A DNA stretch of 64,000 nt. Source: a virus. The stretch covers positions 1 through 64,000 of IMG/VR virus record IMGVR_UViG_3300022925_001882; one strand, given 5' to 3'. Under the pieces are notes generated by a model. The model was not told where the DNA came from. It made no database searches and saw only the letters and a program-made list of their open reading frames with translations. The stretch's first letter is position 1, and the number at the start of each line of letters is the position of its first letter. The translations under genes were made by a program, and so were the position numbers. Positions 1 to 64,000 of the stretch are shown here, one piece after another.

Positions 1-400
1 AAATAATTTTTTGTTTCATAATCTCTAGTTCCATTGGATATTCATCACCGTCAATGTTAAGAGTATATTCTTCGACAGGCATGCCTGTTAATGTTTCTAA
101 ATCTTTTAATAAACCTAATACTCTACGTGCTACCCATGAACGTCTTTCCATTTCTACAAAGACTAACCATTTGTTAGGTGAGAGTTCACCGTCTGATATA
201 CTAGCATCTAAAATAAAATCATAGCCTCTTTCAAACCATGTTACTAAATCTTCAGCAACTAATTTTGATTTAACCATAAAAGTTACTGTGACAATATCTT
301 TGTCTTCTCCCATCTTAGCGGCATATTCATCTATAGATACAAGAGGAACAACTTGATTTTCCATGTCCATGTAGTTTAAACTTTCAGATAGAATAGTCAT
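1..400 (-). CDS. Conserved-looking phage protein of unknown function (3' part missing)
   Basis: The reading frame starts with ATG at 400 and runs off the left edge of the window, giving 133 residues without a stop. I read the start as MTILSESLNYMDMEN, followed by a soluble acidic alpha/beta-looking sequence with motifs such as TWFERGYDF, WLVFVEMERRSWVARR and YTLNIDGDEYPMELE. There is no signal peptide or membrane segment. Its start overlaps the stop of the 210-aa gene upstream as TAATG, so the two are translationally coupled and probably share the late promoters near 1038 and 1093. I do not recognise a family. Confidence 0.8.
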   Translation of the reverse strand, partial: MTILSESLNYMDMENQVVPLVSIDEYAAKMGEDKDIVTVTFMVKSKLVAEDLVTWFERGYDFILDASISDGELSPNKWLVFVEMERRSWVARRVLGLLKDLETLTGMPVEEYTLNIDGDEYPMELEIMKQKII

Positions 401-1032
401 TAGATTTGAAATGCTCCGCCATCATTTGGTGCGCCTTGAGTAACGTCATCAACTGCTTCCATATCGTTGCCTGTATCTTCTTCTGATTTTGTTTGTTCTA
501 AATCATTGTCATATGCATCTTCGATTTCTGATAAGTCAATTGTGTCTTCTGCAATGTCAACACTACCTTCTTTAATATCATCCATTAATTCAAAAGGTAT
601 TTCAATTTGCATAAACCAAACTTTATTTTCTTTCATTTTAGGGTAACGACTTCCTGATTGAAAGTCTTCGTATGATGTGACTGCTACAGGAACTTCAATC
701 TTAGACTTCATCATTTTAATATTGCAACCAATTGTTGCAAGTCTTAATGTTGCTCTAGGATCAGGCATTAATTTATAAGGCCACATAAATGTACATGTAC
801 ATGAATATCTTCCTACATCAGGACCTTGTACTAATTCTCCGTTGATCCAATTTCTATATGCATATATGTCTGCTTCGTCTAAGACTCTTTCAAAGTCCAG
901 CAAAGTATTCATTGCACCGTCAGACATATAGATATTTTTTATTGTATCTACAATACTAACAAAGTCAATGTCTTTGAAAAATGAATCTGCTTGTTTCCTA
1001 GCAAGATTATCGCCTGTAATTGCTTTAGTCAT
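400..1032 (-). CDS. Unknown phage protein with long acidic C-terminal tail
   Basis: 210 residues, not recognised. The first two thirds look like a compact folded domain containing a CTCTFMWPYKL stretch and several cysteines. The last ~55 residues are Asp/Glu-rich and low complexity (for example DDIKEGSVDIAEDTID and SEEDTGNDMEAVDD). There is no ribosome-binding site; a late-promoter element GATAAATA lies exactly 5 nt before the ATG, so the message may be leaderless. The stop overlaps the next gene's start (TAATG). Late expression suggests a structural or packaging role, but this is inference only. Confidence 0.85.
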   Translation of the reverse strand: MTKAITGDNLARKQADSFFKDIDFVSIVDTIKNIYMSDGAMNTLLDFERVLDEADIYAYRNWINGELVQGPDVGRYSCTCTFMWPYKLMPDPRATLRLATIGCNIKMMKSKIEVPVAVTSYEDFQSGSRYPKMKENKVWFMQIEIPFELMDDIKEGSVDIAEDTIDLSEIEDAYDNDLEQTKSEEDTGNDMEAVDDVTQGAPNDGGAFQI

Positions 1033-1037
1033 ACTAG

Positions 1038-1045
1038 TATTTATC
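1038..1045 (-). promoter_or_regulatory. T4-type late promoter GATAAATA, 5 nt before ATG
   Basis: The minus strand reads GATAAATA then CTAGT then ATG. T4 late promoters (TATAAATA) occupy about -13 to -6, which would put +1 on the A of ATG. No Shine-Dalgarno sequence fits between. Confidence 0.6.
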
Positions 1046-1092
1046 TCATTGGGACTGCAAAAGAATTTTACAACATGTTCTTCTGGTGCTAG

Positions 1093-1100
1093 TATTTATC
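1093..1100 (-). promoter_or_regulatory. Second T4-type late promoter GATAAATA
   Basis: Same octamer on the minus strand, 60 nt upstream of the 210-aa gene. The flanks GATAAATACTAG repeat those of the proximal element, giving a tandem pair. This one would make a leadered message. Confidence 0.5.
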
Positions 1101-1158
1101 ACAAAACGACATTTCCTCATCCACTGATTCTTTACATACCTAAACCAGGTAAGTATTT

Positions 1159-1180
1159 AATGAGAAAACAATTTCTCATT
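1159..1180 (+). promoter_or_regulatory. Hairpin in the phoH leader
   Basis: AATGAGAAA and TTTCTCATT form a perfect 9-bp stem with a 4-nt loop, ending 25 nt before the phoH start and 14 nt before its AGGA ribosome-binding site (1195-1198). A weak host-type promoter (TTTACA at 1131, TATTTA at 1154) precedes it, so the hairpin would sit at the 5' end of the transcript. It could stabilise or regulate the mRNA. Confidence 0.45.
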
Positions 1181-1205
1181 TCATTTTAAAATATAGGAAT
1201 TATAT

Positions 1206-1991
1206 ATGAGTAAACGAAAAACAGGCGCACTAAGGAAAAAACATGAACCATACAGACACAGGGAAACACAATACAACGCAGAGGACACATTCTATATGAA
1301 CACCTCAAAGACCATTGACTTTAGCAAGTATAGCAAAAAGCAGAAGTCACGTAGACCAATCGAATTAGTACCTCAGAGTATAAATCAGGAAAAATATATT
1401 ATAGCATTAAATGACCCTGAAACAGATATCGTTATGGCTAGTGGCCCCGCTGGAACAGGTAAAACCTACTTAGCAATGTTAGCGGCAATGAGAGCATTAA
1501 GATCAGGTCAATGCGATAAAATATTACTCACACGCCCTGCTGTAGCAGTGGATGATGAAAAACATGGCTTTCTCCCAGGCGACTTAAACTCAAAAATGGA
1601 ACCATGGGTAAGACCCTTATTCGATGTGGTGAGAGAATATTACTCACAGAATGAAATCGAATATATGTTAAAGGAACAAATCATAGAAATTACACCTTTA
1701 GCATTTTGCCGAGGCAGAAACTTCAAGCATTCATGGATTATATTAGATGAGGCTCAAAACGCAACACCGTCACAAATAAAAATGTTAATGACAAGGATTG
1801 CTGAGGGTAGCAAAATCGTAATCAATGGTGACGTTGAACAGACTGACCGACTAACACACAATAACGGGCTCCTTGATTTAAAAGAAAGAATTGATCTACA
1901 TAAAGTGCCAGGCATGACTGCTTGTACTTTTGATCACAAAGACATACGGAGACACAAGATTATTGAACACGTACTAAAGATGTATCAATAA
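1206..1991 (+). CDS. phoH: PhoH-like ATPase
   Basis: 261 residues. PhoH-family P-loop ATPase, common in marine T4-like phages; its role in infection is not settled (RNA metabolism and phosphate stress have been proposed). A basic, variable N-terminus of ~55 residues precedes the core. Walker A is GPAGTGKT near residue 80, followed by LTRPAVAVDDEKHGFLPGD, which is typical of PhoH. Walker B is WIILDEAQN near 178, and INGDVEQTD near 210 is the sensor region. The start is supported by AGGA 7 nt upstream of the ATG. It is a lone plus-strand gene between divergent and convergent minus-strand units, with its own leader hairpin and a shared bidirectional terminator downstream. Confidence 0.96.
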   Translation: MSKRKTGALRKKHEPYRHRETQYNAEDTFYMNTSKTIDFSKYSKKQKSRRPIELVPQSINQEKYIIALNDPETDIVMASGPAGTGKTYLAMLAAMRALRSGQCDKILLTRPAVAVDDEKHGFLPGDLNSKMEPWVRPLFDVVREYYSQNEIEYMLKEQIIEITPLAFCRGRNFKHSWIILDEAQNATPSQIKMLMTRIAEGSKIVINGDVEQTDRLTHNNGLLDLKERIDLHKVPGMTACTFDHKDIRRHKIIEHVLKMYQ

Positions 1992-2017
1992 TTTCATAGG
2001 TCCATATAAACCAAAAA

Positions 2018-2041
2018 GAAAGGGCCGTTCTAGGCCCTTTC
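2018..2041. terminator. Bidirectional terminator between phoH and the 72-aa gene
   Basis: GAAAGGGCC / GGCCCTTTC forms a 9-bp stem with a 6-nt loop. The minus-strand side continues into TTTTT, so it is a good terminator for the leftward clamp-loader operon and also stops phoH transcription. Confidence 0.8.
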
Positions 2042-2058
2042 GACTGAAGATTTTGCCC

Positions 2059-2277
2059 CTACAAGGTCTTTGATTTTCTATTCAGCCTTCTTAATCCGCC
2101 CATCATATAAGCGGCATAAATGAATAAAGGTGCAAATATTAATAATTCTTCAATTGTTTCTGAGAAGTTAAAAAGAGACAATGTCCAAATATAAGTAAAC
2201 ATAATAACAAAAATCCATGCAAATATGTATGCTCCTTGTCCAAAATCTAACAAAACTTCTTTAAATTTATTTCTCAT
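2059..2277 (-). CDS. Small membrane protein, two predicted transmembrane helices
   Basis: 72 residues. Helix 1 is about residues 16-37 (AYIFAWIFVIMFTYIWTLSLF) and helix 2 about 44-60 (LLIFAPLFIYAAYMMGGL), with a short acidic linker and a basic tail (RRLNRKSK). Topology and size would suit an inner-membrane regulator or a holin-like protein, but there is no lysis partner beside it. It overlaps the upstream gene by ATGA and is the last gene of the clamp-loader operon before a strong terminator. Function unknown. Confidence 0.8.
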   Translation of the reverse strand: MRNKFKEVLLDFGQGAYIFAWIFVIMFTYIWTLSLFNFSETIEELLIFAPLFIYAAYMMGGLRRLNRKSKTL

Positions 2278-2552
2278 TTTTTATTCCTTTTATCTTTCTT
2301 TTCGATTGGTCCTTCTTTTTCAAGTTGCTCAATCAGTTTAGGGTAAATTCTCTTGTAATAAGAACTCATTTTTTCAAATGTTGTATCGTGGTTATTACCT
2401 TCAATAACACATTTTTGAACTGAATTATCAGAGTAGTCCATAATCACATTTTTTGTGTTCATGTCTGATTTTTTTAATTTGCGTGAAACTTGAACCAATT
2501 CATCTATTTGACCATTTGGTTTGCGAATGTATTGTATTAGTAAATATCTCAT
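2274..2552 (-). CDS. Small unknown protein with basic C-terminus
   Basis: 92 residues, soluble. It opens MRYLLIQYIRKPNGQIDE and ends in a Lys-rich tail (EKKDKRNKK). The composition and the predicted beta then alpha pattern resemble small conserved T4-like phage proteins, but I cannot name a family. A perfect TATAAATA late element lies 6 nt before the ATG, giving the gene late transcription in addition to read-through from gp44. The stop overlaps the membrane protein start (ATGA). Confidence 0.8.
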   Translation of the reverse strand: MRYLLIQYIRKPNGQIDELVQVSRKLKKSDMNTKNVIMDYSDNSVQKCVIEGNNHDTTFEKMSSYYKRIYPKLIEQLEKEGPIEKKDKRNKK

Positions 2553-2558
2553 ATCATT

Positions 2559-2566
2559 TATTTATA
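2559..2566 (-). promoter_or_regulatory. T4-type late promoter, perfect TATAAATA
   Basis: Minus strand TATAAATA lies just downstream of the gp44 stop and 6 nt before the 92-aa gene start. There is no room for a ribosome-binding site. Confidence 0.6.
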
Positions 2567-2569
2567 TGG

Positions 2570-3493
2570 TTAAGAAGTCAACTCAACTAAAGTTGCGGCG
2601 AGTGATATCTCAGGGATACCTACTAACGGCAGATTTGCTAGACCATTTCTGATAACAATGATATTTGCATCACGTTCTTCATTACTTGCCCCAAACAAGT
2701 CTAAGTTATCATACATCCAACGATATGTATCTTCGATTCTAGTAGGATACAATGCGATATATTGCATCAATTGTTGTCTTGCTTCGATTAAATTACCGCT
2801 TTTAAACAAGTTTGTTGCTTCGACTAAGAGTTCATCTTCACTCTGGCCTTCACTCTGAGGGGGCCTGAGAGCGCCAGAGCCGCTGTTTACTTGCAATTGA
2901 TTGAGACACTTACGTAAGTCAGGATAAGTTGCACGAACATATGTATCTAATACATCTAATTCAAACTCAACTTTTTCTGTAACTAGCACAGTTGCCGCTC
3001 TTGCTGTAAACTCTGTCATATCAGGCTTAGCAATATGATATTGATGACAACGAGACTTTAGTGCAGGAATGATCTTATGGGCATAGTTACAAGTGAGAAT
3101 GTATCTTACAGTCTCATGGTATGCTTCCATATCATTTCTTAAGGCTGCCTGCGAGGGCTGAGTTAAATAATCTGCCTCGTCTAACAGCACCACCTTGAAC
3201 TTGCCGAACGGCATAGTCTGCACAAAGCCATTAATCTTTTCACGCAACATGTCAATACCATTTTCACGTGATGCATTAATAGTCAATACGTCATATTCTT
3301 CGATACCTAATTCGTTAATCAACACTTTTGCCAGTGTAGTTTTACCTGTACCGGGGTCACCAGACATCAATAAATGAGGGAAACTATCTTCTGCTATCCA
3401 GTTTTGAACTTGTTCTTTTTGAATTGGATCTGTAAACACATAATCATCTACAGATAACGGACGATACTTTTCTACCCACAACTGATTCTTCAT
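2570..3493 (-). CDS. 44: Sliding-clamp loader large subunit (gp44-like)
   Basis: 307 residues, close to the T4 gp44 length (319). AAA+ ATPase that with gp62 loads the gp45 sliding clamp onto primer-template DNA. It starts with WVEKYRP, the standard clamp-loader box. Walker A GDPGTGKT is at 45-52, Walker B VVLLDEAD at 101-108, sensor 1 LTCN near 132, and the SRC arginine-finger motif near 148. The C-terminal helical domain is diverged. ATG is preceded by TGAGG, and a perfect host-type early promoter ends 32 nt upstream. A Ser/Gln/Glu-rich insertion near residues 205-220 separates the AAA+ and C-terminal parts. Confidence 0.95.
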   Translation of the reverse strand: MKNQLWVEKYRPLSVDDYVFTDPIQKEQVQNWIAEDSFPHLLMSGDPGTGKTTLAKVLINELGIEEYDVLTINASRENGIDMLREKINGFVQTMPFGKFKVVLLDEADYLTQPSQAALRNDMEAYHETVRYILTCNYAHKIIPALKSRCHQYHIAKPDMTEFTARAATVLVTEKVEFELDVLDTYVRATYPDLRKCLNQLQVNSGSGALRPPQSEGQSEDELLVEATNLFKSGNLIEARQQLMQYIALYPTRIEDTYRWMYDNLDLFGASNEERDANIIVIRNGLANLPLVGIPEISLAATLVELTS

Positions 3494-3525
3494 TGATACC
3501 TCATTGAGTTTAATTTAATACTGTT

Positions 3526-3554
3526 ATTATATAGGATTAATGAATAGATGTCAA
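3526..3554 (-). promoter_or_regulatory. Perfect sigma70-type early promoter of gp44
   Basis: Minus strand TTGACA, 17-nt spacer, TATAAT: a full consensus match. It directs gp44 and the genes after it, presumably read by unmodified host RNA polymerase early in infection. Confidence 0.85.
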
Positions 3555-3569
3555 TCATTAATTAAAGAA

Positions 3570-3591
3570 AAAGGGCAACAATGTGCCCTTT
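3570..3591 (-). terminator. Terminator of the small secreted protein gene
   Basis: AAAGGGCA / TGCCCTTT forms an 8-bp stem with a 6-nt loop, 4 nt past the stop codon. It is followed on the minus strand by TTTCTTT. Confidence 0.8.
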
Positions 3592-3594
3592 ATT

Positions 3595-3975
3595 TTAGCC
3601 TTCCCAACCGTCATCGTTTTCGTCATACACACCGTCATTATTTGTATCACAATAACGTTGCCATGCAACCATAGTGAAGGTCAAACCTTCTGACCATGGA
3701 ACATATGCATCACACCAGGCGTGTGATCCCATTGCCATGTCGTCATCAGTTCCGTTATCTACTTCAACATAATCACGCCGAGCAGTTTCCGGAAACTCTT
3801 TGAACTGAATAGTTCTACCGCTATTATAAGTGCGTTGTTGATACAATTTACCTTTAGTAACGTGAATCATTTCACCTTCTTCAAGGGTCAATGTAGAACC
3901 ATCGTCATAGTTGATAACCGTTTGGGCTGTAGCACCGAATGAAACTAGTGCCAGAATGAAAATAAAAAATTTCAT
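3595..3975 (-). CDS. Small secreted protein with a calcium-loop-like C-terminus
   Basis: 126 residues from the ATG at 3975, chosen because AGGAG lies 7 nt upstream; longer in-frame extensions overlap the co-chaperonin and lack such a site. A clear Sec signal peptide, MKFFIFILALVSFGATAQ, predicts export with cleavage after ATA. The mature part is short and Asp/Glu-rich. Near the C-terminus, DTNNDGVYDEND matches the spacing of EF-hand or dockerin-type calcium loops, and two cysteines (near 93 and 112) could form a disulfide. It follows the co-chaperonin gene and has its own terminator. Periplasmic or secreted action is inferred; no family recognised. Confidence 0.85.
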   Translation of the reverse strand: MKFFIFILALVSFGATAQTVINYDDGSTLTLEEGEMIHVTKGKLYQQRTYNSGRTIQFKEFPETARRDYVEVDNGTDDDMAMGSHAWCDAYVPWSEGLTFTMVAWQRYCDTNNDGVYDENDDGWEG

Positions 3976-4039
3976 ATAGTCTCCTTTAAATTTTTCATTA
4001 TATGTATTCACATGAACACATAAGTAAAAAATCCGAACA

Positions 4040-4417
4040 CTATGCTCCTTCTTTATCTCCATATGCCATGTTAGTCTGTGGTTCATCACTTACTAACAAG
4101 CAATCTTTTGGGTCAACACAACGAATTGTCTTGTCCCCTTCTTCGTCTGTAATGTTAATACCACGTGTCCAACGACCATGTGCTACCATTACATATTGTC
4201 CTTCTTTAAGTTCAGTATTTGCCTGTGGACCGATAGAGTATACTTGTGCCCATCTAGGCTTGATTCCTGTAGACTTTTTATCATCGTCTACTAGCACGAT
4301 ACCAGATGCAAGTTTCTGTTCACCGAACTCCATACCATGTACAATAATTTTATCACTGATTGCTCTCAATGATTTACAATGTATACGATTGATATTAGAT
4401 TTAAGTCCTATTGCCAT
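4040..4417 (-). CDS. GroES/gp31-like co-chaperonin
   Basis: 125 residues. The order of motifs follows GroES: ISDKIIVHGMEFGEQKLASG resembles the first beta strand and mobile loop, GIVLVDDD the end of that loop, WAQVYSIG the VxAVG element, and LKEGQYVMVAHG the DxVxF strand. RCVDPKDCLLVSDE is the C-terminal strand. Phage GroES analogues such as T4 gp31 cap host GroEL and help fold the major capsid protein. Here the segment after the mobile loop is longer than in bacterial GroES and a ~10-residue tail follows. It starts 3 nt after the stop of the 229-aa gene and is likely co-expressed with it. Identification rests on motif order, not on a search. Confidence 0.75.
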   Translation of the reverse strand: MAIGLKSNINRIHCKSLRAISDKIIVHGMEFGEQKLASGIVLVDDDKKSTGIKPRWAQVYSIGPQANTELKEGQYVMVAHGRWTRGINITDEEGDKTIRCVDPKDCLLVSDEPQTNMAYGDKEGA

Positions 4418-4420
4418 TTA

Positions 4421-5110
4421 TTACTTACCCTTCTTTTTAGATTTTGCTTTTGGTTGTTCTGTTACAATGTTTTCTAAAGCCGCTTTCTTAATTGCTTCGA
4501 TATCAAAGTCTTCTTCAAGTTCTGCTAATTCAGCCTCTTCAGGATGTAATTCTATTTCTCCTTCTGCAGGGAAACTATCTGGTGCTTCGTCTGCTGATTT
4601 CATTACAAATTCTTCAGGTTCTGCAGGGGGAATAGGAGCAATCTCTGCTTCAATGGGTGCTACGTATTCTTCTACACTTTCTTGCGCCACTTCTGCTACA
4701 GGTTGCACACTTTCTTGCACGTTAGGTTTTGATTCTTCTACTAACTTATCTAGCATAGGAGTCTCAGTAGGCGCCTTTTCTTCCACTGCACCTGACTCTA
4801 CTTTTTCTAATGCTTCAAGTTCTCTTTTTTGTTTGGGAGATAATGGAGCGTTTGGATTAGCACTTTTACTAATATTAGGATTTTCAGGGCGTTCTTGTAA
4901 ACTTACTGCACCTTGAGTTCCTACCTGTGATGCGTATGAATCTGCAACTCGTTGAGTATTAGGTCTTACTACATTTCCTGCTTGATCGATTTCATCACCA
5001 CGTGAATTAATTGCATTAATATTACTAACAGCACGTGTTTTTTCTTGTTTCGCAATCAAAGACGCCATGTCTAGTGATCTTCCCCTTGCCGTTTTATATA
5101 TTCTTCCCAT
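4421..5110 (-). CDS. Acidic, Pro/Glu-rich unknown protein
   Basis: 229 residues. The N-terminal ~35 residues (MGRIYKTARGRSLDMAS onward) are basic and look ordered. Most of the rest is low-complexity Glu/Pro/Ala and likely disordered, ending in a Lys cluster (KAKSKKKGK). AGGAAG lies 5 nt before the ATG. It sits directly upstream of the co-chaperonin, so a link to capsid folding or assembly is possible. I do not recognise a domain. Confidence 0.8.
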   Translation of the reverse strand: MGRIYKTARGRSLDMASLIAKQEKTRAVSNINAINSRGDEIDQAGNVVRPNTQRVADSYASQVGTQGAVSLQERPENPNISKSANPNAPLSPKQKRELEALEKVESGAVEEKAPTETPMLDKLVEESKPNVQESVQPVAEVAQESVEEYVAPIEAEIAPIPPAEPEEFVMKSADEAPDSFPAEGEIELHPEEAELAELEEDFDIEAIKKAALENIVTEQPKAKSKKKGK

Positions 5111-5118
5111 ATTGCTTC

Positions 5119-5625
5119 CTATTTTAAAAATTCTTCAACGTCTAAACCGTAGTATATACTATTTATACGGTGAATTCCTATCAAAAATAAAACAAAACTT
5201 GATACACTAGACCCTCTACCTACTCCCCATACGATATTATGTTCTCTCATTAAATCAACAAGATATTTCATATACTGCAATAGTTGAAATTGTCCGCGTT
5301 TTTGATACAATAACAATTCTTTTCCTACACGTTGTATTTCTTCTTCGTGTTTACATTGTTCTAGTAACCATTTAGCAATGTCTAGTTCTCTGTATTTTGT
5401 AGGCATATGCCATTTGCTTCGCATTTCTTCATCAAAATCTGCAACAGAAACTTGTGCTAATGTGTGTTCTATTAACTCAGGAACATTTTCTATTTCTAGG
5501 CTTGGATCAATTTCTATTTTGTTATTAGTAAGAACACCTTTTAATTTCTGATTTGGATTTGTCATGTAGATATCTACTAAATCTCGTTCAGTATATATAG
5601 GGCGTCCGTAATAATCGTTAATCAT
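5119..5625 (-). CDS. DnaE-like (C-family polymerase) N-terminal palm fragment
   Basis: 168 residues. The last ~38 residues match the segment that immediately precedes the catalytic acids in bacterial DNA polymerase III alpha: GVGRGSSVSSFVLFLIGI then YYGLDVEEFL, against GPGRGSAAGSLVAYALGI then FDLLFERFL in DnaE. The GRGS motif is characteristic of the C family. The protein stops before the DFDxDF catalytic motif. The upstream ~130 residues are helical, including a KWLLEQCK region, and a PHP domain is absent. A second protein (52126-52707) carries the motifs that would come next. A TATAAT box ends 7 nt before the ATG. Whether the two parts associate is unknown. Confidence 0.7.
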   Translation of the reverse strand: MINDYYGRPIYTERDLVDIYMTNPNQKLKGVLTNNKIEIDPSLEIENVPELIEHTLAQVSVADFDEEMRSKWHMPTKYRELDIAKWLLEQCKHEEEIQRVGKELLLYQKRGQFQLLQYMKYLVDLMREHNIVWGVGRGSSVSSFVLFLIGIHRINSIYYGLDVEEFLK

Positions 5626-5632
5626 ATGATAT

Positions 5633-5660
5633 ATTATACACTATTATTGTTGATTTACAA
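5633..5660 (-). promoter_or_regulatory. Probable early promoter of the DnaE-like fragment
   Basis: Minus strand TTGTAA, 16-nt spacer, TATAAT. The -10 is perfect and the -35 is 4/6. The -10 ends 7 nt before the ATG, which would give a very short or absent leader. Confidence 0.5.
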
Positions 5661-5670
5661 GCAAAAAGGT

Positions 5671-6240
5671 CTAACTTTTGGAAGATTTTTTACCCTTTTT
5701 AAAGTTGAGTGATAGTTTTTCCCATTCATCATTAGAAAAAAGTTTAACAATATTATCATTGTTATCATCTGGTTTAGAATGTTCAATGCAGAGTGTACTG
5801 CAATTCCACCATTTATGGTTTCCTTGATCTATGTTACTCTCTACTATTTCTGAAACTGTACAGAAACGAACACCGTCACTTAAATGAGAACTTAGTGAGC
5901 AGTCTGTAACTTTAATTCGTCCTTCAGTAATAGAATTAAACTTTTGCAAAAGTGCCATAGAAATAATTTGATCAAAAGGATCATCGGGCAGTTCACAAAC
6001 TCTAATACCTGCTTCTTTATATTTTTTAATTTCTTTGGTGTTGTTTTCGTTGATAAAAATACAATTGTTTAATACGTTTATAACAAAATGCAGTAAACGT
6101 TCTAAAGCAATATTTTGTTCTGCAATGTCCTCTGTTTCTACTAACATAGATAAAGTCATTAAATATTCATTTAACATGAATGTATCAGCAAAATGTATTG
6201 CTGTAGAAAAACCTAAATCTTTTTCTATTCTGGTACTCAT
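5671..6240 (-). CDS. Unknown soluble phage protein
   Basis: 189 residues, not recognised. The N-terminal half is helical (HFADTFMLNEYLMTLSML and ALERLLHFVINVLNNC). The middle has CELPDDPFDQIISMALLQKFN and the C-terminal part has paired cysteines (WWNCSTLCIEH) and a basic end (KKGKKSSKS). It overlaps the 79-aa gene as ATGA. Position between the baseplate/fibre run and the DnaE-like fragment gives no clear functional hint. Confidence 0.8.
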   Translation of the reverse strand: MSTRIEKDLGFSTAIHFADTFMLNEYLMTLSMLVETEDIAEQNIALERLLHFVINVLNNCIFINENNTKEIKKYKEAGIRVCELPDDPFDQIISMALLQKFNSITEGRIKVTDCSLSSHLSDGVRFCTVSEIVESNIDQGNHKWWNCSTLCIEHSKPDDNNDNIVKLFSNDEWEKLSLNFKKGKKSSKS

Positions 6241-6476
6241 TTTCTATCTACTTTAATGTTATCACCTATCTCTTTTTCAGCAAACAATTTATCTAATTTT
6301 TTCTTTTGTTCAGATTTGTAACTATTAAGAATCATATCTAATTGATTAATCATAGGTTGATTTTGTATGCGATGTGCAAATGTAATTTTAGTAGTAAGAT
6401 CAGAAATTGCTTCTTGTAATTCTTCTATACTTTTATCAGAAAGATCGTTGATAAATGGATGATGCATGCCTGACAT
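6237..6476 (-). CDS. Small helical (coiled-coil) protein
   Basis: 79 residues, almost entirely helical with heptad-like spacing in SIEELQEAISDLTTKI and SYKSEQKKKLDKLFAEKE. AGGA precedes the ATG and the stop overlaps the next gene (ATGA). It follows a structural gene, so it may be a small virion or assembly protein. Function not recognised. Confidence 0.75.
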   Translation of the reverse strand: MSGMHHPFINDLSDKSIEELQEAISDLTTKITFAHRIQNQPMINQLDMILNSYKSEQKKKLDKLFAEKEIGDNIKVDRK

Positions 6477-6486
6477 AGCCTATCCT

Positions 6487-7959
6487 TTAAAACGAGTCTA
6501 GCCTAATTCTTTTCCAAATGTCGTGGCCCTGTGTATACACATTACCTAATGCTATGTTTGAAGTAAATGTATGATCAGATAATGATACGTTGCCGTCTGC
6601 TACGCCATTTGTACGTGATCGGCTTATTGATATTGCTGTGTTTGCACCACCTGTATCGATAGAAGCAATATAATATGTAGTATTTGCTAAAAGACCTGCA
6701 TCGTCTAATTCTATCTCACTGCCTGAAAATACGATAGGTTGATTTAATCCATATGATGCAACATTTGGAACAGTGGCTGCCAATTCTATTAAGTCTGTTG
6801 ATGCAGTAGTTTCATGCAAATTAACAGAATTCACTGTGCTGTCAAATGTTCCTGTAGCATAATAAACATGTTTAATAGGTGATACTTGCATTGTACTGTT
6901 GCCAGTAGTCAGTGCTATATTGCTACCGCCCAACGTAGTACTTACTGCAAAACTAGTATCATCTTCGACAAATGTTACATAATAATCTGTACCCGCAGAG
7001 ACTCCTCCAAATACTGTGTTGCCATTTTGTCCTGTAAACTCTACTGGCATGCCTACATAAAAACCAGTAGTGTTGTCTGTAATTAAAGTATTGTCACTGG
7101 CTGTTCCAGTTCCTGTACCAACACCAGTTGCTACGAATGCAGTTCCCGGGTTGCTATCTGCGGCTCCAATTAAAGTAAAATCAGTGTCTCCTGTAGAAAC
7201 AATAATATATTCTCTACCAACTACAAATGTTCCGGCAGTAAAAACGTTACCTGTATCAGTTATTGTTTGTGGTTCGATAACTGTAGAGAATGCAACATCA
7301 CCGTTTCTGTCACCTACATATCCTGTAGGAATAATTGCTTCTCTTTGTTCGATTTGTGAGATTTGATAACTTCTGTTGACTGGTTCTACTAAAATTGTAT
7401 TACCACAATCAATAGTAGAAAAATCATATACGAGATTAGTTACATCATAAGGTGCTTTAGCAATTGCTAAGTTGCCACTAACCGTTATGTTGTTTTCTAA
7501 AATGTCACCACTACCAACAACTTCAGCAGGGAACATTAAAAATGCATCAGTGTTTGCAACAGTTAAGTCTAACGTGATTGTGTGTTTTGTTGAAGTAGGT
7601 GCCCAACCTGCAAATTGAAACGTAGTGTTTCCTGTAATAGTTGCAAATTGTACATCACCTAATGTACAATCGACTACGACTGTTCCTGATACGTTATTAC
7701 CTAAATTATATGTAGTATTACGAAACGTTCTAACAGCGGCATTACTAATCAAAGTATTGGCCATGTTATTGTCTAACGGAATACCAGTTAAAGGCGCTTT
7801 AAGTACAGCATTACTTTGTAAGTCTGAAATTTCTGTTTCGGCTGTATTTAAATTATTTTTGATAGCCGTAAAATTATCTCTGAAACCCTGAGAATTGTTA
7901 TTCTGTCCCGGGACAGGATAGTTTCCGTCTATTCCGTTTGTATTAATTGTACTAGTCAT
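6487..7959 (-). CDS. Virion structural protein, fibre/baseplate-type, beta-rich
   Basis: 490 residues. The N-terminal ~45 residues (INTNGIDGNYPVPGQNNNSQ and FRDNFTAIKNNL) resemble the attachment ends of other marine phage structural proteins; the 1089-aa fibre opens in a related way. The rest is Thr/Ser/Val/Gly-rich beta sequence. Residues ~235-285 contain an insertion module (REYIIVSTGDTDFTLIGA ... GTGTGTA) that also occurs in gp15. Two modules with YYV and YYI strands (near 300-345 and 400-440) recur in the 874-aa and 1386-aa proteins. A late promoter lies 24 nt upstream. Its exact place in the virion is unknown. Confidence 0.8.
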   Translation of the reverse strand: MTSTINTNGIDGNYPVPGQNNNSQGFRDNFTAIKNNLNTAETEISDLQSNAVLKAPLTGIPLDNNMANTLISNAAVRTFRNTTYNLGNNVSGTVVVDCTLGDVQFATITGNTTFQFAGWAPTSTKHTITLDLTVANTDAFLMFPAEVVGSGDILENNITVSGNLAIAKAPYDVTNLVYDFSTIDCGNTILVEPVNRSYQISQIEQREAIIPTGYVGDRNGDVAFSTVIEPQTITDTGNVFTAGTFVVGREYIIVSTGDTDFTLIGAADSNPGTAFVATGVGTGTGTASDNTLITDNTTGFYVGMPVEFTGQNGNTVFGGVSAGTDYYVTFVEDDTSFAVSTTLGGSNIALTTGNSTMQVSPIKHVYYATGTFDSTVNSVNLHETTASTDLIELAATVPNVASYGLNQPIVFSGSEIELDDAGLLANTTYYIASIDTGGANTAISISRSRTNGVADGNVSLSDHTFTSNIALGNVYTQGHDIWKRIRLDSF

Positions 7960-7983
7960 AATTTATATAATCTCTCAATATAC

Positions 7984-7991
7984 TATTTATC
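7984..7991 (-). promoter_or_regulatory. T4-type late promoter GATAAATA
   Basis: Minus strand GATAAATA, 24 nt upstream of the 490-aa structural gene. Typical leader length. Confidence 0.7.
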
Positions 7992-7999
7992 AACACAAA

Positions 8000-10624
8000 T
8001 TATCCAGATACATTTCCTTCGTCTGGTAAAACAGTTCTTCTAGGAAATAAAACATGAAAGTCTTCAGAATCAATAGGATTAGGTTCTGGAGATGCACTAG
8101 GTAATCCTGTCCATGCGGGCGGACTAGTGTTATTATCATAGTCAAACGTAGTAGATTTATTAACTGTAATTCTGTCTAACTGGAAGTTAATTGTGTTCAA
8201 TGTGTATGGTTTACCTAAAGGATCTACCCATAAAGTTTCAATATTGTTTTTAATTGTATCAGCGGTACCCGGCTTACAATAAGCAAGAACCCAAGCGGGA
8301 GTATATCCTAAAGTCGAACCGTTTGCTTGTTGACTAGTCATCCATTCAGGAAGAAGTCTAAAGTCAAATTCTTGTCCTAAGTTCTGTCCTGCTCTGTCTC
8401 TCATGTTTGGCAATGAATTAGGATACAATGCTCTTGCAAATTCAGGAGTTAAACTTGTATAATATGCTGGTTGACTTGTTTCTGTTAACAAAGGTAATTC
8501 AGTTTCTGAAACGATTAATTGTTCTTCAAACGTTTCTTCTGTTTGTATTTGTTGTCCGTCGGGGGTTGTATCTATATAACTTGTGTAGATATCTGTTACA
8601 CTTGTGTACCATGGTCCTTTATTAAGTGGTATACTTCTAGGCCATAAAATTTCTTCACTGATGCTTTTGCCTTTTGGGTTTATTAGATCATCTTGTATTT
8701 GAGAATAAACTACTTCATAAACTATTTCTCCAGCAGAATTTTTTGCAACTGCTGTTTTTAATTCACCTAATGTAATATATCTCCAATAATGATTCTTGTC
8801 AATAGCGGCTACATATTCTTCAAAATCACTTGCATATATACCATACGCATGTTCATATGTAATATTAGTTGCTTTACCAAAGTTTACGTCTTCTGGCCTA
8901 TACAAATCTTGTTCAGGGAAAATCATTGTATTGTTAAGTAATGAATTAATAATATTCCTATCTGCAACATTTGGTACACATTTAATATATAAAGTATCTG
9001 TGGGTTGAATAAATTCTTGTACGATAGTTAATGTAAACGTTCTTGTAGAATTAATCACAGGATAAAAAGGCGAATATGCTTCGATTGTAAATGTAAACGG
9101 TGTTTCTGCGTTTGGTTCTGTAAATGTATCATTGGGTTGATATGCTACTTTACCTGATATTTCACCATTGCTTAACAATTGTAAGTTGGGAGGTAATGTG
9201 CCGCTCGTAACTCTATATTCAAGTTCTACATCACTTGTTGCATTAACCGCTAAAATAGATGTTTCACTGTTATTCATTTTACCAAGATCATTAGGTGTTG
9301 TCCAATTGATTACTCCTAATATATCATTTGTAACAGTCATTTTAAATTTAAATGTGGAACTTTGTATAGATGTAAAACTTGCTTTTCTTACATTAACACT
9401 AAATGTATAATTTGAAATACTATTATCAGCAATTACAGGCGTTCCTGTTATCCATCCAGTCACTGAATCTCCTACTAATCCTAAAGGTAGATCAGTGTAT
9501 CGATATTCTAAAGCATTGCCATCAAAATCTTTTCCTAACATTCTCCATGCAAAATATTCTCCACTTTGAAAGGTTCCTATATTTGCTTCTTCACTTGGTG
9601 AATACGTAGTATTTGGATCATCATTAGGAAATACATAATAACCATAGTTAGTTGGATCATTGGTTGCAACATCAAATGTTTGTGGTCTTGTATTTAAGAC
9701 ACTAGGTATTCTGCTGTTTGGTGGAAGGCCAGGACCTCCTGCACTTATCGGCGCATTTTGATTTGCAATAATAATATTATATGATTCTAATGCATTTCCT
9801 AATGGTGATACTAATTCTAATGTAAATGAATATGTTTGTACAGTAGGCTCACCTGTTTGTATTTGTGGTAATAATGCTCCAAATGTTCCTACGCCATCTG
9901 ATAAAATTTCTTCTGCTCCGCCACGTGCTGATGATATTGTAAATGTAGTTGCACTTAAAATATCTTTGACATAATATACTCTATTTGCTACAATGTCCCC
10001 ATAAACTGCACCATTAAATATAATAGGCCTTTCTTTAATAAATCCTGTTGTACTCAATACTGTCAAAACGTTTGATGATATGGCTAATACTGATGTATTA
10101 ACAGTACTATAATTAACACTAATGACGGGTGGTTCAGGATAACCTCTAATTAATCCTGATTCATTAATTTCTAATCCAGGAGGCAATGTTCCTTGAATTT
10201 TCCTAATAGATATTGGATTAGTCGTTACTGGATTTGTATATTCTATCTGCAATTCTCTCCATACACTGTCGTTTGAATTTAAAATAGTACCTGCAGGAGT
10301 AGTAAATTCAGGTGTTGCAACACCACTAATAATCATACTAAATGTTCTATCCATAATACGTTGTGTATCACCTAGATAATCGTCTGTTGCTCTAATAGAA
10401 AAATTGTAAGTAGTGTCTGCACCCACAGTTGCAGGTGTACCTGATAATATTCCAGTTTCACTATCTAATGATAATCCTGAGGGTATGCTTCCGCTCAATA
10501 CTGCGTAAGTAATTGCTGTTGCAGGAAGTTCTGGGGTTGCTACAAACGTAAATGTCATAGGAACTTGAGACGGGAATGCGCCTATACTTCCGGCTGGTGT
10601 TACCCACTCAGGATGATTACTCAT
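8000..10624 (-). CDS. Large virion protein with putative-Ig (He_PIG-type) repeats
   Basis: 874 residues. Several ~90-residue repeats carry the signature LP.GL......G.I.G.P, for example PSGLSL ... ILSGTP near residue 50, LPPGLEI ... LIRGYP near 150, LPLGLVG ... WITGTP near 390 and LPPNLQL ... EISGKV near 480. This is the He_PIG/cadherin-like fold found in phage tail and cell-surface proteins. A YYVKDI module like that of the 490-aa protein sits near 220. The C-terminal ~330 residues are a different, less repetitive domain. It probably forms part of a host-contact or baseplate-associated structure. The start overlaps the M15 peptidase stop (ATGA), linking the genes. Confidence 0.8.
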   Translation of the reverse strand: MSNHPEWVTPAGSIGAFPSQVPMTFTFVATPELPATAITYAVLSGSIPSGLSLDSETGILSGTPATVGADTTYNFSIRATDDYLGDTQRIMDRTFSMIISGVATPEFTTPAGTILNSNDSVWRELQIEYTNPVTTNPISIRKIQGTLPPGLEINESGLIRGYPEPPVISVNYSTVNTSVLAISSNVLTVLSTTGFIKERPIIFNGAVYGDIVANRVYYVKDILSATTFTISSARGGAEEILSDGVGTFGALLPQIQTGEPTVQTYSFTLELVSPLGNALESYNIIIANQNAPISAGGPGLPPNSRIPSVLNTRPQTFDVATNDPTNYGYYVFPNDDPNTTYSPSEEANIGTFQSGEYFAWRMLGKDFDGNALEYRYTDLPLGLVGDSVTGWITGTPVIADNSISNYTFSVNVRKASFTSIQSSTFKFKMTVTNDILGVINWTTPNDLGKMNNSETSILAVNATSDVELEYRVTSGTLPPNLQLLSNGEISGKVAYQPNDTFTEPNAETPFTFTIEAYSPFYPVINSTRTFTLTIVQEFIQPTDTLYIKCVPNVADRNIINSLLNNTMIFPEQDLYRPEDVNFGKATNITYEHAYGIYASDFEEYVAAIDKNHYWRYITLGELKTAVAKNSAGEIVYEVVYSQIQDDLINPKGKSISEEILWPRSIPLNKGPWYTSVTDIYTSYIDTTPDGQQIQTEETFEEQLIVSETELPLLTETSQPAYYTSLTPEFARALYPNSLPNMRDRAGQNLGQEFDFRLLPEWMTSQQANGSTLGYTPAWVLAYCKPGTADTIKNNIETLWVDPLGKPYTLNTINFQLDRITVNKSTTFDYDNNTSPPAWTGLPSASPEPNPIDSEDFHVLFPRRTVLPDEGNVSG

Positions 10625-11082
10625 TTAGTGAGACCTAAAGAATAATGTGTTCTGCCATCGACTTTAGATGCAGTTAAAGACTTGCCTCTATTACCTGCAG
10701 TATTGTAAGTAACATGCACCCAACCTGAATCAGGTATACCCGGAGTGTAGAATTCTAAAATTACTTGATCAAAATCTGTATTTTTTTCAATCCATTTAGC
10801 AAGATCGTAATTAGATACTCCATGTATTTCTATGTCTGCGGCTTGACCCTTACAGTGTTGTGATTTTGCACTTCCACCTACTGCTTTATTAAGAGCAGAT
10901 CCACGATATCCACTATTAATAATTACAGGTCCAAAATGATCTCTTACTTTTTGTAATACGTTTTCACATAATGCTTTTGCATTTTCTAAATGTTCTTCAG
11001 GCATAGTGTTATCTAAACCCTGACGTATAGCAGTTTGACTTTTTTCAAACTCTGTGAGTGTAAAATTCTTTGATAATTTCAT
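10621..11082 (-). CDS. M15-family peptidoglycan peptidase
   Basis: 153 residues from the ATG at 11082, chosen for the AGAAAGGA site upstream; a longer frame runs back into the fibre gene without one. Peptidase M15A fold (D-Ala-D-Ala carboxypeptidase / endopeptidase): the zinc motif SQHCKGQAAD gives His76 and Asp83, WVHVTY gives His123, and NSGYRG is the conserved strand before the active site. No signal peptide is present, so it either needs a holin or acts from the virion. It lies between two large fibre/structural genes, so it could be the endolysin or a tail-borne wall-opening enzyme. All catalytic residues I look for are intact. Confidence 0.88.
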   Translation of the reverse strand: MKLSKNFTLTEFEKSQTAIRQGLDNTMPEEHLENAKALCENVLQKVRDHFGPVIINSGYRGSALNKAVGGSAKSQHCKGQAADIEIHGVSNYDLAKWIEKNTDFDQVILEFYTPGIPDSGWVHVTYNTAGNRGKSLTASKVDGRTHYSLGLTK

Positions 11083-11114
11083 TTGTTTTTTATCCTTTCT
11101 AAAGATGCAAAACA

Positions 11115-14100
11115 TTATGCATATGTTGCGCCGACAGTATACCATTGTGATGAACTGTGGGCTACAAATTGAATTTGTCCTAAAGGACCTATTGACATTG
11201 CTCCATTAGTTCCGTTACCGTCAATCGCATCATTAGATGCTGGATATACTTTTAATGTATCTGTTGGATCTAAATTTTTGATGTATATACATAAGCCAGG
11301 AGTAGCAGCCATCAATCTAACACCGTTGTTATTGCTAGGTGTAGTAACTGAGAATATATCTGCTCCACTTAATGCTGTTGCTCCTGATTGATCGGTGCCA
11401 CCTGCTGTTGCGGTTGTTACATCTTTAATAATGTGAGTCTGGTTAGTTATGTTACCAGACACTGTTAAACTTGTTAGTGTGCCTACACTAGTAATATTAG
11501 GTTGTGTTGCTCCTGTAATATCTAATGCTAATGCCGCACTACCTGCTGATGTTGCATATGTTGCGTTTGCTACTATACCACTAATATTGGCTGCCGCCAC
11601 ATTAGATAGTCCACCACCATCACCGTTAAATAACCCTGTATTTGCTGTAAACGATTGTGCTGTTACAATACCATTTACACCTAATACTGTTAAAGTTCCA
11701 ACAGATGTGATGTTTGGCTGTGCTGATGTAGACACAGTTCCTGCGGTTGTTGCTAATGCGACAGTCCCTGATACATTAGCACCTGCGACACTATTTGCTA
11801 CTTGTGCAAAGTCTACTTCACCTGTAACTTGTTGTCCGTCTATTGCTGTTAAGTTAGCGCCATCTCCTGATACGTATGTAAAGACACCACCAGTGCCCGA
11901 TACATTTCCTGCAGACACATTACCTGTAACAGATAATGACGATAACGTTCCAACACTAGTGATGTTGGGTTGTGATGCTGTTGTTACGGTATCTGCTGTT
12001 GTGGCAGTTGTTGCTGTAGTAGCACTTGCAACTGCTCCAGAAACGTTAGCACCTGCTACTGAGTTAGCAGTAGCGGCGAATGCAACTTCGCCTGAAACAT
12101 TTGCACCAGCAACTGAATTGGCTACTTGTGCAAAGGGAACTTCTCCTGATACATTAGCACCTGCAACTGCGTTTGCTGTTGTAGCAGTAGTTGCTAATGT
12201 TGCTAAAGGAACTTCACTTACGTTTGCTCCTGTAATATTTGTTAATCCTGCACCATTTCCTATAAATGATCCTGTACCACTAGCAATTGTAATGTTACCT
12301 GCGTTAGTGATAAGATCACTGTTAGTATTGAGATTACCACTTAAAATTAAACTTGTTAATGTACCAAGGCTTGTAATGTTTGGTTGTGCATTTGTTAATA
12401 AACTTCCTTCAAGTGTTGTACCAGATACAGCACTTGTTACTGCTAAGTTGCCTGGTATTGCCACATTACCTGATGTTTTATTGAACGTTAGTCCAGTGTT
12501 ACCGGCATATGTACTTCCACCGTCATTGAATATAATTTGTGTATCTGCGCCTTGTGCTGGAACTAAAGTTGCTGTGTCCCATGTTAAAGTACCAGAGCCA
12601 TCTGTCATTAAGAATGCTCCAGTAGCACCACCTGTAATTGTTACGTTGCCTACTGGCCCTAAATTAGATGTGCTGTTAAAGTCTATGTTGTTATCAAATC
12701 CACCTGATACAGACATTGAGCCTGTTACTGCTACTTCTGTACCTGTATTGTTAACTTGTAATACGTTTGCAGTTCCACCAACTGTAACTCTGAAAGGACC
12801 GTCAGTGTCAAGTCTTGCTTCACTTGTACCGTTTTCGATATAAGATCCTGTTGATACAGAGATGTTTGATAAACCACCACCATCACCAGTAAATGTACCA
12901 GTTGTTGTTACATTGCCAGCACTAAGATTGCCTGATACATCTAATGAACTTAATGTACCTACAGTTGTAATATTTGATTGTACCGCATCAACTACCGTAT
13001 TTGCTGTGGTTGCATGTGTAGCATTTGCAACCGTACCCGATACGTTGGCGCCATCGACTGCATTTGCAGTTGCGGCATTTGATACTTCACCAGTTACATT
13101 TGCACCAGCAACACTATTAGCAACTGCGGCAAATCCGACTTCACCTGAAACATTTGATCCTGCTACTGAATTTGAAACAGCCGCAAAACCTACTTCACCA
13201 GTTACGTTAGCACCTGCTACTGCATTTGCTGAGTCTGCTGATAATGCATGTGTAGCATTGGCTACTGCGCCTGAGACATTTGCTCCTGCAACACTATTTG
13301 CAGTACTTGCAAAACTTACTTCACCTGTTACGTTTGCACCTGCGACTGAATTTGCTACTTGTGCAAATGATACTTCGCCGCTGACATTAGAACCTGCAAC
13401 TGAATTAGCAGTAGCGGCGAATGCAACTTCGCCTGATATGTTTGCGCCAGCAACACTATTTGCTGTAGCGGCAAATGCGACTTCACCAGAGACATTTGCT
13501 CCGGCGACTGCATTAGCAGTTGTTGCGAATGAGACTGCACCAGATACATTTGATCCTGCTACTGAATTTGCTACTGCGGAGAATGCTACTTCTCCACTTA
13601 CGTTTGCGCCTGCTACTGCGTTTGCTGTCGCAGAGTTAGTAACTTCTCCTGTTACATTTGCACCAACGATGTTTGATAAACCACCGCCGTCGCCAGTAAA
13701 TAAACCTGTATTTGCAGTAAATGCTGTTGCAGTTACTGTTGACATTACATCTAGTGTTGTTAAAGTTCCTACTGAAGTAATGTTAGGTTGCGCCGCAGTG
13801 TACACTGTACCTGCAACTAATGCGTTCCCTACTTGTCCAGTTACATTTGAACCTGTGAGTGCTGATAACCCAGCACCATTACCACTAACATTAGATGCTA
13901 CAACAGCACCTGTCAATGTTATATTGTTAGCATCTATATTACCATTTCCAGATGATGCATTTGCTAATACGTATCCAAAATCACCTGATAGATTACCTAT
14001 AATTGCGTTGCCTTGTACACTATTTGATACTACAACGTCAGTAACGTTTGCTATTGTGTTAGGTAAATCAATATATAATGTTTGAGTAGAATCAGTAATA

Positions 14101-14384
14101 GTCGCAGAACCTGGACCTGTACCCGGTGAACGACCTACTGATAATGTTGTTGAAGAAAACTGTACACAAGCAATGTTTGCACCTAATACAACATTACCTA
14201 CTGGAGAACCATTAACTAAATATATGCCAGGTCCTGCAGTTTTATTGACTGAGACAACTGCTTGATCACCTAGTCCTGCAAATACTTCTGTAAAATTTAA
14301 CTGAACTTTTTCAAACGCCGATCGTATTGCATCTGCATCTGGATCGTCAGGGAATGCTCCGAAGTCAATATTTCTTTGTGCCAT
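11115..14384 (-). CDS. Giant repeat-rich tail fibre protein
   Basis: 1089 residues. The N-terminus (DFGAFPDDPDADAIRSAFEK) is an attachment-type domain. Residues ~190-460 and again ~690-840 hold many tandem ~18-19-residue repeats of the pattern ATANSVAGANVSGEV, alternating with QPNITSVGTLTSLDVSGN units. These are fibre-shaft repeats that fold as beta-solenoid or trimeric stalks in related phages. The same units appear in the 1386-aa fibre at 36064-40224. The C-terminal ~70 residues (LCIYIKNLDPTDTLKVYP ...) form a small distinct tip domain. A late promoter is 22 nt upstream. Likely a host-recognition or whisker-type fibre. Confidence 0.85.
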   Translation of the reverse strand: MAQRNIDFGAFPDDPDADAIRSAFEKVQLNFTEVFAGLGDQAVVSVNKTAGPGIYLVNGSPVGNVVLGANIACVQFSSTTLSVGRSPGTGPGSATITDSTQTLYIDLPNTIANVTDVVVSNSVQGNAIIGNLSGDFGYVLANASSGNGNIDANNITLTGAVVASNVSGNGAGLSALTGSNVTGQVGNALVAGTVYTAAQPNITSVGTLTTLDVMSTVTATAFTANTGLFTGDGGGLSNIVGANVTGEVTNSATANAVAGANVSGEVAFSAVANSVAGSNVSGAVSFATTANAVAGANVSGEVAFAATANSVAGANISGEVAFAATANSVAGSNVSGEVSFAQVANSVAGANVTGEVSFASTANSVAGANVSGAVANATHALSADSANAVAGANVTGEVGFAAVSNSVAGSNVSGEVGFAAVANSVAGANVTGEVSNAATANAVDGANVSGTVANATHATTANTVVDAVQSNITTVGTLSSLDVSGNLSAGNVTTTGTFTGDGGGLSNISVSTGSYIENGTSEARLDTDGPFRVTVGGTANVLQVNNTGTEVAVTGSMSVSGGFDNNIDFNSTSNLGPVGNVTITGGATGAFLMTDGSGTLTWDTATLVPAQGADTQIIFNDGGSTYAGNTGLTFNKTSGNVAIPGNLAVTSAVSGTTLEGSLLTNAQPNITSLGTLTSLILSGNLNTNSDLITNAGNITIASGTGSFIGNGAGLTNITGANVSEVPLATLATTATTANAVAGANVSGEVPFAQVANSVAGANVSGEVAFAATANSVAGANVSGAVASATTATTATTADTVTTASQPNITSVGTLSSLSVTGNVSAGNVSGTGGVFTYVSGDGANLTAIDGQQVTGEVDFAQVANSVAGANVSGTVALATTAGTVSTSAQPNITSVGTLTVLGVNGIVTAQSFTANTGLFNGDGGGLSNVAAANISGIVANATYATSAGSAALALDITGATQPNITSVGTLTSLTVSGNITNQTHIIKDVTTATAGGTDQSGATALSGADIFSVTTPSNNNGVRLMAATPGLCIYIKNLDPTDTLKVYPASNDAIDGNGTNGAMSIGPLGQIQFVAHSSSQWYTVGATYA
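11740..13640 (-). repeat. Coding tandem repeats of the fibre shaft
   Basis: Within the 1089-aa fibre gene, runs of ~57-60 bp units encode variants of ATANSVAGANVSGEV, densest at about 13050-13640 and again near 12000-12200. Nucleotide identity between units is high enough that recombination could change copy number. They are in frame, so they are not a CRISPR array. Confidence 0.8.
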
Positions 14385-14406
14385 AGTAATTCTATCCTAA
14401 TATTAG

Positions 14407-14414
14407 TATTTATC
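14407..14414 (-). promoter_or_regulatory. T4-type late promoter GATAAATA of the fibre gene
   Basis: Minus strand GATAAATA, 22 nt upstream of the fibre ATG. AGGAT lies between as ribosome-binding site. Confidence 0.7.
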
Positions 14415-14442
14415 AATCTTAGTTCTTATTACTTAGATAAAA

Positions 14443-14467
14443 AAATACCCGACAGAGCCGGGTATTT
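14443..14467 (-). terminator. Terminator of the 1247-aa gene
   Basis: AAATACCC / GGGTATTT stem with a 9-nt loop, 24 nt past the stop. The minus strand continues as TTTTTTT. Confidence 0.8.
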
Positions 14468-14490
14468 AAACGGGGTACAACGTTTTATTT

Positions 14491-17400
14491 TTATTCTTTG
14501 ATACTATCTAACTTGTTTAAAATAGTTGCGAATCCATTAGATGAAACAACAGAACCCTCTTTAACAACGTCAGCACCATTATATCCCATTCTGTCTTCTT
14601 GACCAGCAATAACTGGGATAGTTGTTTGACCTGTTGACTTCTGCTTGTTAAGACCACCAGAGATAACTTTAGTCATAAACTCAATGTCTTGTTCAAATGC
14701 TGTATCAGTACCTTTCTTACCTGCATCATTTGCCCATTCATCAACTTTTTCTTTCTTATCTTTAGCGGCTTTTTTCATAGACTCATCTTTGTCGCCATCA
14801 TCATCGATGTCAGCAAAGTCTGGCTTATCTTCACCTTCTGCTACTTTGAATTCTCTTTGAGCATCAGTTTCCATCTCAGTGATTTCTTCGTTCTCACCAT
14901 CGTTTATAGAGTCCTTAGGGGCATCCTCTGCGCCTTCTTTAGTTAAAAGTCTCTCATCATCATGTTGTGATAATGGTTGAGTAGGTTCTTCTGAAGTTTC
15001 TGCGCCTACTTCTGCTAATAAGTCTAAAGTTCTAAGATTTTCTTCTAAAGAACGAGGTTTATTGTCATCTTCTTTATCTCTTTTACCAAACTTACCACGT
15101 GAATCATCACGGCGATCTTTCATTGATTGTTTCTTATCAGATTCTTTGCCGTCTTTCATACCTAGTTGTTCGTCTTCTCTGTCATCATAACCTTGCTTTT
15201 CATCTAACTGAGCAAGTTCATCTAACTGAGCAAGAGTTTCTTCTAAAGATTTTTCTCTATGTTCTTCATCTCTCTTACCAAACTTACCATATGAATCATC
15301 TCTACGATCTTTCATACTTTGCTTCTTATCAGACTCTTTACCAGTTCTCATACCTAATGACTCATCTTCTTTGTCATCATAGCCTTGATCTTCTTCCATA
15401 TGATGCTTATCTTTCCAGTCATCGTATTCTAAATCTTTAACGATGTCTTCACCATCTCTTCCTGGGTGCTTACGACCGTCGTACTTTGCGTGTCGTGCAA
15501 CTTCTTTACCTGCACGTTCTGCATGATCGTCTCTTTCAGCATCAGATTCTTCGTCAATGCCTTTTTTAGCAACTGTAGATGCGTCCCAATCATACTTGTC
15601 GTATAATCCTGCATCTTTTTCTTGTTCTTCTAATGAAACATCTCTATGTTCAGAGTCACGTTTACCGAACTTACCATAAGAATCATCTCTACGGTCTTTC
15701 ATAGACTGTTTTTTACCTGATTCTTTACCAGTTCTCATACCTAATGACTCATCTTCTTTGTCATCATAACCTTGATCTTCGTATGCTTTGTCTCCACAGC
15801 CTTCTTCCATGCTATGTCCGCCACCACATTCGTCACATGACTTTTCATCTACTTGTACGTCAACGTCTGTTACGCCGGGTGCTTCTACTTCATCTTCATA
15901 GTCACCGTCTACGTCTACAATACCCATTAACTTGAGCATGTCATCGTGTGAACTTTGAGGCTCTACTTCTACTTCAGGGCTACCATAAAATGATACGTCT
16001 GCAACTTCACCTGGTGCATCTAATACTTCTGCATCACCATAGTTACCTAAGCCTACGTCTTTAACAAACTTGATTAACTTGTCTGCTTCTGCATCTGTGG
16101 CATTAACACTTACTCTGTCTGGCTGATTTTCTTCGCCTTGAGTAATAGACATTGTATAGCCTTCGTCAAGTTGTTCTTTTGATTCTTCTGTGCTTTCGAC
16201 TAAGTGTGAGTTTAATTCTTTTTCTAAAGACTCAAAAGTCCACTCATCTTCTTCTAATGTAGCGGCTTCTGATGTTTTTGTAAATGTTTTGTCGCCTACT
16301 GTGAACTTTTCACCTTTTTCTTTTCCTGCCATTGCGCCTGTAAATGCGTTACCTTCTTCCATTTCATCTTCGTCAATGCCTTTACGTGCTACAGTTTGTG
16401 CGTCCCAGTCATATTTGTCATATGCACCGTCATCATCAGCACCAACGTCTCCGTCTGGTGAAGATTCTGCTTCGCCCATTGCACCGTAAGATGCCATAGT
16501 ATCTACAACTTCATCTGCTGGTTCTTCAAAGATGCCGTCGCCTGTTAATTTATCACCTGCGATTCCACCTAGTGCCGCACCTGCTGCCTTACCTATAGTT
16601 GCTCCAGGAACGCCACCGATTGAACCACCGATTGCTGTGCCTGCCATGCCACCTAATTTAGATCCTGCAATAGCACCGCCTACTCCACCGAGTACGCCTT
16701 CTTCCATACCTGCGATTGGTTCGTTTTTGATTCCCATGCCACATGCTTCGTCAAGACCTTTTTTGTAGCCTTCGTGGTATGCTCTTGCACCTTCAGAACC
16801 TGCATCATGTGGACATGCATAAGATCCTTTACATAAACCATGAGCATGACCCATGTGCTTTGCGGCCTTCAGAATGTGATCTGCGCCTTCTTTTAAGTTT
16901 GTTTTAGTATTTTTAATCATAATATTAAGTTCTTGTTGGTTGCACTTAGGGTGCAGTTGTTGTATTTCTTTAGTAGACAGCCCTTCGTTACACATAGATT
17001 TCACTTTTGAAATACTAGGTAATTTACTCGACTTGCTTACTTTACCTTTTGCTTTTTCTTTTACAAGTTGCGGTGTATCAGCATCGTTGGCTGCCAATGC
17101 GGCGTTTGCCGCGGCGTTGCCTTTTTCATCGTTAGATGAATTATGTGAACCGTCATCCGGTGGATTTTGAGCACCTTCAAATGTTAAAGGAGATGCTTGT
17201 CCTGGACCTTGTGGGGGCATTTCGCCCTCTTTCATCTTGCCTAATGTTTTAGCAAGATTTGCTTGTTTTTCTGTTTTTGCAGGGAAATCATCTTTGTTTG
17301 CTAATACGTGATTAGCAAATGCTTTAGTTGTCATTCCATGTCTTTTTGCTTTTGCTGAGAATGCACCTGGGTCTTTGATAGCACCCGAGATCCAATCTTT

Positions 17401-18234
17401 TGCTTCTCTAACAGTATCTTCGTCTTTGTCCATTACTTTATCTAAAACTTTCTTTCCGCCGTATAGTAATGCTACTGCGGCTAGTAAAGGAAGACCATAT
17501 GTTGATGCTGTTCTTTTAACTGTATCAAATGCGGCATCACCGATTGCGCCTCTAATCATACCACCTGCGCCGTCACCTAAGTCTGCAATTTTTTGAGAGG
17601 CTTGGTCAAACGTGTGTTTACCTGAATCGATCATATCATTCATTTTTTCAAATGTTGTGTTGGTTAAGTTATACATTCCGACAGCGCCGTCTTTGACGTT
17701 GCCTGCAAGTTCTCTACCTTGCTCTGTGCCGGCTACCCCTGTACCTACAGCAGTTTTGATTGGGTTCTTTTTAGCATAGTTACCTGCGCCTCTGGCGACT
17801 CCACTAATCATTTGAGCGCCACGTTTTGCTAACCAAGGACCTGCCACTCTAGCACCAGTCATAAGTGCTGGCCCTAATGCCGCTAAAGGAGCAAGTTCGT
17901 CAAGTTGTTCTGCTTCTTGCATTTCTTGACCGATTTGTAATTCGCCTTTGTCGATTGCTTGTGACATTTGATTAGCAACTGCTGGATTAGAAACAGTTCC
18001 GATTACTTCACCGTCTTTATGAATTGTTTGTGCACCAGGCTTTGCTGGTTCTAGTGAAAGTTCTTCAAACATATTTTTTAATGAAGGTACTTGAACTCCT
18101 TCAACAACTTCTACAACTTCACCAGACTCTGTTGATTCAGTCAACATGTTTGCTGGTCTTTTAGGAGTAGTTTCGACAATAGATTCTTCTTTTGATGCTT
18201 TGTCGAATTTGTTTAAGATGTCTTTAAAATCCAT
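14491..18234 (-). CDS. Giant acidic structural protein with glycine zipper and triple repeat
   Basis: 1247 residues, not recognised as a whole. A hydrophobic helix near residues 245-262 (YGLPLLAAVALLYGGKKV) follows a Gly/Ala-rich region. Residues ~300-340 hold AKAKRHGMTTKAFANHVL, a motif I have seen in varied phage proteins. A glycine zipper (GGVGGAIAGSKLGGMAG and more) spans ~515-570. DKYDWD.xTVA.KGIDE occurs twice. A ~50-residue charged block with DESLGMRTGKES and KDRRDDSYGKFGKR is present three times toward the C-terminus. A CDECGGGHSMEEGCG cluster lies between. Membrane-active zippers in a late protein would suit an internal or ejected protein, but that is inference. AGGAAG precedes the ATG. 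Confidence 0.8.
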   Translation of the reverse strand: MDFKDILNKFDKASKEESIVETTPKRPANMLTESTESGEVVEVVEGVQVPSLKNMFEELSLEPAKPGAQTIHKDGEVIGTVSNPAVANQMSQAIDKGELQIGQEMQEAEQLDELAPLAALGPALMTGARVAGPWLAKRGAQMISGVARGAGNYAKKNPIKTAVGTGVAGTEQGRELAGNVKDGAVGMYNLTNTTFEKMNDMIDSGKHTFDQASQKIADLGDGAGGMIRGAIGDAAFDTVKRTASTYGLPLLAAVALLYGGKKVLDKVMDKDEDTVREAKDWISGAIKDPGAFSAKAKRHGMTTKAFANHVLANKDDFPAKTEKQANLAKTLGKMKEGEMPPQGPGQASPLTFEGAQNPPDDGSHNSSNDEKGNAAANAALAANDADTPQLVKEKAKGKVSKSSKLPSISKVKSMCNEGLSTKEIQQLHPKCNQQELNIMIKNTKTNLKEGADHILKAAKHMGHAHGLCKGSYACPHDAGSEGARAYHEGYKKGLDEACGMGIKNEPIAGMEEGVLGGVGGAIAGSKLGGMAGTAIGGSIGGVPGATIGKAAGAALGGIAGDKLTGDGIFEEPADEVVDTMASYGAMGEAESSPDGDVGADDDGAYDKYDWDAQTVARKGIDEDEMEEGNAFTGAMAGKEKGEKFTVGDKTFTKTSEAATLEEDEWTFESLEKELNSHLVESTEESKEQLDEGYTMSITQGEENQPDRVSVNATDAEADKLIKFVKDVGLGNYGDAEVLDAPGEVADVSFYGSPEVEVEPQSSHDDMLKLMGIVDVDGDYEDEVEAPGVTDVDVQVDEKSCDECGGGHSMEEGCGDKAYEDQGYDDKEDESLGMRTGKESGKKQSMKDRRDDSYGKFGKRDSEHRDVSLEEQEKDAGLYDKYDWDASTVAKKGIDEESDAERDDHAERAGKEVARHAKYDGRKHPGRDGEDIVKDLEYDDWKDKHHMEEDQGYDDKEDESLGMRTGKESDKKQSMKDRRDDSYGKFGKRDEEHREKSLEETLAQLDELAQLDEKQGYDDREDEQLGMKDGKESDKKQSMKDRRDDSRGKFGKRDKEDDNKPRSLEENLRTLDLLAEVGAETSEEPTQPLSQHDDERLLTKEGAEDAPKDSINDGENEEITEMETDAQREFKVAEGEDKPDFADIDDDGDKDESMKKAAKDKKEKVDEWANDAGKKGTDTAFEQDIEFMTKVISGGLNKQKSTGQTTIPVIAGQEDRMGYNGADVVKEGSVVSSNGFATILNKLDSIKE
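15040..15790 (-). repeat. Three in-frame copies of a charged ~140-150 bp block
   Basis: Copies at roughly 15050-15195, 15245-15390 and 15635-15780 encode QGYDD.EDE.LGM..GKES followed by KKQSMKDRRDD and GKFGKRD. They lie inside the 1247-aa gene and keep its frame. The first two are nearly adjacent and the third lies about 245 bp further along. Confidence 0.75.
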
Positions 18235-18244
18235 AATGTCTTCC

Positions 18245-18871
18245 TTAGTACCCTGCTGATGTTTCAGGCTTGGGTCCTCTTTTAACGTCAGTCATCGGAC
18301 TCTTTTGACCTTTAATTGAATCATCTGACCATGGCTTCCAAGGATCAAAAGCATCTTTAGTGTTCTTTTGATCAGCAGGCAAACCTACTTTACCTACGTT
18401 TTTATGTTCTGCATGTTTATGAATGCTGTCTAAGTACTTATCACCATATTCTTCACTGGCTTCTTTTCCATTGTCATTCATTTCTTCATTTTGTAAGAGA
18501 GGTGTGTCTTTCATTTCATTTTCGTAGCCGACAAGTTCTTTATCGATGCTATCATCAAATGCTGTATTGACCATTCTTACGTAATTAATATTGTGACCTA
18601 ACAATTGTGCTAATTGTTGTACCATTGGTTCTGTTACGGGATATGCAAACTCACACTTAAAGATGTGTACTGGTTCGTTTGATAAATTAGGAAAACCATA
18701 TGGTGATTTCATAATAGGAGTTGAAGTTGGCCCTTTAATTGATTTAGGCTCAAACTTATTTAAGTTATGTTTAAATAACTCTAAGAAATTTTTACTACAG
18801 TCACCAGCAAGTTTGATTGTGCAATCATAAGTGTGGACTGACTCTGCAATGTAATGTTTTAAACTTTTCAT
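18245..18871 (-). CDS. Unknown late protein, probably virion-associated
   Basis: 208 residues, not recognised. It begins MKSLKHYIAESVHTYDCTIK; the first ~105 residues look like a folded alpha/beta domain with a VHIFKCEFAYPVTEPMVQQLAQLLG stretch broken by a turn. The remainder is polar and likely extended, ending DVKRGPKPETSAGY. It has a late promoter 22 nt upstream and directly precedes the 1247-aa structural gene, 10 nt away, so a related structural role is plausible. Confidence 0.8.
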   Translation of the reverse strand: MKSLKHYIAESVHTYDCTIKLAGDCSKNFLELFKHNLNKFEPKSIKGPTSTPIMKSPYGFPNLSNEPVHIFKCEFAYPVTEPMVQQLAQLLGHNINYVRMVNTAFDDSIDKELVGYENEMKDTPLLQNEEMNDNGKEASEEYGDKYLDSIHKHAEHKNVGKVGLPADQKNTKDAFDPWKPWSDDSIKGQKSPMTDVKRGPKPETSAGY

Positions 18872-18893
18872 ATTGTATAGTTCCCGTATAATA

Positions 18894-18901
18894 TATTTAT
18901 C
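18894..18901 (-). promoter_or_regulatory. T4-type late promoter GATAAATA
   Basis: Minus strand GATAAATA, 22 nt upstream of the 208-aa gene, at the 3' end of the gp16-like gene. Confidence 0.65.
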
Positions 18902-19385
18902 ATTCCTCTGTGTTTTTTGACGTTAATACTCGTAGTAATTCATTGCGGTCTAAATTTTGAGCACCGTCCCCTAAAGGTATATTATCTATTTTTTCTTCCA
19001 TTTTTGCTTGACGTTGATCTAATGTTGCTTTCTTTAATTGTAGATCAATCATCTTTAACTTCTTGTTTAACTTAGCAGTTTTAGCGGTTATAGCATGATT
19101 TAACATATTACTAGCAACACTAAAAATGTCTCCGCTAAAACGTGAATCAACTTGCATTCCTAAGTCCATTAAGTCTTGGAAACTAGTTTCTGCTTTCTTA
19201 CTCAGTTCATCCATTTCTCTGTCTGATGCTTCTAGTCCTCTTACTGTAGGTAAAGCAGTTTCAATCTTTTCTAAATTAGTCAATGCTTCTTTAGTAACTT
19301 CTTCTGCTACCCCTGGAATAGGTTCATTCAGTTCATTTTCTTCACTGGATGCAATATCAAATAATTCTTCAAGTTTCTTTGTCAT
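18900..19385 (-). CDS. 16: Small terminase subunit (gp16-like)
   Basis: 161 residues, similar to T4 gp16 (164). It opens with a short helix LEELFDIAS like the KLLDIS start of T4 gp16. The central region FQDLMDLGMQVDSRFSGDIF followed by ASNMLNHAITAKTAKLNKKLKM gives the two long antiparallel helices expected of small terminase, and a charged C-terminal region follows. It would bind phage DNA and regulate the large subunit gp17 (not in this window). It sits next to the head-completion nuclease. A CTAAATA element lies exactly 5 nt before the ATG with no Shine-Dalgarno. Identification is from pattern and context. Confidence 0.68.
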   Translation of the reverse strand: MTKKLEELFDIASSEENELNEPIPGVAEEVTKEALTNLEKIETALPTVRGLEASDREMDELSKKAETSFQDLMDLGMQVDSRFSGDIFSVASNMLNHAITAKTAKLNKKLKMIDLQLKKATLDQRQAKMEEKIDNIPLGDGAQNLDRNELLRVLTSKNTEE

Positions 19386-19390
19386 ATATC

Positions 19391-19397
19391 TATTTAG
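19391..19397 (-). promoter_or_regulatory. Late promoter CTAAATA, 5 nt before the gp16-like ATG
   Basis: Minus strand CTAAATA, GATAT, ATG. The CTAAATA variant is known from marine T4-like phages. The spacing predicts a leaderless mRNA. Confidence 0.55.
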
Positions 19398-19844
19398 TTA
19401 CTTTCCACGCCCATTGTAGAAAAGGTCATCTTCTGTAACTACTCTAAATTTAATACCCTGTGCTTTGCAGAATGCTTGTGCTGATTTCCATTTGGCATGA
19501 TTGATAGCAATTGTTGCTCGTTGCTTTGCATTTTTAACTTTTTCTGTTATAATACTTTCTGCTTTGGGTTTTATTTCTATTAACTCTGCGTTTGTTCTTC
19601 CATATTTGTCTTGGTAAACAATAAAAAAGTCTGGAACATAATTAGTTCTTCTACCTTTAAAAGGATGTAAATAAGGAATAACAATTGACTCACTCGCCCA
19701 CTTGATTACTTTGTCATTAGTATCACAAAAAATCATAAATGTAAGTTCCCAACCTGATCTGTATTTAGGTTTACCTTTCCCTACATATTTGTGTGGATTT
19801 TTTACAGTATAGATACCTTGTGCGTATTTTTTTCTGCGAGGCAC
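19398..19844 (-). CDS. 4: Head-completion nuclease (gp4/gp50-like)
   Basis: 148 residues, matching T4 gp4 in size (150). Basic protein with a PD-(D/E)xK/TnsA-like nuclease layout: RSGWELTF supplies the first Glu (about residue 34), NYVPDFFIVY the Asp (about 74), and ELIEIKPKAE the E-x-K (about 91-93). It would act after packaging to seal or trim DNA at the portal before neck attachment. An N-terminal stretch, YTVKNPHKYVGKGKPKYRSG, is typical of the family. It sits between gp16 and the tube proteins. Confidence 0.85.
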   Translation of the reverse strand: MPRRKKYAQGIYTVKNPHKYVGKGKPKYRSGWELTFMIFCDTNDKVIKWASESIVIPYLHPFKGRRTNYVPDFFIVYQDKYGRTNAELIEIKPKAESIITEKVKNAKQRATIAINHAKWKSAQAFCKAQGIKFRVVTEDDLFYNGRGK

Positions 19845-19853
19845 TTGTTACCC

Positions 19854-20231
19854 CTACGGCAATACGTTGCGTTGTACTGCTTGATTAGGAGTAGGCACTT
19901 TTGATACTCCATACAATGCTGTTTTTGACTTTAATAAATTGAGATAAAAAGCCATTTCTGTGTTTACTTGAACTTTTGTTTGTACATTAGCCTTAAAGTA
20001 ATCCATAAAGATTTGAATGTTTGTGCCTGTTTCTTGTGCTATTCTAAATAATGTAGTTGCAAATTGTGATGCTGTTTGTTTAGTTCTTTCAGATTCGGGA
20101 TTACCTTTTAAAACACCTAAGAAATATGAATATACTGAATCCCAATCAGCGGCATTAACTTTTAATGGCACACTGTAATATGTGTCAAAAATTTCTAATG
20201 TGTTTTCTCTATATGTTATTTCTATTGGCAT
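19854..20231 (-). CDS. Unknown tail-region protein
   Basis: 125 residues, mainly helical, with FDTYYSVPLKV near the start and a TEMAFYLNLLKSKTALYG helix near the end. It is encoded between the tube-fold protein and gp4 and its start touches the upstream stop (shared base at 20231), so it is co-expressed with tail genes. A small tail assembly or virion protein is likely; I do not recognise the family. Confidence 0.75.
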   Translation of the reverse strand: MPIEITYRENTLEIFDTYYSVPLKVNAADWDSVYSYFLGVLKGNPESERTKQTASQFATTLFRIAQETGTNIQIFMDYFKANVQTKVQVNTEMAFYLNLLKSKTALYGVSKVPTPNQAVQRNVLP

Positions 20232-21412
20232 TATGCCCCTCCCGTGCCGCCGCTATTTTGTGAGCCTGCCGCCGGTGGACTTTCTTGTGTATTATTATTA
20301 TTAGCACCTGTAACTGTGCCTTGGTTAGCAATGTTTACAATACTCGGTGTTGCTCCGTTTGTTGGAGTATCGGTATCTCCACCTATACCTAAAGCATTAA
20401 AAACTGCATCTCTAATTCCGTTTTGTATTTGATCTTTTGCAGTTTCAATTAAACCTGATCCTTGAGTTATATATGTTTCTTTTAAGAATCGTATATAATC
20501 TTCTGCTGAAGCATCGTCTCCTAAGAATGCAGGTGGAAAATCACCTATTAAATTATTACCGCCCTGTTCCAGTGGACTTTCAGTTGAATCATAACTATCC
20601 GGTCCACCGAATCCTGCTACTAAATCTCCATTAAGTTCACGTCGGGGTAGTCCTGTACCGTCTTCTATATCTTCTCCTATCTTACCTGAATTATATATTA
20701 CTGTTTCATAGTCGATAGTCATTCTATTTTGCATTGTTCCGCCACCGTCTGAATAATCATAAGTGTCGTGGTCAAATTGTGTAATTATAGGATTAATTAA
20801 AGTATAGGCTATAAAGTTTCCTGCCCACATACCATATACAGTAATGTTATTAAAGAAAGGAACTTTTTCTCCGCCGTCTGCTCTATTTCCACCTTCGCCT
20901 CGGGCATCTCCTCTATAACCATATTCAGTATCACCTGATATTGATGGATCATATATGTTACGTCTATTATAATCTTTTATAGCAGGCGCTGTACTGAAAG
21001 GTGTAACAATAGGATTCCATGCATCTGCATAGTTATATCTATAATATGCGTCCCACATTGCAGTAACTTGCGATGCATTATCATCATGGAATGTTACTTC
21101 TATCGGTTGATATTTAATTTTTGATTGAATCAAACGTTTTCTATTGTATTGATTCATTTCTGTTACATCCATATTAAATGTGGGGAGTTTAATTGATTTA
21201 ACAAGTAATCCGTAGTTTTGTCCTGTTGGGGGTTGATATGCTGTAGGATTAATTTCAAACCAAGTATGGAAAGTAAATTTAACCTTACCTGCATTGGCCA
21301 TGCCTCCGGGCAAAAAGTTTTTAGCGGCATGTGTCCAGTCACGTACATATACTCTACCTGCAAATGCGTTAAGTATATCGTCCGGTAACGTTGTAAAAGG
21401 CCATTGCGACAT
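20231..21412 (-). CDS. Tail-tube-fold baseplate/tube protein (gp54/gp48-type)
   Basis: 393 residues. The core has LLVKSIKLPTFNMDVTEM, NQYNRKR, YQPIEVTFHDD and MWDAYYRY, a pattern shared with tail-tube-like proteins of contractile phages and paralogous in style to gp19. T4 uses two such proteins, gp48 and gp54, to start the tube on the baseplate; I cannot tell which this is. A Gly/Asp-rich loop lies near 155-180, and the last ~60 residues are Thr/Asn/Gly-rich and likely flexible. ATAGGAG precedes the ATG and a late promoter is 20 nt upstream. Confidence 0.72.
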   Translation of the reverse strand: MSQWPFTTLPDDILNAFAGRVYVRDWTHAAKNFLPGGMANAGKVKFTFHTWFEINPTAYQPPTGQNYGLLVKSIKLPTFNMDVTEMNQYNRKRLIQSKIKYQPIEVTFHDDNASQVTAMWDAYYRYNYADAWNPIVTPFSTAPAIKDYNRRNIYDPSISGDTEYGYRGDARGEGGNRADGGEKVPFFNNITVYGMWAGNFIAYTLINPIITQFDHDTYDYSDGGGTMQNRMTIDYETVIYNSGKIGEDIEDGTGLPRRELNGDLVAGFGGPDSYDSTESPLEQGGNNLIGDFPPAFLGDDASAEDYIRFLKETYITQGSGLIETAKDQIQNGIRDAVFNALGIGGDTDTPTNGATPSIVNIANQGTVTGANNNNTQESPPAAGSQNSGGTGGA

Positions 21413-21432
21413 ATATTATTCTCCTATAAGAG

Positions 21433-21440
21433 TATTTATC
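21433..21440 (-). promoter_or_regulatory. T4-type late promoter GATAAATA
   Basis: Minus strand GATAAATA, 20 nt before the tube-fold protein, downstream of the gp19 terminator. Confidence 0.7.
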
Positions 21441-21460
21441 TAAACAATAAACCCATAAAA

Positions 21461-21480
21461 AAACCGGTCGAAACCGGTTT
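21461..21480. terminator. Terminator after gp19
   Basis: AAACCGGT / ACCGGTTT stem with a 4-nt loop that reads TTCG on the minus strand, flanked by an A-run that gives TTTTTT on the minus strand. It separates gp19 from the next late unit. Confidence 0.85.
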
Positions 21481-21504
21481 TTCTATTTAAAATAATTCTA
21501 ATAC

Positions 21505-22152
21505 TTACGTAGCAGTACCAATCTGACTTGGGAATGTCTGTAGACCAGACTGTCCAACACCAGCACCCGGTACGCCGTTTAGATCGCCGCCAGCATTTGT
21601 CTGGACTGCGTTATCGTAACGTAGAGTCATAGCAATAGTCACTGCATCAGATGTACCATAGTTTAGAGTCTGATAGTTTGCTTGTTGTAAGAAACAACCT
21701 GCTAATGACCAGTTTTCTAATACTGTTGGTGTATTGATACCGTTACCACCGTCTAAGATTTGAATTTCAGTTTCAAATTTATAATCTCCACCTGCTGCCG
21801 CTGAAGACTGCTCATAGAAATCTAATTGACGTTGTAACTGAGCACCAACTGCTTTTGATACATTACCAGAAGCATCGTCTCTGACGTTGATAGCAAGTGT
21901 TTGCCATGTGTGTTTACCAGCAAGATAGACACGTGAGTTATACACGTTCATAGTGATTTCGTCAAACTGAACTTGTGGTCTCGCACAGTCTACTACTTGT
22001 CTAGTAAGAATAAGTGAAGAATCATCGTCAAAACCAAAATTAATAAAGTTCACACGGAATCTATATTGAAGTTTTGGCATCAACAAGTTTTGGTTAGCGC
22101 CTCCCTCAGGTTGTACCGAAAGTTTTGCTAATGTATCTGAGGCTGTTGCCAT
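21505..22152 (-). CDS. 19: Tail tube protein gp19
   Basis: 215 residues (T4 gp19: 163). Conserved tube features are YRFRVNFINFGF, LTRQVVDCARPQVQFDEI, RVYLAGKHTWQTLAINVRDD, LENWSLAGCFLQQANYQ and AVTIAMTLRYDNA. These build the beta-barrel hexamer ring that lines the tail. The C-terminal ~25 residues are Gly-rich. The single-gene unit has its own late promoter (33 nt upstream), AGGAG ribosome-binding site and terminator, as expected for an abundant protein. Confidence 0.93.
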   Translation of the reverse strand: MATASDTLAKLSVQPEGGANQNLLMPKLQYRFRVNFINFGFDDDSSLILTRQVVDCARPQVQFDEITMNVYNSRVYLAGKHTWQTLAINVRDDASGNVSKAVGAQLQRQLDFYEQSSAAAGGDYKFETEIQILDGGNGINTPTVLENWSLAGCFLQQANYQTLNYGTSDAVTIAMTLRYDNAVQTNAGGDLNGVPGAGVGQSGLQTFPSQIGTAT

Positions 22153-22185
22153 TGTTAATCTCCTGTTTTAATATATCTTAATATA

Positions 22186-22193
22186 TATTTATC
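22186..22193 (-). promoter_or_regulatory. T4-type late promoter GATAAATA of gp19
   Basis: Minus strand GATAAATA, 33 nt upstream of gp19. Confidence 0.7.
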
Positions 22194-22202
22194 TTTTTAA
22201 TT

Positions 22203-22224
22203 CAGAGAGGCCGAAGCCTCTCTG
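22203..22224 (-). terminator. Hairpin after gp18
   Basis: CAGAGAGGC / GCCTCTCTG, 9-bp stem. On the minus strand the loop is C(TTCG)G, a very stable tetraloop. No T-run follows, so it may act more as an mRNA 3' stabiliser than an efficient terminator. Confidence 0.65.
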
Positions 22225-22237
22225 TATATCTTTTTTA

Positions 22238-25200
22238 TTAAGATCCTGATAACTCACCAGTGTTGAATATTCTGACCGGAACGTAGATAAACTCAGCGGC
22301 TTTCACGGGCTCTACTGCTATGTCAATCCAAAGTTCATTTCGATCAATTCTTGCTGGAGTGTTGTTAGAATCATCACAAACTACTGAGTAGTCATATAAT
22401 CCTCGTTTTGAAACTAGATCCTGGAACAATGATTCTACTACTGCTTTAATAGATTTTCTTGTTTGAGGGTCATTAGGTTCAAAGACAAATGGTCTCGCGG
22501 CTAATATTAATTGTCTACGTATGTAAGCAACTAATCTTGCTACGTTTACTCTGTCTAATGCAGATGATGAATCAAATGAAGTTTTGTTACCATAGTTCAA
22601 TAATCCATTACCTGTAAAGAATACCATTGGGTTAATAAAGTTAGTGTATAACACATCTCTAATTCCAATACGTGTTCTGATTGAGTTAAACTCGCCTTCG
22701 TCATCGATGTATCCGATGCTTGTAGCATTATCGATTATACCACGTCTAGTACCTGCTGGTGCTAACCAAGGATAAGCAATATTGTCATTACGCAACATAG
22801 TTCTGACCATCATGTGTGATGAAGGAACAGCAACTAAGTTACCTGATAGATCACTAGTGATACCTGATGGGTAGAATAGACCCATATAAGTATTTCTACT
22901 TACAAGTCCATCTTCACCTGTAGTTGTTGCACCTGCGGCGTTAGTTGCCCAAGCCTGAATTTCAGTTGCATCATCTTTCAGTCTCATTGGTGTATCACCA
23001 ACAATGTAAGAAGTCTCACCTCTATCAGAGTTCAATGCGATCATGTTAGGTTGTAGTTCAGGATAACCCGGTGTTGCTTGTAAGTTGAAGTAGTTATCTT
23101 CGTCTCTAATTGCAACGTTAGAGTCAATTGCTGAACGTAATGCTTGTGTTACCATTGCTCTTTGTGCCTTACGACCTGCATTCATTGCACCGTTAGATGC
23201 ATCACCTGAAGCAGATACCCATGCATCTTTCTGTGTTGGTAAAGTGTCATTCGGGAATCTGTCGTTGTTAAAGTAGTTTACACGATATTGCTTCACGTTG
23301 TATGAAGAACGTCTTGTGTTCCAAAGCAACATACCTTGTGGGTAATTTGATGATAACGGAGCATCAACATCTAAGTAATCACTTCCTAGCAATGATTTGA
23401 TGGTCGGCATCGGATCATTTGCTGGGTTAGTTGTTCCGTTAGTTGCCCAACGTGCATCTTTAAACAAGATACCTTGTGGTGTAGTTTGATCTGAGTTGTC
23501 AATTAAGACCCACTTATCAGTAGCACTACCGCCACCTGTTGCTTGTACTGACTGCCATCTGTAAAGTAACGGATAGTTTTCTAAGTCAGAAGTATCTAAC
23601 CAAAGATCACCGTATACTAATGGTGTGCCGTCACTTTGAGTAGTAGGCTCACTAGCAGTTACGATAGGTCCATTAGGATCAGTTGCATTTACGACTGATG
23701 GGCTAGGTAAACCATTACCATCATAACCTTGTTGGCTATAACCCTTCCAATTACCGTCATAGTTGATCATAATATCTACTTGATCAGTTGTTGAATAGTA
23801 CCAGTTAGTAAAGTTGCTAGGTATTGCAGTCGGAGCACCTTCGTTTGCTGTTAATGAATCAGCACCTGAAGTTGTTAATGAGAACTCTCTCCAGTTAGAC
23901 AACTGAGTTGTGAACGCATCTGCGCCTGTACCTGTACTTAAAGTATAAGATGTAACAACGCCTGCTGTAACACTTGTAACTTTTACTTGTAAGTCATTTG
24001 CTGGTGAAGCACCGCCCAAGTCTGCACCTGAGAAAGTAACTACGTCACCTACAGCATGACCTGTACCGCCGTTTACTACTGCATCCGGATCAAAGTCATA
24101 ATAACCATAGTCATTAGTTACTGCGATTGATAATGCAGTACCTGACCCTGATGTAGAACTCTGAGTAGGAGTAAATGAGATATCATCTCTGAATGGTCCT
24201 GTCTTACAACCTGCTGTTGCAGTTGTAAAGCCGGCTTCTGAGAATAAACCAGAAGATACACCTGTTACGTTGTCATAATCATCTAAGATAATAACACCAC
24301 CTGAAGTGTGTTGAATTTGAATTGAACCATCATCGTTTACACTTGCTGAAGTGTAAGGAATGTTCGCCGCTGACCATGCAGTTACAAAGTCAGATGCATC
24401 AGTTGCATCACCCAAGTTAAATGTATAAGGGGTACTTAATGTTTGTGAACCTGGAGTTGAAATCTGAACTCTTGCTACATATGGTCCTGAAGTAAAGTCT
24501 GGTGCAGTGTTTGTACCATTAATTACTGTTGCACCTGTTGCTACTCTATAGAAGTAGTATACTGGAGCCGCTGTGTACTCACCGTTAAATCCATATTGTG
24601 CATAAACACTTCCTGCTGGAATTGCTTGTCCACCTGTTGAGTCTGCTGAATAGATTTGTGCCCAATCAGAGTCTGCAAAAGTAGGTGTTTTAGCAGTATA
24701 TGAAGATGATGTAGAATCATATTCAGAAATTACTGGTTGTAATCCTGTTCCGTCAACCTTAATCCATACAGAGCCAGTCGGAGCAGGCTGAGCCTGTCCT
24801 GATTGCCATAATGGCTGTTGAGCAGATGTACCATAAAATGCTCTTGGTTGGAAGCCAGTTACGTTAGTACCTGTAAATCCTAAGTCTGTAAAGATAGTAC
24901 CTGTTGCGTTAGCAAATCTAATGTAGAATGGTACGTTTGAACTACCTTGATCTCCACCTGTCTGTGAAGAATAAACTTCAAGTTTGTTATCAACTACTGC
25001 CGCTGAAACATATTCCCAACCTAATGAGTTAATGTCTGCCGCTAACTGAGAAATAGTGTTGTTAGGAGCCGCTGATACAGTAAGTTGTGCTAAGTTTGTA
25101 CCGTTAACGATCAAGTCGATTGTATCGCCTTGTGTTAATGTAGGATTAGAAGTAGGACAAGTGATTGAAGGCCATGCCTTGAACCAGTCTACTGAATCTA

Positions 25201-25846
25201 AACCAACCCATGTATTCTGACGATTCTTGTACCAATATGTAGGTGCATTGTCATTGTTAGGGTTTCTATAATTAGGTATAGCAACTACTGCATAGTCACC
25301 GATATTTCCTACTGATTGTAGAGGTGTACCTATTGACACTAAAGTAGAGTCAGAGATAACGATTGGTGCTTTTGCTGTAAATGCTCCTGTTGTTGAATTA
25401 AACTCATTGATTCCCCATGTAGAAGAAGTTGTGTTTAACCAAAACGAACCGTTTTGTGGTGCCCCTGTTGGACGACCTGTTGATCCTACTAAACTTGCTA
25501 GATCAACGTCTGCTCTTAATACAAATACTTGATTTGAAATACCAAGTGCTGAGTAAGCCGCTAATAGTCCATATTCATTTAACTCATAGCCTTGCAACGG
25601 AGTACCGTTTGATGCTGTGTAAAAGAATGGGTTACCATATAAAGTAACTAGATCACGTTGAGAAGTTACTCTGTATAATTTACCTGCGTTTGCGGCTGTT
25701 GTGGCTGCCGCAGTTGCTGTTGATGTTGGATCCGCTTTATCTTGTGCTGTTGCTAACAAGAAGAAGGGAATCGATGCTGTTGCGCCTGGCAAGTATTGAC
25801 TTTCATCAATGATGCTTACTTCTACGCCTGGTGATGTTAGTGCCAT
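22238..25846 (-). CDS. 18: Tail sheath protein gp18, greatly enlarged
   Basis: 1202 residues, nearly twice T4 gp18 (659). The N-terminus (SPGVEVSIIDESQYLPG) and the C-terminal ~330 residues are typical sheath: LFYPSGI, MVRTMLRND, PAGTRRGIIDN, NPMVFFTGNGLLNYGN, ALDRVNVARLVAYIRRQL, then the closing FIYVPVRIFNTG strand. Between lie ~600 residues of Ser/Thr/Gly/Asp-rich beta sequence that T4 lacks, presumably decorating the outside of the sheath. Sheath contraction drives the tube through the envelope. It has a late promoter, a 58-nt leader containing a small hairpin, and AAAGGA before the ATG. Confidence 0.93.
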   Translation of the reverse strand: MALTSPGVEVSIIDESQYLPGATASIPFFLLATAQDKADPTSTATAAATTAANAGKLYRVTSQRDLVTLYGNPFFYTASNGTPLQGYELNEYGLLAAYSALGISNQVFVLRADVDLASLVGSTGRPTGAPQNGSFWLNTTSSTWGINEFNSTTGAFTAKAPIVISDSTLVSIGTPLQSVGNIGDYAVVAIPNYRNPNNDNAPTYWYKNRQNTWVGLDSVDWFKAWPSITCPTSNPTLTQGDTIDLIVNGTNLAQLTVSAAPNNTISQLAADINSLGWEYVSAAVVDNKLEVYSSQTGGDQGSSNVPFYIRFANATGTIFTDLGFTGTNVTGFQPRAFYGTSAQQPLWQSGQAQPAPTGSVWIKVDGTGLQPVISEYDSTSSSYTAKTPTFADSDWAQIYSADSTGGQAIPAGSVYAQYGFNGEYTAAPVYYFYRVATGATVINGTNTAPDFTSGPYVARVQISTPGSQTLSTPYTFNLGDATDASDFVTAWSAANIPYTSASVNDDGSIQIQHTSGGVIILDDYDNVTGVSSGLFSEAGFTTATAGCKTGPFRDDISFTPTQSSTSGSGTALSIAVTNDYGYYDFDPDAVVNGGTGHAVGDVVTFSGADLGGASPANDLQVKVTSVTAGVVTSYTLSTGTGADAFTTQLSNWREFSLTTSGADSLTANEGAPTAIPSNFTNWYYSTTDQVDIMINYDGNWKGYSQQGYDGNGLPSPSVVNATDPNGPIVTASEPTTQSDGTPLVYGDLWLDTSDLENYPLLYRWQSVQATGGGSATDKWVLIDNSDQTTPQGILFKDARWATNGTTNPANDPMPTIKSLLGSDYLDVDAPLSSNYPQGMLLWNTRRSSYNVKQYRVNYFNNDRFPNDTLPTQKDAWVSASGDASNGAMNAGRKAQRAMVTQALRSAIDSNVAIRDEDNYFNLQATPGYPELQPNMIALNSDRGETSYIVGDTPMRLKDDATEIQAWATNAAGATTTGEDGLVSRNTYMGLFYPSGITSDLSGNLVAVPSSHMMVRTMLRNDNIAYPWLAPAGTRRGIIDNATSIGYIDDEGEFNSIRTRIGIRDVLYTNFINPMVFFTGNGLLNYGNKTSFDSSSALDRVNVARLVAYIRRQLILAARPFVFEPNDPQTRKSIKAVVESLFQDLVSKRGLYDYSVVCDDSNNTPARIDRNELWIDIAVEPVKAAEFIYVPVRIFNTGELSGS

Positions 25847-25867
25847 AATAATATTCCTTTTGTATGA

Positions 25868-25912
25868 TTTTGAGGGTTACACCCTGATTGTTTTTTCATA
25901 CTATTATTTATC
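25868..25912 (-). promoter_or_regulatory. gp18 late promoter and leader hairpin
   Basis: Minus strand GATAAATA at 25905-25912 is followed by an AGGGT-GTA-ACCCT hairpin near 25872-25884, then an AAAGGA site and the gp18 ATG. The leader of roughly 58 nt resembles the leaders of two other probably abundant late proteins. Confidence 0.6.
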
Positions 25913-25958
25913 TTGTTGCACAAAAATTTATGGTTTAACATACCTTCGAAGGCATTTT

Positions 25959-25966
25959 TATAAATA
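25959..25966 (+). promoter_or_regulatory. Late promoter TATAAATA, 5 nt before the zinc/HNH-like ATG
   Basis: Plus strand TATAAATA, CAGTT, ATG. Perfect T4 late octamer; the spacing predicts a leaderless message. Confidence 0.6.
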
Positions 25967-25971
25967 CAGTT

Positions 25972-26322
25972 ATGAGTTTACCTAGACCAATATGTAAGAT
26001 TTGCAACAGAAAAGTTTGTGCCGTAAACTATATTAAGAACGGCAAACGACATTATAGAAGTATGTGCAATCAATGCGGTAAAGTAAACAAAACAAGAAAG
26101 CCCATATATCTTTGGCAAAGAGCAGGATATGAAAAACAAGATAATTGTTTTTTATGTGGATTTAAAAGTTTATATTCTACACAAATGGTAGTGTATCATA
26201 TAGACGGAAGACCTCAAAATACAGATTTTACAAATTTAAGAACGATATGTTTAAATTGTATTGAAGTTGTAAAAAGAAAACATGTAATGTGGCACAGGGG
26301 AGATTTAACTGTTGACTATTAA
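25972..26322 (+). CDS. Zinc-binding, degenerate HNH-like protein
   Basis: 116 residues. There are four Cys pairs: CKIC (9-12), CNQC (33-36), CFLC (59-62) and CLNC (94-97), implying two zinc sites. Between the last two pairs, YHIDGRPQNTDFTNLRTICLNC keeps the HID ... N-LR-C--C pattern of HNH nucleases. The first His of the HH pair is Tyr and the usual His after the last Cys pair is absent, so catalysis is doubtful. It is a lone plus-strand gene between gp18 (divergent) and the dNMP kinase (convergent, 3' ends overlap by 18 nt). It could be a homing-type nuclease remnant or a regulator. Confidence 0.75.
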   Translation: MSLPRPICKICNRKVCAVNYIKNGKRHYRSMCNQCGKVNKTRKPIYLWQRAGYEKQDNCFLCGFKSLYSTQMVVYHIDGRPQNTDFTNLRTICLNCIEVVKRKHVMWHRGDLTVDY

Positions 26323-26925
26323 CTCCATATGTTTGTGCAATTCATCGATTGTACCATTATTGTCAACTTGATAATCATAATCTAATCCGACACTACTATA
26401 CTCACTAGCATGAACTCCTAAATCAACTAACCTTGCTAGTGCTTGAGGGTTTTCGTAATAATTATAATCGACTGCATCATTTAACCATGTAGGTTGTTCG
26501 CCTCGATTGACTCTGACTGTAGTTCCACCTGCATTTTTAATTGCTTGTACCTCATTTTTAAATCTACAATCAGTAATAACTACGTTATCTTCTATTTTAC
26601 GTAATTGATTTTCGATAGACGATACCCAAATATCATTATGAAATGATCGTCTACCTACTTCAGTTCCCCAATACTGTAATACCCAACGAGGAGTTAAATG
26701 AGGCATGTCTAATCGGTTTGCCCACCACTCGTCAACTTCTTCTCGCCACTCTCTACTAGATTGAGTTGTACCTTCTAGCATTTCTCTGTCCCAGCCAAAG
26801 ATAGCAGATACGCAATCTTTTAGAGGACCTGCATAACTGAGTTTTCTAAAACCATGAAATCTGATAAGATAGTCAGCCGCAGTGTCTTTGCCACTGCCGA
26901 TAAGTCCTGTAATACCTATAATCAT
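26305..26925 (-). CDS. 1: Deoxynucleoside monophosphate kinase (gp1-like)
   Basis: 206 residues (T4 gp1: 241). P-loop GLIGSGKDT at residues 7-15, in the form GxxGxGKDT typical of gp1. Also conserved are LSYAGPLKDCVSAIFGWDRE, WVLQYWGTEVGRRSFHNDIW, VVITDCRFKNE and the RVNRG arginines for nucleotide handling. It makes dNDPs for phage DNA synthesis. A perfect sigma70-type promoter ends 29 nt upstream, so expression is early. Its 3' end overlaps the convergent zinc protein gene by 18 nt, so antisense interference with late transcription is possible. Confidence 0.92.
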   Translation of the reverse strand: MIIGITGLIGSGKDTAADYLIRFHGFRKLSYAGPLKDCVSAIFGWDREMLEGTTQSSREWREEVDEWWANRLDMPHLTPRWVLQYWGTEVGRRSFHNDIWVSSIENQLRKIEDNVVITDCRFKNEVQAIKNAGGTTVRVNRGEQPTWLNDAVDYNYYENPQALARLVDLGVHASEYSSVGLDYDYQVDNNGTIDELHKHMELIVNS

Positions 26926-26954
26926 ATTGGATAGTCCTGTAGTAAAGTAATAAT

Positions 26955-26983
26955 ATTATACAGGATTTATAAAAGAGTGTCAA
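26955..26983 (-). promoter_or_regulatory. Perfect sigma70-type early promoter of dNMP kinase
   Basis: Minus strand TTGACA, 17-nt spacer, TATAAT. Confidence 0.85.
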
Positions 26984-26988
26984 GTATT

Positions 26989-28308
26989 TTATTGAACAAT
27001 TTTCCCAGAATATTTGTCAATCGTGTTTGTGTATATGTTGTGGTCATAGGGTGTTATAAACATTCGTAAGATTTTCTGTTTGGGGACATGTTTTAATGGA
27101 GGACAAAATCGGTATAATAATTGCCATTCTTGGTCTAACACATATTTCCAATGTTTGTAATTATATTCGATATCTTCCATTATACCGTACTTATAGCCTT
27201 CCATATATTCTAAAAAAGAAATTATTCTTTTATGTGCAATGTCAATATATGTTTTTGTTTCTAATGAAGGCTCTCCATAACCACGGTCTACTATTAGATC
27301 AGGTTCAGATGTATATTTTCTAAATGTTTTAAACCCTAACCCTTCTAATGTTTTTTCTTGTAAATCATTTTTACTAATTCCTATAAAAGGTTTCTTAGTT
27401 ACAATAGGTTTCCAAGTTTTTTCTGTAGTAGCATAAATGTTATGTTCCCAAAAAGGACGAACTTCCATTTCTTCATTTACTTCTTCAGTATAATATTGCC
27501 AGTGAGGAGGATTAGGATTATCAAACCATGTCTCAGGCATAACAATTAATGATGCATCATTCCATTCATCGGGAAAAAGATAGTTAGCAAGGTCAAAACT
27601 ATTTACTAAACCTTTTTCTGTCACTTCAGTGAATCTATCTCCGGGCAATGTTTTTTTAAGTTGATTATAAATTTTTACTAAGTCGTCTAATGTTAAATTT
27701 TCATCGATAGCATCTAATATTGGTTGATAATCTTGTGTATCGAAATCTTTAAAAGGGTTTTCATAATTGTTTAGTGTATTTGTTAAAGAATAATCTAAAT
27801 GTTCAAGTGTATTTTCTTTTAAAAATTTATACAACAAAGGTAGTTTGTGGGGTCTACCTGAAATGTCTCCAATTAACCAAAGTGCTTTACGATCTTTATT
27901 CTGAAAAGTATCTAACCAACTATTGTTATTATCTAATCCATAACTTCTTTCTTCTGTTCCTTCGGACCTTAGTAAAAAATATCGAGTGTTGTGTCCAAAG
28001 ACCATATAGTGATCAGGCAATTCATTTATGTTAACTCTAGTTCCTTCATGTAGTAAATACACATGTGTTAACTTGGGGAACATTTGACTTGTGTGTAAAT
28101 ATTCTAAAGTCTGCTTTGTCCATTTTGTATAATCCCAGCCACATTGTGGCTCATACAACATAAAACCAATAATTAAATGTTCGATTTGTTGAGTGTCATA
28201 TGGTTCAGCAGAATCGATGTGTCCATTGAATGGTATATTGCGATCATGTCCGCATTCTACATTAAGACACCAAATTGATTCTGTAAGTTGACAACTATGA
28301 ATCGTCAT
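26989..28308 (-). CDS. Glycosyltransferase-like protein of unknown specificity
   Basis: 439 residues. The C-terminal half carries SLIVMPETWFDN, then ATTEKTWKPIVTKKPFIGIS and LEGLGFKTFRKY. The pattern T-E-K-T-x-K-P-I ... P-F-I ... L-G-F-x-T-F is seen in fucosyltransferase-like and other phage glycosyltransferase-type proteins, where the Glu-Lys pair lies in the sugar-nucleotide site. The N-terminal half (CLNVECGHDRNIPF ...) is not recognised. No signal peptide. It lies between gp13 and the dNMP kinase. It may glycosylate phage structural proteins or host surface; the assignment is tentative. Confidence 0.6.
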   Translation of the reverse strand: MTIHSCQLTESIWCLNVECGHDRNIPFNGHIDSAEPYDTQQIEHLIIGFMLYEPQCGWDYTKWTKQTLEYLHTSQMFPKLTHVYLLHEGTRVNINELPDHYMVFGHNTRYFLLRSEGTEERSYGLDNNNSWLDTFQNKDRKALWLIGDISGRPHKLPLLYKFLKENTLEHLDYSLTNTLNNYENPFKDFDTQDYQPILDAIDENLTLDDLVKIYNQLKKTLPGDRFTEVTEKGLVNSFDLANYLFPDEWNDASLIVMPETWFDNPNPPHWQYYTEEVNEEMEVRPFWEHNIYATTEKTWKPIVTKKPFIGISKNDLQEKTLEGLGFKTFRKYTSEPDLIVDRGYGEPSLETKTYIDIAHKRIISFLEYMEGYKYGIMEDIEYNYKHWKYVLDQEWQLLYRFCPPLKHVPKQKILRMFITPYDHNIYTNTIDKYSGKIVQ

Positions 28309-28317
28309 GCAATGTGA

Positions 28318-29103
28318 TTAGCCCTGTATCCAAGTAAGAGGTTGTGAGTAATCTACGTAATCACGCAAGTCTTTAAGACATTTTTCTTGCCCTGCTAATC
28401 CTTCAGCCTTCATTGCCGCTCCATTAAGAGCAGTGCCACCTGCAGGGCCTGCAATAGTTGAGAATTTTTCACGTGCTTGGCCAATAGAAATAGTTACAGT
28501 TGCTAATGTAAAATCTTCAATCCAAGGTGCAATGCCCGGATCTTGCAATAAAGATGTTTCTGGGCGTTGGATGTCAGCCCAAATAAGAACTTGTTCACCT
28601 GATCCTTTGAAGTCTCTAACAAATCTAATTGTTTTAGTTACTGGATCAAAAGTATAGATAACAAATCCACCAAACATTCTAGCGGCAAGTTCTACATACC
28701 CTGCATAGAAGTCATATGTTGCTAATCCACCTGCATAATTATAGTTTAACAAGTAAGTGTTTAGAATAGCAGATGAGAATGGATCGAATGATGATGCGGC
28801 TGGACCAGTTTCAAGACCGATTGTACGTCTGAAACATTGCCTTACATTAATAAATTCAGTAGGAAGTGTGTATGTATCAATATCTTTTTCTATTGTCAAT
28901 AAAGTATAAGATTCTTGTACTGAATTCTCTGCACGTTGTCTATATGTTTTAATGCAATAGTTATATGCGGCTTCATAATGTTCTGGATCTAATTCTAAGT
29001 CTACAATACCGTCGCCCAACCTATAACGGATGTTGTCGAACATATTTTCTTTTAACTGCTCGAGGTTTTCTCCGTTTGGTACTGCTAGTTGTTCTGATGA
29101 CAT
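28318..29103 (-). CDS. 13: Neck protein gp13
   Basis: 261 residues (T4 gp13: 309). The N-terminal pattern (LKENMFDNIRYRLGDGIVDLEL, then YNYCIKTYRQRAENS) and the later VRQCFRRTIGLE, ATYDFYAGYVELAARMFGG and IGQAREKFSTIAGPAGGT fit gp13 of marine T4-like phages. gp13 joins gp14 to close the portal and form the connector to the tail. It is transcribed from its own late promoter 22 nt upstream, divergently from gp14-gp15 but near them. The assignment is from memory of the family pattern plus context. Confidence 0.8.
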   Translation of the reverse strand: MSSEQLAVPNGENLEQLKENMFDNIRYRLGDGIVDLELDPEHYEAAYNYCIKTYRQRAENSVQESYTLLTIEKDIDTYTLPTEFINVRQCFRRTIGLETGPAASSFDPFSSAILNTYLLNYNYAGGLATYDFYAGYVELAARMFGGFVIYTFDPVTKTIRFVRDFKGSGEQVLIWADIQRPETSLLQDPGIAPWIEDFTLATVTISIGQAREKFSTIAGPAGGTALNGAAMKAEGLAGQEKCLKDLRDYVDYSQPLTWIQG

Positions 29104-29125
29104 ATTGATAAATTCCTATTTCTAG

Positions 29126-29133
29126 TATTTATC
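29126..29133 (-). promoter_or_regulatory. T4-type late promoter GATAAATA of gp13
   Basis: Minus strand GATAAATA, 22 nt before gp13, inside the 3' end of the SGNH-like gene. Confidence 0.7.
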
Positions 29134-29136
29134 AGT

Positions 29137-29895
29137 CTAAATGTTTTTCTGTTTTATATAATTAAACAAATCAGTGGCTCTGGATAGATGTGCGTCTGCT
29201 CCATGATGGCCATATTTGGCATTTGGGTTAATCATTCCTGCTTCTTTATATTTTTCATAGAAACCATACTTATTGTCTCTATACATGTAATAACGTTTGG
29301 CATCAATTTTTGACAAATAAGGTCTTAACCATTTCATATTTCTATTGTTAAAAGCAATACCAGAATTTGTCATTAGATATCTGATATTTTCTGCTTTGAA
29401 AAAATATTGCAATGATAAAGCATCCTTGGCAGTCAGACATTCAGTATAAATTTCTGAATATACCAAAAATCTTTGTGCTGTTAAAAACTGTTCTTTTTCT
29501 TGCGGAGCAACATGATGTGGATCTGTCATTGCATTTACTTGAACTGAACTTAAAAATGATGGGTCTGCCCAATCAGCACAAGTATCTTGGTCAATACCTA
29601 CATCGTGTGGAACAGGTGCTTCTATTCTACAACTCTCTGCCCAATTGACTAAAACAAAAAGGTTGTTTGCTTTATTTGACACTAAATCTTGGTTAAGTGT
29701 AAACCAATTTAGTACACTACGATGTATAGCACCATTAGAAGAACCGTTCCTTGCAATATTGATGGGAACATGATCCATCATTTTTGCTAATTGGTTACCA
29801 AAACTTGCTTGACGATTTTCTGGGCTTGATAAGTTCCCATCTATTTCCGAACCAGCGGCATGACTACACCCCGCAATCAACATATAATTTGCCAT
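29137..29895 (-). CDS. SGNH/GDSL-hydrolase-like protein
   Basis: 252 residues, cytoplasmic (no signal peptide). Block I is IAGCSHAAGSE at ~7-17 (nucleophile Ser12), block II/III is NIARNGSSNGAIHRS near 46-60, and the C-terminal GADAHLS near 232 could give the Asp-x-x-His-type pair as D-A-H. This is the SGNH esterase/lipase layout, seen as unknown enzymes in several marine phages. A second, diverged member lies at 40978-41865. The substrate (sugar O-acetyl, lipid or other ester) cannot be told. It follows the 380-aa gene after 4 nt. Confidence 0.65.
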   Translation of the reverse strand: MANYMLIAGCSHAAGSEIDGNLSSPENRQASFGNQLAKMMDHVPINIARNGSSNGAIHRSVLNWFTLNQDLVSNKANNLFVLVNWAESCRIEAPVPHDVGIDQDTCADWADPSFLSSVQVNAMTDPHHVAPQEKEQFLTAQRFLVYSEIYTECLTAKDALSLQYFFKAENIRYLMTNSGIAFNNRNMKWLRPYLSKIDAKRYYMYRDNKYGFYEKYKEAGMINPNAKYGHHGADAHLSRATDLFNYIKQKNI

Positions 29896-29899
29896 ATAA

Positions 29900-31042
29900 T
29901 TAAAACGCCTTTAAAATAATCATTGAATCGTTAAAACGACCCTTCGGTTGAACACCGACTGCTTTAATATCATCAAAGAATTTACGTGCCGCGGGCTTAC
30001 TGCCCATAATTTCTTTTAATTGTTCTTTGGGTTTACGTAATGTCTTAATTGCACTCTTAGACTTGTCAAATCCATACAAAGTGTTTCCTTTAACAAACAT
30101 TTCTCCACCAAGATCGTCTGCGATATAGTGATGAAGTTTTCTTTTAGCAGTATCATAGCACCATGCTTCTTTAGACAGATGCAACTCTGTGGGTCTAATG
30201 CTTTCTAATTTTAAGTTAGTTGTTTCGCATTCAAACCTTTTCTGATATTTTAAACTTCTAGTTGCTTTTTCAGGAGTGATAGGTTTAGTTTTACGTTTAG
30301 CCCTATTTTTAATTTTAAGGGCTTGATATGAATTTAATACTCCAATCATTGCATCATAGGCGCTGATAATACTTTTAATTTTTCTTTTATTAAAATGACT
30401 ATATGCTTCAATTAATTGTTCATCTTTCCCTTCAATAACTTCTTTAAATTCTTTTTGTTCAAATGTATAACTTTCGACTAGTTGAGGGATATGATTTGGT
30501 AAAGGATTGTATGTGTTTAATATTCTTAGAATAGCAGTATTAAATTTAGCATCAACTTTTATTTCATCTTCAAACAGTTGATCCATAATGCCATCGATCT
30601 CTCCACCTGCTTCCATTAACTTGCCAAGCATGATTTCTTGTATAGAAGGACGATTGGGTTTGTCTTTTGCTTTTTCTTCTTTTACTTGAGCAATCTTTTT
30701 ACCTTTCTCTAACCATTCTTCTTTGAGTTTGGCAATATGATTTATATGCCCTTCTGGCATGTAACCAACTCTATTTAAAAAATAGACTGATGTACCTGTA
30801 GAATTAAAGTTCCAGTCTGGGTTCCTAAGAATAATTTCGATTTCTTCTTCGGTGTAGCCAGATTCTTTTTTAAGCCAAGTCTTAAATTCAGTTAGTCTTT
30901 TCTTATCACTGATTTCTGTACGAATAAAGTACTGGCAGTCTTGGTATGCTTTTGCCTGGCCTTCGGGGTCTTCGATGTTTTTGTGTTTTTCCCAGTCTGG
31001 CTCAGGGGTCAGATAAACTGTTTTTTGCTTACGTCTAGCCAT
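29900..31042 (-). CDS. Unknown basic protein, early-promoter gene
   Basis: 380 residues, strongly basic, mostly helical. It begins MARRKQKTVYLTPEPDWEKH; a charged middle segment (EEKAKDKPNRPSIQEIM) is followed by KNRAKRKTKPITPEKATRSL and a C-terminal alpha/beta region (LYGFDKSKSAIKTLRKP). Basic surface and length suggest nucleic-acid binding, but no domain is recognised. A promoter of host type (TTGAAT-N17-TACAAT) lies upstream. Confidence 0.8.
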   Translation of the reverse strand: MARRKQKTVYLTPEPDWEKHKNIEDPEGQAKAYQDCQYFIRTEISDKKRLTEFKTWLKKESGYTEEEIEIILRNPDWNFNSTGTSVYFLNRVGYMPEGHINHIAKLKEEWLEKGKKIAQVKEEKAKDKPNRPSIQEIMLGKLMEAGGEIDGIMDQLFEDEIKVDAKFNTAILRILNTYNPLPNHIPQLVESYTFEQKEFKEVIEGKDEQLIEAYSHFNKRKIKSIISAYDAMIGVLNSYQALKIKNRAKRKTKPITPEKATRSLKYQKRFECETTNLKLESIRPTELHLSKEAWCYDTAKRKLHHYIADDLGGEMFVKGNTLYGFDKSKSAIKTLRKPKEQLKEIMGSKPAARKFFDDIKAVGVQPKGRFNDSMIILKAF

Positions 31043-31083
31043 TTTGTCCCTTAATGAAATGAATGTTCATACTTAGTGTTCGC

Positions 31084-31112
31084 ATTGTACATCAAATAAT
31101 TTTTTAATTCAA
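31084..31112 (-). promoter_or_regulatory. Probable early promoter of the 380-aa gene
   Basis: Minus strand TTGAAT, 17-nt spacer, TACAAT, ending 41 nt before the ATG. Confidence 0.5.
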
Positions 31113-31149
31113 CCTCTATTTACCCAAATTCTGCGTCTCATTGTGTTGA

Positions 31150-31157
31150 GATAAATA
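31150..31157 (+). promoter_or_regulatory. Late promoter GATAAATA, 5 nt before the gp14 ATG
   Basis: Plus strand GATAAATA, TATAT, ATG. No ribosome-binding site; leaderless spacing. Confidence 0.6.
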
Positions 31158-31162
31158 TATAT

Positions 31163-32920
31163 ATGCCAAGATTAAGTTTATACCGGGAACAGAAACAAAA
31201 CGATTACCGTTTTTTAGACAGAAGTATTTCTGAGCAGTTGACTGTTGGCGGTACTGATCTCTATGTCCATAAGTATGCAGGCCCGATGGATCAAGGACCT
31301 TCTGCTGATTTTACACAACCTCAATATAGTTCTTTAGACCCAACAAATATACAAGATTTGTTGTTTTTAGAGAACAGAGACAGAAAATATGAAAAGGATA
31401 TTTATCGATTACGGGGCCATTATAACGTACAAAACTTAGACTTTGATCTTAGTCAGTTTGGTTTATTTTTAAGTAATGATACTATTTTTATTAATGTTCA
31501 TTACAATGACATGATCGATATCATAGGCAGAAAGTTAATGGTAGGTGATGTTATCGAATTACCTCACTTACTAGATTACAATCCATTAAACGATGATGCT
31601 ACAGAATTTCCAGTAGCACTAAAAAGATTTTATCAAGTTACAGATGCTAACTATGGCAGTGAAGGTTTTTCACAAACATGGTACCCTCATCTATGGCGTA
31701 TCAAATGTGAAAAATTAGTAGATAGCCAAGAGTTTCAGGATATCTTGCGTCAACCAACTGACAAAGACAATTACTTAGGTGATTGGGATAAAAACAAAAC
31801 ATACCCTGCAGGGTATACAATGACATTTGGTGACAAAAATTATATTGCATTACAAGAAGTACCTGCAGGAACAAAACCCGGTGATACTGATCCGGATCCG
31901 TACTGGGAACTGGATACAGGTAAAACACTTAAAGATGTTCTAGGTCGATATAATGAAAATATTAGAATCAATGATGCTAATTTAAAAGAAGCCGCACGTA
32001 TTGTACCGAAGGCCGGGTATGATACATCTAATTTATATGTCGTACCTGGCTATGGTATCTTTGAAGCAAACGGTGTACCATCTGACAAAGAAAATCAACC
32101 CGCACCTCCTGTCGATGTACGTTCATGGATGCCCGGTAATAGCCCATTAACTGCTACTGGTGAAGTCATTACTATGAAAAGTGACAAATACAAATATGAA
32201 TCTACTGGTATAAGAATACCAAAAGAAGTCATTGACGTAATGCAAGCCAAACATGGTGAACAAGATATAGACTTAGAAGCAATGATAGCAAAGTTTGTAC
32301 AAGCAAACTTATCCATTGCAGTTGAAGCACCAGAAATGTCATCAACTGGCTCAGGTCAGATGGAAGGCACAAAATTATTAACAGTTAATATAAGTGGTCC
32401 TGTAACAGGTCCATATGGTACTGCTGATAACACTTACGCAACAGCAGATCAGGATCCTACTCAACCAGGCTTTACAGGTACAGAACCATATGGTCCAAAT
32501 ACAATGGACTATCGTGCTGATTGTGATCCTCGTTTTCAATACATAGCAAGATATACTCCTCGTGACTTTGGTTATACATCAGGTTACTTAACAGGAGAAG
32601 GTGCTCCCCCTAATGGACTCCCAGCAGGTGCAGGTATTTCGTTCCCGCAAAGTCCACAAGTTGGAGATTATTTCTTACGTATAGATTATACACCTAATGT
32701 GTTATATCGTTGGAACGGTACTTTATGGTTAAGAGTCAGTGAAGATGTAAGAACGTCTACAGGCTTTACTAGTGATGACACATCACAATTATCTGGATTC
32801 ATTAATAATGATGATACGATATATAGTAACAACGATGAAGCAAACGTACCATCTGCTCAAGGACTAAGTGGTATCTTAGATTTGGAACCAGATGACAATC
32901 CACCAAGTGACGGAACATAA
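31163..32920 (+). CDS. 14: Neck protein gp14-like, with carbohydrate-binding-like insertion
   Basis: 585 residues, more than twice T4 gp14 (256). The N-terminal ~200 residues fit gp14: LSQFGLFLSNDTIFINVHYNDM, LMVGDVIELPHL, KRFYQVTDANYGSEGFS, WRIKCEKLVDSQEF. Residues ~206-252 (GDWDKNKTYPAGYTM, NYIALQEVPAG, PYWEL) match the W..N.tY..G....Y.A....P....WEL spacing of CBM5/12-type chitin-binding modules. The C-terminal third is beta-rich with low-complexity Asp/Ser/Asn at the end. gp14 follows gp13 in closing the head and joining the tail. The stop overlaps gp15 as TAATG. There is no Shine-Dalgarno; a late element sits 5 nt upstream. Confidence 0.75.
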   Translation: MPRLSLYREQKQNDYRFLDRSISEQLTVGGTDLYVHKYAGPMDQGPSADFTQPQYSSLDPTNIQDLLFLENRDRKYEKDIYRLRGHYNVQNLDFDLSQFGLFLSNDTIFINVHYNDMIDIIGRKLMVGDVIELPHLLDYNPLNDDATEFPVALKRFYQVTDANYGSEGFSQTWYPHLWRIKCEKLVDSQEFQDILRQPTDKDNYLGDWDKNKTYPAGYTMTFGDKNYIALQEVPAGTKPGDTDPDPYWELDTGKTLKDVLGRYNENIRINDANLKEAARIVPKAGYDTSNLYVVPGYGIFEANGVPSDKENQPAPPVDVRSWMPGNSPLTATGEVITMKSDKYKYESTGIRIPKEVIDVMQAKHGEQDIDLEAMIAKFVQANLSIAVEAPEMSSTGSGQMEGTKLLTVNISGPVTGPYGTADNTYATADQDPTQPGFTGTEPYGPNTMDYRADCDPRFQYIARYTPRDFGYTSGYLTGEGAPPNGLPAGAGISFPQSPQVGDYFLRIDYTPNVLYRWNGTLWLRVSEDVRTSTGFTSDDTSQLSGFINNDDTIYSNNDEANVPSAQGLSGILDLEPDDNPPSDGT

Positions 32921-34515
32921 TGGCACAATATTTTTACGACAATCAAATAAGAAGATTTTTACTACAGTTTGCTAAAATTTTTAGCAACTGGTATGTGACT
33001 TCAGGTACTGATCCTAACGGCAATCCTATACTCGTTAGAGTACCTATCCAATATGGAGATGCAAGTAGACAAGCATCAACAATTATTGCAAACAACTCTG
33101 CAAGTAATTTACCTTCTGCACCTTTGATAACTTATTTTATTAATGGATTAGAGTATGATCAAAGACGTACACAAGAGCCTTACTTTGTAGAGAAACAAAA
33201 TGTACGTCAAAGAGATTATGATCCTACTACAGCCGCTTACGGAGAGACACAGGGTCAAGCATTTACTGTTGAAAAGTTAATGCCAGTTCCATACACACTT
33301 AGATTACAAGTAGACTTTTGGACGACTAACTATCAACAAAAATTAGAATTGATTGAACAATTAGGAACATTATTCAATCCGTCATTAGAAATTCAAAATA
33401 CTGATAACTTTATTGACTGGACATCTTTAACAGTTGTATATCAGGATGGACTTACATTCTCATCTCGTACTATACCACAAGGTACAGGTAATCCTATTGA
33501 TGTTATGTCATGGAAATTCTACTTACCCATGTGGTTAACGACATCTGCCAAACTTAAAAAGTATGGTGTTATTAACAAGATTATCACTTCTATCTTTGAA
33601 GGTAAAACACAAGAAGATATGAAAGATGATGACCTGTTATTAGGTACAAGACAAAAGATATCTCCATATGGTTATCAAGTATTATTCATAGGTAATTCAT
33701 TACAGTTATTACCGCAAGATCAACCAGATCAACCTTCTAACTTCTCATTAGATAAGCCAGTTAATCCAGACACTGACTTGTATTGGTCATCTATCTTAAA
33801 CATGTATGGTGCATACCGAGGAGGTATTTCACAAGTTGCATTACAAAATCCATATATGGATACAGAGATTATGGGTACAATTGTTATTGATCCTCTTGAT
33901 GATCGTTATCTAATTTATAATGTCGATGAAGATACATTACCACAGAATACATTAGACCCTGTAACATCAGTTATTAATCCTCAAGTATCAGGACCAAACA
34001 ACGGACTCCCCGGGCCTATTCCTAATGTGAGATATTTGTTAACACAAGACATAGGTTATCAAACTTCATCATGGGGAACAATTATAGGTAGTCAGACAGG
34101 TACATCAACGTTACCTGAATCTCAAGTTGCAACAACAATGACCCCTGGTACACTGTATCAAATTGCTACTATAGGTACAACTGATTTTAGATACTATGGT
34201 GCTCCGAATAATAATATAGGCACCCAGTTCACAATGAATAATGTACAACCAGAAGGCACAGGTACTGTATACACTGTAGTAGAAGCAAAAGCAAATGACA
34301 TTATACAATTTAACGCAGACATTATGACTTGGTTTGTTGCGTTTGATTCTGTCATCAATGAAGATGAACTTGAATATGTAACTAACTTAACTACAGAAAT
34401 TCAATATCGTTGGGCGGCTACACCTTCTGATTCAACTCAGCCCGGTTTGCCTGCACAATGGATGAAGTCTTACGAAGGTTATTACAACGAAGGCGATTAC
34501 AGTATAGTTATTTAA
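32920..34515 (+). CDS. 15: Proximal tail sheath stabiliser gp15
   Basis: 531 residues (T4 gp15: 272). The start FYDNQIRRFLLQFAKIFSNW and VRVPIQYGDASRQ align with T4 gp15 (FYNSSFRRY ... LFSN ... IRVPITYASKE). PVPYTLRLQVDFWTTNYQQ, then EQLGTLFNPSL, and WKFYLPMWLTTSAKLKKYGVI are also typical. Residues ~400-450 carry an inserted module (GTLYQIATIGTTDFRYYGAP ... GTGTVYTVVEA) also present in the 490-aa structural protein. gp15 caps the tail and joins it to the neck. Translationally coupled to gp14. Confidence 0.88.
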   Translation: MAQYFYDNQIRRFLLQFAKIFSNWYVTSGTDPNGNPILVRVPIQYGDASRQASTIIANNSASNLPSAPLITYFINGLEYDQRRTQEPYFVEKQNVRQRDYDPTTAAYGETQGQAFTVEKLMPVPYTLRLQVDFWTTNYQQKLELIEQLGTLFNPSLEIQNTDNFIDWTSLTVVYQDGLTFSSRTIPQGTGNPIDVMSWKFYLPMWLTTSAKLKKYGVINKIITSIFEGKTQEDMKDDDLLLGTRQKISPYGYQVLFIGNSLQLLPQDQPDQPSNFSLDKPVNPDTDLYWSSILNMYGAYRGGISQVALQNPYMDTEIMGTIVIDPLDDRYLIYNVDEDTLPQNTLDPVTSVINPQVSGPNNGLPGPIPNVRYLLTQDIGYQTSSWGTIIGSQTGTSTLPESQVATTMTPGTLYQIATIGTTDFRYYGAPNNNIGTQFTMNNVQPEGTGTVYTVVEAKANDIIQFNADIMTWFVAFDSVINEDELEYVTNLTTEIQYRWAATPSDSTQPGLPAQWMKSYEGYYNEGDYSIVI

Positions 34516-34533
34516 GAGGTACCTTGTCACCTA

Positions 34534-34540
34534 CTAAATA
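34534..34540 (+). promoter_or_regulatory. Late promoter CTAAATA, 5 nt before the nudix ATG
   Basis: Plus strand CTAAATA, ATTGT, ATG. Leaderless spacing, as at the other class members. Confidence 0.55.
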
Positions 34541-34545
34541 ATTGT

Positions 34546-34962
34546 ATGGCGATTATTATAAATCAATCTGCTGGTATTTTCTTTTATTGTAAATCTACCA
34601 AACGATCTCTATATCTTTTAAGAAATGAATCTAAAAACCCTACATGGTCTATACCAGGGGGCAAGATTGAAAAGAATGAAACTTTATTAGCAGGATTAAA
34701 AAGAGAATGTTTAGAAGAAATCTCACATTGGGACGATGATTTTAAATTAGTTCCTATCCAAAAATTCGTCAATAATACATTTGCATATCACACCTTTTTT
34801 TGTGAGATTGAAAAAGAATTTTCCCCAATTCTTAATGACGAACATTGTGGGTATGCTTGGGTAGGTGGTGACAAATACCCAAAACCTCTACACCCCGGAT
34901 TATTCTCTACAATCAATATCGATAACGTAGTAGACAAGTTATCTAGTCTAAAGAACTTATAG
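34546..34962 (+). CDS. Nudix hydrolase
   Basis: 138 residues. Nudix box GGKIEKNETLLAGLKRECLEEI near 39-60 satisfies Gx5Ex7REUxEE; the final Gly-hydrophobic of the box is replaced by Ile-Ser. PTWSIPGG precedes it as usual. Nudix enzymes cleave nucleoside diphosphate derivatives (damaged dNTPs, NAD(H), ADP-ribose, RNA caps); the substrate cannot be assigned. It is the last gene of the late plus-strand gp14-gp15 unit and is followed by a structured intergenic region. Confidence 0.88.
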   Translation: MAIIINQSAGIFFYCKSTKRSLYLLRNESKNPTWSIPGGKIEKNETLLAGLKRECLEEISHWDDDFKLVPIQKFVNNTFAYHTFFCEIEKEFSPILNDEHCGYAWVGGDKYPKPLHPGLFSTINIDNVVDKLSSLKNL

Positions 34963-35087
34963 AAAGCCCTCAGAGACGTTCTAAGACGCCACAAAACATA
35001 TAGTAGTGTCTTTAGATGTCTTCAAATAACGTTGCTCACAGGCTACGTTATGCGGTTTTATGTAGCCTGAAGGCTACATACCCAAAA
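34963..35087. other. Structured intergenic region between convergent genes
   Basis: An imperfect hairpin at 34974-35021 pairs AGAC with GTCT and TCTAAGAC with GTCTTTAGA. A second, CAGGCTAC / GTAGCCTG (35039-35069, 15-nt loop), is followed by a third GGCTAC copy (35072-35077), allowing alternative pairing. No ORF or tRNA is seen. Confidence 0.5.
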
Positions 35088-35112
35088 AGAAAGGGCGACT
35101 AGCACCCTTTCT
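35088..35112. terminator. Bidirectional terminator between nudix and coiled-coil gene
   Basis: AGAAAGGG / CCCTTTCT, 8-bp stem, with TTTTT following on the minus strand. Confidence 0.8.
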
Positions 35113-35130
35113 TACCTAAATAACTAAAAT

Positions 35131-35460
35131 TTAGTGCGACATCCAAAACTCAATGACTGAATAGCCTAGAGTTCCTGCCACCATACCTGCTCCGATAAGC
35201 ATCCATCTCCAACGTTCTAACGCAGTAATTTTTTGCGCCATATTGTCGTGTGACTCTTGGTTTGACTTTTGGAAGTCAGTTAAGAGTTTGTGAGTTGATG
35301 CCGTGCCTTCTTTAATTAATGTTTCACATTCTTTAATATCATGTTTAACATCATTTAATGCAGTATCAAACTTTTCATCCAAGTTTTTAAATTCGACTTT
35401 GAGAACCGCAATATCAGTGTCGTACTGTTGTAATTGCTTTTGTGCGTTACTCTGTGCCAT
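35131..35460 (-). CDS. Coiled-coil protein with C-terminal membrane anchor (XhlA-like)
   Basis: 109 residues. A long helical region (~8-80) with heptads such as LKVEFKNLDEKFDTALNDV is followed by ALERWRWMLIGAGMVAGTLG and YSVIEFWM, one transmembrane helix at ~83-105. This layout, with W-x-W at the membrane edge, resembles XhlA/haemolysin-type phage proteins that accompany holins, and also some tail-anchored phage proteins. No lysin gene is adjacent. It follows a structural gene and precedes a strong terminator. A role in lysis is possible but unproven. Confidence 0.75.
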   Translation of the reverse strand: MAQSNAQKQLQQYDTDIAVLKVEFKNLDEKFDTALNDVKHDIKECETLIKEGTASTHKLLTDFQKSNQESHDNMAQKITALERWRWMLIGAGMVAGTLGYSVIEFWMSH

Positions 35461-35476
35461 TTATAAACCCCTCAGA

Positions 35477-35929
35477 TTATAAAGATTCAACTGTTACAAT
35501 CGGGTAAGGTTGACCACCGTATGTATCTGCAGGATATGCTGTATTGAAAGATATGATGTAAGGGTTGCCAGAAAAGTCTAATGCACGTCCTGATCCTTTA
35601 ATTCTTTCTAATCTTACAGTACTTAGATCGTCTAAAGTTACAGTAACAGTCATAGTGTTGTCTGCTAATGCACCATCAGCCGAATCCGCTAAAGTACAAA
35701 TACCTTGGTTTCCGGAACCATCATCAACAAGATACTTTCTAGCACCTTTTTGTCTGATAATAAAGCCGTCGCCTTCTATGTTAGAGCCTACTTTGCATCT
35801 ACATACAGTTTGAGGCCCTGTCTGAGTTGTGTTACCAGCAACAATACGGTAAGTGTTTGATAAACCTGCCGGGTTGTTATAAGTGGTATCAACATCAGAA
35901 TTTTTCGATGTTTTCATTGGTCGTCCCAT
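35477..35929 (-). CDS. Small beta-rich virion protein candidate
   Basis: 150 residues from the ATG at 35929, picked because AAGGAG lies 8 nt upstream; the longer frame has no such site. It opens MGRPMKTSKN, similar to small MGRP-start structural proteins of marine T4-like phages. The remainder is beta-rich, with CRCKVGSNIEGDGFIIRQKG, YLVDDGSGNQG and TVTVTLDDLSTVRLER. A perfect late octamer lies 104 nt upstream with a structured leader, a layout shared with gp18 and the 123-aa protein. Probably abundant in the virion; not matched to a T4 gene. Confidence 0.75.
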   Translation of the reverse strand: MGRPMKTSKNSDVDTTYNNPAGLSNTYRIVAGNTTQTGPQTVCRCKVGSNIEGDGFIIRQKGARKYLVDDGSGNQGICTLADSADGALADNTMTVTVTLDDLSTVRLERIKGSGRALDFSGNPYIISFNTAYPADTYGGQPYPIVTVESL

Positions 35930-35939
35930 TTTTTGATCT

Positions 35940-36041
35940 CCTTTAATATTAGTGAGTGACGTTCTAGGTCTACGCGGCGGGCACCGCATAAGTCTCGTTT
36001 GATGTTATCTTACAAAACAAGAACATTCATATGTATTTATA
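35940..36041 (-). promoter_or_regulatory. Late promoter (TATAAATA) and long structured leader
   Basis: Minus strand TATAAATA at 36034-36041, about 104 nt before the 150-aa gene. The leader holds a GCGG / CCGC hairpin near 35973-35986 and ends in an AAAGGAG site. Confidence 0.6.
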
Positions 36042-36063
36042 GTTTTTGCGTAAAAACGTTGGA

Positions 36064-39000
36064 TTAGAGACGGCCGACTGCTATCTCAATAACAGATACT
36101 TCATTAGTTTCTTTGTCTTCGATAGCCTTACCTATAGTCATTCCAGGATGCATTATAGTAACAACATGATACCAAGCAGTTGCACCGCCTTCTCCATTTG
36201 CCACCATTATGTCACCTTTTTCACATGTACCTGTAACCTTACATGGTACTCGACCTTGTAGTGCAATAGCAACTTTGTCTCCAGGACATTCTGCATTCAT
36301 AATATATGCAGGATTAGTTGATACGACACCTGCTACTCGTTTGCTACCTACTTCATTAGAAATGTGTACTTCTTTAGTGCCACCAAACGATACAACAGTA
36401 CCTGCTTCGTATACTTCTTCACCTTCGTAGTATTCTGCTAAGTCAGCATAAGTTGCTTGTAAACGTGAACCGCCACTTAATAACCAATTACCTTTGATAT
36501 AAGCGGTTGTATTTTCATCAGATGTTGCCGGGTCATTTCCAGCATGTAATTCTCCAGTGAATACTTCATTGAATATACCGCCTGCACCTACTATGTTACC
36601 TGTTGCAGAAATATGTACTTCTTCTGTGCCACCTTTTTGAAATGCAGACCAAACATTACCGGGAGTAGTATTTGATGTTGCTTGATTATTTAATTGGAAA
36701 GCATCATATACATTAGCGGGTCCTGCTGAGCCTTGTAGTCCTAGACTTGTTAACTCTGTAAGAGTTGGAGTGCCTACAGCAGGGGAATAACTATTGTTCC
36801 AAGTTGCTGTAAATTTACCACCAGTTGCTTTAAATTCTGTATCTCCTACTATACCACCAGACGTTCCTCCGACTAACGTAATACTTGAGCCTGGTGATGC
36901 GCCGCCCGTAACATTGAGGTCAACAGTTGCAGTACCCGGTGTATCAAGACCTACAAGATTACCTGTAAATTGAGTAAGATTATCGACACCAAGATTAATA
37001 TCATTTTCAACAATAATAGTGCCATCGACTCTTAAGTTTGCAACTACAGTTGCGTTGCCATTAATAGTTGCGGCTTGAGTAACAATATTTGCAGTAGTAA
37101 TGTTTCCAGCATTTAAGTTACCAGTGATATCTGTTCCACCGTCAATATTTGCATAGGTAGCCGAAATACTTTCTGCTGACATGTCTTGTTCAAAATGACC
37201 ATAATTACCAACAATATTACCTGTTGCTACGATATGAGTAGGTGTTGATGATGGGTGACTAGCAGTCCATGTGGGTCCCGGAGTAAGTAAATTACTACTT
37301 GACTGATTTAATTTAAGGTATGCGTTTTCTGTAGTGCCATCTAAATCATAACTTTGTAGACCATCCATTTTTAAACGCATCTTACCAGGCATACCCGGTA
37401 CAATACCATCAGTATCTATCAGTGCATCAAAGTATTCTGTTTCTACCGTTGCACTTACTGGTCCTAAACCACTGTTAATACCTACGAATGAATGTTTGTT
37501 GTTAACAAAATCGTGGTGTACGTAACCGTTTGCACCACCTTGCTCACCTGTTACAAACAAATTACTAGTTGCGGCTTGGATATTACCAGTCAATCTAATA
37601 TTAGATGATGTTGTCTCTCCAGTAAATGATATGCCAGAAGCATTAGATGTAATTTGCTGATCACCAACATAAATTGTAGTTCCAGACAAATATAAATCAT
37701 TAAATCTATTTGTGTTATTACCTAAGTCGTATGTAACATTAGCATCAGGAGTAATGTTGCCTGATACTTCTAAACCATTAAGTGTGCCAACACTAGTAAT
37801 GTTTGGTTGTGATGCTGTTGCTAGAGGGCCTTCTAATACAGTTGCAGTTAATGTACCTGTAGACTTATCAAATGTGAGACCATTGTTGCCTGCTAATGAT
37901 CCAGCATCGTTAAATTGAACTTGTGTGTCAACACCTGCTGGGGTAGTTGCTGGCGCAACCATTACACTGTTAATGTTAGTGCCACCACCTGTAATTGCCG
38001 CATAACCTGACAAAGCAGTGTCCCATGTCATTGTAAGGTTATTAGCATCTACATATTCTATCGTTGGATAGTTATAACGACCGTTGTATGAAATGCCACT
38101 GCCATCGATTGCTTCGACACCCACATATCTTCTGTTGAGACCATGATTAACATTCCAAACAGTTGCGGCTACAGTCTGTTCATGTAAGAAATAACCACCG
38201 TCTGGGTTAGTCCAACTTAAGTTACCTGCTCCGTCTGTTTTAAGAATATAATTTGCAGTACCGCCGTCTATTTGTACATTGCTTACATCACCTAAATCAG
38301 ATGCACCTGAAACTGTGAGTGTAGTTAAATTACCTGCAATACCAGATAACGTTCCACCAGTTGCTGTTATATTACCAGCACTTAAATTACCTGAAACATC
38401 TAATGATGTTAAAGTACCAACACTAGTAATGTTTGATTGTACTGCACCTGAAACTGTACTTGCGATTGCGGCTAAAGGTACTGTACCTGTTACGTTTGCT
38501 CCGGCAACAGTATTAGCAGTTGCGGCAAAGTTAACTTCACCTGCAACGTTTGCACCTTGAACATTTGAAATGTTGCCTGCATCACCTGATAAAATACCAA
38601 CAACGTTACCTACGAATGTTTCTGCCGCTATTCTATTAGTAAATGTTGTATGAGTTGCGTTTGATGTAATTTCTTGGAAGCCTAATGTGATAGACGATCC
38701 TGATAGATATAAATCTCTAAATCTATTTGTGTTGTTTCCTAAATCATATGCTATGTTTGCATCAGGAGTAATGTCTCCTGCTACTTCTAAACTTGTAAGA
38801 GTACCAACACTTGTAACGTTTGGTTGTGCGGCTGTTGTTAAAACACCGGTTAATGTTGAACCTGATACATCATATGTTGCTTCAACATTACCTGCTACGA
38901 ATTTTGCGTTAGCAGTATCAAATGTATAACTACCACTTACATTCAGTGGTTTATTACCTGTTGCAGAAGTAGATACTAATGCTGGGAAGTAATTTCCTGT

Positions 39001-40224
39001 AGTAAGATTGCCTACTACACTGTTGTCTGCTACGTTAGCATAATCAACATTTAAATTTGCTACACGTGTTGTAGAGTCTACGACAATAGGTGTCGTACCT
39101 GTTGCTACGTTTGAAAATAGTCTGGATGCTACTACTGAATTTGTAGCATTTAAGTTCCCTACATTTGCATTACCATTAACAGTTAAAGTTTTATTTGAAC
39201 TAAAATCCCAAACAAAATCTCCGTCACCATCAATAACACCCGAGTTATTATATTGTACACTTGTGTTACTGCCTTGAGCCGCTGATGTGCCACCGCCACC
39301 TGTTGATGCGATTGCTCTACCACCATAACCGAATACGTTTGCTGTTAAACCTGTTGCTGTACCGATAGGTTTTTCAGGTCCTGCAACACCATTTGCATAG
39401 ATTGTATCAGAAAGTACAATAGTTGTGCCTGAGGGTATTGCATTAATATAATAAGTGGTTCCAGTGTTTATTAATGTAGATCCACTATCCATATCACCAG
39501 TGAATCTTACAGGATCATTTACAGAAAATACTGATGAATCGCCAATTGTAACTCTTTTAGTTACTGTATTTGATGATGCAACACTTGAAAAAGCATACTC
39601 AGTAAATGCAGAAGTGTCTACTGGTGTTAATAAATTTGTGTCAGAGTATAATGTAAACGTAGTTGAAGATTGAACGTTAGCATAATATGTGCCGCCGTTT
39701 AATTCTGTCATACCTACAGCATCTGTAATTGTAACTTCTTGTCCGTCTGTTAAAAAGTTTTCTACAGTTGAAGTAACTTCACCTGGGTTTGCTTTTGATA
39801 CATTTTCGATGTATGCTGTAATTGTGCCTTTAGGTGTCCAAGATAAATTACCTAGACCATCTGTTTCGATTGTATAGCCAACTGAGCCGCCGTCTATAGC
39901 AACATTACTAATCTCTCCTAGATCAACTAATCCTCCGGCGTCTCCGCCTCTATTGACCCAGTTATTGCCGTCAAATGCTAAGACTTGTCCGTCTGCAACT
40001 GTACTATTTGATATGTTTAAGTTACCGACTGATCCGTCGATTTGACTGAATGTAATATCAGAGTATGAAGTTAAAACTTCAATATTTTCTAATCCACTAG
40101 TAGTTTTACCTATAAAGACTCTTTTTGCATCACTGGCAAAACCGATTTCTGCTTCGTCTAATTGTGGTAAATCAACTAGGTTACCAGCCCTTTGTTGAAT
40201 TTTAGAGATTTGTATAATGCTCAT
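36064..40224 (-). CDS. Giant tail fibre protein with self-assembly-type C-terminus
   Basis: 1386 residues. The N-terminus (ISKIQQRAGNLVDLPQLDEA, then EIGFASDAKRVFIGKT) is the attachment domain found on many phage fibres. A YYINAI module (near 250) recurs from other structural proteins here. The shaft holds QPNVTSVGTLTSLEVAGDI and ANVAGEVNFAATANTVAG units shared with the 1089-aa fibre. The C-terminal ~130 residues (QATYADLAEYYEGEE, YEAGTVVSFGG, RVAGVVSTNPAYIMN, VPCKVTGTCEKGDIM, IGKAIED) match a fibre-tip domain frequent in marine T4-like phages, which is Peptidase_G2/chaperone-like and may mediate trimerisation. A late promoter is 28 nt upstream. Likely the main receptor-binding fibre. Confidence 0.88.
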   Translation of the reverse strand: MSIIQISKIQQRAGNLVDLPQLDEAEIGFASDAKRVFIGKTTSGLENIEVLTSYSDITFSQIDGSVGNLNISNSTVADGQVLAFDGNNWVNRGGDAGGLVDLGEISNVAIDGGSVGYTIETDGLGNLSWTPKGTITAYIENVSKANPGEVTSTVENFLTDGQEVTITDAVGMTELNGGTYYANVQSSTTFTLYSDTNLLTPVDTSAFTEYAFSSVASSNTVTKRVTIGDSSVFSVNDPVRFTGDMDSGSTLINTGTTYYINAIPSGTTIVLSDTIYANGVAGPEKPIGTATGLTANVFGYGGRAIASTGGGGTSAAQGSNTSVQYNNSGVIDGDGDFVWDFSSNKTLTVNGNANVGNLNATNSVVASRLFSNVATGTTPIVVDSTTRVANLNVDYANVADNSVVGNLTTGNYFPALVSTSATGNKPLNVSGSYTFDTANAKFVAGNVEATYDVSGSTLTGVLTTAAQPNVTSVGTLTSLEVAGDITPDANIAYDLGNNTNRFRDLYLSGSSITLGFQEITSNATHTTFTNRIAAETFVGNVVGILSGDAGNISNVQGANVAGEVNFAATANTVAGANVTGTVPLAAIASTVSGAVQSNITSVGTLTSLDVSGNLSAGNITATGGTLSGIAGNLTTLTVSGASDLGDVSNVQIDGGTANYILKTDGAGNLSWTNPDGGYFLHEQTVAATVWNVNHGLNRRYVGVEAIDGSGISYNGRYNYPTIEYVDANNLTMTWDTALSGYAAITGGGTNINSVMVAPATTPAGVDTQVQFNDAGSLAGNNGLTFDKSTGTLTATVLEGPLATASQPNITSVGTLNGLEVSGNITPDANVTYDLGNNTNRFNDLYLSGTTIYVGDQQITSNASGISFTGETTSSNIRLTGNIQAATSNLFVTGEQGGANGYVHHDFVNNKHSFVGINSGLGPVSATVETEYFDALIDTDGIVPGMPGKMRLKMDGLQSYDLDGTTENAYLKLNQSSSNLLTPGPTWTASHPSSTPTHIVATGNIVGNYGHFEQDMSAESISATYANIDGGTDITGNLNAGNITTANIVTQAATINGNATVVANLRVDGTIIVENDINLGVDNLTQFTGNLVGLDTPGTATVDLNVTGGASPGSSITLVGGTSGGIVGDTEFKATGGKFTATWNNSYSPAVGTPTLTELTSLGLQGSAGPANVYDAFQLNNQATSNTTPGNVWSAFQKGGTEEVHISATGNIVGAGGIFNEVFTGELHAGNDPATSDENTTAYIKGNWLLSGGSRLQATYADLAEYYEGEEVYEAGTVVSFGGTKEVHISNEVGSKRVAGVVSTNPAYIMNAECPGDKVAIALQGRVPCKVTGTCEKGDIMVANGEGGATAWYHVVTIMHPGMTIGKAIEDKETNEVSVIEIAVGRL

Positions 40225-40252
40225 AAGTCTAATCTTTTCCTTTGATTATACT

Positions 40253-40260
40253 TATTTATC
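40253..40260 (-). promoter_or_regulatory. T4-type late promoter GATAAATA of the 1386-aa fibre
   Basis: Minus strand GATAAATA, 28 nt before the fibre ATG. Confidence 0.7.
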
Positions 40261-40288
40261 ATTGATTTTAAATCAATGTGGCATTTTA

Positions 40289-40978
40289 TCAGATGTACTT
40301 AGTGTAGTATTCTTCTAACTTCTTTAGCCATTGTTGATGATACTTATCAAACTCATTGCCTTCTACAATAAACTCTTGGTATTCATAGTCTTTGCTACAC
40401 ATAAACACGACACCTTTCTTAATCTTTGTGCCATATAAGATGTTGTGTGCATCTGCATATGCGGCTAACTGAATAAAATAATCATCAATCCATTCACGTT
40501 TCTTGGGTCTATTCGTTTGCTTGTGATCCATGATTGCTTCATCACCTTTATGCAAACCAACTAAGTCAGTTGTACCTGCATAGATTTCAGGATAGTATAA
40601 TGTAACTTCAGTTCCCCAAAATTCTTCACAGTTTACTAGACCTTTGTCAACAATTTCTTGTGCCATAATATGACTTTGTTTGCTGTATGGATTAGATCCG
40701 TATTGCCCCATGTCTCCAGTGTCACTTAACACATAGTTTTCTAACCATTTATGCATACGTGTTCCGCGACCTGCGGCTTCAGTAGTGATCTCTTGTGCTT
40801 TTTTATGTCCAACTCTGTTACGCCATTCTTGTAATGATTTTTTCTTTTCTTCAGATTGTGTAGCAGATAAGATAGTCGTTACACTAGGAAGTTTACCTCC
40901 GTCTGGTGTAAGATATTTACGTGAACCATCAAAGTTTTTCTTTTTTAGTTCTTGGTATGGATATTTTTGTGTTATCAT
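40289..40978 (-). CDS. PD-(D/E)xK exonuclease (RecB/Cas4-like)
   Basis: 229 residues. RGTRMHKWLENYV (near 71) is the conserved H of RecB-family nucleases; FWGTEVTLYYPEIYAGTTDLVG supplies Glu and Asp, and AIMDHKQTNRPKKREW gives the D-x-K, followed by FIQLAAYADAHN, the QxxxY-type motif. Proteins of this type are common in marine T4-like phages and are thought to process DNA ends in recombination or host DNA degradation. The start overlaps the upstream SGNH gene's stop (TAATG). All catalytic residues appear intact. Confidence 0.85.
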   Translation of the reverse strand: MITQKYPYQELKKKNFDGSRKYLTPDGGKLPSVTTILSATQSEEKKKSLQEWRNRVGHKKAQEITTEAAGRGTRMHKWLENYVLSDTGDMGQYGSNPYSKQSHIMAQEIVDKGLVNCEEFWGTEVTLYYPEIYAGTTDLVGLHKGDEAIMDHKQTNRPKKREWIDDYFIQLAAYADAHNILYGTKIKKGVVFMCSKDYEYQEFIVEGNEFDKYHQQWLKKLEEYYTKYI

Positions 40979-41865
40979 TATGGCCTCATATGATCTGTTT
41001 CTGGTTTGCCTGCCCAGTTTTTATTTAAATAATCTAATCCTAATTCATGGAAGTAATATACGTTTCTACAAAATTCAAGTGGATAAAAATTTATAGTATT
41101 AGTATGGTTATATTGTACATCTTTTTCCGTTTCTGGAGTATGTATTAGTATATCATGTAACTTAGCATGGTTGCAGTCAATCACTTCGATTTCATCATAA
41201 CGTTTTTCTATTTCTTTCCAAACATAATCTGCAAGATGTTTATGTCCTTCTACTGTTTCATGTAAACAAGGCGTCTTGTCAAAATCTTGTGTAACTTCAT
41301 TAAAATTTCTTAATTTGCCAGAGTGTAATTCTAATTCATTTATCAAAATTGTCTCGTAACGTTCTATAAAATCTTGTACTACCGCTGAAGTATTTGGCAT
41401 ATAATCACTCATAAGATGAGGTATATTGTTTGTATCTAACAAACTATTAATACTTGTCCAACGATGTAATTTATCTTGTTCCATTAAACAATAATAGTGA
41501 TCATCAGAGTTTAAAATTATTTCTTTTTCTAACTGAGAGTGAGTTCCGTAACCATCAACAATATGAAAATGATGGGGAGGCGCGCCGGCATAGGCATCTG
41601 CCAAGTAACATTCTCTACGTGATGATTGAGTATATGCATGTATATAGAAAGGATTGTTGTCATGCAAAAGGTCTTTGTAAAAGTATTGCATCGTTCTACG
41701 AAAGACTGCTTGATTTCCCTGTCCGGGTAGAGCAAGATTAACTAGCGGAACTCCTAAACGTTTTGCAATGATAGAAGCCCAACAATCATTGATTGGATCT
41801 GCTATTCCGTGTCCATATGTATAACTACAGCCGTTAACGACTAAGTGTGATATTTTTAAATTCAA
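40978..41865 (-). CDS. Second SGNH-hydrolase-like protein
   Basis: 295 residues from a TTG at 41865, chosen because TTGA overlaps the IscA stop and GGAGAG lies upstream; a longer TTG start at 41892 would overlap IscA by 31 nt, and no ATG is available. Block I is VVNGCSYTYGHG at 9-20 (Ser14), block II/III LALPGQGNQAVFRRT near 44-58, and HETVEGHKHLADYV near 210 could supply the catalytic His. It is a distant relative of the protein at 29137-29895. Cytoplasmic; substrate unknown. It is encoded between IscA and the exonuclease. Confidence 0.65.
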   Translation of the reverse strand: MNLKISHLVVNGCSYTYGHGIADPINDCWASIIAKRLGVPLVNLALPGQGNQAVFRRTMQYFYKDLLHDNNPFYIHAYTQSSRRECYLADAYAGAPPHHFHIVDGYGTHSQLEKEIILNSDDHYYCLMEQDKLHRWTSINSLLDTNNIPHLMSDYMPNTSAVVQDFIERYETILINELELHSGKLRNFNEVTQDFDKTPCLHETVEGHKHLADYVWKEIEKRYDEIEVIDCNHAKLHDILIHTPETEKDVQYNHTNTINFYPLEFCRNVYYFHELGLDYLNKNWAGKPETDHMRP

Positions 41866-42179
41866 ATCGTAAAACTCTCTCCACAACCACAACGTGCCTT
41901 TTCTAACGGATTAATAAATTCAAAACCTTCATTTAATCCTTGTTTTTGATAGTCTACTGTGATTCCTTCAAGTATAGTGTTAGCCTTAGGATCAATTAAT
42001 ATTGAAAACCCATCATATTCATTGATAATATCTTCTTCGTTAATATTATCTGCATATTCAAGTTTGTAAGCATATCCACTACACCCTGTAGTTTCTATGC
42101 CTATACGAATACCAACGCCTTTGCCGCGTTTTTCTAAATGGGCTTTAATTTTATCTTTTGCAATGTCTGTAACTTCCAT
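41862..42179 (-). CDS. A-type Fe-S cluster assembly protein (IscA/HesB-like)
   Basis: 105 residues, the usual length of IscA. The three cluster cysteines are present: Cys33 in TTGCSGYAY and Cys97/Cys99 in CGCGESF. ILIDPKANTILEGITVDYQ is the conserved central strand. IscA-type proteins carry Fe-S clusters to target enzymes; phage copies may keep host Fe-S enzymes running during infection. ATG at 42179 is chosen over a GTG 15 nt upstream because TTAAATA lies exactly 5 nt before it. A host-type promoter (TTTACA-N17-TATAAT) further upstream gives early expression as well. Confidence 0.92.
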   Translation of the reverse strand: MEVTDIAKDKIKAHLEKRGKGVGIRIGIETTGCSGYAYKLEYADNINEEDIINEYDGFSILIDPKANTILEGITVDYQKQGLNEGFEFINPLEKARCGCGESFTI

Positions 42180-42184
42180 ACTTG

Positions 42185-42191
42185 TATTTAA
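42185..42191 (-). promoter_or_regulatory. Late-type element TTAAATA, 5 nt before the IscA ATG
   Basis: Minus strand TTAAATA, CAAGT, ATG. The first base deviates from the consensus but the spacing matches the other leaderless sites. Confidence 0.4.
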
Positions 42192-42205
42192 CACCTCAAT
42201 ATGTT

Positions 42206-42234
42206 ATTATAAAGTAATTTATATTACGTGTAAA
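42206..42234 (-). promoter_or_regulatory. Early promoter of IscA
   Basis: Minus strand TTTACA, 17-nt spacer, TATAAT: 11 of 12 consensus bases. Confidence 0.7.
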
Positions 42235-42245
42235 GTGGATTGGGT

Positions 42246-42617
42246 TTATATTTTAAAGGCGCCGCGATCTTTTTTCATAGCAGACTTTGCCATTTTATCA
42301 ACGGTTTTTTCACTATCAGATTCTTTGTCTTTTCCAGGTTCAATGTTAACAGGTTCGTGTCCTTTGAATACTACTTTATCTCCCTGAATATTTGAAATGA
42401 CACTTTTTAAAAGAGGCTTTTCCATCATTTTGTACAAGTCTTGTACGTCAAGTATAATGTCATTGTCTTGGAATGTGTCTAGCAGTTGATCAACTGTAAA
42501 GTTATCAGGATCAATGGACCCATCTTCTACATGTTGTTTTAGTTGATTGGAAACAGCCACGATACTGGCTGCCATTGCGTTGCTATCCTGAGCATCAACA
42601 AACTCGTAAAGCCTCAT
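42246..42617 (-). CDS. Unknown small protein, possibly virion-associated
   Basis: 123 residues, not recognised. Acidic helical N-terminal two thirds (LYEFVDAQDSNAMAASIVAV, then VDQLLDTFQDNDIILDV) and a charged tail ending in KKDRGAFKI. It is encoded 5 nt after the 245-aa protein and probably shares its late transcript. Confidence 0.75.
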   Translation of the reverse strand: MRLYEFVDAQDSNAMAASIVAVSNQLKQHVEDGSIDPDNFTVDQLLDTFQDNDIILDVQDLYKMMEKPLLKSVISNIQGDKVVFKGHEPVNIEPGKDKESDSEKTVDKMAKSAMKKDRGAFKI

Positions 42618-42622
42618 GTGCT

Positions 42623-43360
42623 TTACCTTTTTGCTCTACCGACTGGTCCTGTTGATACGTCTACGTTTACGTCTTCGACATCGCCGACGACTTCTGGAGC
42701 ATTAACGTCTACTACGTCAGTTCCTTCATCACCTGTTACGTTCATTACAGGATCAGAAACATCCATACTGTCAACACCAACTTCTCCGTCACCTAAACCT
42801 GAGTCTACGTCACCGTCAAATGCATCTACAACATTTCCACCTGTAATACCTGCTAATGCTTGATCAAGTTGACCTTTAACAGATACTAAACACTGATTTA
42901 ATTCTGCAAGACCTTGTCCTGCTGTTTGATCAAATGCTTGTGCTTCGTTAACACCGATTTCTGTTTGCACAGAATCTACTAATGCAGGCATTTCTTTGAC
43001 TAACATATCTGAAACTTCTTCTAACATTTTCTGTACAGAATCAACCATGTCTTGTGCGGCTAAGATTACTTGTGATCTATTAACTTCTTCATTTTCTGTA
43101 ATGATTTTAGTTCTAGGTGCTTCAGGAGCAATTTTGTAATGCTCTCTGAGAGCCTGCTCTACAAACACTAACTTCATATATGCTGGATATTCAGCACCAA
43201 AGTTCTGAGATTCTTTTGCTTCAGCAATTAAACCCTTTACTTTATTATGCATAGTTTGAGTCTGGATTTTGTTCAAGCCCTTGACGTTAAAATCAACTTC
43301 AAAGTTTTCTTTCAAAGCCTTGACTGCAACTTCTTGTGTGTTTAAATCATTAAGTTTCAT
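42623..43360 (-). CDS. Unknown helical late protein with acidic C-terminus
   Basis: 245 residues. The first ~170 residues are helical with coiled-coil tendency (AAQDMVDSVQKMLEEVSDML, then ALVDSVQTEIGVNEAQ). The last ~75 are Asp/Val/Gly-rich and low complexity, ending GPVGRAKR. It has a late promoter 34 nt upstream. An acidic disordered tail on a helical late protein would suit a capsid-core or scaffold-associated protein, but there is no specific match. Confidence 0.75.
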   Translation of the reverse strand: MKLNDLNTQEVAVKALKENFEVDFNVKGLNKIQTQTMHNKVKGLIAEAKESQNFGAEYPAYMKLVFVEQALREHYKIAPEAPRTKIITENEEVNRSQVILAAQDMVDSVQKMLEEVSDMLVKEMPALVDSVQTEIGVNEAQAFDQTAGQGLAELNQCLVSVKGQLDQALAGITGGNVVDAFDGDVDSGLGDGEVGVDSMDVSDPVMNVTGDEGTDVVDVNAPEVVGDVEDVNVDVSTGPVGRAKR

Positions 43361-43369
43361 ATTAAATTC

Positions 43370-43930
43370 CTAGTAATCTGTCGTAGATATATTGTATTTA
43401 TCTTGTTCCGTAGAATTTCTGGGTTTTTTAAACCGATTTTTTTTGTGTTCTTCAAAAATTCTACGTTGTTGTTCTTTAGATGTATTTATTAGTCTTTCTA
43501 AGTTATACACAATTTGTTTCTTGCGACCTAAATCATCCTGTAATTTAGTTAACTGTATTAATCTATGATCTAAATCCTTTGTTGTACTTTTGTAACCTCT
43601 AGTATGAACTGCAATGTCTAAATTGATGGATGCCATTTTGCCATCTAGGCTATAAACTTCTTTTGCCCTTTCAGTATTACGATTGTGAGAAAATACGCAG
43701 TATGCCATTGCATTTCTTGCATTTATAAATTCATATGATTCTTCCCAATCATTGCATGATACTTTGTACAAGTGACTGCCTTGATCTTTTCGTATTCTGT
43801 ATTTGCCAAAGGCTTTGATACCAGACCTGTCGTTACTAATATAAAGATTTTTTAATTCTCTAATTAGTTCTCCTTTAAACATCTGTTTAATTTTGTTGCG
43901 AGTTTCTTCTGCATTTATCTTCTTTTTCAT
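43370..43930 (-). CDS. Unknown basic helical protein
   Basis: 186 residues, Lys/Arg-rich. An alpha/beta N-terminal domain (KNLYISNDRSGIKAFGKYRI and YKVSCNDWEESYEFINARNA) is followed by a long coiled coil (LDHRLIQLTKLQDDLGRKKQ onward) and a basic tail. It overlaps the upstream gene by ATGA. Function not recognised; DNA or RNA binding is possible from charge alone. Confidence 0.75.
   Translation of the reverse strand: MKKKINAEETRNKIKQMFKGELIRELKNLYISNDRSGIKAFGKYRIRKDQGSHLYKVSCNDWEESYEFINARNAMAYCVFSHNRNTERAKEVYSLDGKMASINLDIAVHTRGYKSTTKDLDHRLIQLTKLQDDLGRKKQIVYNLERLINTSKEQQRRIFEEHKKNRFKKPRNSTEQDKYNISTTDY
43395..43402 (-). promoter_or_regulatory. T4-type late promoter GATAAATA
   Basis: Minus strand GATAAATA, 34 nt before the 245-aa gene, within the 3' end of the 186-aa gene. 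Confidence 0.6.
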
Positions 43931-44367
43931 ACGTTCTCCATAAAGTATATATTATTCAATTCAGGTGTAGTATCTAAAAAGTCAGGTAAGTCTACACTTT
44001 CTGTACCGCATTTAATCATAGGTATTTCATGGCAGTCTTTTACAAGAAAGCCTAAAGGTCCTATGTCATCATCAAACACCGAATTGTTTTGTACTTTAAA
44101 ATCAAATTTCCAATAATGAAAATCTTGTATGCTTTTGTCTATTAAAAATCCAAATGAAGAATTTTCTGTGTTGTCCTCTATACGATGAGGATAATGTAAT
44201 ATTTCTGGGTTGCCTCGCAAACTTATGCATTGCAATATAGTATCAAAGTTTGCTTGTGAATTTCTTTGAACTTGCCATAACGTATGGTTGTCCCCAACAG
44301 GCTTTGATCTGTTGAGAACATTAGTATGAGTAATGTCAAACAATGTGAAGCAAGTTATGGTTTTCAT
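43927..44367 (-). CDS. Unknown soluble protein
   Basis: 146 residues, not recognised. It begins MKTITCFTLFDITHTNVLNR, has FHYWKFDFKVQNN in the middle and an acidic end (DFLDTTPELNNIYFMENV). There is no Shine-Dalgarno; a CTAAATA late element is exactly 5 nt before the ATG, predicting a leaderless mRNA. Its stop overlaps the start of the 186-aa gene. Confidence 0.75.
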   Translation of the reverse strand: MKTITCFTLFDITHTNVLNRSKPVGDNHTLWQVQRNSQANFDTILQCISLRGNPEILHYPHRIEDNTENSSFGFLIDKSIQDFHYWKFDFKVQNNSVFDDDIGPLGFLVKDCHEIPMIKCGTESVDLPDFLDTTPELNNIYFMENV

Positions 44368-44372
44368 AGTTG

Positions 44373-44379
44373 TATTTAG
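44373..44379 (-). promoter_or_regulatory. Late promoter CTAAATA, 5 nt before ATG
   Basis: Minus strand CTAAATA, CAACT, ATG, directly after the strong terminator of the preceding unit. Confidence 0.6.
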
Positions 44380-44389
44380 TAGCCAAAAA

Positions 44390-44413
44390 AAAGCCTCTAA
44401 TAAAAGAGGCTTT
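44390..44413 (-). terminator. Strong terminator after the 123-aa virion protein gene
   Basis: AAAGCCTCT / AGAGGCTTT, 9-bp stem with a 6-nt loop, followed on the minus strand by eight or more T. Confidence 0.9.
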
Positions 44414-44433
44414 TTAATTCTTTAACTAAAAAC

Positions 44434-44805
44434 TTAGTTAGTGAATGTTGCTGATGCTACAACTGTTGATGTTCCACCAGTTGCTGTATCGATAGCAGAT
44501 GCTAAAGTAGTTGCGTCCCAAGCGCCAGTAGGATATACTGCGATTGAAAGATCATCAGTTGCATCGTTAGTGAACTCGTAAATGTAAACAATTGCTTTCT
44601 GCTGAATTGTTAACATTGCGATGTTTGCTAAAGTTGTGTTTGCCGCGATGTCTGCTAACTCAATGTTGAAGAAGTCTAACTTCGGCCCTTGAGGCTGAAC
44701 TGTTGAACCGCTTGAAACTGCGTTAACACCCGGGTTTGAATATCCAGTTGCGTCTAAACGTAATACTGGATAAAAGTCACCATTTGCTCTTGTAAATTGT
44801 GCCAT
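44434..44805 (-). CDS. Probable abundant small virion protein
   Basis: 123 residues, Ala/Thr-rich and beta-like, without charged low-complexity regions: DFYPVLRLDATGYSNPG, FNIELADIAANTTLANIAML, KAIVYIYEFTNDATDD. It forms its own transcription unit with a late promoter, a ~75-nt leader with two hairpins, and one of the strongest terminators in the window. That layout matches gp18 and gp19 and suggests high late expression, for example a capsid decoration or minor structural protein. No T4 counterpart recognised. Confidence 0.75.
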   Translation of the reverse strand: MAQFTRANGDFYPVLRLDATGYSNPGVNAVSSGSTVQPQGPKLDFFNIELADIAANTTLANIAMLTIQQKAIVYIYEFTNDATDDLSIAVYPTGAWDATTLASAIDTATGGTSTVVASATFTN

Positions 44806-44829
44806 TTTTCTTTTCCTTAATTTAAAGAC

Positions 44830-44888
44830 TCGTTCCGAGCCTGTATAGTTTGTTGTCCCTCACCGTGAGGTTCATACTATTATTTATT
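44830..44888 (-). promoter_or_regulatory. Late promoter (AATAAATA) and two-hairpin leader
   Basis: Minus strand AATAAATA at 44881-44888 followed by AATAGTATGAA, as at gp18. The leader has a CCTCAC-GGTGAGG hairpin (about 44855-44867) and a CTCG-GAA-CGAG hairpin (about 44832-44843). Confidence 0.6.
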
Positions 44889-44916
44889 CCGATTATGAAA
44901 AAATGCGGTGATATTA

Positions 44917-46065
44917 TTACTTTGCGGCGAGATTTTGAGCAGAAAAGCCCATTCTATTGACAAACTTGAGTCCATTAGCAACGAAACCTTCGTGTGTTTC
45001 ACTGCCATCATCTAAGTATCCTTTAACAGGACTAGCCTCTGCGGCTTTGTCTAATTGATCTACGATGTTCTGTTTTAGATTATACAATGCAATCCAAATC
45101 TTAAATGCACCCATAACACCGTCCTTGTGAGCATTGAAGTGATTAGTAATTTTAGTACGCATTGAGTCAGTCATTGGACGTTGCTCAACAAACTGAATAA
45201 AATCATTATACAAATTTGACAGGTCTTTGGCAACAATCTTTTTATTAATGAATACAGTAAACAAAGAATTAAATGCAGTACGTGCCTGTGGCGCTGAATT
45301 CATTAAGATACGAACAGCATCACCGTGTTGAGCAATTTCTGCTTCTGCTTGTGATTTCAATTTCGTGGGCATTTTAATCTTTGGTGTAATGGGCATCTTG
45401 CTAGGTACAATTGCTACATCACTATTGTTATGTAAGTTACCTATCGTACCGTCTAGTGATGATGACTCATCTGTAGTTTGTGCGTTAACTGGAATAAATG
45501 TATGCACACCTACTCCTGCTGTTTTTCCTTTTAGCATGTGACCAACTTCACTATCTGCTTTTACTTTGTATGCAATACCATTTGGATTCATTTTAAATGA
45601 GTAGTATCCGTCTTGGTCTTCTAATGGTTTTGCAAACAATAAGTCTCCCCAATAATAACCTAATGATCCTCTATCTGCTTTTTCTAATCCAGGCCATATA
45701 TCATCAATCAACTGATACAAGTCTCCTCGATCAACACCTCTATTCTTATCATACTGTCTAAACTCTTGGGGAGAAAACACTTGTCTTCCTGTACCGTCTT
45801 TCTTATTGAACATATGTTTGTCCATAATAGAGAATCTACCTTCTTTATTACGTCCAAAGATAAGAGCGGGATAGCCGTCCCACTTAATTGTGATTGTACC
45901 CGGTTGTGCGATTGTTTGTTCTATTGCACTAATTGCTTGTCTAGCACCCTCAACATCGCCTAAGAACACTAAATCTTCTGGGTGATCTAAGTGTCCCTTT
46001 GCTTCGACTAAGTTGATTTTTTCTAATGTACGTAAAGTATTAGATAATGATTCACTGAGGTTCAT
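44917..46065 (-). CDS. Putative nucleotidyltransferase/ligase-like protein (KxDG motif)
   Basis: 382 residues. TIKWDGYPALIFGR contains K61-W-D-G64, matching the adenylation motif I (KxDG) of DNA/RNA ligases. GYYWGDLLF (136-144) could be motif III, and THEGFVANGLKFVNR near the C-terminus contains EGFV (359-362) and Lys367, resembling motifs IV and V. The spacing between III and IV is longer than in typical ligases because of an inserted helical region (~225-335). If active it would form a covalent AMP-lysine. It is encoded just after the 413-aa unknown and close to gp41. The family is not one I can name; motif matches could be partial. Confidence 0.6.
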   Translation of the reverse strand: MNLSESLSNTLRTLEKINLVEAKGHLDHPEDLVFLGDVEGARQAISAIEQTIAQPGTITIKWDGYPALIFGRNKEGRFSIMDKHMFNKKDGTGRQVFSPQEFRQYDKNRGVDRGDLYQLIDDIWPGLEKADRGSLGYYWGDLLFAKPLEDQDGYYSFKMNPNGIAYKVKADSEVGHMLKGKTAGVGVHTFIPVNAQTTDESSSLDGTIGNLHNNSDVAIVPSKMPITPKIKMPTKLKSQAEAEIAQHGDAVRILMNSAPQARTAFNSLFTVFINKKIVAKDLSNLYNDFIQFVEQRPMTDSMRTKITNHFNAHKDGVMGAFKIWIALYNLKQNIVDQLDKAAEASPVKGYLDDGSETHEGFVANGLKFVNRMGFSAQNLAAK

Positions 46066-46067
46066 TG

Positions 46068-47309
46068 TTACCTCGTTTTCAGTGATGGTATTTTTTCTGC
46101 TCTAATTGCTGATTGAGTTTTAGATTCTTTAACAGATTTCTTTTGTGGTGCAAGTTCTGTTTTATAGAAGGTTTTAGGATCCATCGCATACATTTTTGAA
46201 TACTTTTGCTGTTCTTCTGCTGACAACGCATTACCACTAGAATCAGTCCACTGTTCTCCGTTATAAAAATATTCTGTTCCGCCTGCATCTTTAATTGCTA
46301 TGCCTGCAGGTATCTGTACGGGCTTCATTGGTGTTTCTTTTGATTTTAATTCAGGTTCTTTTGCACCTTGGGCTTGTACTGATTTTTGTATTACTTCTGC
46401 ACCTTGTGCATTCTTTGCTCCTACGGGTGTAACACCTACTGTAGAAGTTGCCGCCCAAGCACCGTCGGCTAACTGAGTTAAAATATCTCTATCAATGTTT
46501 GGCTTAGATGGATTCTTTGAATTGTTATACACATGTTCTAAGTTATCAATGATTTGATATAATACATCTTTACTTTTGGTATAATCAACATTTTGCATCC
46601 ACTGACCAAACCAGTCTTTCATAAAAACACTAAGTAGTCTACCACCTGCGGCTTCTACATCTGTTTCATGTGCTTGTTCGTCTATGATACTTTCTAAGAT
46701 CATATTCATTTCGACAAATTTAACCCACTCATTAAGATTACCGTTCCAACCAGGGTATGCTCTCCTAATTTCTTGTGTAGTCAAACCTTTATCAATTAAA
46801 TCTTTGATACTGTGTTGTTGCCATTTCATTTTACGTTTAGTAGGTACTTTAGGCTTGTTAAAGCCGTCTGTTTCTTTACCGAAATCTGATGTATCAGGTT
46901 TGTACTCACCGTACTTTTCATGTCCTTTCATTTTAGGATTAAACATTCTTCTCATTTTTTCTTGGAAGCCAGGCATTAAACGTTGTTTGTTGTCCGGATC
47001 CATATTTCCTTGAGAGTCTGGATTATTTGGATCATCACCAGTGACTGATCCTGGACCTAAAGGCGGATTAATTAATCCTGCTCTAAGACCTGAATCGATT
47101 GTACTCAATGCATCACTAACAAAGTCTCTTACAAATAATTTGTATGCTAATTTATCTTGTTTTGTTAGTCCACCTTTAAGTCCTAAACTAGGTGCTTTTA
47201 CTGTAGGGCCTCCTGTACCGCCCATGCCGCCCTGACCGCGGTATCGTTTGTCTCCAAACATCCAGTCGCCTAATTTATTTTCTTTGATAATGACTTCATC
47301 AAACTTCAT
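46068..47309 (-). CDS. Unknown protein, probably virion-associated
   Basis: 413 residues. A Gly/Pro-rich N-terminus (GQGGMGGTGGPTVKAPSLG) and a Pro/Asn/Lys-rich linker precede IKDLIDKGLTTQEIRRAYPG (~170-190). That helix-turn-helix-like motif has an echo in the 1247-aa structural protein (NEGLSTKEIQQLHP). A helical domain follows (~200-275), then a Gln/Ala/Lys-rich tail with EYFYNGEQWTDSSG. It begins 6 nt after the 80-aa gene. Function not recognised. Confidence 0.75.
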   Translation of the reverse strand: MKFDEVIIKENKLGDWMFGDKRYRGQGGMGGTGGPTVKAPSLGLKGGLTKQDKLAYKLFVRDFVSDALSTIDSGLRAGLINPPLGPGSVTGDDPNNPDSQGNMDPDNKQRLMPGFQEKMRRMFNPKMKGHEKYGEYKPDTSDFGKETDGFNKPKVPTKRKMKWQQHSIKDLIDKGLTTQEIRRAYPGWNGNLNEWVKFVEMNMILESIIDEQAHETDVEAAGGRLLSVFMKDWFGQWMQNVDYTKSKDVLYQIIDNLEHVYNNSKNPSKPNIDRDILTQLADGAWAATSTVGVTPVGAKNAQGAEVIQKSVQAQGAKEPELKSKETPMKPVQIPAGIAIKDAGGTEYFYNGEQWTDSSGNALSAEEQQKYSKMYAMDPKTFYKTELAPQKKSVKESKTQSAIRAEKIPSLKTR

Positions 47310-47315
47310 TGATAC

Positions 47316-47558
47316 TTACCCTTGATACTTTTTAATCGTCTTTGAAAAACGAGTTTTGTCTCTACCTCGGATAGCACTTAGCAGTTTCTTTTCTAACTGT
47401 TCAGCCTGAACATCATCGTAATTACGTTGAATGAATTCAATTAAATTGACCGCACTAGTAATAATATTGTTGCCACGAGACTCTACAATATGTGGGATAT
47501 CTCGGTTGCTACCAAAATTTTCTAGTTCTTCTAAAAGGCTTTTAGTTTTTTTCTGCAT
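47316..47558 (-). CDS. Small helical basic protein
   Basis: 80 residues. Helical with VNLIEFIQRNYDDVQAEQLE and a C-terminal RGRDKTRFSKTIKKY. Short conserved proteins of this kind occur in many T4-like phages, but I cannot name a function. AAGGAAT precedes the ATG and a CTAAATA late element is 19 nt upstream. It may be co-transcribed with the 413-aa and ligase-like genes. Confidence 0.75.
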   Translation of the reverse strand: MQKKTKSLLEELENFGSNRDIPHIVESRGNNIITSAVNLIEFIQRNYDDVQAEQLEKKLLSAIRGRDKTRFSKTIKKYQG

Positions 47559-47577
47559 AAGTATAATTCCTTACTAC

Positions 47578-47584
47578 TATTTAG
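47578..47584 (-). promoter_or_regulatory. Late promoter CTAAATA
   Basis: Minus strand CTAAATA, 19 nt before the 80-aa gene with AAGGAAT in between; a leadered arrangement. Confidence 0.55.
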
Positions 47585-47606
47585 TCAATCGTGACCATTT
47601 TGGATA

Positions 47607-49022
47607 TTATTTGTCTTTCAAAGTATTCAATAATGATTTTAATTTTGTACTTTGTACATCACCATTTACTCGTTTTTGCTCGGGCTCTACTTGATTTTCT
47701 ACTATTTCATTAGTCTGCCCTACTTGTGATGTTGTTTTAAACTTATCCATGATAGATTGTGCAGATGGTTGTGATGTGTTATGCGTTGGTGCATTAGTTC
47801 CTGGGTCTGTAATACGCAATGTTTCTATATCGAATGCTAATTCTACTTTTTGTCCTACCCCTGAACTTGATCTTGTCTTCATTAACTGAATTTGATACTG
47901 ACCACGTTCTCTCATGCTACGTGATGTAAAGATACCAAACACATTGTCTGCTGTATTGATTTTTGATATACCACCTGAGATATGACTGTGATCAAATTCA
48001 ATTTCATCAACTGAACTTCTGTTTAACTGTGATGCAGTTACGAATACTAAATCAAACTCTTTCGCCAAGTTACGTAATTCTTCTGATACATATTTGTCTT
48101 TAACAAACAAGTCACTAGGACTTACTTTAGCACTTACTGGCATTAACAAATCCAAATAGTCAACGCACATAAAGTCTAGTTTCATACCTGTTTGTATTTG
48201 TAATTCTTTGACATATGCTCTCAAATCATTTACTGTAGATTGAGCAGGCATATATTTAATTCTAAAGTTACCTGCGGCTTTTTGTTTCATCTTAACTTTC
48301 ATTTCAACATTGTCTAAGTCTTTAAATACTTCCTTAGACTTTGTATCAGTCAACATAGAATCGATACGCATTGCTGATAGTTCTTCACTCAATTCTAGTG
48401 TGATGTACACGCCTGATAAGCCTTGCTCTACCCAATTGACTGATAGATTTTGCATGAACAATGATTTACCTGAACCCGAACCCCCAGCAAAGATTTGCAG
48501 TTCACCTTTATTAAAACCACCATAGAGTTTTTGATCTAAGCAGGGCCAACCACATGATACTTGACCGTTGCTAGATTTAAGATGCATAAGACGAGCCCTA
48601 GGATCTTCAAAGTAATCGATACCTAAGTCTCTTTGTAATGATATTTGTACTGCATCTTTAATTAACTTTTCAACAGGATCATAATCACCTTTCTCTAACA
48701 AGTCTGCTGATGACATGATTGCTCTTTCTAATTCTTGTCTGCGAGTAAACGATTCAAACTCAGTCATAAACCATTCGTAATGACCATCGTCTAATTCATC
48801 AACTGTGTCGATTGTTTCTCCTGTTGTTGCTTTGATTTGCGTAGAGTCAGGCAATACCTTATATTGCTCTGAATGTTCTCTCATAAACTCTGCGACAGGT
48901 CTTAATCTTCTATCAAAGTTTTCTGCGTTAAAGATATTATTGACCCTAACAAACAACTCTGCATTTGTTATCATCATTCGCAAGAATAATTCTTGTACTT
49001 CTACGTTAAATTCTTTTAGCAA
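47607..49022 (-). CDS. 41: Replicative DNA helicase gp41
   Basis: 471 residues (T4 gp41: 475). DnaB/RecA-type hexameric helicase. An N-terminal helical domain precedes Walker A GGSGSGKS near 179-186, and YITLELSEE follows. MCVDYLDLLMP (near 280) is Walker B, LVFVTASQLNRS is the H3-like motif, and GISKINTADNVFGI with QIQLMKTRSSSGVG carries the arginine finger region. It unwinds DNA ahead of the fork and partners with gp61. Its start overlaps the end of gp61 by 17 nt. The C-terminal ~60 residues are polar and likely flexible. Confidence 0.95.
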   Translation of the reverse strand: MLKEFNVEVQELFLRMMITNAELFVRVNNIFNAENFDRRLRPVAEFMREHSEQYKVLPDSTQIKATTGETIDTVDELDDGHYEWFMTEFESFTRRQELERAIMSSADLLEKGDYDPVEKLIKDAVQISLQRDLGIDYFEDPRARLMHLKSSNGQVSCGWPCLDQKLYGGFNKGELQIFAGGSGSGKSLFMQNLSVNWVEQGLSGVYITLELSEELSAMRIDSMLTDTKSKEVFKDLDNVEMKVKMKQKAAGNFRIKYMPAQSTVNDLRAYVKELQIQTGMKLDFMCVDYLDLLMPVSAKVSPSDLFVKDKYVSEELRNLAKEFDLVFVTASQLNRSSVDEIEFDHSHISGGISKINTADNVFGIFTSRSMRERGQYQIQLMKTRSSSGVGQKVELAFDIETLRITDPGTNAPTHNTSQPSAQSIMDKFKTTSQVGQTNEIVENQVEPEQKRVNGDVQSTKLKSLLNTLKDK

Positions 49023-49980
49023 TTTTATTCCTCATAACTTCTACTTTAATTTTGCTGTTTGTTGCGGAGTCTAATATACTTAGTAGAGTATTCAGACGAC
49101 CATATTTAATTACAGCATCATTTGCATCTTTAATATCTTCTGACCAGTTAGGTAAAGACACATCAAAACCTAGTTCTAATGCTCTTTCACATATACTTAA
49201 ACCTGTTTTATCCTGATCAGGAACAACAATAACACGTTTACCCAATTTGTTAATGACAGCAACTTGATTGTCATTAATTGTGTCATGTGTCAGTGCTAAA
49301 CCGTTCATTGAGATAGCATCAAAAATACCTTCAAAAACTAATACGACTTCCCAACTATCTTTTTGTAAATCAGTACCAAATACATATCCTTGTTGTTGAT
49401 CATTTATGAACTTAGGATTTCTATCGTCCATAAATCTTATTGTACTACCTACAACTTTGTTTTCATATGTGTAAGGGATAATTATACCCTGCGATTGTCT
49501 TCCCTCTGCATTGGGATTAACCATAAAAGGATAGTCGTTGTGTTGTAATCCTCTTTTGTTCAAGTAGTCAATGTACACTTGATGATCTTTATTAGCAGTA
49601 TAAATCAACTCACCTTCTGGCATTGGCTTTTCTTTAAACGTAGGTAACTTCTGTTGTTTCTTTTTGTGTAGGATAGAATCTATCAAATCTTTGTGTTGAA
49701 TAGAATGCAACGACCATTTATTAATATCTTGGTCTGGCATATTACACCATGATAAAAAGTTACGTGTGCGTTTACTAATTGCTCTGCCTAGTTTGAAACC
49801 GCACTTAAAGCCACAATTAAAACAATGATAGTTCCAATCATCACCGTCTGCTTTAATTCCCCCTCGCATTCTTTTGTCAGGGTTATGTCCATTGTGATGG
49901 CAACAAGGCGCATTGAATGAAGTCCATCCACTCTGCGTCTGCTTCTTTTTGCCTGGGACAATCGTAAGTATATCAAACAT
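49006..49980 (-). CDS. 61: DNA primase gp61
   Basis: 324 residues (T4 gp61: 342). The N-terminal zinc domain has CC-x-H (Cys26/27, His29) and CFNC (53-56). The TOPRIM part has LVFEGIFDAIS near 218 and VVPDQDKTG near 255. It synthesises the RNA primers for lagging-strand synthesis together with gp41. A TATAAT box ends 7 nt before the ATG with a weak -35, so expression is probably early with a very short leader. Translationally linked to gp41. Confidence 0.94.
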   Translation of the reverse strand: MFDILTIVPGKKKQTQSGWTSFNAPCCHHNGHNPDKRMRGGIKADGDDWNYHCFNCGFKCGFKLGRAISKRTRNFLSWCNMPDQDINKWSLHSIQHKDLIDSILHKKKQQKLPTFKEKPMPEGELIYTANKDHQVYIDYLNKRGLQHNDYPFMVNPNAEGRQSQGIIIPYTYENKVVGSTIRFMDDRNPKFINDQQQGYVFGTDLQKDSWEVVLVFEGIFDAISMNGLALTHDTINDNQVAVINKLGKRVIVVPDQDKTGLSICERALELGFDVSLPNWSEDIKDANDAVIKYGRLNTLLSILDSATNSKIKVEVMRNKIAKRI

Positions 49981-49987
49981 ATCTGAT

Positions 49988-50016
49988 ATTATAGACGAAA
50001 ATAAGAGTTAAAACAA
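49988..50016 (-). promoter_or_regulatory. Possible early promoter of gp61
   Basis: Minus strand TTGTTT, 17-nt spacer, TATAAT. The -10 is perfect, the -35 weak (3/6). Confidence 0.4.
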
Positions 50017-50030
50017 GTAAACAGGGTAAC

Positions 50031-50831
50031 TTATCTAGCCAAAATAGTAACTATGTTACCCACATTAGATTCAAATTTAACCTTTACGAATGGATGATAG
50101 CCGTCGATTGTATAACCTATAGTCCTAGATTCACTCTCGCCTGTTTCTGCATTACCATATGTGTGTGTTTCAATATCATAAAAGTTTGCATCAACTAAAG
50201 TTGATCCTTGAATAGTGACATTGCCTACATAATTTGCATAGTCGATTGAAGTAGTTAATACAGGATTATCTTGCGTGTTGATAATACTTGAATAAAATGT
50301 TACTGCTTCTGAATTTGCATTAGCATTTGCATTAGGAAATGGTTGATCGTTTGGTATTGTTACGTTCTGTGATGGTACAAACGAAGGTAGTATTGAGTCA
50401 ACAATATTTAAATCACCTCTAGCACCTGCTTTAGAATCTACAAAGACAGGTAAATTAAGATTACCACTTGGCCATTCTAATGAATAAAAACATTTTTGCG
50501 ATTCAATATCTTCAATTTCAGCCGCTGTTGTGTTTAATTGAAATATACCGTTGACATCAAGTACAGGTGTCAATGCCTTTCTGAAAAGGATTTCGGTACC
50601 ATCTGAGTTGATGGCTCTAAATGATATTTGTTGACTTTCAGTTGCAATATATGACAAGTCAACAGGCTTTTGTTCCTGATTTAGAAACTGAAACTGTAAT
50701 TGATTATCGACACCTTTATTTAAGGTTAATGGTTTTGAATAAACTGGCATATATTTCCTCGGGCTTGTGCCTGACAAAACCACAACGATTTGTCTGACTG
50801 TATAAGTATATACTGATGTAGTGTAAGACAC
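50031..50831 (-). CDS. Virion structural protein candidate
   Basis: 266 residues from a GTG start with AGGAG 10 nt upstream. An internal ATG at 50750 also has AGGA, so a 239-residue product is possible. The sequence RKYMPVYSKPLTLNKGVDN followed by LQFQFLNQEQKPVDLS is an N-terminal pattern of marine T4-like structural proteins. The rest is beta-rich with an Asn/Ala repeat (NANANANS) near 170. A late promoter sits 23 nt upstream. Role in the particle unknown. Confidence 0.75.
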   Translation of the reverse strand: MSYTTSVYTYTVRQIVVVLSGTSPRKYMPVYSKPLTLNKGVDNQLQFQFLNQEQKPVDLSYIATESQQISFRAINSDGTEILFRKALTPVLDVNGIFQLNTTAAEIEDIESQKCFYSLEWPSGNLNLPVFVDSKAGARGDLNIVDSILPSFVPSQNVTIPNDQPFPNANANANSEAVTFYSSIINTQDNPVLTTSIDYANYVGNVTIQGSTLVDANFYDIETHTYGNAETGESESRTIGYTIDGYHPFVKVKFESNVGNIVTILAR

Positions 50832-50854
50832 AAATTTTAATCTCCTATAGAATA

Positions 50855-50862
50855 TATTTATC
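50855..50862 (-). promoter_or_regulatory. T4-type late promoter GATAAATA
   Basis: Minus strand GATAAATA, 23 nt before the GTG start of the structural gene. Confidence 0.65.
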
Positions 50863-50906
50863 TTTAGGTGCGTTTACCAAGAAATTTGACCATTTTTTTC
50901 ATCGTA

Positions 50907-50913
50907 CTAAATA
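50907..50913 (+). promoter_or_regulatory. Late promoter CTAAATA
   Basis: Plus strand CTAAATA, 10 nt before the ATG of the 130-aa gene; the leader would be only about 5 nt. Confidence 0.5.
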
Positions 50914-50923
50914 CTTTACAGAC

Positions 50924-51316
50924 ATGACAGATTCAAAGAAACCCATCGACTTTTTTGTCAAATTGACAGAGACTCACCCGTTTATTTCGGTGTTACAATA
51001 TGCCGGACAAGACTTTGTGGGCATTGTTCAAAACCGTGATGATCTTGTTACAACTATCTATGACTATGGTGCAATAGTTGATCCTGAAAAAAGACTAAAG
51101 TTTTTAGAATTAGGAGATGTTTGGTGGTGGGAATCAAATCGTCAAATACCAATTCATTTATTTCTTAAGCAAGAGTGGGCAATGTTTAAACCTTTCTTAA
51201 GAACATTCAATAATAAGTCATTAACATTGTTGCATGGACCGATTGTGTCAATGACTGACTTCCAAAAGAAAAGAGTTAAAAGAAAATCGATTACTTTAGT
51301 AAAACGACCTTACTAA
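50924..51316 (+). CDS. Unknown plus-strand late protein
   Basis: 130 residues. DFFVKLTETHPFISVLQYAG and QDFVGIVQNRDDL are followed by FLELGDVWWWESNRQIPIHL, FLKQEWAMFKPFLRTF and a basic tail (KKRVKRKSITLVKRPY). It looks like a compact alpha/beta protein found in other marine T4-like phages; no function known to me. A lone plus-strand gene divergent from the 266-aa structural gene. Its 3' end overlaps peptide deformylase by 4 nt, tail to tail. Confidence 0.75.
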   Translation: MTDSKKPIDFFVKLTETHPFISVLQYAGQDFVGIVQNRDDLVTTIYDYGAIVDPEKRLKFLELGDVWWWESNRQIPIHLFLKQEWAMFKPFLRTFNNKSLTLLHGPIVSMTDFQKKRVKRKSITLVKRPY

Positions 51317-51867
51317 GAAACAGAAGGGAATTTAAGTCTTCTAGCCAGTTTAGCACTTTGGCGTTTCTTTTTTGCTCTGCGTTTTCTAGCCAATTCTAAA
51401 CTAAGTTTACTTTGTACACGTTCTTCAAACGTGATACCTAATAGGTGATCATATTCATGTAAAAATACACGTGCTTGAATACCAGTAAGATGTTTTTCTT
51501 TAACGACTTCACCATCGATTTGTTGATAGGTGACTACGCATTCAGGTTGTCTTGGAACATGCAACCATAGATCAGGATAACTTAAGCACCCTTCTAAAAA
51601 TAATTCTTTTTCTCCTCTAAGTTCATCTACTTGAGGATTAATAAAAGCCATTAACTTTTCATCTGTGCCCATGATTAATATATTTTTCATTACGCCACAT
51701 TGTGGTGCGGCTAAACCAATGCCAGGATGATTAGGATTAAACATCACTTTAGTCATTGCTTTAATTAGTTCAGTTGGATCACCGTCGAGTTTAAAGTCCC
51801 AAGGCTCACAAGGTTCCTTTAATTTAGGATCGTTTTCTGGTATTAAGTTTAGTGTCAATTCTTCCAT
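51313..51867 (-). CDS. def: Peptide deformylase
   Basis: 184 residues. All three motifs are intact: GIGLAAPQ (49-56), EGCLSYP (92-98) and HEYDH (137-141), with Cys94, His137 and His141 binding the metal and Glu138 catalytic. It removes the N-formyl group from new proteins; phage copies may favour phage-directed protein maturation. A Lys/Arg-rich C-terminal helix (RKRRAKKKRQSAKLARRL) of ~25 residues is added to the core and could bind the ribosome near the exit tunnel, by analogy with bacterial deformylase. It starts at the stop of the 90-aa gene. Confidence 0.96.
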   Translation of the reverse strand: MEELTLNLIPENDPKLKEPCEPWDFKLDGDPTELIKAMTKVMFNPNHPGIGLAAPQCGVMKNILIMGTDEKLMAFINPQVDELRGEKELFLEGCLSYPDLWLHVPRQPECVVTYQQIDGEVVKEKHLTGIQARVFLHEYDHLLGITFEERVQSKLSLELARKRRAKKKRQSAKLARRLKFPSVS

Positions 51868-52139
51868 TAGATGTGCCTCTGATACTCAAACAATAACATT
51901 TCACCTTTAAGTTTTGTTCCTATTATTTCTTTTCGACCTGATACTATGTATTCTCTTTCTACTGTGCCGTCATTATATTCTATATCTAATACACGTAAAT
52001 CATCACCTGTTCTATCTGGGTTTGTTTCGTAATGCATAGTAGTAAATGAATGTGCATGTATTGCTTTTACGCCTCTTGACCACTCTTCGGCCGCTAACAT
52101 TTGTCTCTGTCTTTCTACTCTATCGTCATATTGACTCAT
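51867..52139 (-). CDS. Small unknown protein
   Basis: 90 residues, soluble. A helical N-terminus (YDDRVERQRQMLAAEEWSRG) precedes a beta-rich part with DLRVLDIEYNDGTVEREYIV, reminiscent of small SH3-like or Tudor-like folds. It overlaps the DnaE-like fragment gene by 14 nt and deformylase by one base, so all are co-expressed. Function not recognised. Confidence 0.75.
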   Translation of the reverse strand: MSQYDDRVERQRQMLAAEEWSRGVKAIHAHSFTTMHYETNPDRTGDDLRVLDIEYNDGTVEREYIVSGRKEIIGTKLKGEMLLFEYQRHI

Positions 52140-52707
52140 CTTGCTCCTCTAATAAATTCATATGCACTACAACTAATTGTGCATATGCCACTGCATGTGA
52201 CTTTTTAAACGTGTATCCTGTATTGTTGTCAATCCACACAGTTTTACTTATCTCTTTCCATGTCTTCCCAATAAGATTTCTTTTTGCTGGACGAATAATA
52301 GCCAAGAACATTGCTAATCTTGGAATACTATTAATAGGCTCTGGCATTTGTTGCATAACATCATATTGTTTGTTTAGATGCAACAACACAGATACAAAAT
52401 TTCTTTCTTTTAATCGTTCCCAATTAGGCTCAGTCATAAGACTAATTAAATGTAATTCATCTTTTACTGCTTTATAGATGTTAACATTTAACAGGTCTAA
52501 CTTAAAGTATCCTCTTTGATCTGCTTCTTTATAATCTAAAGAACACATATCATTTACAGGGTCATAGGGTACATCTGTTATGTATACACCAGTAGGATGT
52601 TTCTTTATTGGCTCTACATCACGCATTGCCGCAGGTACATGTTTAATCAACTTGAGTAGTTTTTCTCTATCTCCAAAGTCAATATCAATATCTGACTGTA
52701 TACTCAT
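52126..52707 (-). CDS. Compact DnaE-like (C-family polymerase) catalytic fragment
   Basis: 193 residues. Motifs follow DnaE in order: DIDIDF (6-11) for the catalytic DFDxDF pair, KHPTGVYIT (36-44) for KHAGGVVI, YFKLDLLNVNIYKAV (67-81) for VKFDFLGLRTLTVI with the third catalytic Asp as Asp71, RLAMFLAIIRPAK for DMIALVALFRPGP, and FKKSHAVAYA (167-176) for FNKSHSAAYA. The segments between are strongly shortened relative to the ~1160-residue bacterial enzyme. The GRGS motif that would precede it is in another protein at 5119-5625. It is coupled by ATGA to a DEDD exonuclease. Activity is unknown; the fragment lacks thumb, tail and PHP domains. Confidence 0.72.
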   Translation of the reverse strand: MSIQSDIDIDFGDREKLLKLIKHVPAAMRDVEPIKKHPTGVYITDVPYDPVNDMCSLDYKEADQRGYFKLDLLNVNIYKAVKDELHLISLMTEPNWERLKERNFVSVLLHLNKQYDVMQQMPEPINSIPRLAMFLAIIRPAKRNLIGKTWKEISKTVWIDNNTGYTFKKSHAVAYAQLVVVHMNLLEEQDESI

Positions 52708-53246
52708 TTAAGTCCTGCTTGTTTAAGTTTCTGATATGCACGTTGCACAACGATTGCTTGGTGTTCTGCGTCTTCTACAGCCTTGTGAGACGTTACTGCT
52801 TGACCATCTTTAAGAGATACGTTGCAAAGATCATATATTGTTCTTGTGTCTCTAATAGTGTAGAAAGGCCAGGGTATCGGCATTTCTAATTGCCTAAAGG
52901 CATTCTCTGCAACAACAATATCAAAACCAGCGCCATTAGACCAAACTGCTCTGCGATTCCAGCAGAACTTGTATAACTGATCCATTGCATCTTTAAACGG
53001 AATCCTATCTCTGTCACCCATTGCTTCATCAATTGCATCCTCACTTTGTTCTCCCCACCACCTTAATGTATCAGGGTTTATATGTCTATTTAATTCTTCT
53101 GTTTGCGAATCTATCTCAGGACGTAGTTCTAGTTTTTCTACGACTCCAGTACCCATAGGATCAAAACGAACAGCACCGATTGTTAAAATAACACAATCAG
53201 GATCTGTACTTAGAGTTTCCATATCTATCATTACGTCATTTGCCAT
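52704..53246 (-). CDS. DEDDh 3'-5' exonuclease
   Basis: 180 residues. IDMETLS gives D8-x-E10, WSNGAGFDIVVAENA the third acid, and SHKAVEDAEHQA the H-x4-D, so all five DEDDh residues are present. RWWGEQSEDAIDEAM near 63 is typical of the Rv2179c-like exoribonuclease branch. It could proofread DNA, trim RNA or degrade host nucleic acid. Its stop overlaps the DnaE-like fragment start (ATGA), a pairing that recalls the alpha-epsilon pair of polymerase III. Its own start lies inside the 3' end of the oxygenase gene (11-nt overlap). Confidence 0.88.
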   Translation of the reverse strand: MANDVMIDMETLSTDPDCVILTIGAVRFDPMGTGVVEKLELRPEIDSQTEELNRHINPDTLRWWGEQSEDAIDEAMGDRDRIPFKDAMDQLYKFCWNRRAVWSNGAGFDIVVAENAFRQLEMPIPWPFYTIRDTRTIYDLCNVSLKDGQAVTSHKAVEDAEHQAIVVQRAYQKLKQAGLK

Positions 53247-54042
53247 TAGAACTCCATACGTTATCTTCGTCTTTTATTTCTTTTATTATATCATTTCTGA
53301 GGTAATTAATCAACAAAATGGAACGTTTTTTGGGTAAATGTAATGGCATAGTAGAATGCATTAAACGAGTATTGTAAAACAAGATACTACCTTTTGGCAT
53401 ATCATATTGTTCTGCATTCTCTAAAAAGTATTCATCATGCACGCCTTCATAGCAATCTTGTATATCCCAATCTTGTTGATGACTATAAGGAATAAGTCCA
53501 GTTGCTCCTGTGTCTTTGTCTAAGTCATCAAGTGGAATAATAACTTGTATACCACAGACATCATTGTTTTCTCTTTTATTATATTTTTTAAATCTGTGCG
53601 GTGTATCAATATGAGGTCCTACCCATCTGCTTGGACCATTGATTGTTACGATATCACTTGCATAAAATGTTGCATCAGTTAAATGCTTTTTGATTTCAGG
53701 ATAGATGAGTTCATGTATCTCTTGTACTTCGTCCCAATCATCCGTGAGTTGACTCCACCATACAGCAATGCCAAATAGTTTCTTACATGCCTCTGCTTCT
53801 GCATACTGCTTCTTATGTGTGGATGCACGTACAGGGTAGAGTTCGTCCTTTCTGTCGTTTATACGTTGAATAAGGTCGTCTGATACGATATCATTTATGA
53901 TATCAAAACCCCTGCCTTCATGTGATAATTGATCATTAATGATATCTTTTTTACCGAAGATACGATCATAGTTAGCGGCATAGGCTTTTTGATTTTCACC
54001 CTTTCTAGGTGCGGATCCTTTTCCGCCGTGCCACTGACTCAT
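53236..54042 (-). CDS. 2OG-Fe(II) oxygenase fused to a short phage N-terminal motif
   Basis: 268 residues from the ATG at 54042, preferred because GAGG lies 6 nt upstream and the start overlaps the upstream stop (ATGA). The oxygenase part has GPHIDTP (iron His and Asp, near 145), LMHSTMP (second His, near 230) and KKRSILLINY (2-oxoglutarate Arg). Together these indicate a phytanoyl-CoA-dioxygenase-like enzyme. Residues 1-31 (SQWHGGKGSAPRKG, YAANYDRIFGK) match a short motif found as stand-alone small proteins in other phages. The substrate is unknown; protein, nucleotide and small-molecule hydroxylation are all possible. Confidence 0.82.
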   Translation of the reverse strand: MSQWHGGKGSAPRKGENQKAYAANYDRIFGKKDIINDQLSHEGRGFDIINDIVSDDLIQRINDRKDELYPVRASTHKKQYAEAEACKKLFGIAVWWSQLTDDWDEVQEIHELIYPEIKKHLTDATFYASDIVTINGPSRWVGPHIDTPHRFKKYNKRENNDVCGIQVIIPLDDLDKDTGATGLIPYSHQQDWDIQDCYEGVHDEYFLENAEQYDMPKGSILFYNTRLMHSTMPLHLPKKRSILLINYLRNDIIKEIKDEDNVWSSNGK

Positions 54043-54431
54043 TGCCACCTCGTTTCTAGCCACACACGTTCTTCGTCACCTGCTAGATATATTCTACGTT
54101 GCTTATGATCTTCTTCATTAGACCAACACCAGTTTTCATTTAGTGTATCGTATGTACTGTCGTTGTATTGTGCTAGGCTCATAAAGTTTGATAATTCATG
54201 TACTCTGTCGTAATCTTTCATATCACAACTAGGTCCCCATGTATCCCAACACCAATCTCGTACTTTATTAAAATTTATAATAGAAGACAAATCAGTATGT
54301 GCTAAAGGTCTAGGATGAAAACGTTCATATCTGGGAGGAGTTTTAGTGACACAACACCACTTGAATATGTCATGTCCTTTCCATCGACCATCTAGTTCAT
54401 AAAATTGTAAATGTACTTCTACTGTATTCAA
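54039..54431 (-). CDS. Unknown Trp-rich small protein
   Basis: 130 residues with ten or more Trp. It opens MNTVEVHLQFYELDGRWKGHD; KWCCVTKTPPRYERFHPR and KVRDWCWDTWGPSCD are distinctive. Several Cys and His residues could bind metal but no clear site is visible. It is coupled by ATGA overlaps to both neighbours (zinc-finger protein upstream, oxygenase downstream). Function not recognised. Confidence 0.8.
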   Translation of the reverse strand: MNTVEVHLQFYELDGRWKGHDIFKWCCVTKTPPRYERFHPRPLAHTDLSSIINFNKVRDWCWDTWGPSCDMKDYDRVHELSNFMSLAQYNDSTYDTLNENWCWSNEEDHKQRRIYLAGDEERVWLETRWQ

Positions 54432-55138
54432 TACCCTGCTTGCCTCAATAACTCTTTTACTTCAACTACAACTTCTGCATCACGGTTAAATTTAATCGCC
54501 CACTTCTCAGGGTCAATATATTCTAATACCATTTTTTGTTGTACTTCATCTAACTTACTTAGAAACTCTGCACCAGACTCACTCTGATACAACGACCAAG
54601 GCGATACTCTTCCTGTTGTGACTTCATAACAGATTCTATTTGGAGCACCATATCTAAATGCATCTTTACTTTCTATCTGATCATCTTTACAAATTTCGAT
54701 AAGAGTCTCCATGCTACGAGCAATTGCATCTAATGGATCTTCTTGTCTAAGATATTCAACAATAAACTTAGTGTAGTTTTTATCACTAGTCCAACTGTCA
54801 ATTCTAATTTGATTTCTAAGCAACCAATCAGCATAACGATTCACATTGATACATCTTGTGTTAACACAATAATGACCGAACTTAACAAAGGCTAGATAAT
54901 AAGAACTTTTAGTAAAGTCCACATAAGTTTTTTGTTTTTTGCTAGAAGTGTTTTGTGCATAGAAGTTTAACCATGCATTAAAACCTATACGATTACCTTT
55001 AAGGTTCCTATCACCATATCTGCGTTTCTGTTCACAAAGATGTTTTTCAATAGTACTTTCTTTTGCAAAACTTCTTCCGCAAAAATCGCAACCAAACTTT
55101 TTAGTTGCCGAGTTCTTTTTCGTATTCTTCGATTTCAT
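54428..55138 (-). CDS. Zinc-finger protein of unknown function
   Basis: 236 residues from the ATG at 55138; a GTG at 55156 would add six. The N-terminal finger is C17-x2-C20-x12-H33-x-C35 (CDFCGRSFAKESTIEKHLC), a C2HC type, flanked by basic residues. The rest is helical with no motif I can name: FNAWLNFYAQN, FVKFGHYCVNTRCINVNRYADW, EYIDPEKWAIKFNRD. DNA or RNA binding is likely from the finger. It overlaps the gp62-like gene by 38 nt, which is long for this genome and suggests co-translation. Confidence 0.78.
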   Translation of the reverse strand: MKSKNTKKNSATKKFGCDFCGRSFAKESTIEKHLCEQKRRYGDRNLKGNRIGFNAWLNFYAQNTSSKKQKTYVDFTKSSYYLAFVKFGHYCVNTRCINVNRYADWLLRNQIRIDSWTSDKNYTKFIVEYLRQEDPLDAIARSMETLIEICKDDQIESKDAFRYGAPNRICYEVTTGRVSPWSLYQSESGAEFLSKLDEVQQKMVLEYIDPEKWAIKFNRDAEVVVEVKELLRQAGY

Positions 55139-55688
55139 TATCTGTAACGAGTTCACTAAGTAATTCTACCTCATCAAATTTTAATTCTGGAAACTTTTCT
55201 GCTAGATACATTTTGCGTTTGTGTTGTTCACAAAACAATTTTGCTATCTCAGTGAGTTCTCCTGCTGTTAGTTTAGGATATACTTTTTTATAGTAATCTT
55301 TTATATCTTTAGGCTTTGCAGTATCTTTTAACTTGCTTACGCCTGCTTTAATGTGAGGGATCCATTGATGAAATTGTTTACCAATGCCTGGACTCGCCGC
55401 ACATAACATCAACCATTGTAATTTAGGATGATGCATTACGTTTTCATTAAACAAATGTGTGTTGGCATGATAGTCAACACTCTGTAAATAGTATTGCGAC
55501 AACTCACGTTTACCTTTTACTACACTAATCCAATGTAGCATCATAAACGGAACAAACTTCTTTTGTTGTTCAGGAGTTAGTCTATCGTAATAATCATAAT
55601 CTTTTTTATCGATTGCCGCTATTGCTTCAAACAAGTTGAAGTCTTGTTTTTCAAACTTTTCATCTGTTGGAGTTTTTGCTCTAGCCAA
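55101..55688 (-). CDS. 62: Clamp-loader small subunit, gp62-like (tentative)
   Basis: 195 residues (T4 gp62: 187). No ATG is available. TTG at 55688 is chosen because AGAGG lies 5 nt upstream; a TTG at 55703 is possible. The pattern LFEAIAAIDKK, KKFVPFMMLHWIS, HHPKLQWLMLCAASPGIGKQ, FHQWIPHIK parallels T4 gp62 (FFEIIGAINNK, KFMVENALS, HFNYLMAAVPRGKRYGKW). gp62 forms the gp44/62 clamp loader. gp44 is in this window at 2570-3493 but not adjacent. The assignment rests on sequence pattern only. Confidence 0.62.
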   Translation of the reverse strand: MARAKTPTDEKFEKQDFNLFEAIAAIDKKDYDYYDRLTPEQQKKFVPFMMLHWISVVKGKRELSQYYLQSVDYHANTHLFNENVMHHPKLQWLMLCAASPGIGKQFHQWIPHIKAGVSKLKDTAKPKDIKDYYKKVYPKLTAGELTEIAKLFCEQHKRKMYLAEKFPELKFDEVELLSELVTDNEIEEYEKELGN

Positions 55689-55836
55689 AGTAACCTCTTG
55701 CAAACCACCCTATTGCTATCGATAAGGGTGCTATAATAAACAAATCAACTATCCAGTGCAATGCAATAGACAGTGTAACTATTTCTTTCCAATGTAGTTT
55801 GCAGACATTCTTCCAATGATCAAAAGACTTGAGCAT
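55681..55836 (-). CDS. 51-residue membrane protein
   Basis: A short frame from ATG 55836 to TAG 55681. It starts inside the end of the 166-aa gene (17-nt overlap) and its stop overlaps the gp62-like TTG start region by 8 nt, so it fills the gap between them exactly. The N-terminus is basic and Trp-containing (MLKSFDHWKNVCKLHWKE), followed by one hydrophobic helix (IVTLSIALHWIVDLF, IIAPLSIAIGWF) at ~19-45. It has the tight coupling typical of real genes here. Function unknown. Confidence 0.65.
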   Translation of the reverse strand: MLKSFDHWKNVCKLHWKEIVTLSIALHWIVDLFIIAPLSIAIGWFARGYFG

Positions 55837-56320
55837 AATCTACAACTTCACAATTTCTACTAATTTCTTTAACAAAGTAGATACATCTTGGCTTGGGACC
55901 ATCATCTAAAGGCACACATAAGAACTGACCGTTACGTAGTCTTGGTGCGTACCATGTTACATCTGAATAAATGTCTACAATCTCTATTGGGAGAAAGCCT
56001 GGAGAGAATGACGATAACGGATTAAATGAAAAGACTGAAAAGCCTCTGTCATTCAAAGATGAGAGGGGAAGTGTTTCTAAGTCTCCACCTTCTTCATCAC
56101 CGATCAACACTTGCCAATCAACTGGCATCTTAATCTGCTTGTCACCAACTTGCAATACAACTGCTGGAGCATTGAATGACTCTAAAAAGATAAGTGGAAT
56201 GTAATAGTAATCCACGAATGTAGGATTAGAATTATCTAAAATTGCAAATCGAAGGTCATCGATTTCTTCTGGTAACGTTTCTAAATTATAGTATTGGTCT
56301 TCTAATGTTAGTATTCTCAT
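55820..56320 (-). CDS. Conserved T4-like phage protein of unknown function
   Basis: 166 residues. LEDQYYNLETLPEEIDDLRF, AILDNSNPTFVDYYYIPLIF, LESFNAPAVVLQVG, SLNDRGFSVFSFNPL and DVTWYAPRLRNGQFLCVPL are, to my memory, widely conserved in T4-like phages, but no function is established that I know of. A TATAAT box with TTGAAT at 17 nt spacing ends 6 nt before the ATG, giving an early and probably leaderless message. It lies between UvsW and the gp62-like gene. Confidence 0.8.
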   Translation of the reverse strand: MRILTLEDQYYNLETLPEEIDDLRFAILDNSNPTFVDYYYIPLIFLESFNAPAVVLQVGDKQIKMPVDWQVLIGDEEGGDLETLPLSSLNDRGFSVFSFNPLSSFSPGFLPIEIVDIYSDVTWYAPRLRNGQFLCVPLDDGPKPRCIYFVKEISRNCEVVDYAQVF

Positions 56321-56326
56321 TTTGTT

Positions 56327-56355
56327 ATTATACTGCTCCTTGCAGAATTATTCAA
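56327..56355 (-). promoter_or_regulatory. Early promoter with start codon at +1
   Basis: Minus strand TTGAAT, 17-nt spacer, TATAAT, then 6 nt to the ATG. Confidence 0.65.
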
Positions 56356-56369
56356 GTTAATCGGTAAAA

Positions 56370-57830
56370 TCATTTGTAGTTTAATTTTTCTACAACAAAC
56401 GGATAGTTTGCTTCTCTGTAGAAATGTTTACGTTGGGTTAAATGTCTTTTTGCAAAACGACAGGAACTTGTTAAGTCCCAAATTTGAACAAAGTCTTTAT
56501 CTTCTGCTTTACGAATGCCACGACCGATTGACTGTATGACACGAACAAAAGACTTACCTGGCTCAATGAGTACAAGATTAAAAATCCTAGGAATATTGAT
56601 ACCAGTAGAAGCCACGCCATAAGTAGCAACAATGATTTTATTATCACTAATGGCAACGTCATCATATTCTTCTTTTCTGTCATTTACTTTCATGCCTCCT
56701 GATACAAAAACTGCATCATCTAAACGTTCAACAAGGGCATGTCCTGCCGCGATACGATCAACAAGAATCAAAGTATTACCCGACTCTTGTATTGTATCGA
56801 TCAGACTTGCCATCTTATCTAATCGTTTTTCATCACTGAGCAAATGCTTTAGTTCACTTTGATAGTTACTGAACTCCTGTTCGTCTTGTAACTGTACTAT
56901 GTTCACGTGACACTTAGCAAGTACTCCTTTATCTTGCAATTCTTTTGCAGATAGTTTATTAATAACAGGACCTAAACTTACTTGCAAAGCAATTGATTCA
57001 TACTTTGCTTTGGGTACTGTTCCTGTTAGTCCCCATCTGATGGGAACATGTGCCATTACACCTGTTAACAGTTGCTTCAATGCATCTGCTTTTGCCATAT
57101 GTACTTCATCTACAATGACACAAACAACACCTTCAATGAACTCTCCTATAGTACAATCTACTTCACCTCTTTTCGTATTCTTTAACAGAATGTTTAGAGA
57201 TTGCCAAGTACAAATAGTATGTTGTTTAAAATATTCTTTACGATCACCAAAGTATACACCTACATCTAAACCCATGTTGATATAATCTTCTTCGGTTTGT
57301 GATACTAAACTTTTGTTAGGTACGATCACAATACTTCGACCATATGATTCTACACTCTTACTTAGTGCCGCAGTCATAATAGTCTTTCCTGCGCCTGTAG
57401 CCACTTCTTGTATCGATTGAGGATTCTTTAAGAACTCGTTAACAACTTGAACTTGATAGTCTCTAAGTTCAATAGGTTGCCCCTCACAGACATGTCCTTT
57501 AGGCCACAGAACATCTTTAAATGAATCTTTCTTAACTTCTTCAAATTGAAATTGCGTTTGATACTCACGCATGTCTTCCAATTCAATTGAATAGTTTAGT
57601 TCTTCTAATACTGGAATGATTTCTTCCAATAAATTAATATAAGTAGAACCGGCAAGACTACAATAACTAACCTTGCCGTTCCACCTCCCCAACTTAACAC
57701 TGGGCATGTATCTTGCGCCTGGAACCTCAAACTCAAACTTTTGCATTAGTGCCCTTCTAGCATCTAATTCAAGTCCGGCAATCTTTAGATTGACTTCATC
57801 TTTAATTTGTAGTGTTGCGATTCCTGGCAT
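56370..57830 (-). CDS. uvsW: UvsW recombination helicase
   Basis: 486 residues (T4 UvsW: 502). SF2 helicase: an N-terminal UvsW domain (PSVKLGRWNGKV), IELRDYQ as Q-like motif, EVATGAGKT (Walker A, near 145), IVDEVHMA (DEVH, near 240), GLTGTVP (motif III, near 275), then VSGGMKVNDRKE, IVATYGVASTGINIP and QSIGRGIRK (motif VI). UvsW unwinds R-loops and branched DNA and drives the switch from origin to recombination-dependent replication. The start is 3 nt after the TonB-receptor-like stop. Confidence 0.95.
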   Translation of the reverse strand: MPGIATLQIKDEVNLKIAGLELDARRALMQKFEFEVPGARYMPSVKLGRWNGKVSYCSLAGSTYINLLEEIIPVLEELNYSIELEDMREYQTQFQFEEVKKDSFKDVLWPKGHVCEGQPIELRDYQVQVVNEFLKNPQSIQEVATGAGKTIMTAALSKSVESYGRSIVIVPNKSLVSQTEEDYINMGLDVGVYFGDRKEYFKQHTICTWQSLNILLKNTKRGEVDCTIGEFIEGVVCVIVDEVHMAKADALKQLLTGVMAHVPIRWGLTGTVPKAKYESIALQVSLGPVINKLSAKELQDKGVLAKCHVNIVQLQDEQEFSNYQSELKHLLSDEKRLDKMASLIDTIQESGNTLILVDRIAAGHALVERLDDAVFVSGGMKVNDRKEEYDDVAISDNKIIVATYGVASTGINIPRIFNLVLIEPGKSFVRVIQSIGRGIRKAEDKDFVQIWDLTSSCRFAKRHLTQRKHFYREANYPFVVEKLNYK

Positions 57831-57833
57831 CGA

Positions 57834-59426
57834 TTAAGGCCTATATTGTAGTGTTATGAAGTATTCTAATCCACCTGCTCTGTAGTTAGGTACTAATTCA
57901 AATTCATCATCTAGTATATCTCTTATAGTAAATGATAGCAAGTATTTAGGAATAACTTGCCTTTCGATTTTGTAGTCAATTGAACTTACATCATCTAGCA
58001 TTTCTGTACCATCGTATGGACCAGGCGTTCTGTTAAACAATCCAGTATATCTAAATGAAATATCATAACCACCTAAGTAAGTTGTAGATGATATGATTGC
58101 TTTGTATTCGGGAATACGTGGTTGATCAGAGTTTGTGTATCCTAACTCAATACCTACTAGAGTAGTATTAAGTCTTTCAACAACAAAACTGTTTACATAT
58201 CTAACACCTTCAGTGTCGTATGATCCAGTGTTAACAAACTGTGAGTCTGCAAAACTATAATCAATACCTTCACTAAATTTGTATTTGAATACTGTAAAGT
58301 TCTTGTATCCAATCTCTCCACCTACTGCTTCTTCAGGGTCTAAACTTTTATTAGGTAAAGTCCAAGCATCACCGTTCAGTTCATAAAGAGTTGGGTTACG
58401 ATATGATGTACCGAAACTACCAAACCAATTATTAGATTCTGCACCTATACGATATACAAATGCATCTTCACTTAATCTAAAACCTAGATCAAACAGATCG
58501 AATGATGTTAAAGAGTAAACTGATAATTGAGTTTGGCTAAAGTCTTCATACTTTTCATTTTCAGCAGTTGCACCCAGTAATGTGTTTCCAACTTGATGTC
58601 TAGTATCTGCATAAAATCTTTCCGCATCACTCTTATATGTTTCTACACTTTCTGTTTTATAGTTAGCATTGTTAAATGAGTAACCGAATGTGTAGTTATC
58701 ATTCCTTATTGATAAGGAACCTTTATCTCCTGATTGTACGCAATCATTTGACTGTGAGAAACTTGCAGTATAGCAGTTATCATAGTCATACTCGTATGAT
58801 GTACCTGATAGATTTACTTTCCAGTCACCGAATTCTTTCTGTCCTTTGACCGTTAAATTGTTATAACTATCCTTTTCATCGTTGTCTGTTCTAACACTAT
58901 CATTCTTTGCATCAAAGTAACTTAGATTAAAACCACTACCTGTGTGACTTACAAATGTATTACTACCATATCTGATAATAGATCCATCTTTAAGATCATC
59001 AGTAATAAAAATAGCACCACCTAAACTACCAGAACCATATAGGACTGAAGTTGGACCATTGACTATTTTTACATTTTCGTTTCCAGTAGCAAAGTCATGA
59101 CCAAAATCATACCATCCGCTACCTGCATCATTAGCAGGTACACCGTTTCTGAAAATAGTCGTGTGAATCGTTTGTGTTCCTCTTTCTGTATAACCTAAAA
59201 AAGAACCATAACCACCTGAAGTTGTTGCTTCGGGTATAATTGATTCTAATACGTTAACATCAGTCGAAGGATCTGATTCTGTTTCATATATGGTTGCGCC
59301 TGTGACTACTACTTCTTCGATCTCCTGTGCTTGTACTTCATTTGCTACTATCATTAGTAACATAAATACTACCACTGCATAAAGTGGAGCAAAGTTGATG
59401 TGGAAGTTTTTGTTTTCTTCTTTCAT
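57834..59426 (-). CDS. TonB-dependent outer-membrane receptor-like protein
   Basis: 530 residues, uninterrupted. A Sec signal peptide (about 1-33, hydrophobic LYAVVVFMLLMIVANEVQA) is followed by IEEVVVTGA (36-44), the usual start of TonB-dependent receptors including a TonB-box-like strand. The plug domain (~50-140) has SFLGYTERGTQT, FRNGVPANDAGSGWYDFG, and VKIVNGPTSVLYGSGSLGG, matching the RGxxx..DG.......GP.S.LYG..A.GG.I pattern. The rest is alternating aromatic/polar strand sequence, ending LEYFITLQYRP. The barrel (~390 residues) is short for a 22-strand family. It is coupled to the upstream gene by ATGA, and UvsW begins 3 nt after it. It may serve nutrient uptake or superinfection exclusion. 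Confidence 0.82.
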   Translation of the reverse strand: MKEENKNFHINFAPLYAVVVFMLLMIVANEVQAQEIEEVVVTGATIYETESDPSTDVNVLESIIPEATTSGGYGSFLGYTERGTQTIHTTIFRNGVPANDAGSGWYDFGHDFATGNENVKIVNGPTSVLYGSGSLGGAIFITDDLKDGSIIRYGSNTFVSHTGSGFNLSYFDAKNDSVRTDNDEKDSYNNLTVKGQKEFGDWKVNLSGTSYEYDYDNCYTASFSQSNDCVQSGDKGSLSIRNDNYTFGYSFNNANYKTESVETYKSDAERFYADTRHQVGNTLLGATAENEKYEDFSQTQLSVYSLTSFDLFDLGFRLSEDAFVYRIGAESNNWFGSFGTSYRNPTLYELNGDAWTLPNKSLDPEEAVGGEIGYKNFTVFKYKFSEGIDYSFADSQFVNTGSYDTEGVRYVNSFVVERLNTTLVGIELGYTNSDQPRIPEYKAIISSTTYLGGYDISFRYTGLFNRTPGPYDGTEMLDDVSSIDYKIERQVIPKYLLSFTIRDILDDEFELVPNYRAGGLEYFITLQYRP

Positions 59427-60544
59427 TTTATATTTATGGGTCTCCCATTTGTTATAATTATAATTTTGCCATTTTGATTATCTCCATGACATTGTTCGGG
59501 TTCTACAATTGAATTAAATTGCATTAAAACAGGTAAACTTTTTACAGTTGTTTCTGTATAATCATCAGGTTGATCAAACAAATCCCCGCTCTTATGCATG
59601 TTTAACGAATGTTCAGAAATTGCTTCCCGGCATTCTTTAAAGACTCCAATTCTAGTAGCCTCATCTTTAGACGCATGTGATCTCCACTCTGGAGTTCCCC
59701 TCCCTAGTACGACATCACTTACACCAATTTCGACAAGCCATTCACAACAATCGTTTATCGCATCTACATCTATTTCTGTAATGTAGTTTGCGGCAAACTC
59801 CAGTTTAGGATCATCATTGATGATTGCCTTGTCTACTTTTATACCAAGTTGTGACATTCGGTATAAACATTTTGCACTGTTGTCTAAAGTTACGCCTGCA
59901 AGTAACTCATCTAATACTGAATTAGATTTGACAACAGTATATTGTCCATTAGTTAAGACCAACGTTGGATCTTTGTATTCTACTTTGGTTTGTTCTAATG
60001 TATCAATTACGTCTTTTACTTCATTGTGATACACTGTTGTAAAGTATTGAGGTAAAATATTGTATGCTAGTTTCAAAGATGATGTGCTTGGATCTGCTTC
60101 ATATCTTTTGCGTTCACTATTCCATACCCAAGGTTGTGAGTTATCTATTGGACCATAATCATCAATAGGAAAAAAGGTTGTCATTTCCTTTCTGAAGTTA
60201 GATATAAATTCTTTTTTGAATGGAACTCTGATAACCATTTTATTCACACTATCGTCCCAATCAACATTTGCATTTGTATACTTAGGAAGACTTGGTACAA
60301 CTACACACTTCCATGTTAAGGTTTCTAACTCATCGACTGTATATCCGTTAGTAGCAAATTGCTTTCTGTACTTGTGCAAAAGTTTATCAAACAACTCTGC
60401 TTGACCAGATGTAATCTGCTTTTTGTCTTGGGTCAATGATTGCATGTTGGATATGAATTTGTGATCATAGTGAGACAAACTAATGGAAGTGGTCAACATA
60501 AAGTAGATCACTTGTTCTTTAGATGTAAATTCAATCTTTTGCAT
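59423..60544 (-). CDS. Unknown 373-residue protein
   Basis: Start at ATG 60544, with AGGAAG 12 nt and a TATAAT box 6 nt upstream. Not recognised. The N-terminal ~80 residues are helical and basic (TSKEQVIYFMLTTSISLSH, then SGQAELFDKLLHKYRKQFA). Two WN-type elements (VWNSERKRYEAD) and an alpha/beta region (VSDVVLGRGTPEWRSHASKD) follow, with SLPVLMQFNSIVEPEQCHG near the end. It is encoded between the AAA ATPase and the receptor gene, whose start it overlaps (ATGA). A nucleic-acid-related role would suit the neighbours but is unproven. Confidence 0.75.
   Translation of the reverse strand: MQKIEFTSKEQVIYFMLTTSISLSHYDHKFISNMQSLTQDKKQITSGQAELFDKLLHKYRKQFATNGYTVDELETLTWKCVVVPSLPKYTNANVDWDDSVNKMVIRVPFKKEFISNFRKEMTTFFPIDDYGPIDNSQPWVWNSERKRYEADPSTSSLKLAYNILPQYFTTVYHNEVKDVIDTLEQTKVEYKDPTLVLTNGQYTVVKSNSVLDELLAGVTLDNSAKCLYRMSQLGIKVDKAIINDDPKLEFAANYITEIDVDAINDCCEWLVEIGVSDVVLGRGTPEWRSHASKDEATRIGVFKECREAISEHSLNMHKSGDLFDQPDDYTETTVKSLPVLMQFNSIVEPEQCHGDNQNGKIIIITNGRPINIK
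59431..59438 (-). promoter_or_regulatory. Late-type element CATAAATA before the receptor gene
   Basis: Minus strand CATAAATA, 4 nt before the ATG, inside the end of the 373-aa gene. One base from consensus; it could add late transcription to the early operon. Confidence 0.4.
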
Positions 60545-60550
60545 GTTTAT

Positions 60551-60556
60551 ATTATA
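60551..60556 (-). promoter_or_regulatory. TATAAT box 6 nt before ATG
   Basis: Perfect -10 on the minus strand but no good -35 at 16-18 nt, so it is uncertain. Confidence 0.3.
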
Positions 60557-60598
60557 CTTCCTTTTGTACACTTAACCTATTAAAACGGTAATAAAAAA

Positions 60599-60618
60599 GG
60601 GGCGACCTAAGCCGCCCC
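60599..60618 (-). terminator. Terminator after the AAA ATPase gene
   Basis: GGGGCG / CGCCCC stem with an 8-nt loop, followed on the minus strand by TTTTTT. Confidence 0.85.
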
Positions 60619-60635
60619 CAACTCCTGACACAGAG

Positions 60636-61676
60636 TTATCTGATTTTCATGCAAGTTGACTCTGCTAACACTTTCCAGTTATTAACACCAGTCACTTTGA
60701 ATAAGTCAGCAATCTTAAGAGCCATTCTCATTGAGATTTCTCTAAGTTTGTGAGCATTCTCTTCCATGAAGTCAAAGATTTCTTGACCTTGACCATCGTT
60801 GAAGTCGTAGTCTTTGAACAAACCACCGTCACTGTCTCTGTCAACCTGCTTGATTCTAAGCATTTTGTCTCTAGCACTGTCGATAGTCAGATCCAAGAAG
60901 TGACACCTTGACTGAAGGGCTTCTAAGTGATCCTGCAACTTCTTAGACTTCAAGTGTTCAAACTTCAAGTTAGTAATGAAGATACATGAACCTTTGAACT
61001 CAAAAGAGTTTGGAATACCTTCTCTGTTAAGAAGACTAGAATCAGAGTTCCAGCAAATCCTTCTGCTTTTGCCTGAGTCAAGGGCTGCCTTAAGAATGTT
61101 AAGAGCAAGATCGTCCTGAAAAACAGAGTCACAGTCATCAAACACTAAAACGTTTTTAGCATCAGAATACTTGTAAAGAACTGCGTAAAGACCTAGAGCA
61201 GTCATTGCACCTTTAACAACTTCATACCTAGTTCTGCTGTTAGTCAGTTGATCAAACAATGAAGCCTTCTCCATTTGTTGTTCAACACCATAAGACTTAC
61301 CTACACCTGGAGGGCCTGAAACGATCATTGCTCTAATGTCGCCTGCGATAGTAGCCTTAGCCATATCATCAAGGATGTCGAATCTAGTTTTGATTCTGTC
61401 CATAGCCTCAGTTTCTGTTTCAGTCACCTCGGGTGCTAGTTCTTCAACTGCTTGATTAGCCATAATTGGTTTCTCAGTTCCCCATGTGATATCGTTAATG
61501 TTATTAACTTTGATTTTAACATTAGCAATTTGAACTTGGGGAAACTTACCGTCATTTTTGACAGTAACGAATCCACCGCGTTTGCCTGTTGCGTAACCCT
61601 TAACCAACTCAAATTGTTGATTAACGATTGGTTGATTTCTGTACTCTCCGTACTTTACTGTGATAGTCTGTGTCAT
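60636..61676 (-). CDS. AAA+ ATPase of unknown role
   Basis: 346 residues. Walker A GPPGVGKS (~121-128), Walker B VLVFDDCDS (~177-185), sensor 1 CIFITNLKFE near 237 and LQSRCHFLDL as an arginine-finger-like SRC. The N-terminal ~90 residues (KYGEYRNQPIVNQQFELVKGYA) look like a separate small beta domain. The ATPase core resembles MoxR/dynein-like single-ring phage ATPases near replication genes, but the function is unknown. Expression is strong and early: two perfect sigma70-type promoters lie upstream and GGAG precedes the ATG. It has its own terminator. Confidence 0.85.
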   Translation of the reverse strand: MTQTITVKYGEYRNQPIVNQQFELVKGYATGKRGGFVTVKNDGKFPQVQIANVKIKVNNINDITWGTEKPIMANQAVEELAPEVTETETEAMDRIKTRFDILDDMAKATIAGDIRAMIVSGPPGVGKSYGVEQQMEKASLFDQLTNSRTRYEVVKGAMTALGLYAVLYKYSDAKNVLVFDDCDSVFQDDLALNILKAALDSGKSRRICWNSDSSLLNREGIPNSFEFKGSCIFITNLKFEHLKSKKLQDHLEALQSRCHFLDLTIDSARDKMLRIKQVDRDSDGGLFKDYDFNDGQGQEIFDFMEENAHKLREISMRMALKIADLFKVTGVNNWKVLAESTCMKIR

Positions 61677-61711
61677 ATTAACTCCGTTGTGTCAGTTTAA
61701 GTTATACAATA

Positions 61712-61740
61712 ATTATACTACCTTTGGGTAGTAATGTCAA
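61712..61740 (-). promoter_or_regulatory. Perfect sigma70-type early promoter (proximal)
   Basis: Minus strand TTGACA, 17-nt spacer, TATAAT, ending 35 nt before the AAA ATPase ATG. The spacer contains a TACCTTTGGGTA-type inverted repeat. Confidence 0.9.
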
Positions 61741-61799
61741 GCCTTTGGGCAAACTTTTTTAAGATTTTTTTGTTTGCTTTTTGACTTTTCATACTATCT

Positions 61800-61828
61800 A
61801 TTATACGGAAAAAGGTACCAAATGTCAA
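61800..61828 (-). promoter_or_regulatory. Perfect sigma70-type early promoter (distal)
   Basis: Minus strand TTGACA, 17-nt spacer, TATAAT, 88 nt upstream of the proximal copy and sharing the GGCTTGACATT context. Confidence 0.9.
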
Positions 61829-61883
61829 GCCTTTTTACCATTATTTTACCATTATTTCGCCTAGTAAAATCAATGAGTTACGA

Positions 61884-62342
61884 TTAATCTACTTGGATAT
61901 CTTCCATACCAGCAGTTCTGAGACGTACAATATGTCCCATTTGCCACTGTTTTGCGTCTAGGCCTTTCATTATGCCCAGATACTTATTTCTAAGCAGGGC
62001 TACTTCGTTGATAAGATACTCAAAGTCTATCACTTCATCTTCTCCATCTACATACTTTTCAGCATCACGTGAAGTTAAGGCTCGTTGATATTTCTCTAAG
62101 TATTTTTGAAAATGTGTTCTGCGAATCTTACGTAGTTTGATATTAAGAAGGTTGAGCACCGCTTCAATCTCTTGTAGTTGATTGAAACGATGTTCTGTTA
62201 TGCCTGGCAGTGCTGATATATGTTTCTCAACATAACCACTGACAATGCAATCCTTTTTACTAGACAGCAGTTCTGATTCGTAATGAGCAATGAAGTCAGG
62301 TATTACTGACAAGTCATGGCTAATACGTGTATACCAATTCAA
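61884..62342 (-). CDS. Unknown helical protein of the recombination cluster
   Basis: 152 residues, almost all helical. FNQLQEIEAVLNLLNIKLRK, RRTHFQKYLEKYQRAL, SRDAEKYVDGEDEVID and LLRNKYLGIMKGLDAKQWQM are distinctive. Size, charge and position next to UvsX would fit a recombination mediator such as UvsY, but the sequence does not clearly match T4 UvsY as I remember it. It is encoded 9 nt after the 83-aa acidic protein and is followed by the twin-promoter region. Confidence 0.75.
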   Translation of the reverse strand: MNWYTRISHDLSVIPDFIAHYESELLSSKKDCIVSGYVEKHISALPGITEHRFNQLQEIEAVLNLLNIKLRKIRRTHFQKYLEKYQRALTSRDAEKYVDGEDEVIDFEYLINEVALLRNKYLGIMKGLDAKQWQMGHIVRLRTAGMEDIQVD

Positions 62343-62351
62343 GTAATACCC

Positions 62352-62603
62352 CTAATCCCACTCATCATCAACTTCATCATAGTCATCATCGTCTTCTTCC
62401 CAAACTTCATCTTCGTCTTCTGAAAAGTAAGATAATGCTTCCTTGATCTTTTTATCGTCTTTAAAGGCTTTCTTTATTTCTTGTGCAGTCATGCCTTCAT
62501 CGATTAAATGATTGACGAGTACGTCAGCCGCTTCGTGTATATCACCATCTTCAATCGAAGGTTTGATGATTTCCCAGATTCTGGCTAAATCATTCAAATT
62601 CAT
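62352..62603 (-). CDS. Small acidic protein
   Basis: 83 residues. A helical N-terminal ~55 residues (LARIWEIIKPSIEDGDIHEA, LIDEGMTAQEIKKAFKDD) precede a run of ~25 Asp/Glu residues with few breaks. Acidic tails of this type can mimic DNA or contact ssDNA-binding and recombination proteins. It is encoded 3 nt after UvsX and co-transcribed with it. Function not recognised. Confidence 0.8.
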   Translation of the reverse strand: MNLNDLARIWEIIKPSIEDGDIHEAADVLVNHLIDEGMTAQEIKKAFKDDKKIKEALSYFSEDEDEVWEEDDDDYDEVDDEWD

Positions 62604-62606
62604 ATG

Positions 62607-63683
62607 CTATTCCTCTACAGTTTCTAATACGTCTTCTTCGTTATTTACATTATCCAACGCAGTTTTAACTTCAGAGTATTCTGACATAAGCATATCCAAA
62701 CACCCGTCTTCATTTGCTTCCCAAGGCTTTCTAAACTTGAGAACTTCTTCACCAGATTGAGTGATATACTTTAAACGATTGCCTTGCTTAGTTAGTAAGC
62801 CTGATTTCTCAAACAAATCAACTAAACCAGAATAGGGATTCATACCTGTTTCATAAGGAATCTTCACTTGCACACCCTCGAAAGGTTTTGCATAACGAGT
62901 CTTCATTACTTTACAACCTGCACGAATACCTCTGACATCAGAGATTTTATTTCCTGCGGCGTCTTCTTTTAGTTTCATTTTCTTCATAGCAACTACGATA
63001 CTTGATGCATAGATAAAGCCTTGACCACCAGAGATTTTATCGTCTGGGTCAAACATATCTTGTGATGCATATGTATGATTAGTTGCAACGAGTCCAACGT
63101 TATAACTACCGAACATGTTAACTGAGTTCCTAACTAAAGCAGTCAATGCCTTAGGCTTACGACCCATGTCACCTTTCATATCACCTTTGTCAAATTGATC
63201 AACATCAGTTGGGGTCAGTAACATACCCAATGAGTCAATTACAAATAACACTTTAGGACGTTCTTCGTCTGCCATGTCTTTATAATCTTTCATAAAGGTT
63301 GAGATAGTTTTTGCTACATCGTCAATCATACTCATGCTCAACTTCAAAAGTTTTTCTTCTGAAGTATCGACACCCAATGCATGTAGCCAAGTTTCATCAA
63401 GTGCATTCTCTGAGTCAATTAAGACTACAAAGATGCCCTGATCTTGTGCTGACTTTACAATGTTGCCTGCGGCGAAATATGATTTACCTGCGCCTGATTC
63501 TCCTGCAAATACAGTAACCTTACCTAAAGGAACACCTCTGTGAAAATCACCTGAGATAAGATAGTTGAGTGCATAAGAACCCGTTGAGATCCAGTCTGTT
63601 GGATCATTGAATCCTATTGACAAGCCGTCAATGGATTTGGTTATGTCTTTCCTAAATTTGGAAACGTCAAATGGTTTTGCCAC
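62607..63683 (-). CDS. uvsX: UvsX RecA-like recombinase
   Basis: 358 residues (T4 UvsX: 391). TDWISTGSYALNYLISGDFH, Walker A FAGESGAGKS (~57-66), VVLIDSENALDETWL, Walker B VLFVIDSLGMLLTP (~147), LVATNHTY and DKISGGQGFIYASSIVV for the DNA-binding loop region. It catalyses strand exchange in phage recombination-dependent replication. The C-terminal ~60 residues are acidic, as in RecA. ATG preceded by GGAG, 8 nt after the 78-aa gene. Confidence 0.96.
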   Translation of the reverse strand: MAKPFDVSKFRKDITKSIDGLSIGFNDPTDWISTGSYALNYLISGDFHRGVPLGKVTVFAGESGAGKSYFAAGNIVKSAQDQGIFVVLIDSENALDETWLHALGVDTSEEKLLKLSMSMIDDVAKTISTFMKDYKDMADEERPKVLFVIDSLGMLLTPTDVDQFDKGDMKGDMGRKPKALTALVRNSVNMFGSYNVGLVATNHTYASQDMFDPDDKISGGQGFIYASSIVVAMKKMKLKEDAAGNKISDVRGIRAGCKVMKTRYAKPFEGVQVKIPYETGMNPYSGLVDLFEKSGLLTKQGNRLKYITQSGEEVLKFRKPWEANEDGCLDMLMSEYSEVKTALDNVNNEEDVLETVEE

Positions 63684-63691
63684 AATTACTC

Positions 63692-63928
63692 CTATTGATT
63701 AGATTGTTTGTTGTTAATTCTACTAGAGTTAGAAGGCTTTTGCAAGATTTCTGGGCAGGCTTCTGCCATATCATCTAAATCGAAATCAGCAGGGTAATGT
63801 CTTAGTGCGGCTCTTGCCCTATCTCTGATAAGACTTGGTACACGCGGAGTTTTACCCGGATCGCATAATTCTTCTAATAATTTCTTCCCTTGTTTAAGGG
63901 CTCTAAATCTTTCGTCTGGTAGTGTCAT
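63692..63928 (-). CDS. Small BPSL0761-like protein
   Basis: 78 residues. MTLPDERFRALKQGKKLLEE, then IRDRARAALRHYP, follows the T-x-PDER-x-RA ... L ... AR-x-LRHYP pattern of a small family found in many bacteria and phages, with no known function. AGGAG is 9 nt before the ATG. It is encoded directly before UvsX. Confidence 0.8.
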   Translation of the reverse strand: MTLPDERFRALKQGKKLLEELCDPGKTPRVPSLIRDRARAALRHYPADFDLDDMAEACPEILQKPSNSSRINNKQSNQ

Positions 63929-63950
63929 TTTAATTTTCTCCTACAAAATA

Positions 63951-63970
63951 TGGGGGAGTTGCCTCCCCCA
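63951..63970 (-). terminator. Hairpin upstream of the UvsX unit
   Basis: TGGGGGAG / CTCCCCCA, a perfect 8-bp stem with a 4-nt loop, followed on the minus strand by ATATTTTG. It probably ends the unit whose coding region lies to the right of the window. Confidence 0.7.
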
Positions 63971-63979
63971 GACTAACAA

Positions 63980-64000
63980 TTAAGAATTGTTTTGTCTTGC
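63980..64000 (-). CDS. Possible C-terminal end of the next gene
   Basis: One minus-strand frame reads six codons (ARQNNS) and a TAA at 63980-63982, just before the hairpin. Too short to identify. Confidence 0.3.
   Translation of the reverse strand, partial: ARQNNS

Follow-up and report, generated by a model that had tools for sequence, protein, structure and literature searches.

The standard barrel of TonB-dependent receptors has 22 strands, and the genes for BtuB, the closest described relative of the protein reported here, typically though not obligatorily have a cobalamin riboswitch of their own. In BtuB, five aspartates in extracellular loops form a calcium cage (PMC7360065). We found in viral DNA a gene whose product resembles BtuB (TIGR01779; PDB 2gsk, 1nqh) in its TonB box, its plug, its predicted 22-strand barrel and, by alignment, acidic residues at four of the five calcium-cage positions; BtuB was both its best sequence-profile match and its top Foldseek match. 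The phage copy differs from BtuB in that the two are 18-23% identical and the phage scores fall far below the BtuB equivalog cut-off, in its short loops and an additional pair of cysteines within the calcium-loop region, in having no riboswitch found with it and in lying in a phage operon in place of btuFCD.

Cyanophage pstS is a phage auxiliary gene for nutrient uptake and, to our knowledge, the known phage auxiliary uptake genes act in the periplasm or cytoplasm. The gene described here is like pstS in that a host-type uptake protein is phage-borne and plausibly expressed in infection, whereas its product would be an outer-membrane, TonB-driven, vitamin-type receptor. Phage PA-2 encodes the outer-membrane porin Lc/NmpC, which has an exclusion effect; there, too, the phage supplies a barrel protein of the host surface, but Lc/NmpC is a passive porin with neither plug nor TonB box. 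In BFVD we found one phage-assigned TonB-dependent receptor, from an uncultured marine phage (A0A8D9FQQ5); it is 805 aa long, is 11% identical to the window protein in a structural alignment and is named SusC instead of BtuB type. A protein of pelagiphage Skadi-1 has been published as a 'TonB-dependent receptor' (PMC10504331). We found that this 'TonB-dependent receptor domain protein' (OP131302 28891-29337, L197; 148 aa) matches PHROG 486 (virion structural) and has no Pfam receptor domain; it is a misannotation and shares the annotation alone with the window receptor. Among 50,697 phage records, nothing similar was found except three BtuB matches at 22-24% identity, one of them adjoining 16S rRNA, which look like host DNA. 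No paper describing such a phage gene was found in the open-access literature searched. We regard the receptor as a new variety of phage auxiliary gene, a class already known.

The receptor gene and its predicted protein

The window (the whole stretch of DNA analysed, 64,000 nucleotides) belongs to a viral record of 89,402 bases that carries UvsX, UvsY and UvsW genes, with UvsX and UvsY upstream of the receptor (Pfam, PHROGs). For UvsW and two virion genes, the nearest isolates are the jumbo myophages Phosso, Atu_ph07 and PA5oct. The initial annotation had described a 530-residue ORF, with no strand given; we found 530 codons open on the minus strand, the plus strand being full of stops (Table 1). 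The EEVVVTGA start and the plug signature described with it were both present, as EIEEVVVTGA and GPTSVLYGSGSLGG. Its reading of the junctions also held, since the sequence shows the receptor start overlapping the upstream gene via ATGA and 3 nt between the receptor end and the downstream gene, whose naming as uvsW was borne out by PHROGs.

Table 1. Features of the receptor gene and its cluster, in window coordinates.
Feature	Position	Strand	Basis
Gene for a BtuB-type TonB-dependent receptor of the phage, 530 aa	57834..59426	minus	Pfam, NCBIfam, AlphaFold2 model, Foldseek
N-terminus resembling a signal peptide, residues 1-33 (helix at 13-27, AQAQ at the end)	59328..59426	minus	sequence and model
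TonB box, residues 36-44, IEEVVVTGA	59295..59321	minus	alignment
Plug domain, residues 53-147, with YGSGS motif	58986..59270	minus	Pfam PF07715
Beta-barrel, residues 148-530, 22 predicted strands	57837..58985	minus	model and Foldseek
BtuB-type calcium-loop region, residues 181-229	58740..58886	minus	alignment
uvsW helicase gene, 3 nt downstream of receptor	56370..57830	minus	PHROGs phrog_16, 8e-81
382-aa gene upstream of receptor, ATGA overlap	59423..60571	minus	sequence
Terminator-like hairpin between AAA gene and 382-aa gene	60598..60619	minus	pattern match only
AAA-ATPase gene, first in conserved cluster	60636..61676	minus	phrog_1250
Second perfect sigma-70-type promoter upstream of cluster	61712..61740	minus	pattern
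Perfect sigma-70-type promoter TTGACA-N17-TATAAT upstream of cluster	61800..61828	minus	pattern and shuffles

Pfam detected the plug in the window protein at an E-value of 8.7e-9 (36.3 bits against a cut-off of 23.9) and in 18/18 aligned relatives; in the same 18-row alignment, E37, E38 and V41 of the TonB box were invariant. The AlphaFold2 model, of moderate confidence (pLDDT 68, pTM 0.69), has the plug followed by 22 barrel strands. Searching the PDB with this model by Foldseek gave BtuB of E. coli or Bacteroides as the first 14 matches, the best of them being the BtuB:TonB complex (1.2e-16, TM 0.71). These results agree with the TonB-dependent receptor identity proposed initially and overturn the shorter-than-usual barrel described with it, as the predicted strand number is the standard one. 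Short loops account for the small size of the protein; relatives reach 689 aa. From the domain matches and the model, the window gene is predicted to encode a complete TonB-dependent receptor, with TonB box, plug and 22-strand barrel.

Among NCBIfam models, TIGR01779 (BtuB) ranked first for the window protein (1.2e-10) and was the best model in 15 of the 18 members (best E 1.6e-16), and the phage family profile matched no PDB sequences other than BtuB. The equivalog cut-off of this model, 599.7 bits, was not reached, with 40.6 bits for the window protein and all phage members far below. When a relative of 665 aa was modelled as well (pLDDT 71.5), this second model was again a TonB-dependent receptor, and siderophore receptors matched it as well as BtuB did. 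Hence, the fold is firm, and the substrate is not taken from it.

Occurrence and kinship among phages

Relatives of the receptor, 100% to 29% identical, are encoded in at least 79 viral contigs under about 70 metagenome identifiers. The gene and its flanking genes come back together in 79 contigs, which rules out a mis-assembly at 57.8-59.4 kb. The initial view of an integrated phage gene over a stray host fragment is supported; host contamination was also rejected, given the recurrence in dozens of contigs of up to 340 kb. A profile scan confirmed 172 relatives, the best 80 of which include contigs of 339,794, 250,519 and 216,820 bases. ORFs of at least 500 aa were present in 67 phage members. 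The carriers are T4-related, jumbo-type phages, mostly from marine-type metagenomes, and no isolate was found to carry the gene.

The receptor recurs in viral contigs between the AAA-ATPase gene and uvsW, its usual site and the one named in the initial annotation, and the commonest gene order is AAA gene, receptor, uvsW, p166. In one lineage, the receptor follows a PNP_UDP_1 gene and lies between gp25/baseplate and gp47/gp46-like genes; in a third slot, it is upstream of the AAA gene. In close kin of the window phage, whose uvsW is 68-76% identical, the AAA gene, the 382-aa gene and uvsW leave no space for a receptor. Hence, as kin with the same flanks are without it, the receptor is an accessory gene of T4-related jumbo-type phages, at a preferred site. 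A dedicated pairing of the receptor with the 382-aa gene was rejected, since some related phages have that gene and no receptor, and the receptor also occurs without it.

In a tree that covered sampled Pseudomonadota, all phage copies formed one clade (support 100) on a long stem of about 2 changes per column, and the baseplate-site copies fell inside it. A tree with bacterial receptors had been proposed initially as a route to the donor; it gave this single clade. Searches of 299 Pseudomonadota, of 385 genomes from one class and of 197 from one order gave no close bacterial donor, and the scan of genome contigs is biased in that a hit had to contain one of two exact peptide patterns.

Several other genes were also seen. 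In the baseplate-site lineage, the PNP_UDP_1 (nucleosidase/phosphorylase family) gene overlaps the receptor start by one base (L060, 9450-10001). In a distant phage lineage, a gene of 380-407 aa lies between uvsY and the AAA gene (L037 7000-8202, L078 5218-6390 and similar); it had no Pfam match and may, by eye, resemble a glycosyltransferase. A weak BLAST match of a neighbour gene of about 390 aa to the receptor was judged a low-complexity chance match. Among the baseplate genes of the second phage lineage lies one ORF of some 7,000 codons (G003 contig 50105-71230, minus strand, L206-L207; G002 25142-46423), which is about 75% conserved between the two contigs.

Substrate, expression and proposed role

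Profile searches of bacterial genomes gave distant receptors, the best at 7e-15. We found a cobalamin riboswitch (RF00174 or AdoCbl-II, RF01689) at 28 of 31 bacterial receptor loci, each the best match of its genome to the phage profile, its position upstream of the gene being checked against ORF coordinates for several loci. Among control receptors from the same genomes, 2/20 had one (Fisher p 7.5e-9); these controls were picked for the strongest Pfam barrel matches, so the set leans to large siderophore-type receptors. Each of these genomes contains up to 53 barrel matches, and the phage profile scored 28-68 bits on the riboswitch-linked receptors and at most 16 on the controls. Matches at 1e-6 were found in only 10 of the 197 genomes of the order. 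Among the genomes searched, the closest bacterial relatives of the phage receptor by profile score are riboswitch-controlled B12 receptors. The AdoCbl-II riboswitches were found in AT-rich genomes of 1.0-1.3 Mb, which are probably SAR11-like; small AT-rich genomes with BtuB-like receptors behind such riboswitches include L216, L217 and L219-L223.

We take the calcium-cage aspartates of BtuB to be D179, D193, D195, D230 and D241 (numbering checked on the chain). Four of these, D193, D195, D230 and D241, aligned with E184, D186, D216 and D228 of the phage protein, and D179 had no clear counterpart in the phage alignment. The phage region also holds Y215 and a phage-specific Cys pair, C218/C229. 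The BtuB-type Ca2+-loop motif was present in 65/67 phage, 18/21 nearest bacterial and 2/20 control receptors. Taken together, the bacterial relatives, riboswitches, TonB box and calcium-type loops point to vitamin B12/corrinoids over iron as the putative substrate. The nutrient-uptake idea of the initial annotation is thus supported and narrowed to B12/corrinoids by the riboswitches and loops, and its iron option is less favoured.

The window contains four perfect TTGACA-16..18-TATAAT sites versus 0.08 in shuffles; like most genes, all four are on the minus strand. Two of them are upstream of the AAA gene of the cluster, and most window-clade loci have at least one of this pair; in the distant clade, a perfect sigma-70 site lies directly upstream of 15 receptor genes. 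The two further perfect promoters are at window positions 26983 and 3554. T4 late promoters were not enriched, and no Rfam riboswitch was found in the window or the nine phage loci scanned. Since consensus sigma-70 promoters suggest transcription by unmodified host polymerase, the receptor cluster is probably expressed early, a timing judged from the promoter consensus. The hairpin upstream of the 382-aa gene may reduce read-through.

We propose, at a probability of roughly 0.6, that the phages sustain corrinoid uptake in infected cells through a diverged BtuB-type receptor that escapes host B12 feedback. Host RNA polymerase would read the receptor gene early from the consensus promoters, and the product would, after export, insert into the outer membrane. 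Its calcium-stabilised extracellular loops would bind cobalamin or another corrinoid, whose import would be powered by host TonB-ExbBD. Because the phage copy is without the cobalamin riboswitch of the cellular copies, B12 could not shut uptake off, and the receptor may persist while host transcripts are lost. The broader proposal, that widespread jumbo-type phages carry their own B12/corrinoid receptor, sigma-70-driven and without riboswitch feedback, and so keep a scarce vitamin supply open, is in our estimate an even bet.

The ribonucleotide reductase of the large receptor-bearing phages is of class Ia (NrdA) and independent of B12, so B12 for a class II reductase of the phage itself was rejected for the large contigs checked; 42 shorter contigs had no ribonucleotide reductase. 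Hence, the enzymes to benefit from B12 would be those of the host. Neither a B12 enzyme nor btuFCD was seen in the annotated phage stretches. Seawater contains little B12, which many marine bacteria are unable to synthesise, so viral control over its uptake would be important for microbial vitamin flow. A complete, conserved TonB-powered outer-membrane receptor shared by a broad group of phages would give viruses control over a nutrient gate of the cells they infect, and, if the B12 reading is true, vitamin piracy at the outer membrane would be a phage strategy. These results suggest that such phages sustain the import of B12, or of a comparable scarce compound, by the cells they infect.

Counting against the proposed reading are the scores far below the cut-off, the long stem, the lack of a clear D179 counterpart, the ambiguous second model, the B12-independent reductase and, for early expression, the hairpin inside the cluster. 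The substrate may have changed, because the phage proteins are both far below the BtuB cut-off and on a very long stem; a transporter of the same lineage might have switched in phages to another scarce ligand, such as an iron chelate, metal complex, nucleoside or small molecule. Such a switch, which we hold possible though doubtful, would also fit the changes in barrel-loop length, the Cys pair, the coupling to a PNP_UDP_1 nucleosidase/phosphorylase gene in one lineage and the equally good fit of the 665-aa relative's model to siderophore receptors. However, the calcium-loop region, common to the riboswitch-linked B12 receptors, is among the most constrained parts of the protein, and no iron, siderophore or metal gene adjoins the receptor in the loci read.

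Selection and competing readings

We found a median pairwise dN/dS of 0.167 across 30 window-clade genes; the receptor gene is under purifying selection. Taking dN of each region over dS of the gene, the plug was the most constrained domain (0.073), with 0.088 for the calcium-loop region (residues 176-235) and 0.138 for the TonB-box linker, and the signal peptide was the least constrained region (0.384). Were the protein a non-transporting decoy, no such constraint on the plug and TonB box would be expected. The short-barrel, dominant-negative decoy raised in the initial annotation was rejected, given the 22 strands, the invariant TonB-box glutamates and plug core and the constraint on the plug.

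The same annotation had also raised receptor masking and a block to superinfection, in which the cell surface would be flooded with a variant or TonB occupied, so that phages or colicin-like toxins using BtuB/TonB are kept out. TonB-dependent receptors are common phage receptors, strong constitutive-type promoters would suit early exclusion and structure 8a60 shows FhuA with the exclusion lipoprotein Llp. Phages do block TonB-dependent receptors, as Cor acts on FhuA (PMC11436027). However, a decoy or masker needs no intact TonB box and plug, yet both are invariant and most constrained, and a truncated form is not dominant among members, 67 of which have ORFs of at least 500 aa. We found nothing specific that favours exclusion and consider it improbable.

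A functionless passenger captured by chance from a host, or host contamination, would suit the patchy presence among close relatives, but we give it almost no weight in view of the dN/dS of 0.17, the single phage-wide clade, the dozens of contigs of up to 340 kb and the fixed genomic slots.

Elsewhere, the window has no tRNA genes and carries a PhyH-type dioxygenase gene at 53236-54063 (2.5e-10). At positions 80842-84276 of the record (L202, L203), we found genes for a DegT-family aminotransferase and a nucleotide-sugar epimerase, which suggest sugar modification of the virion or the host surface.
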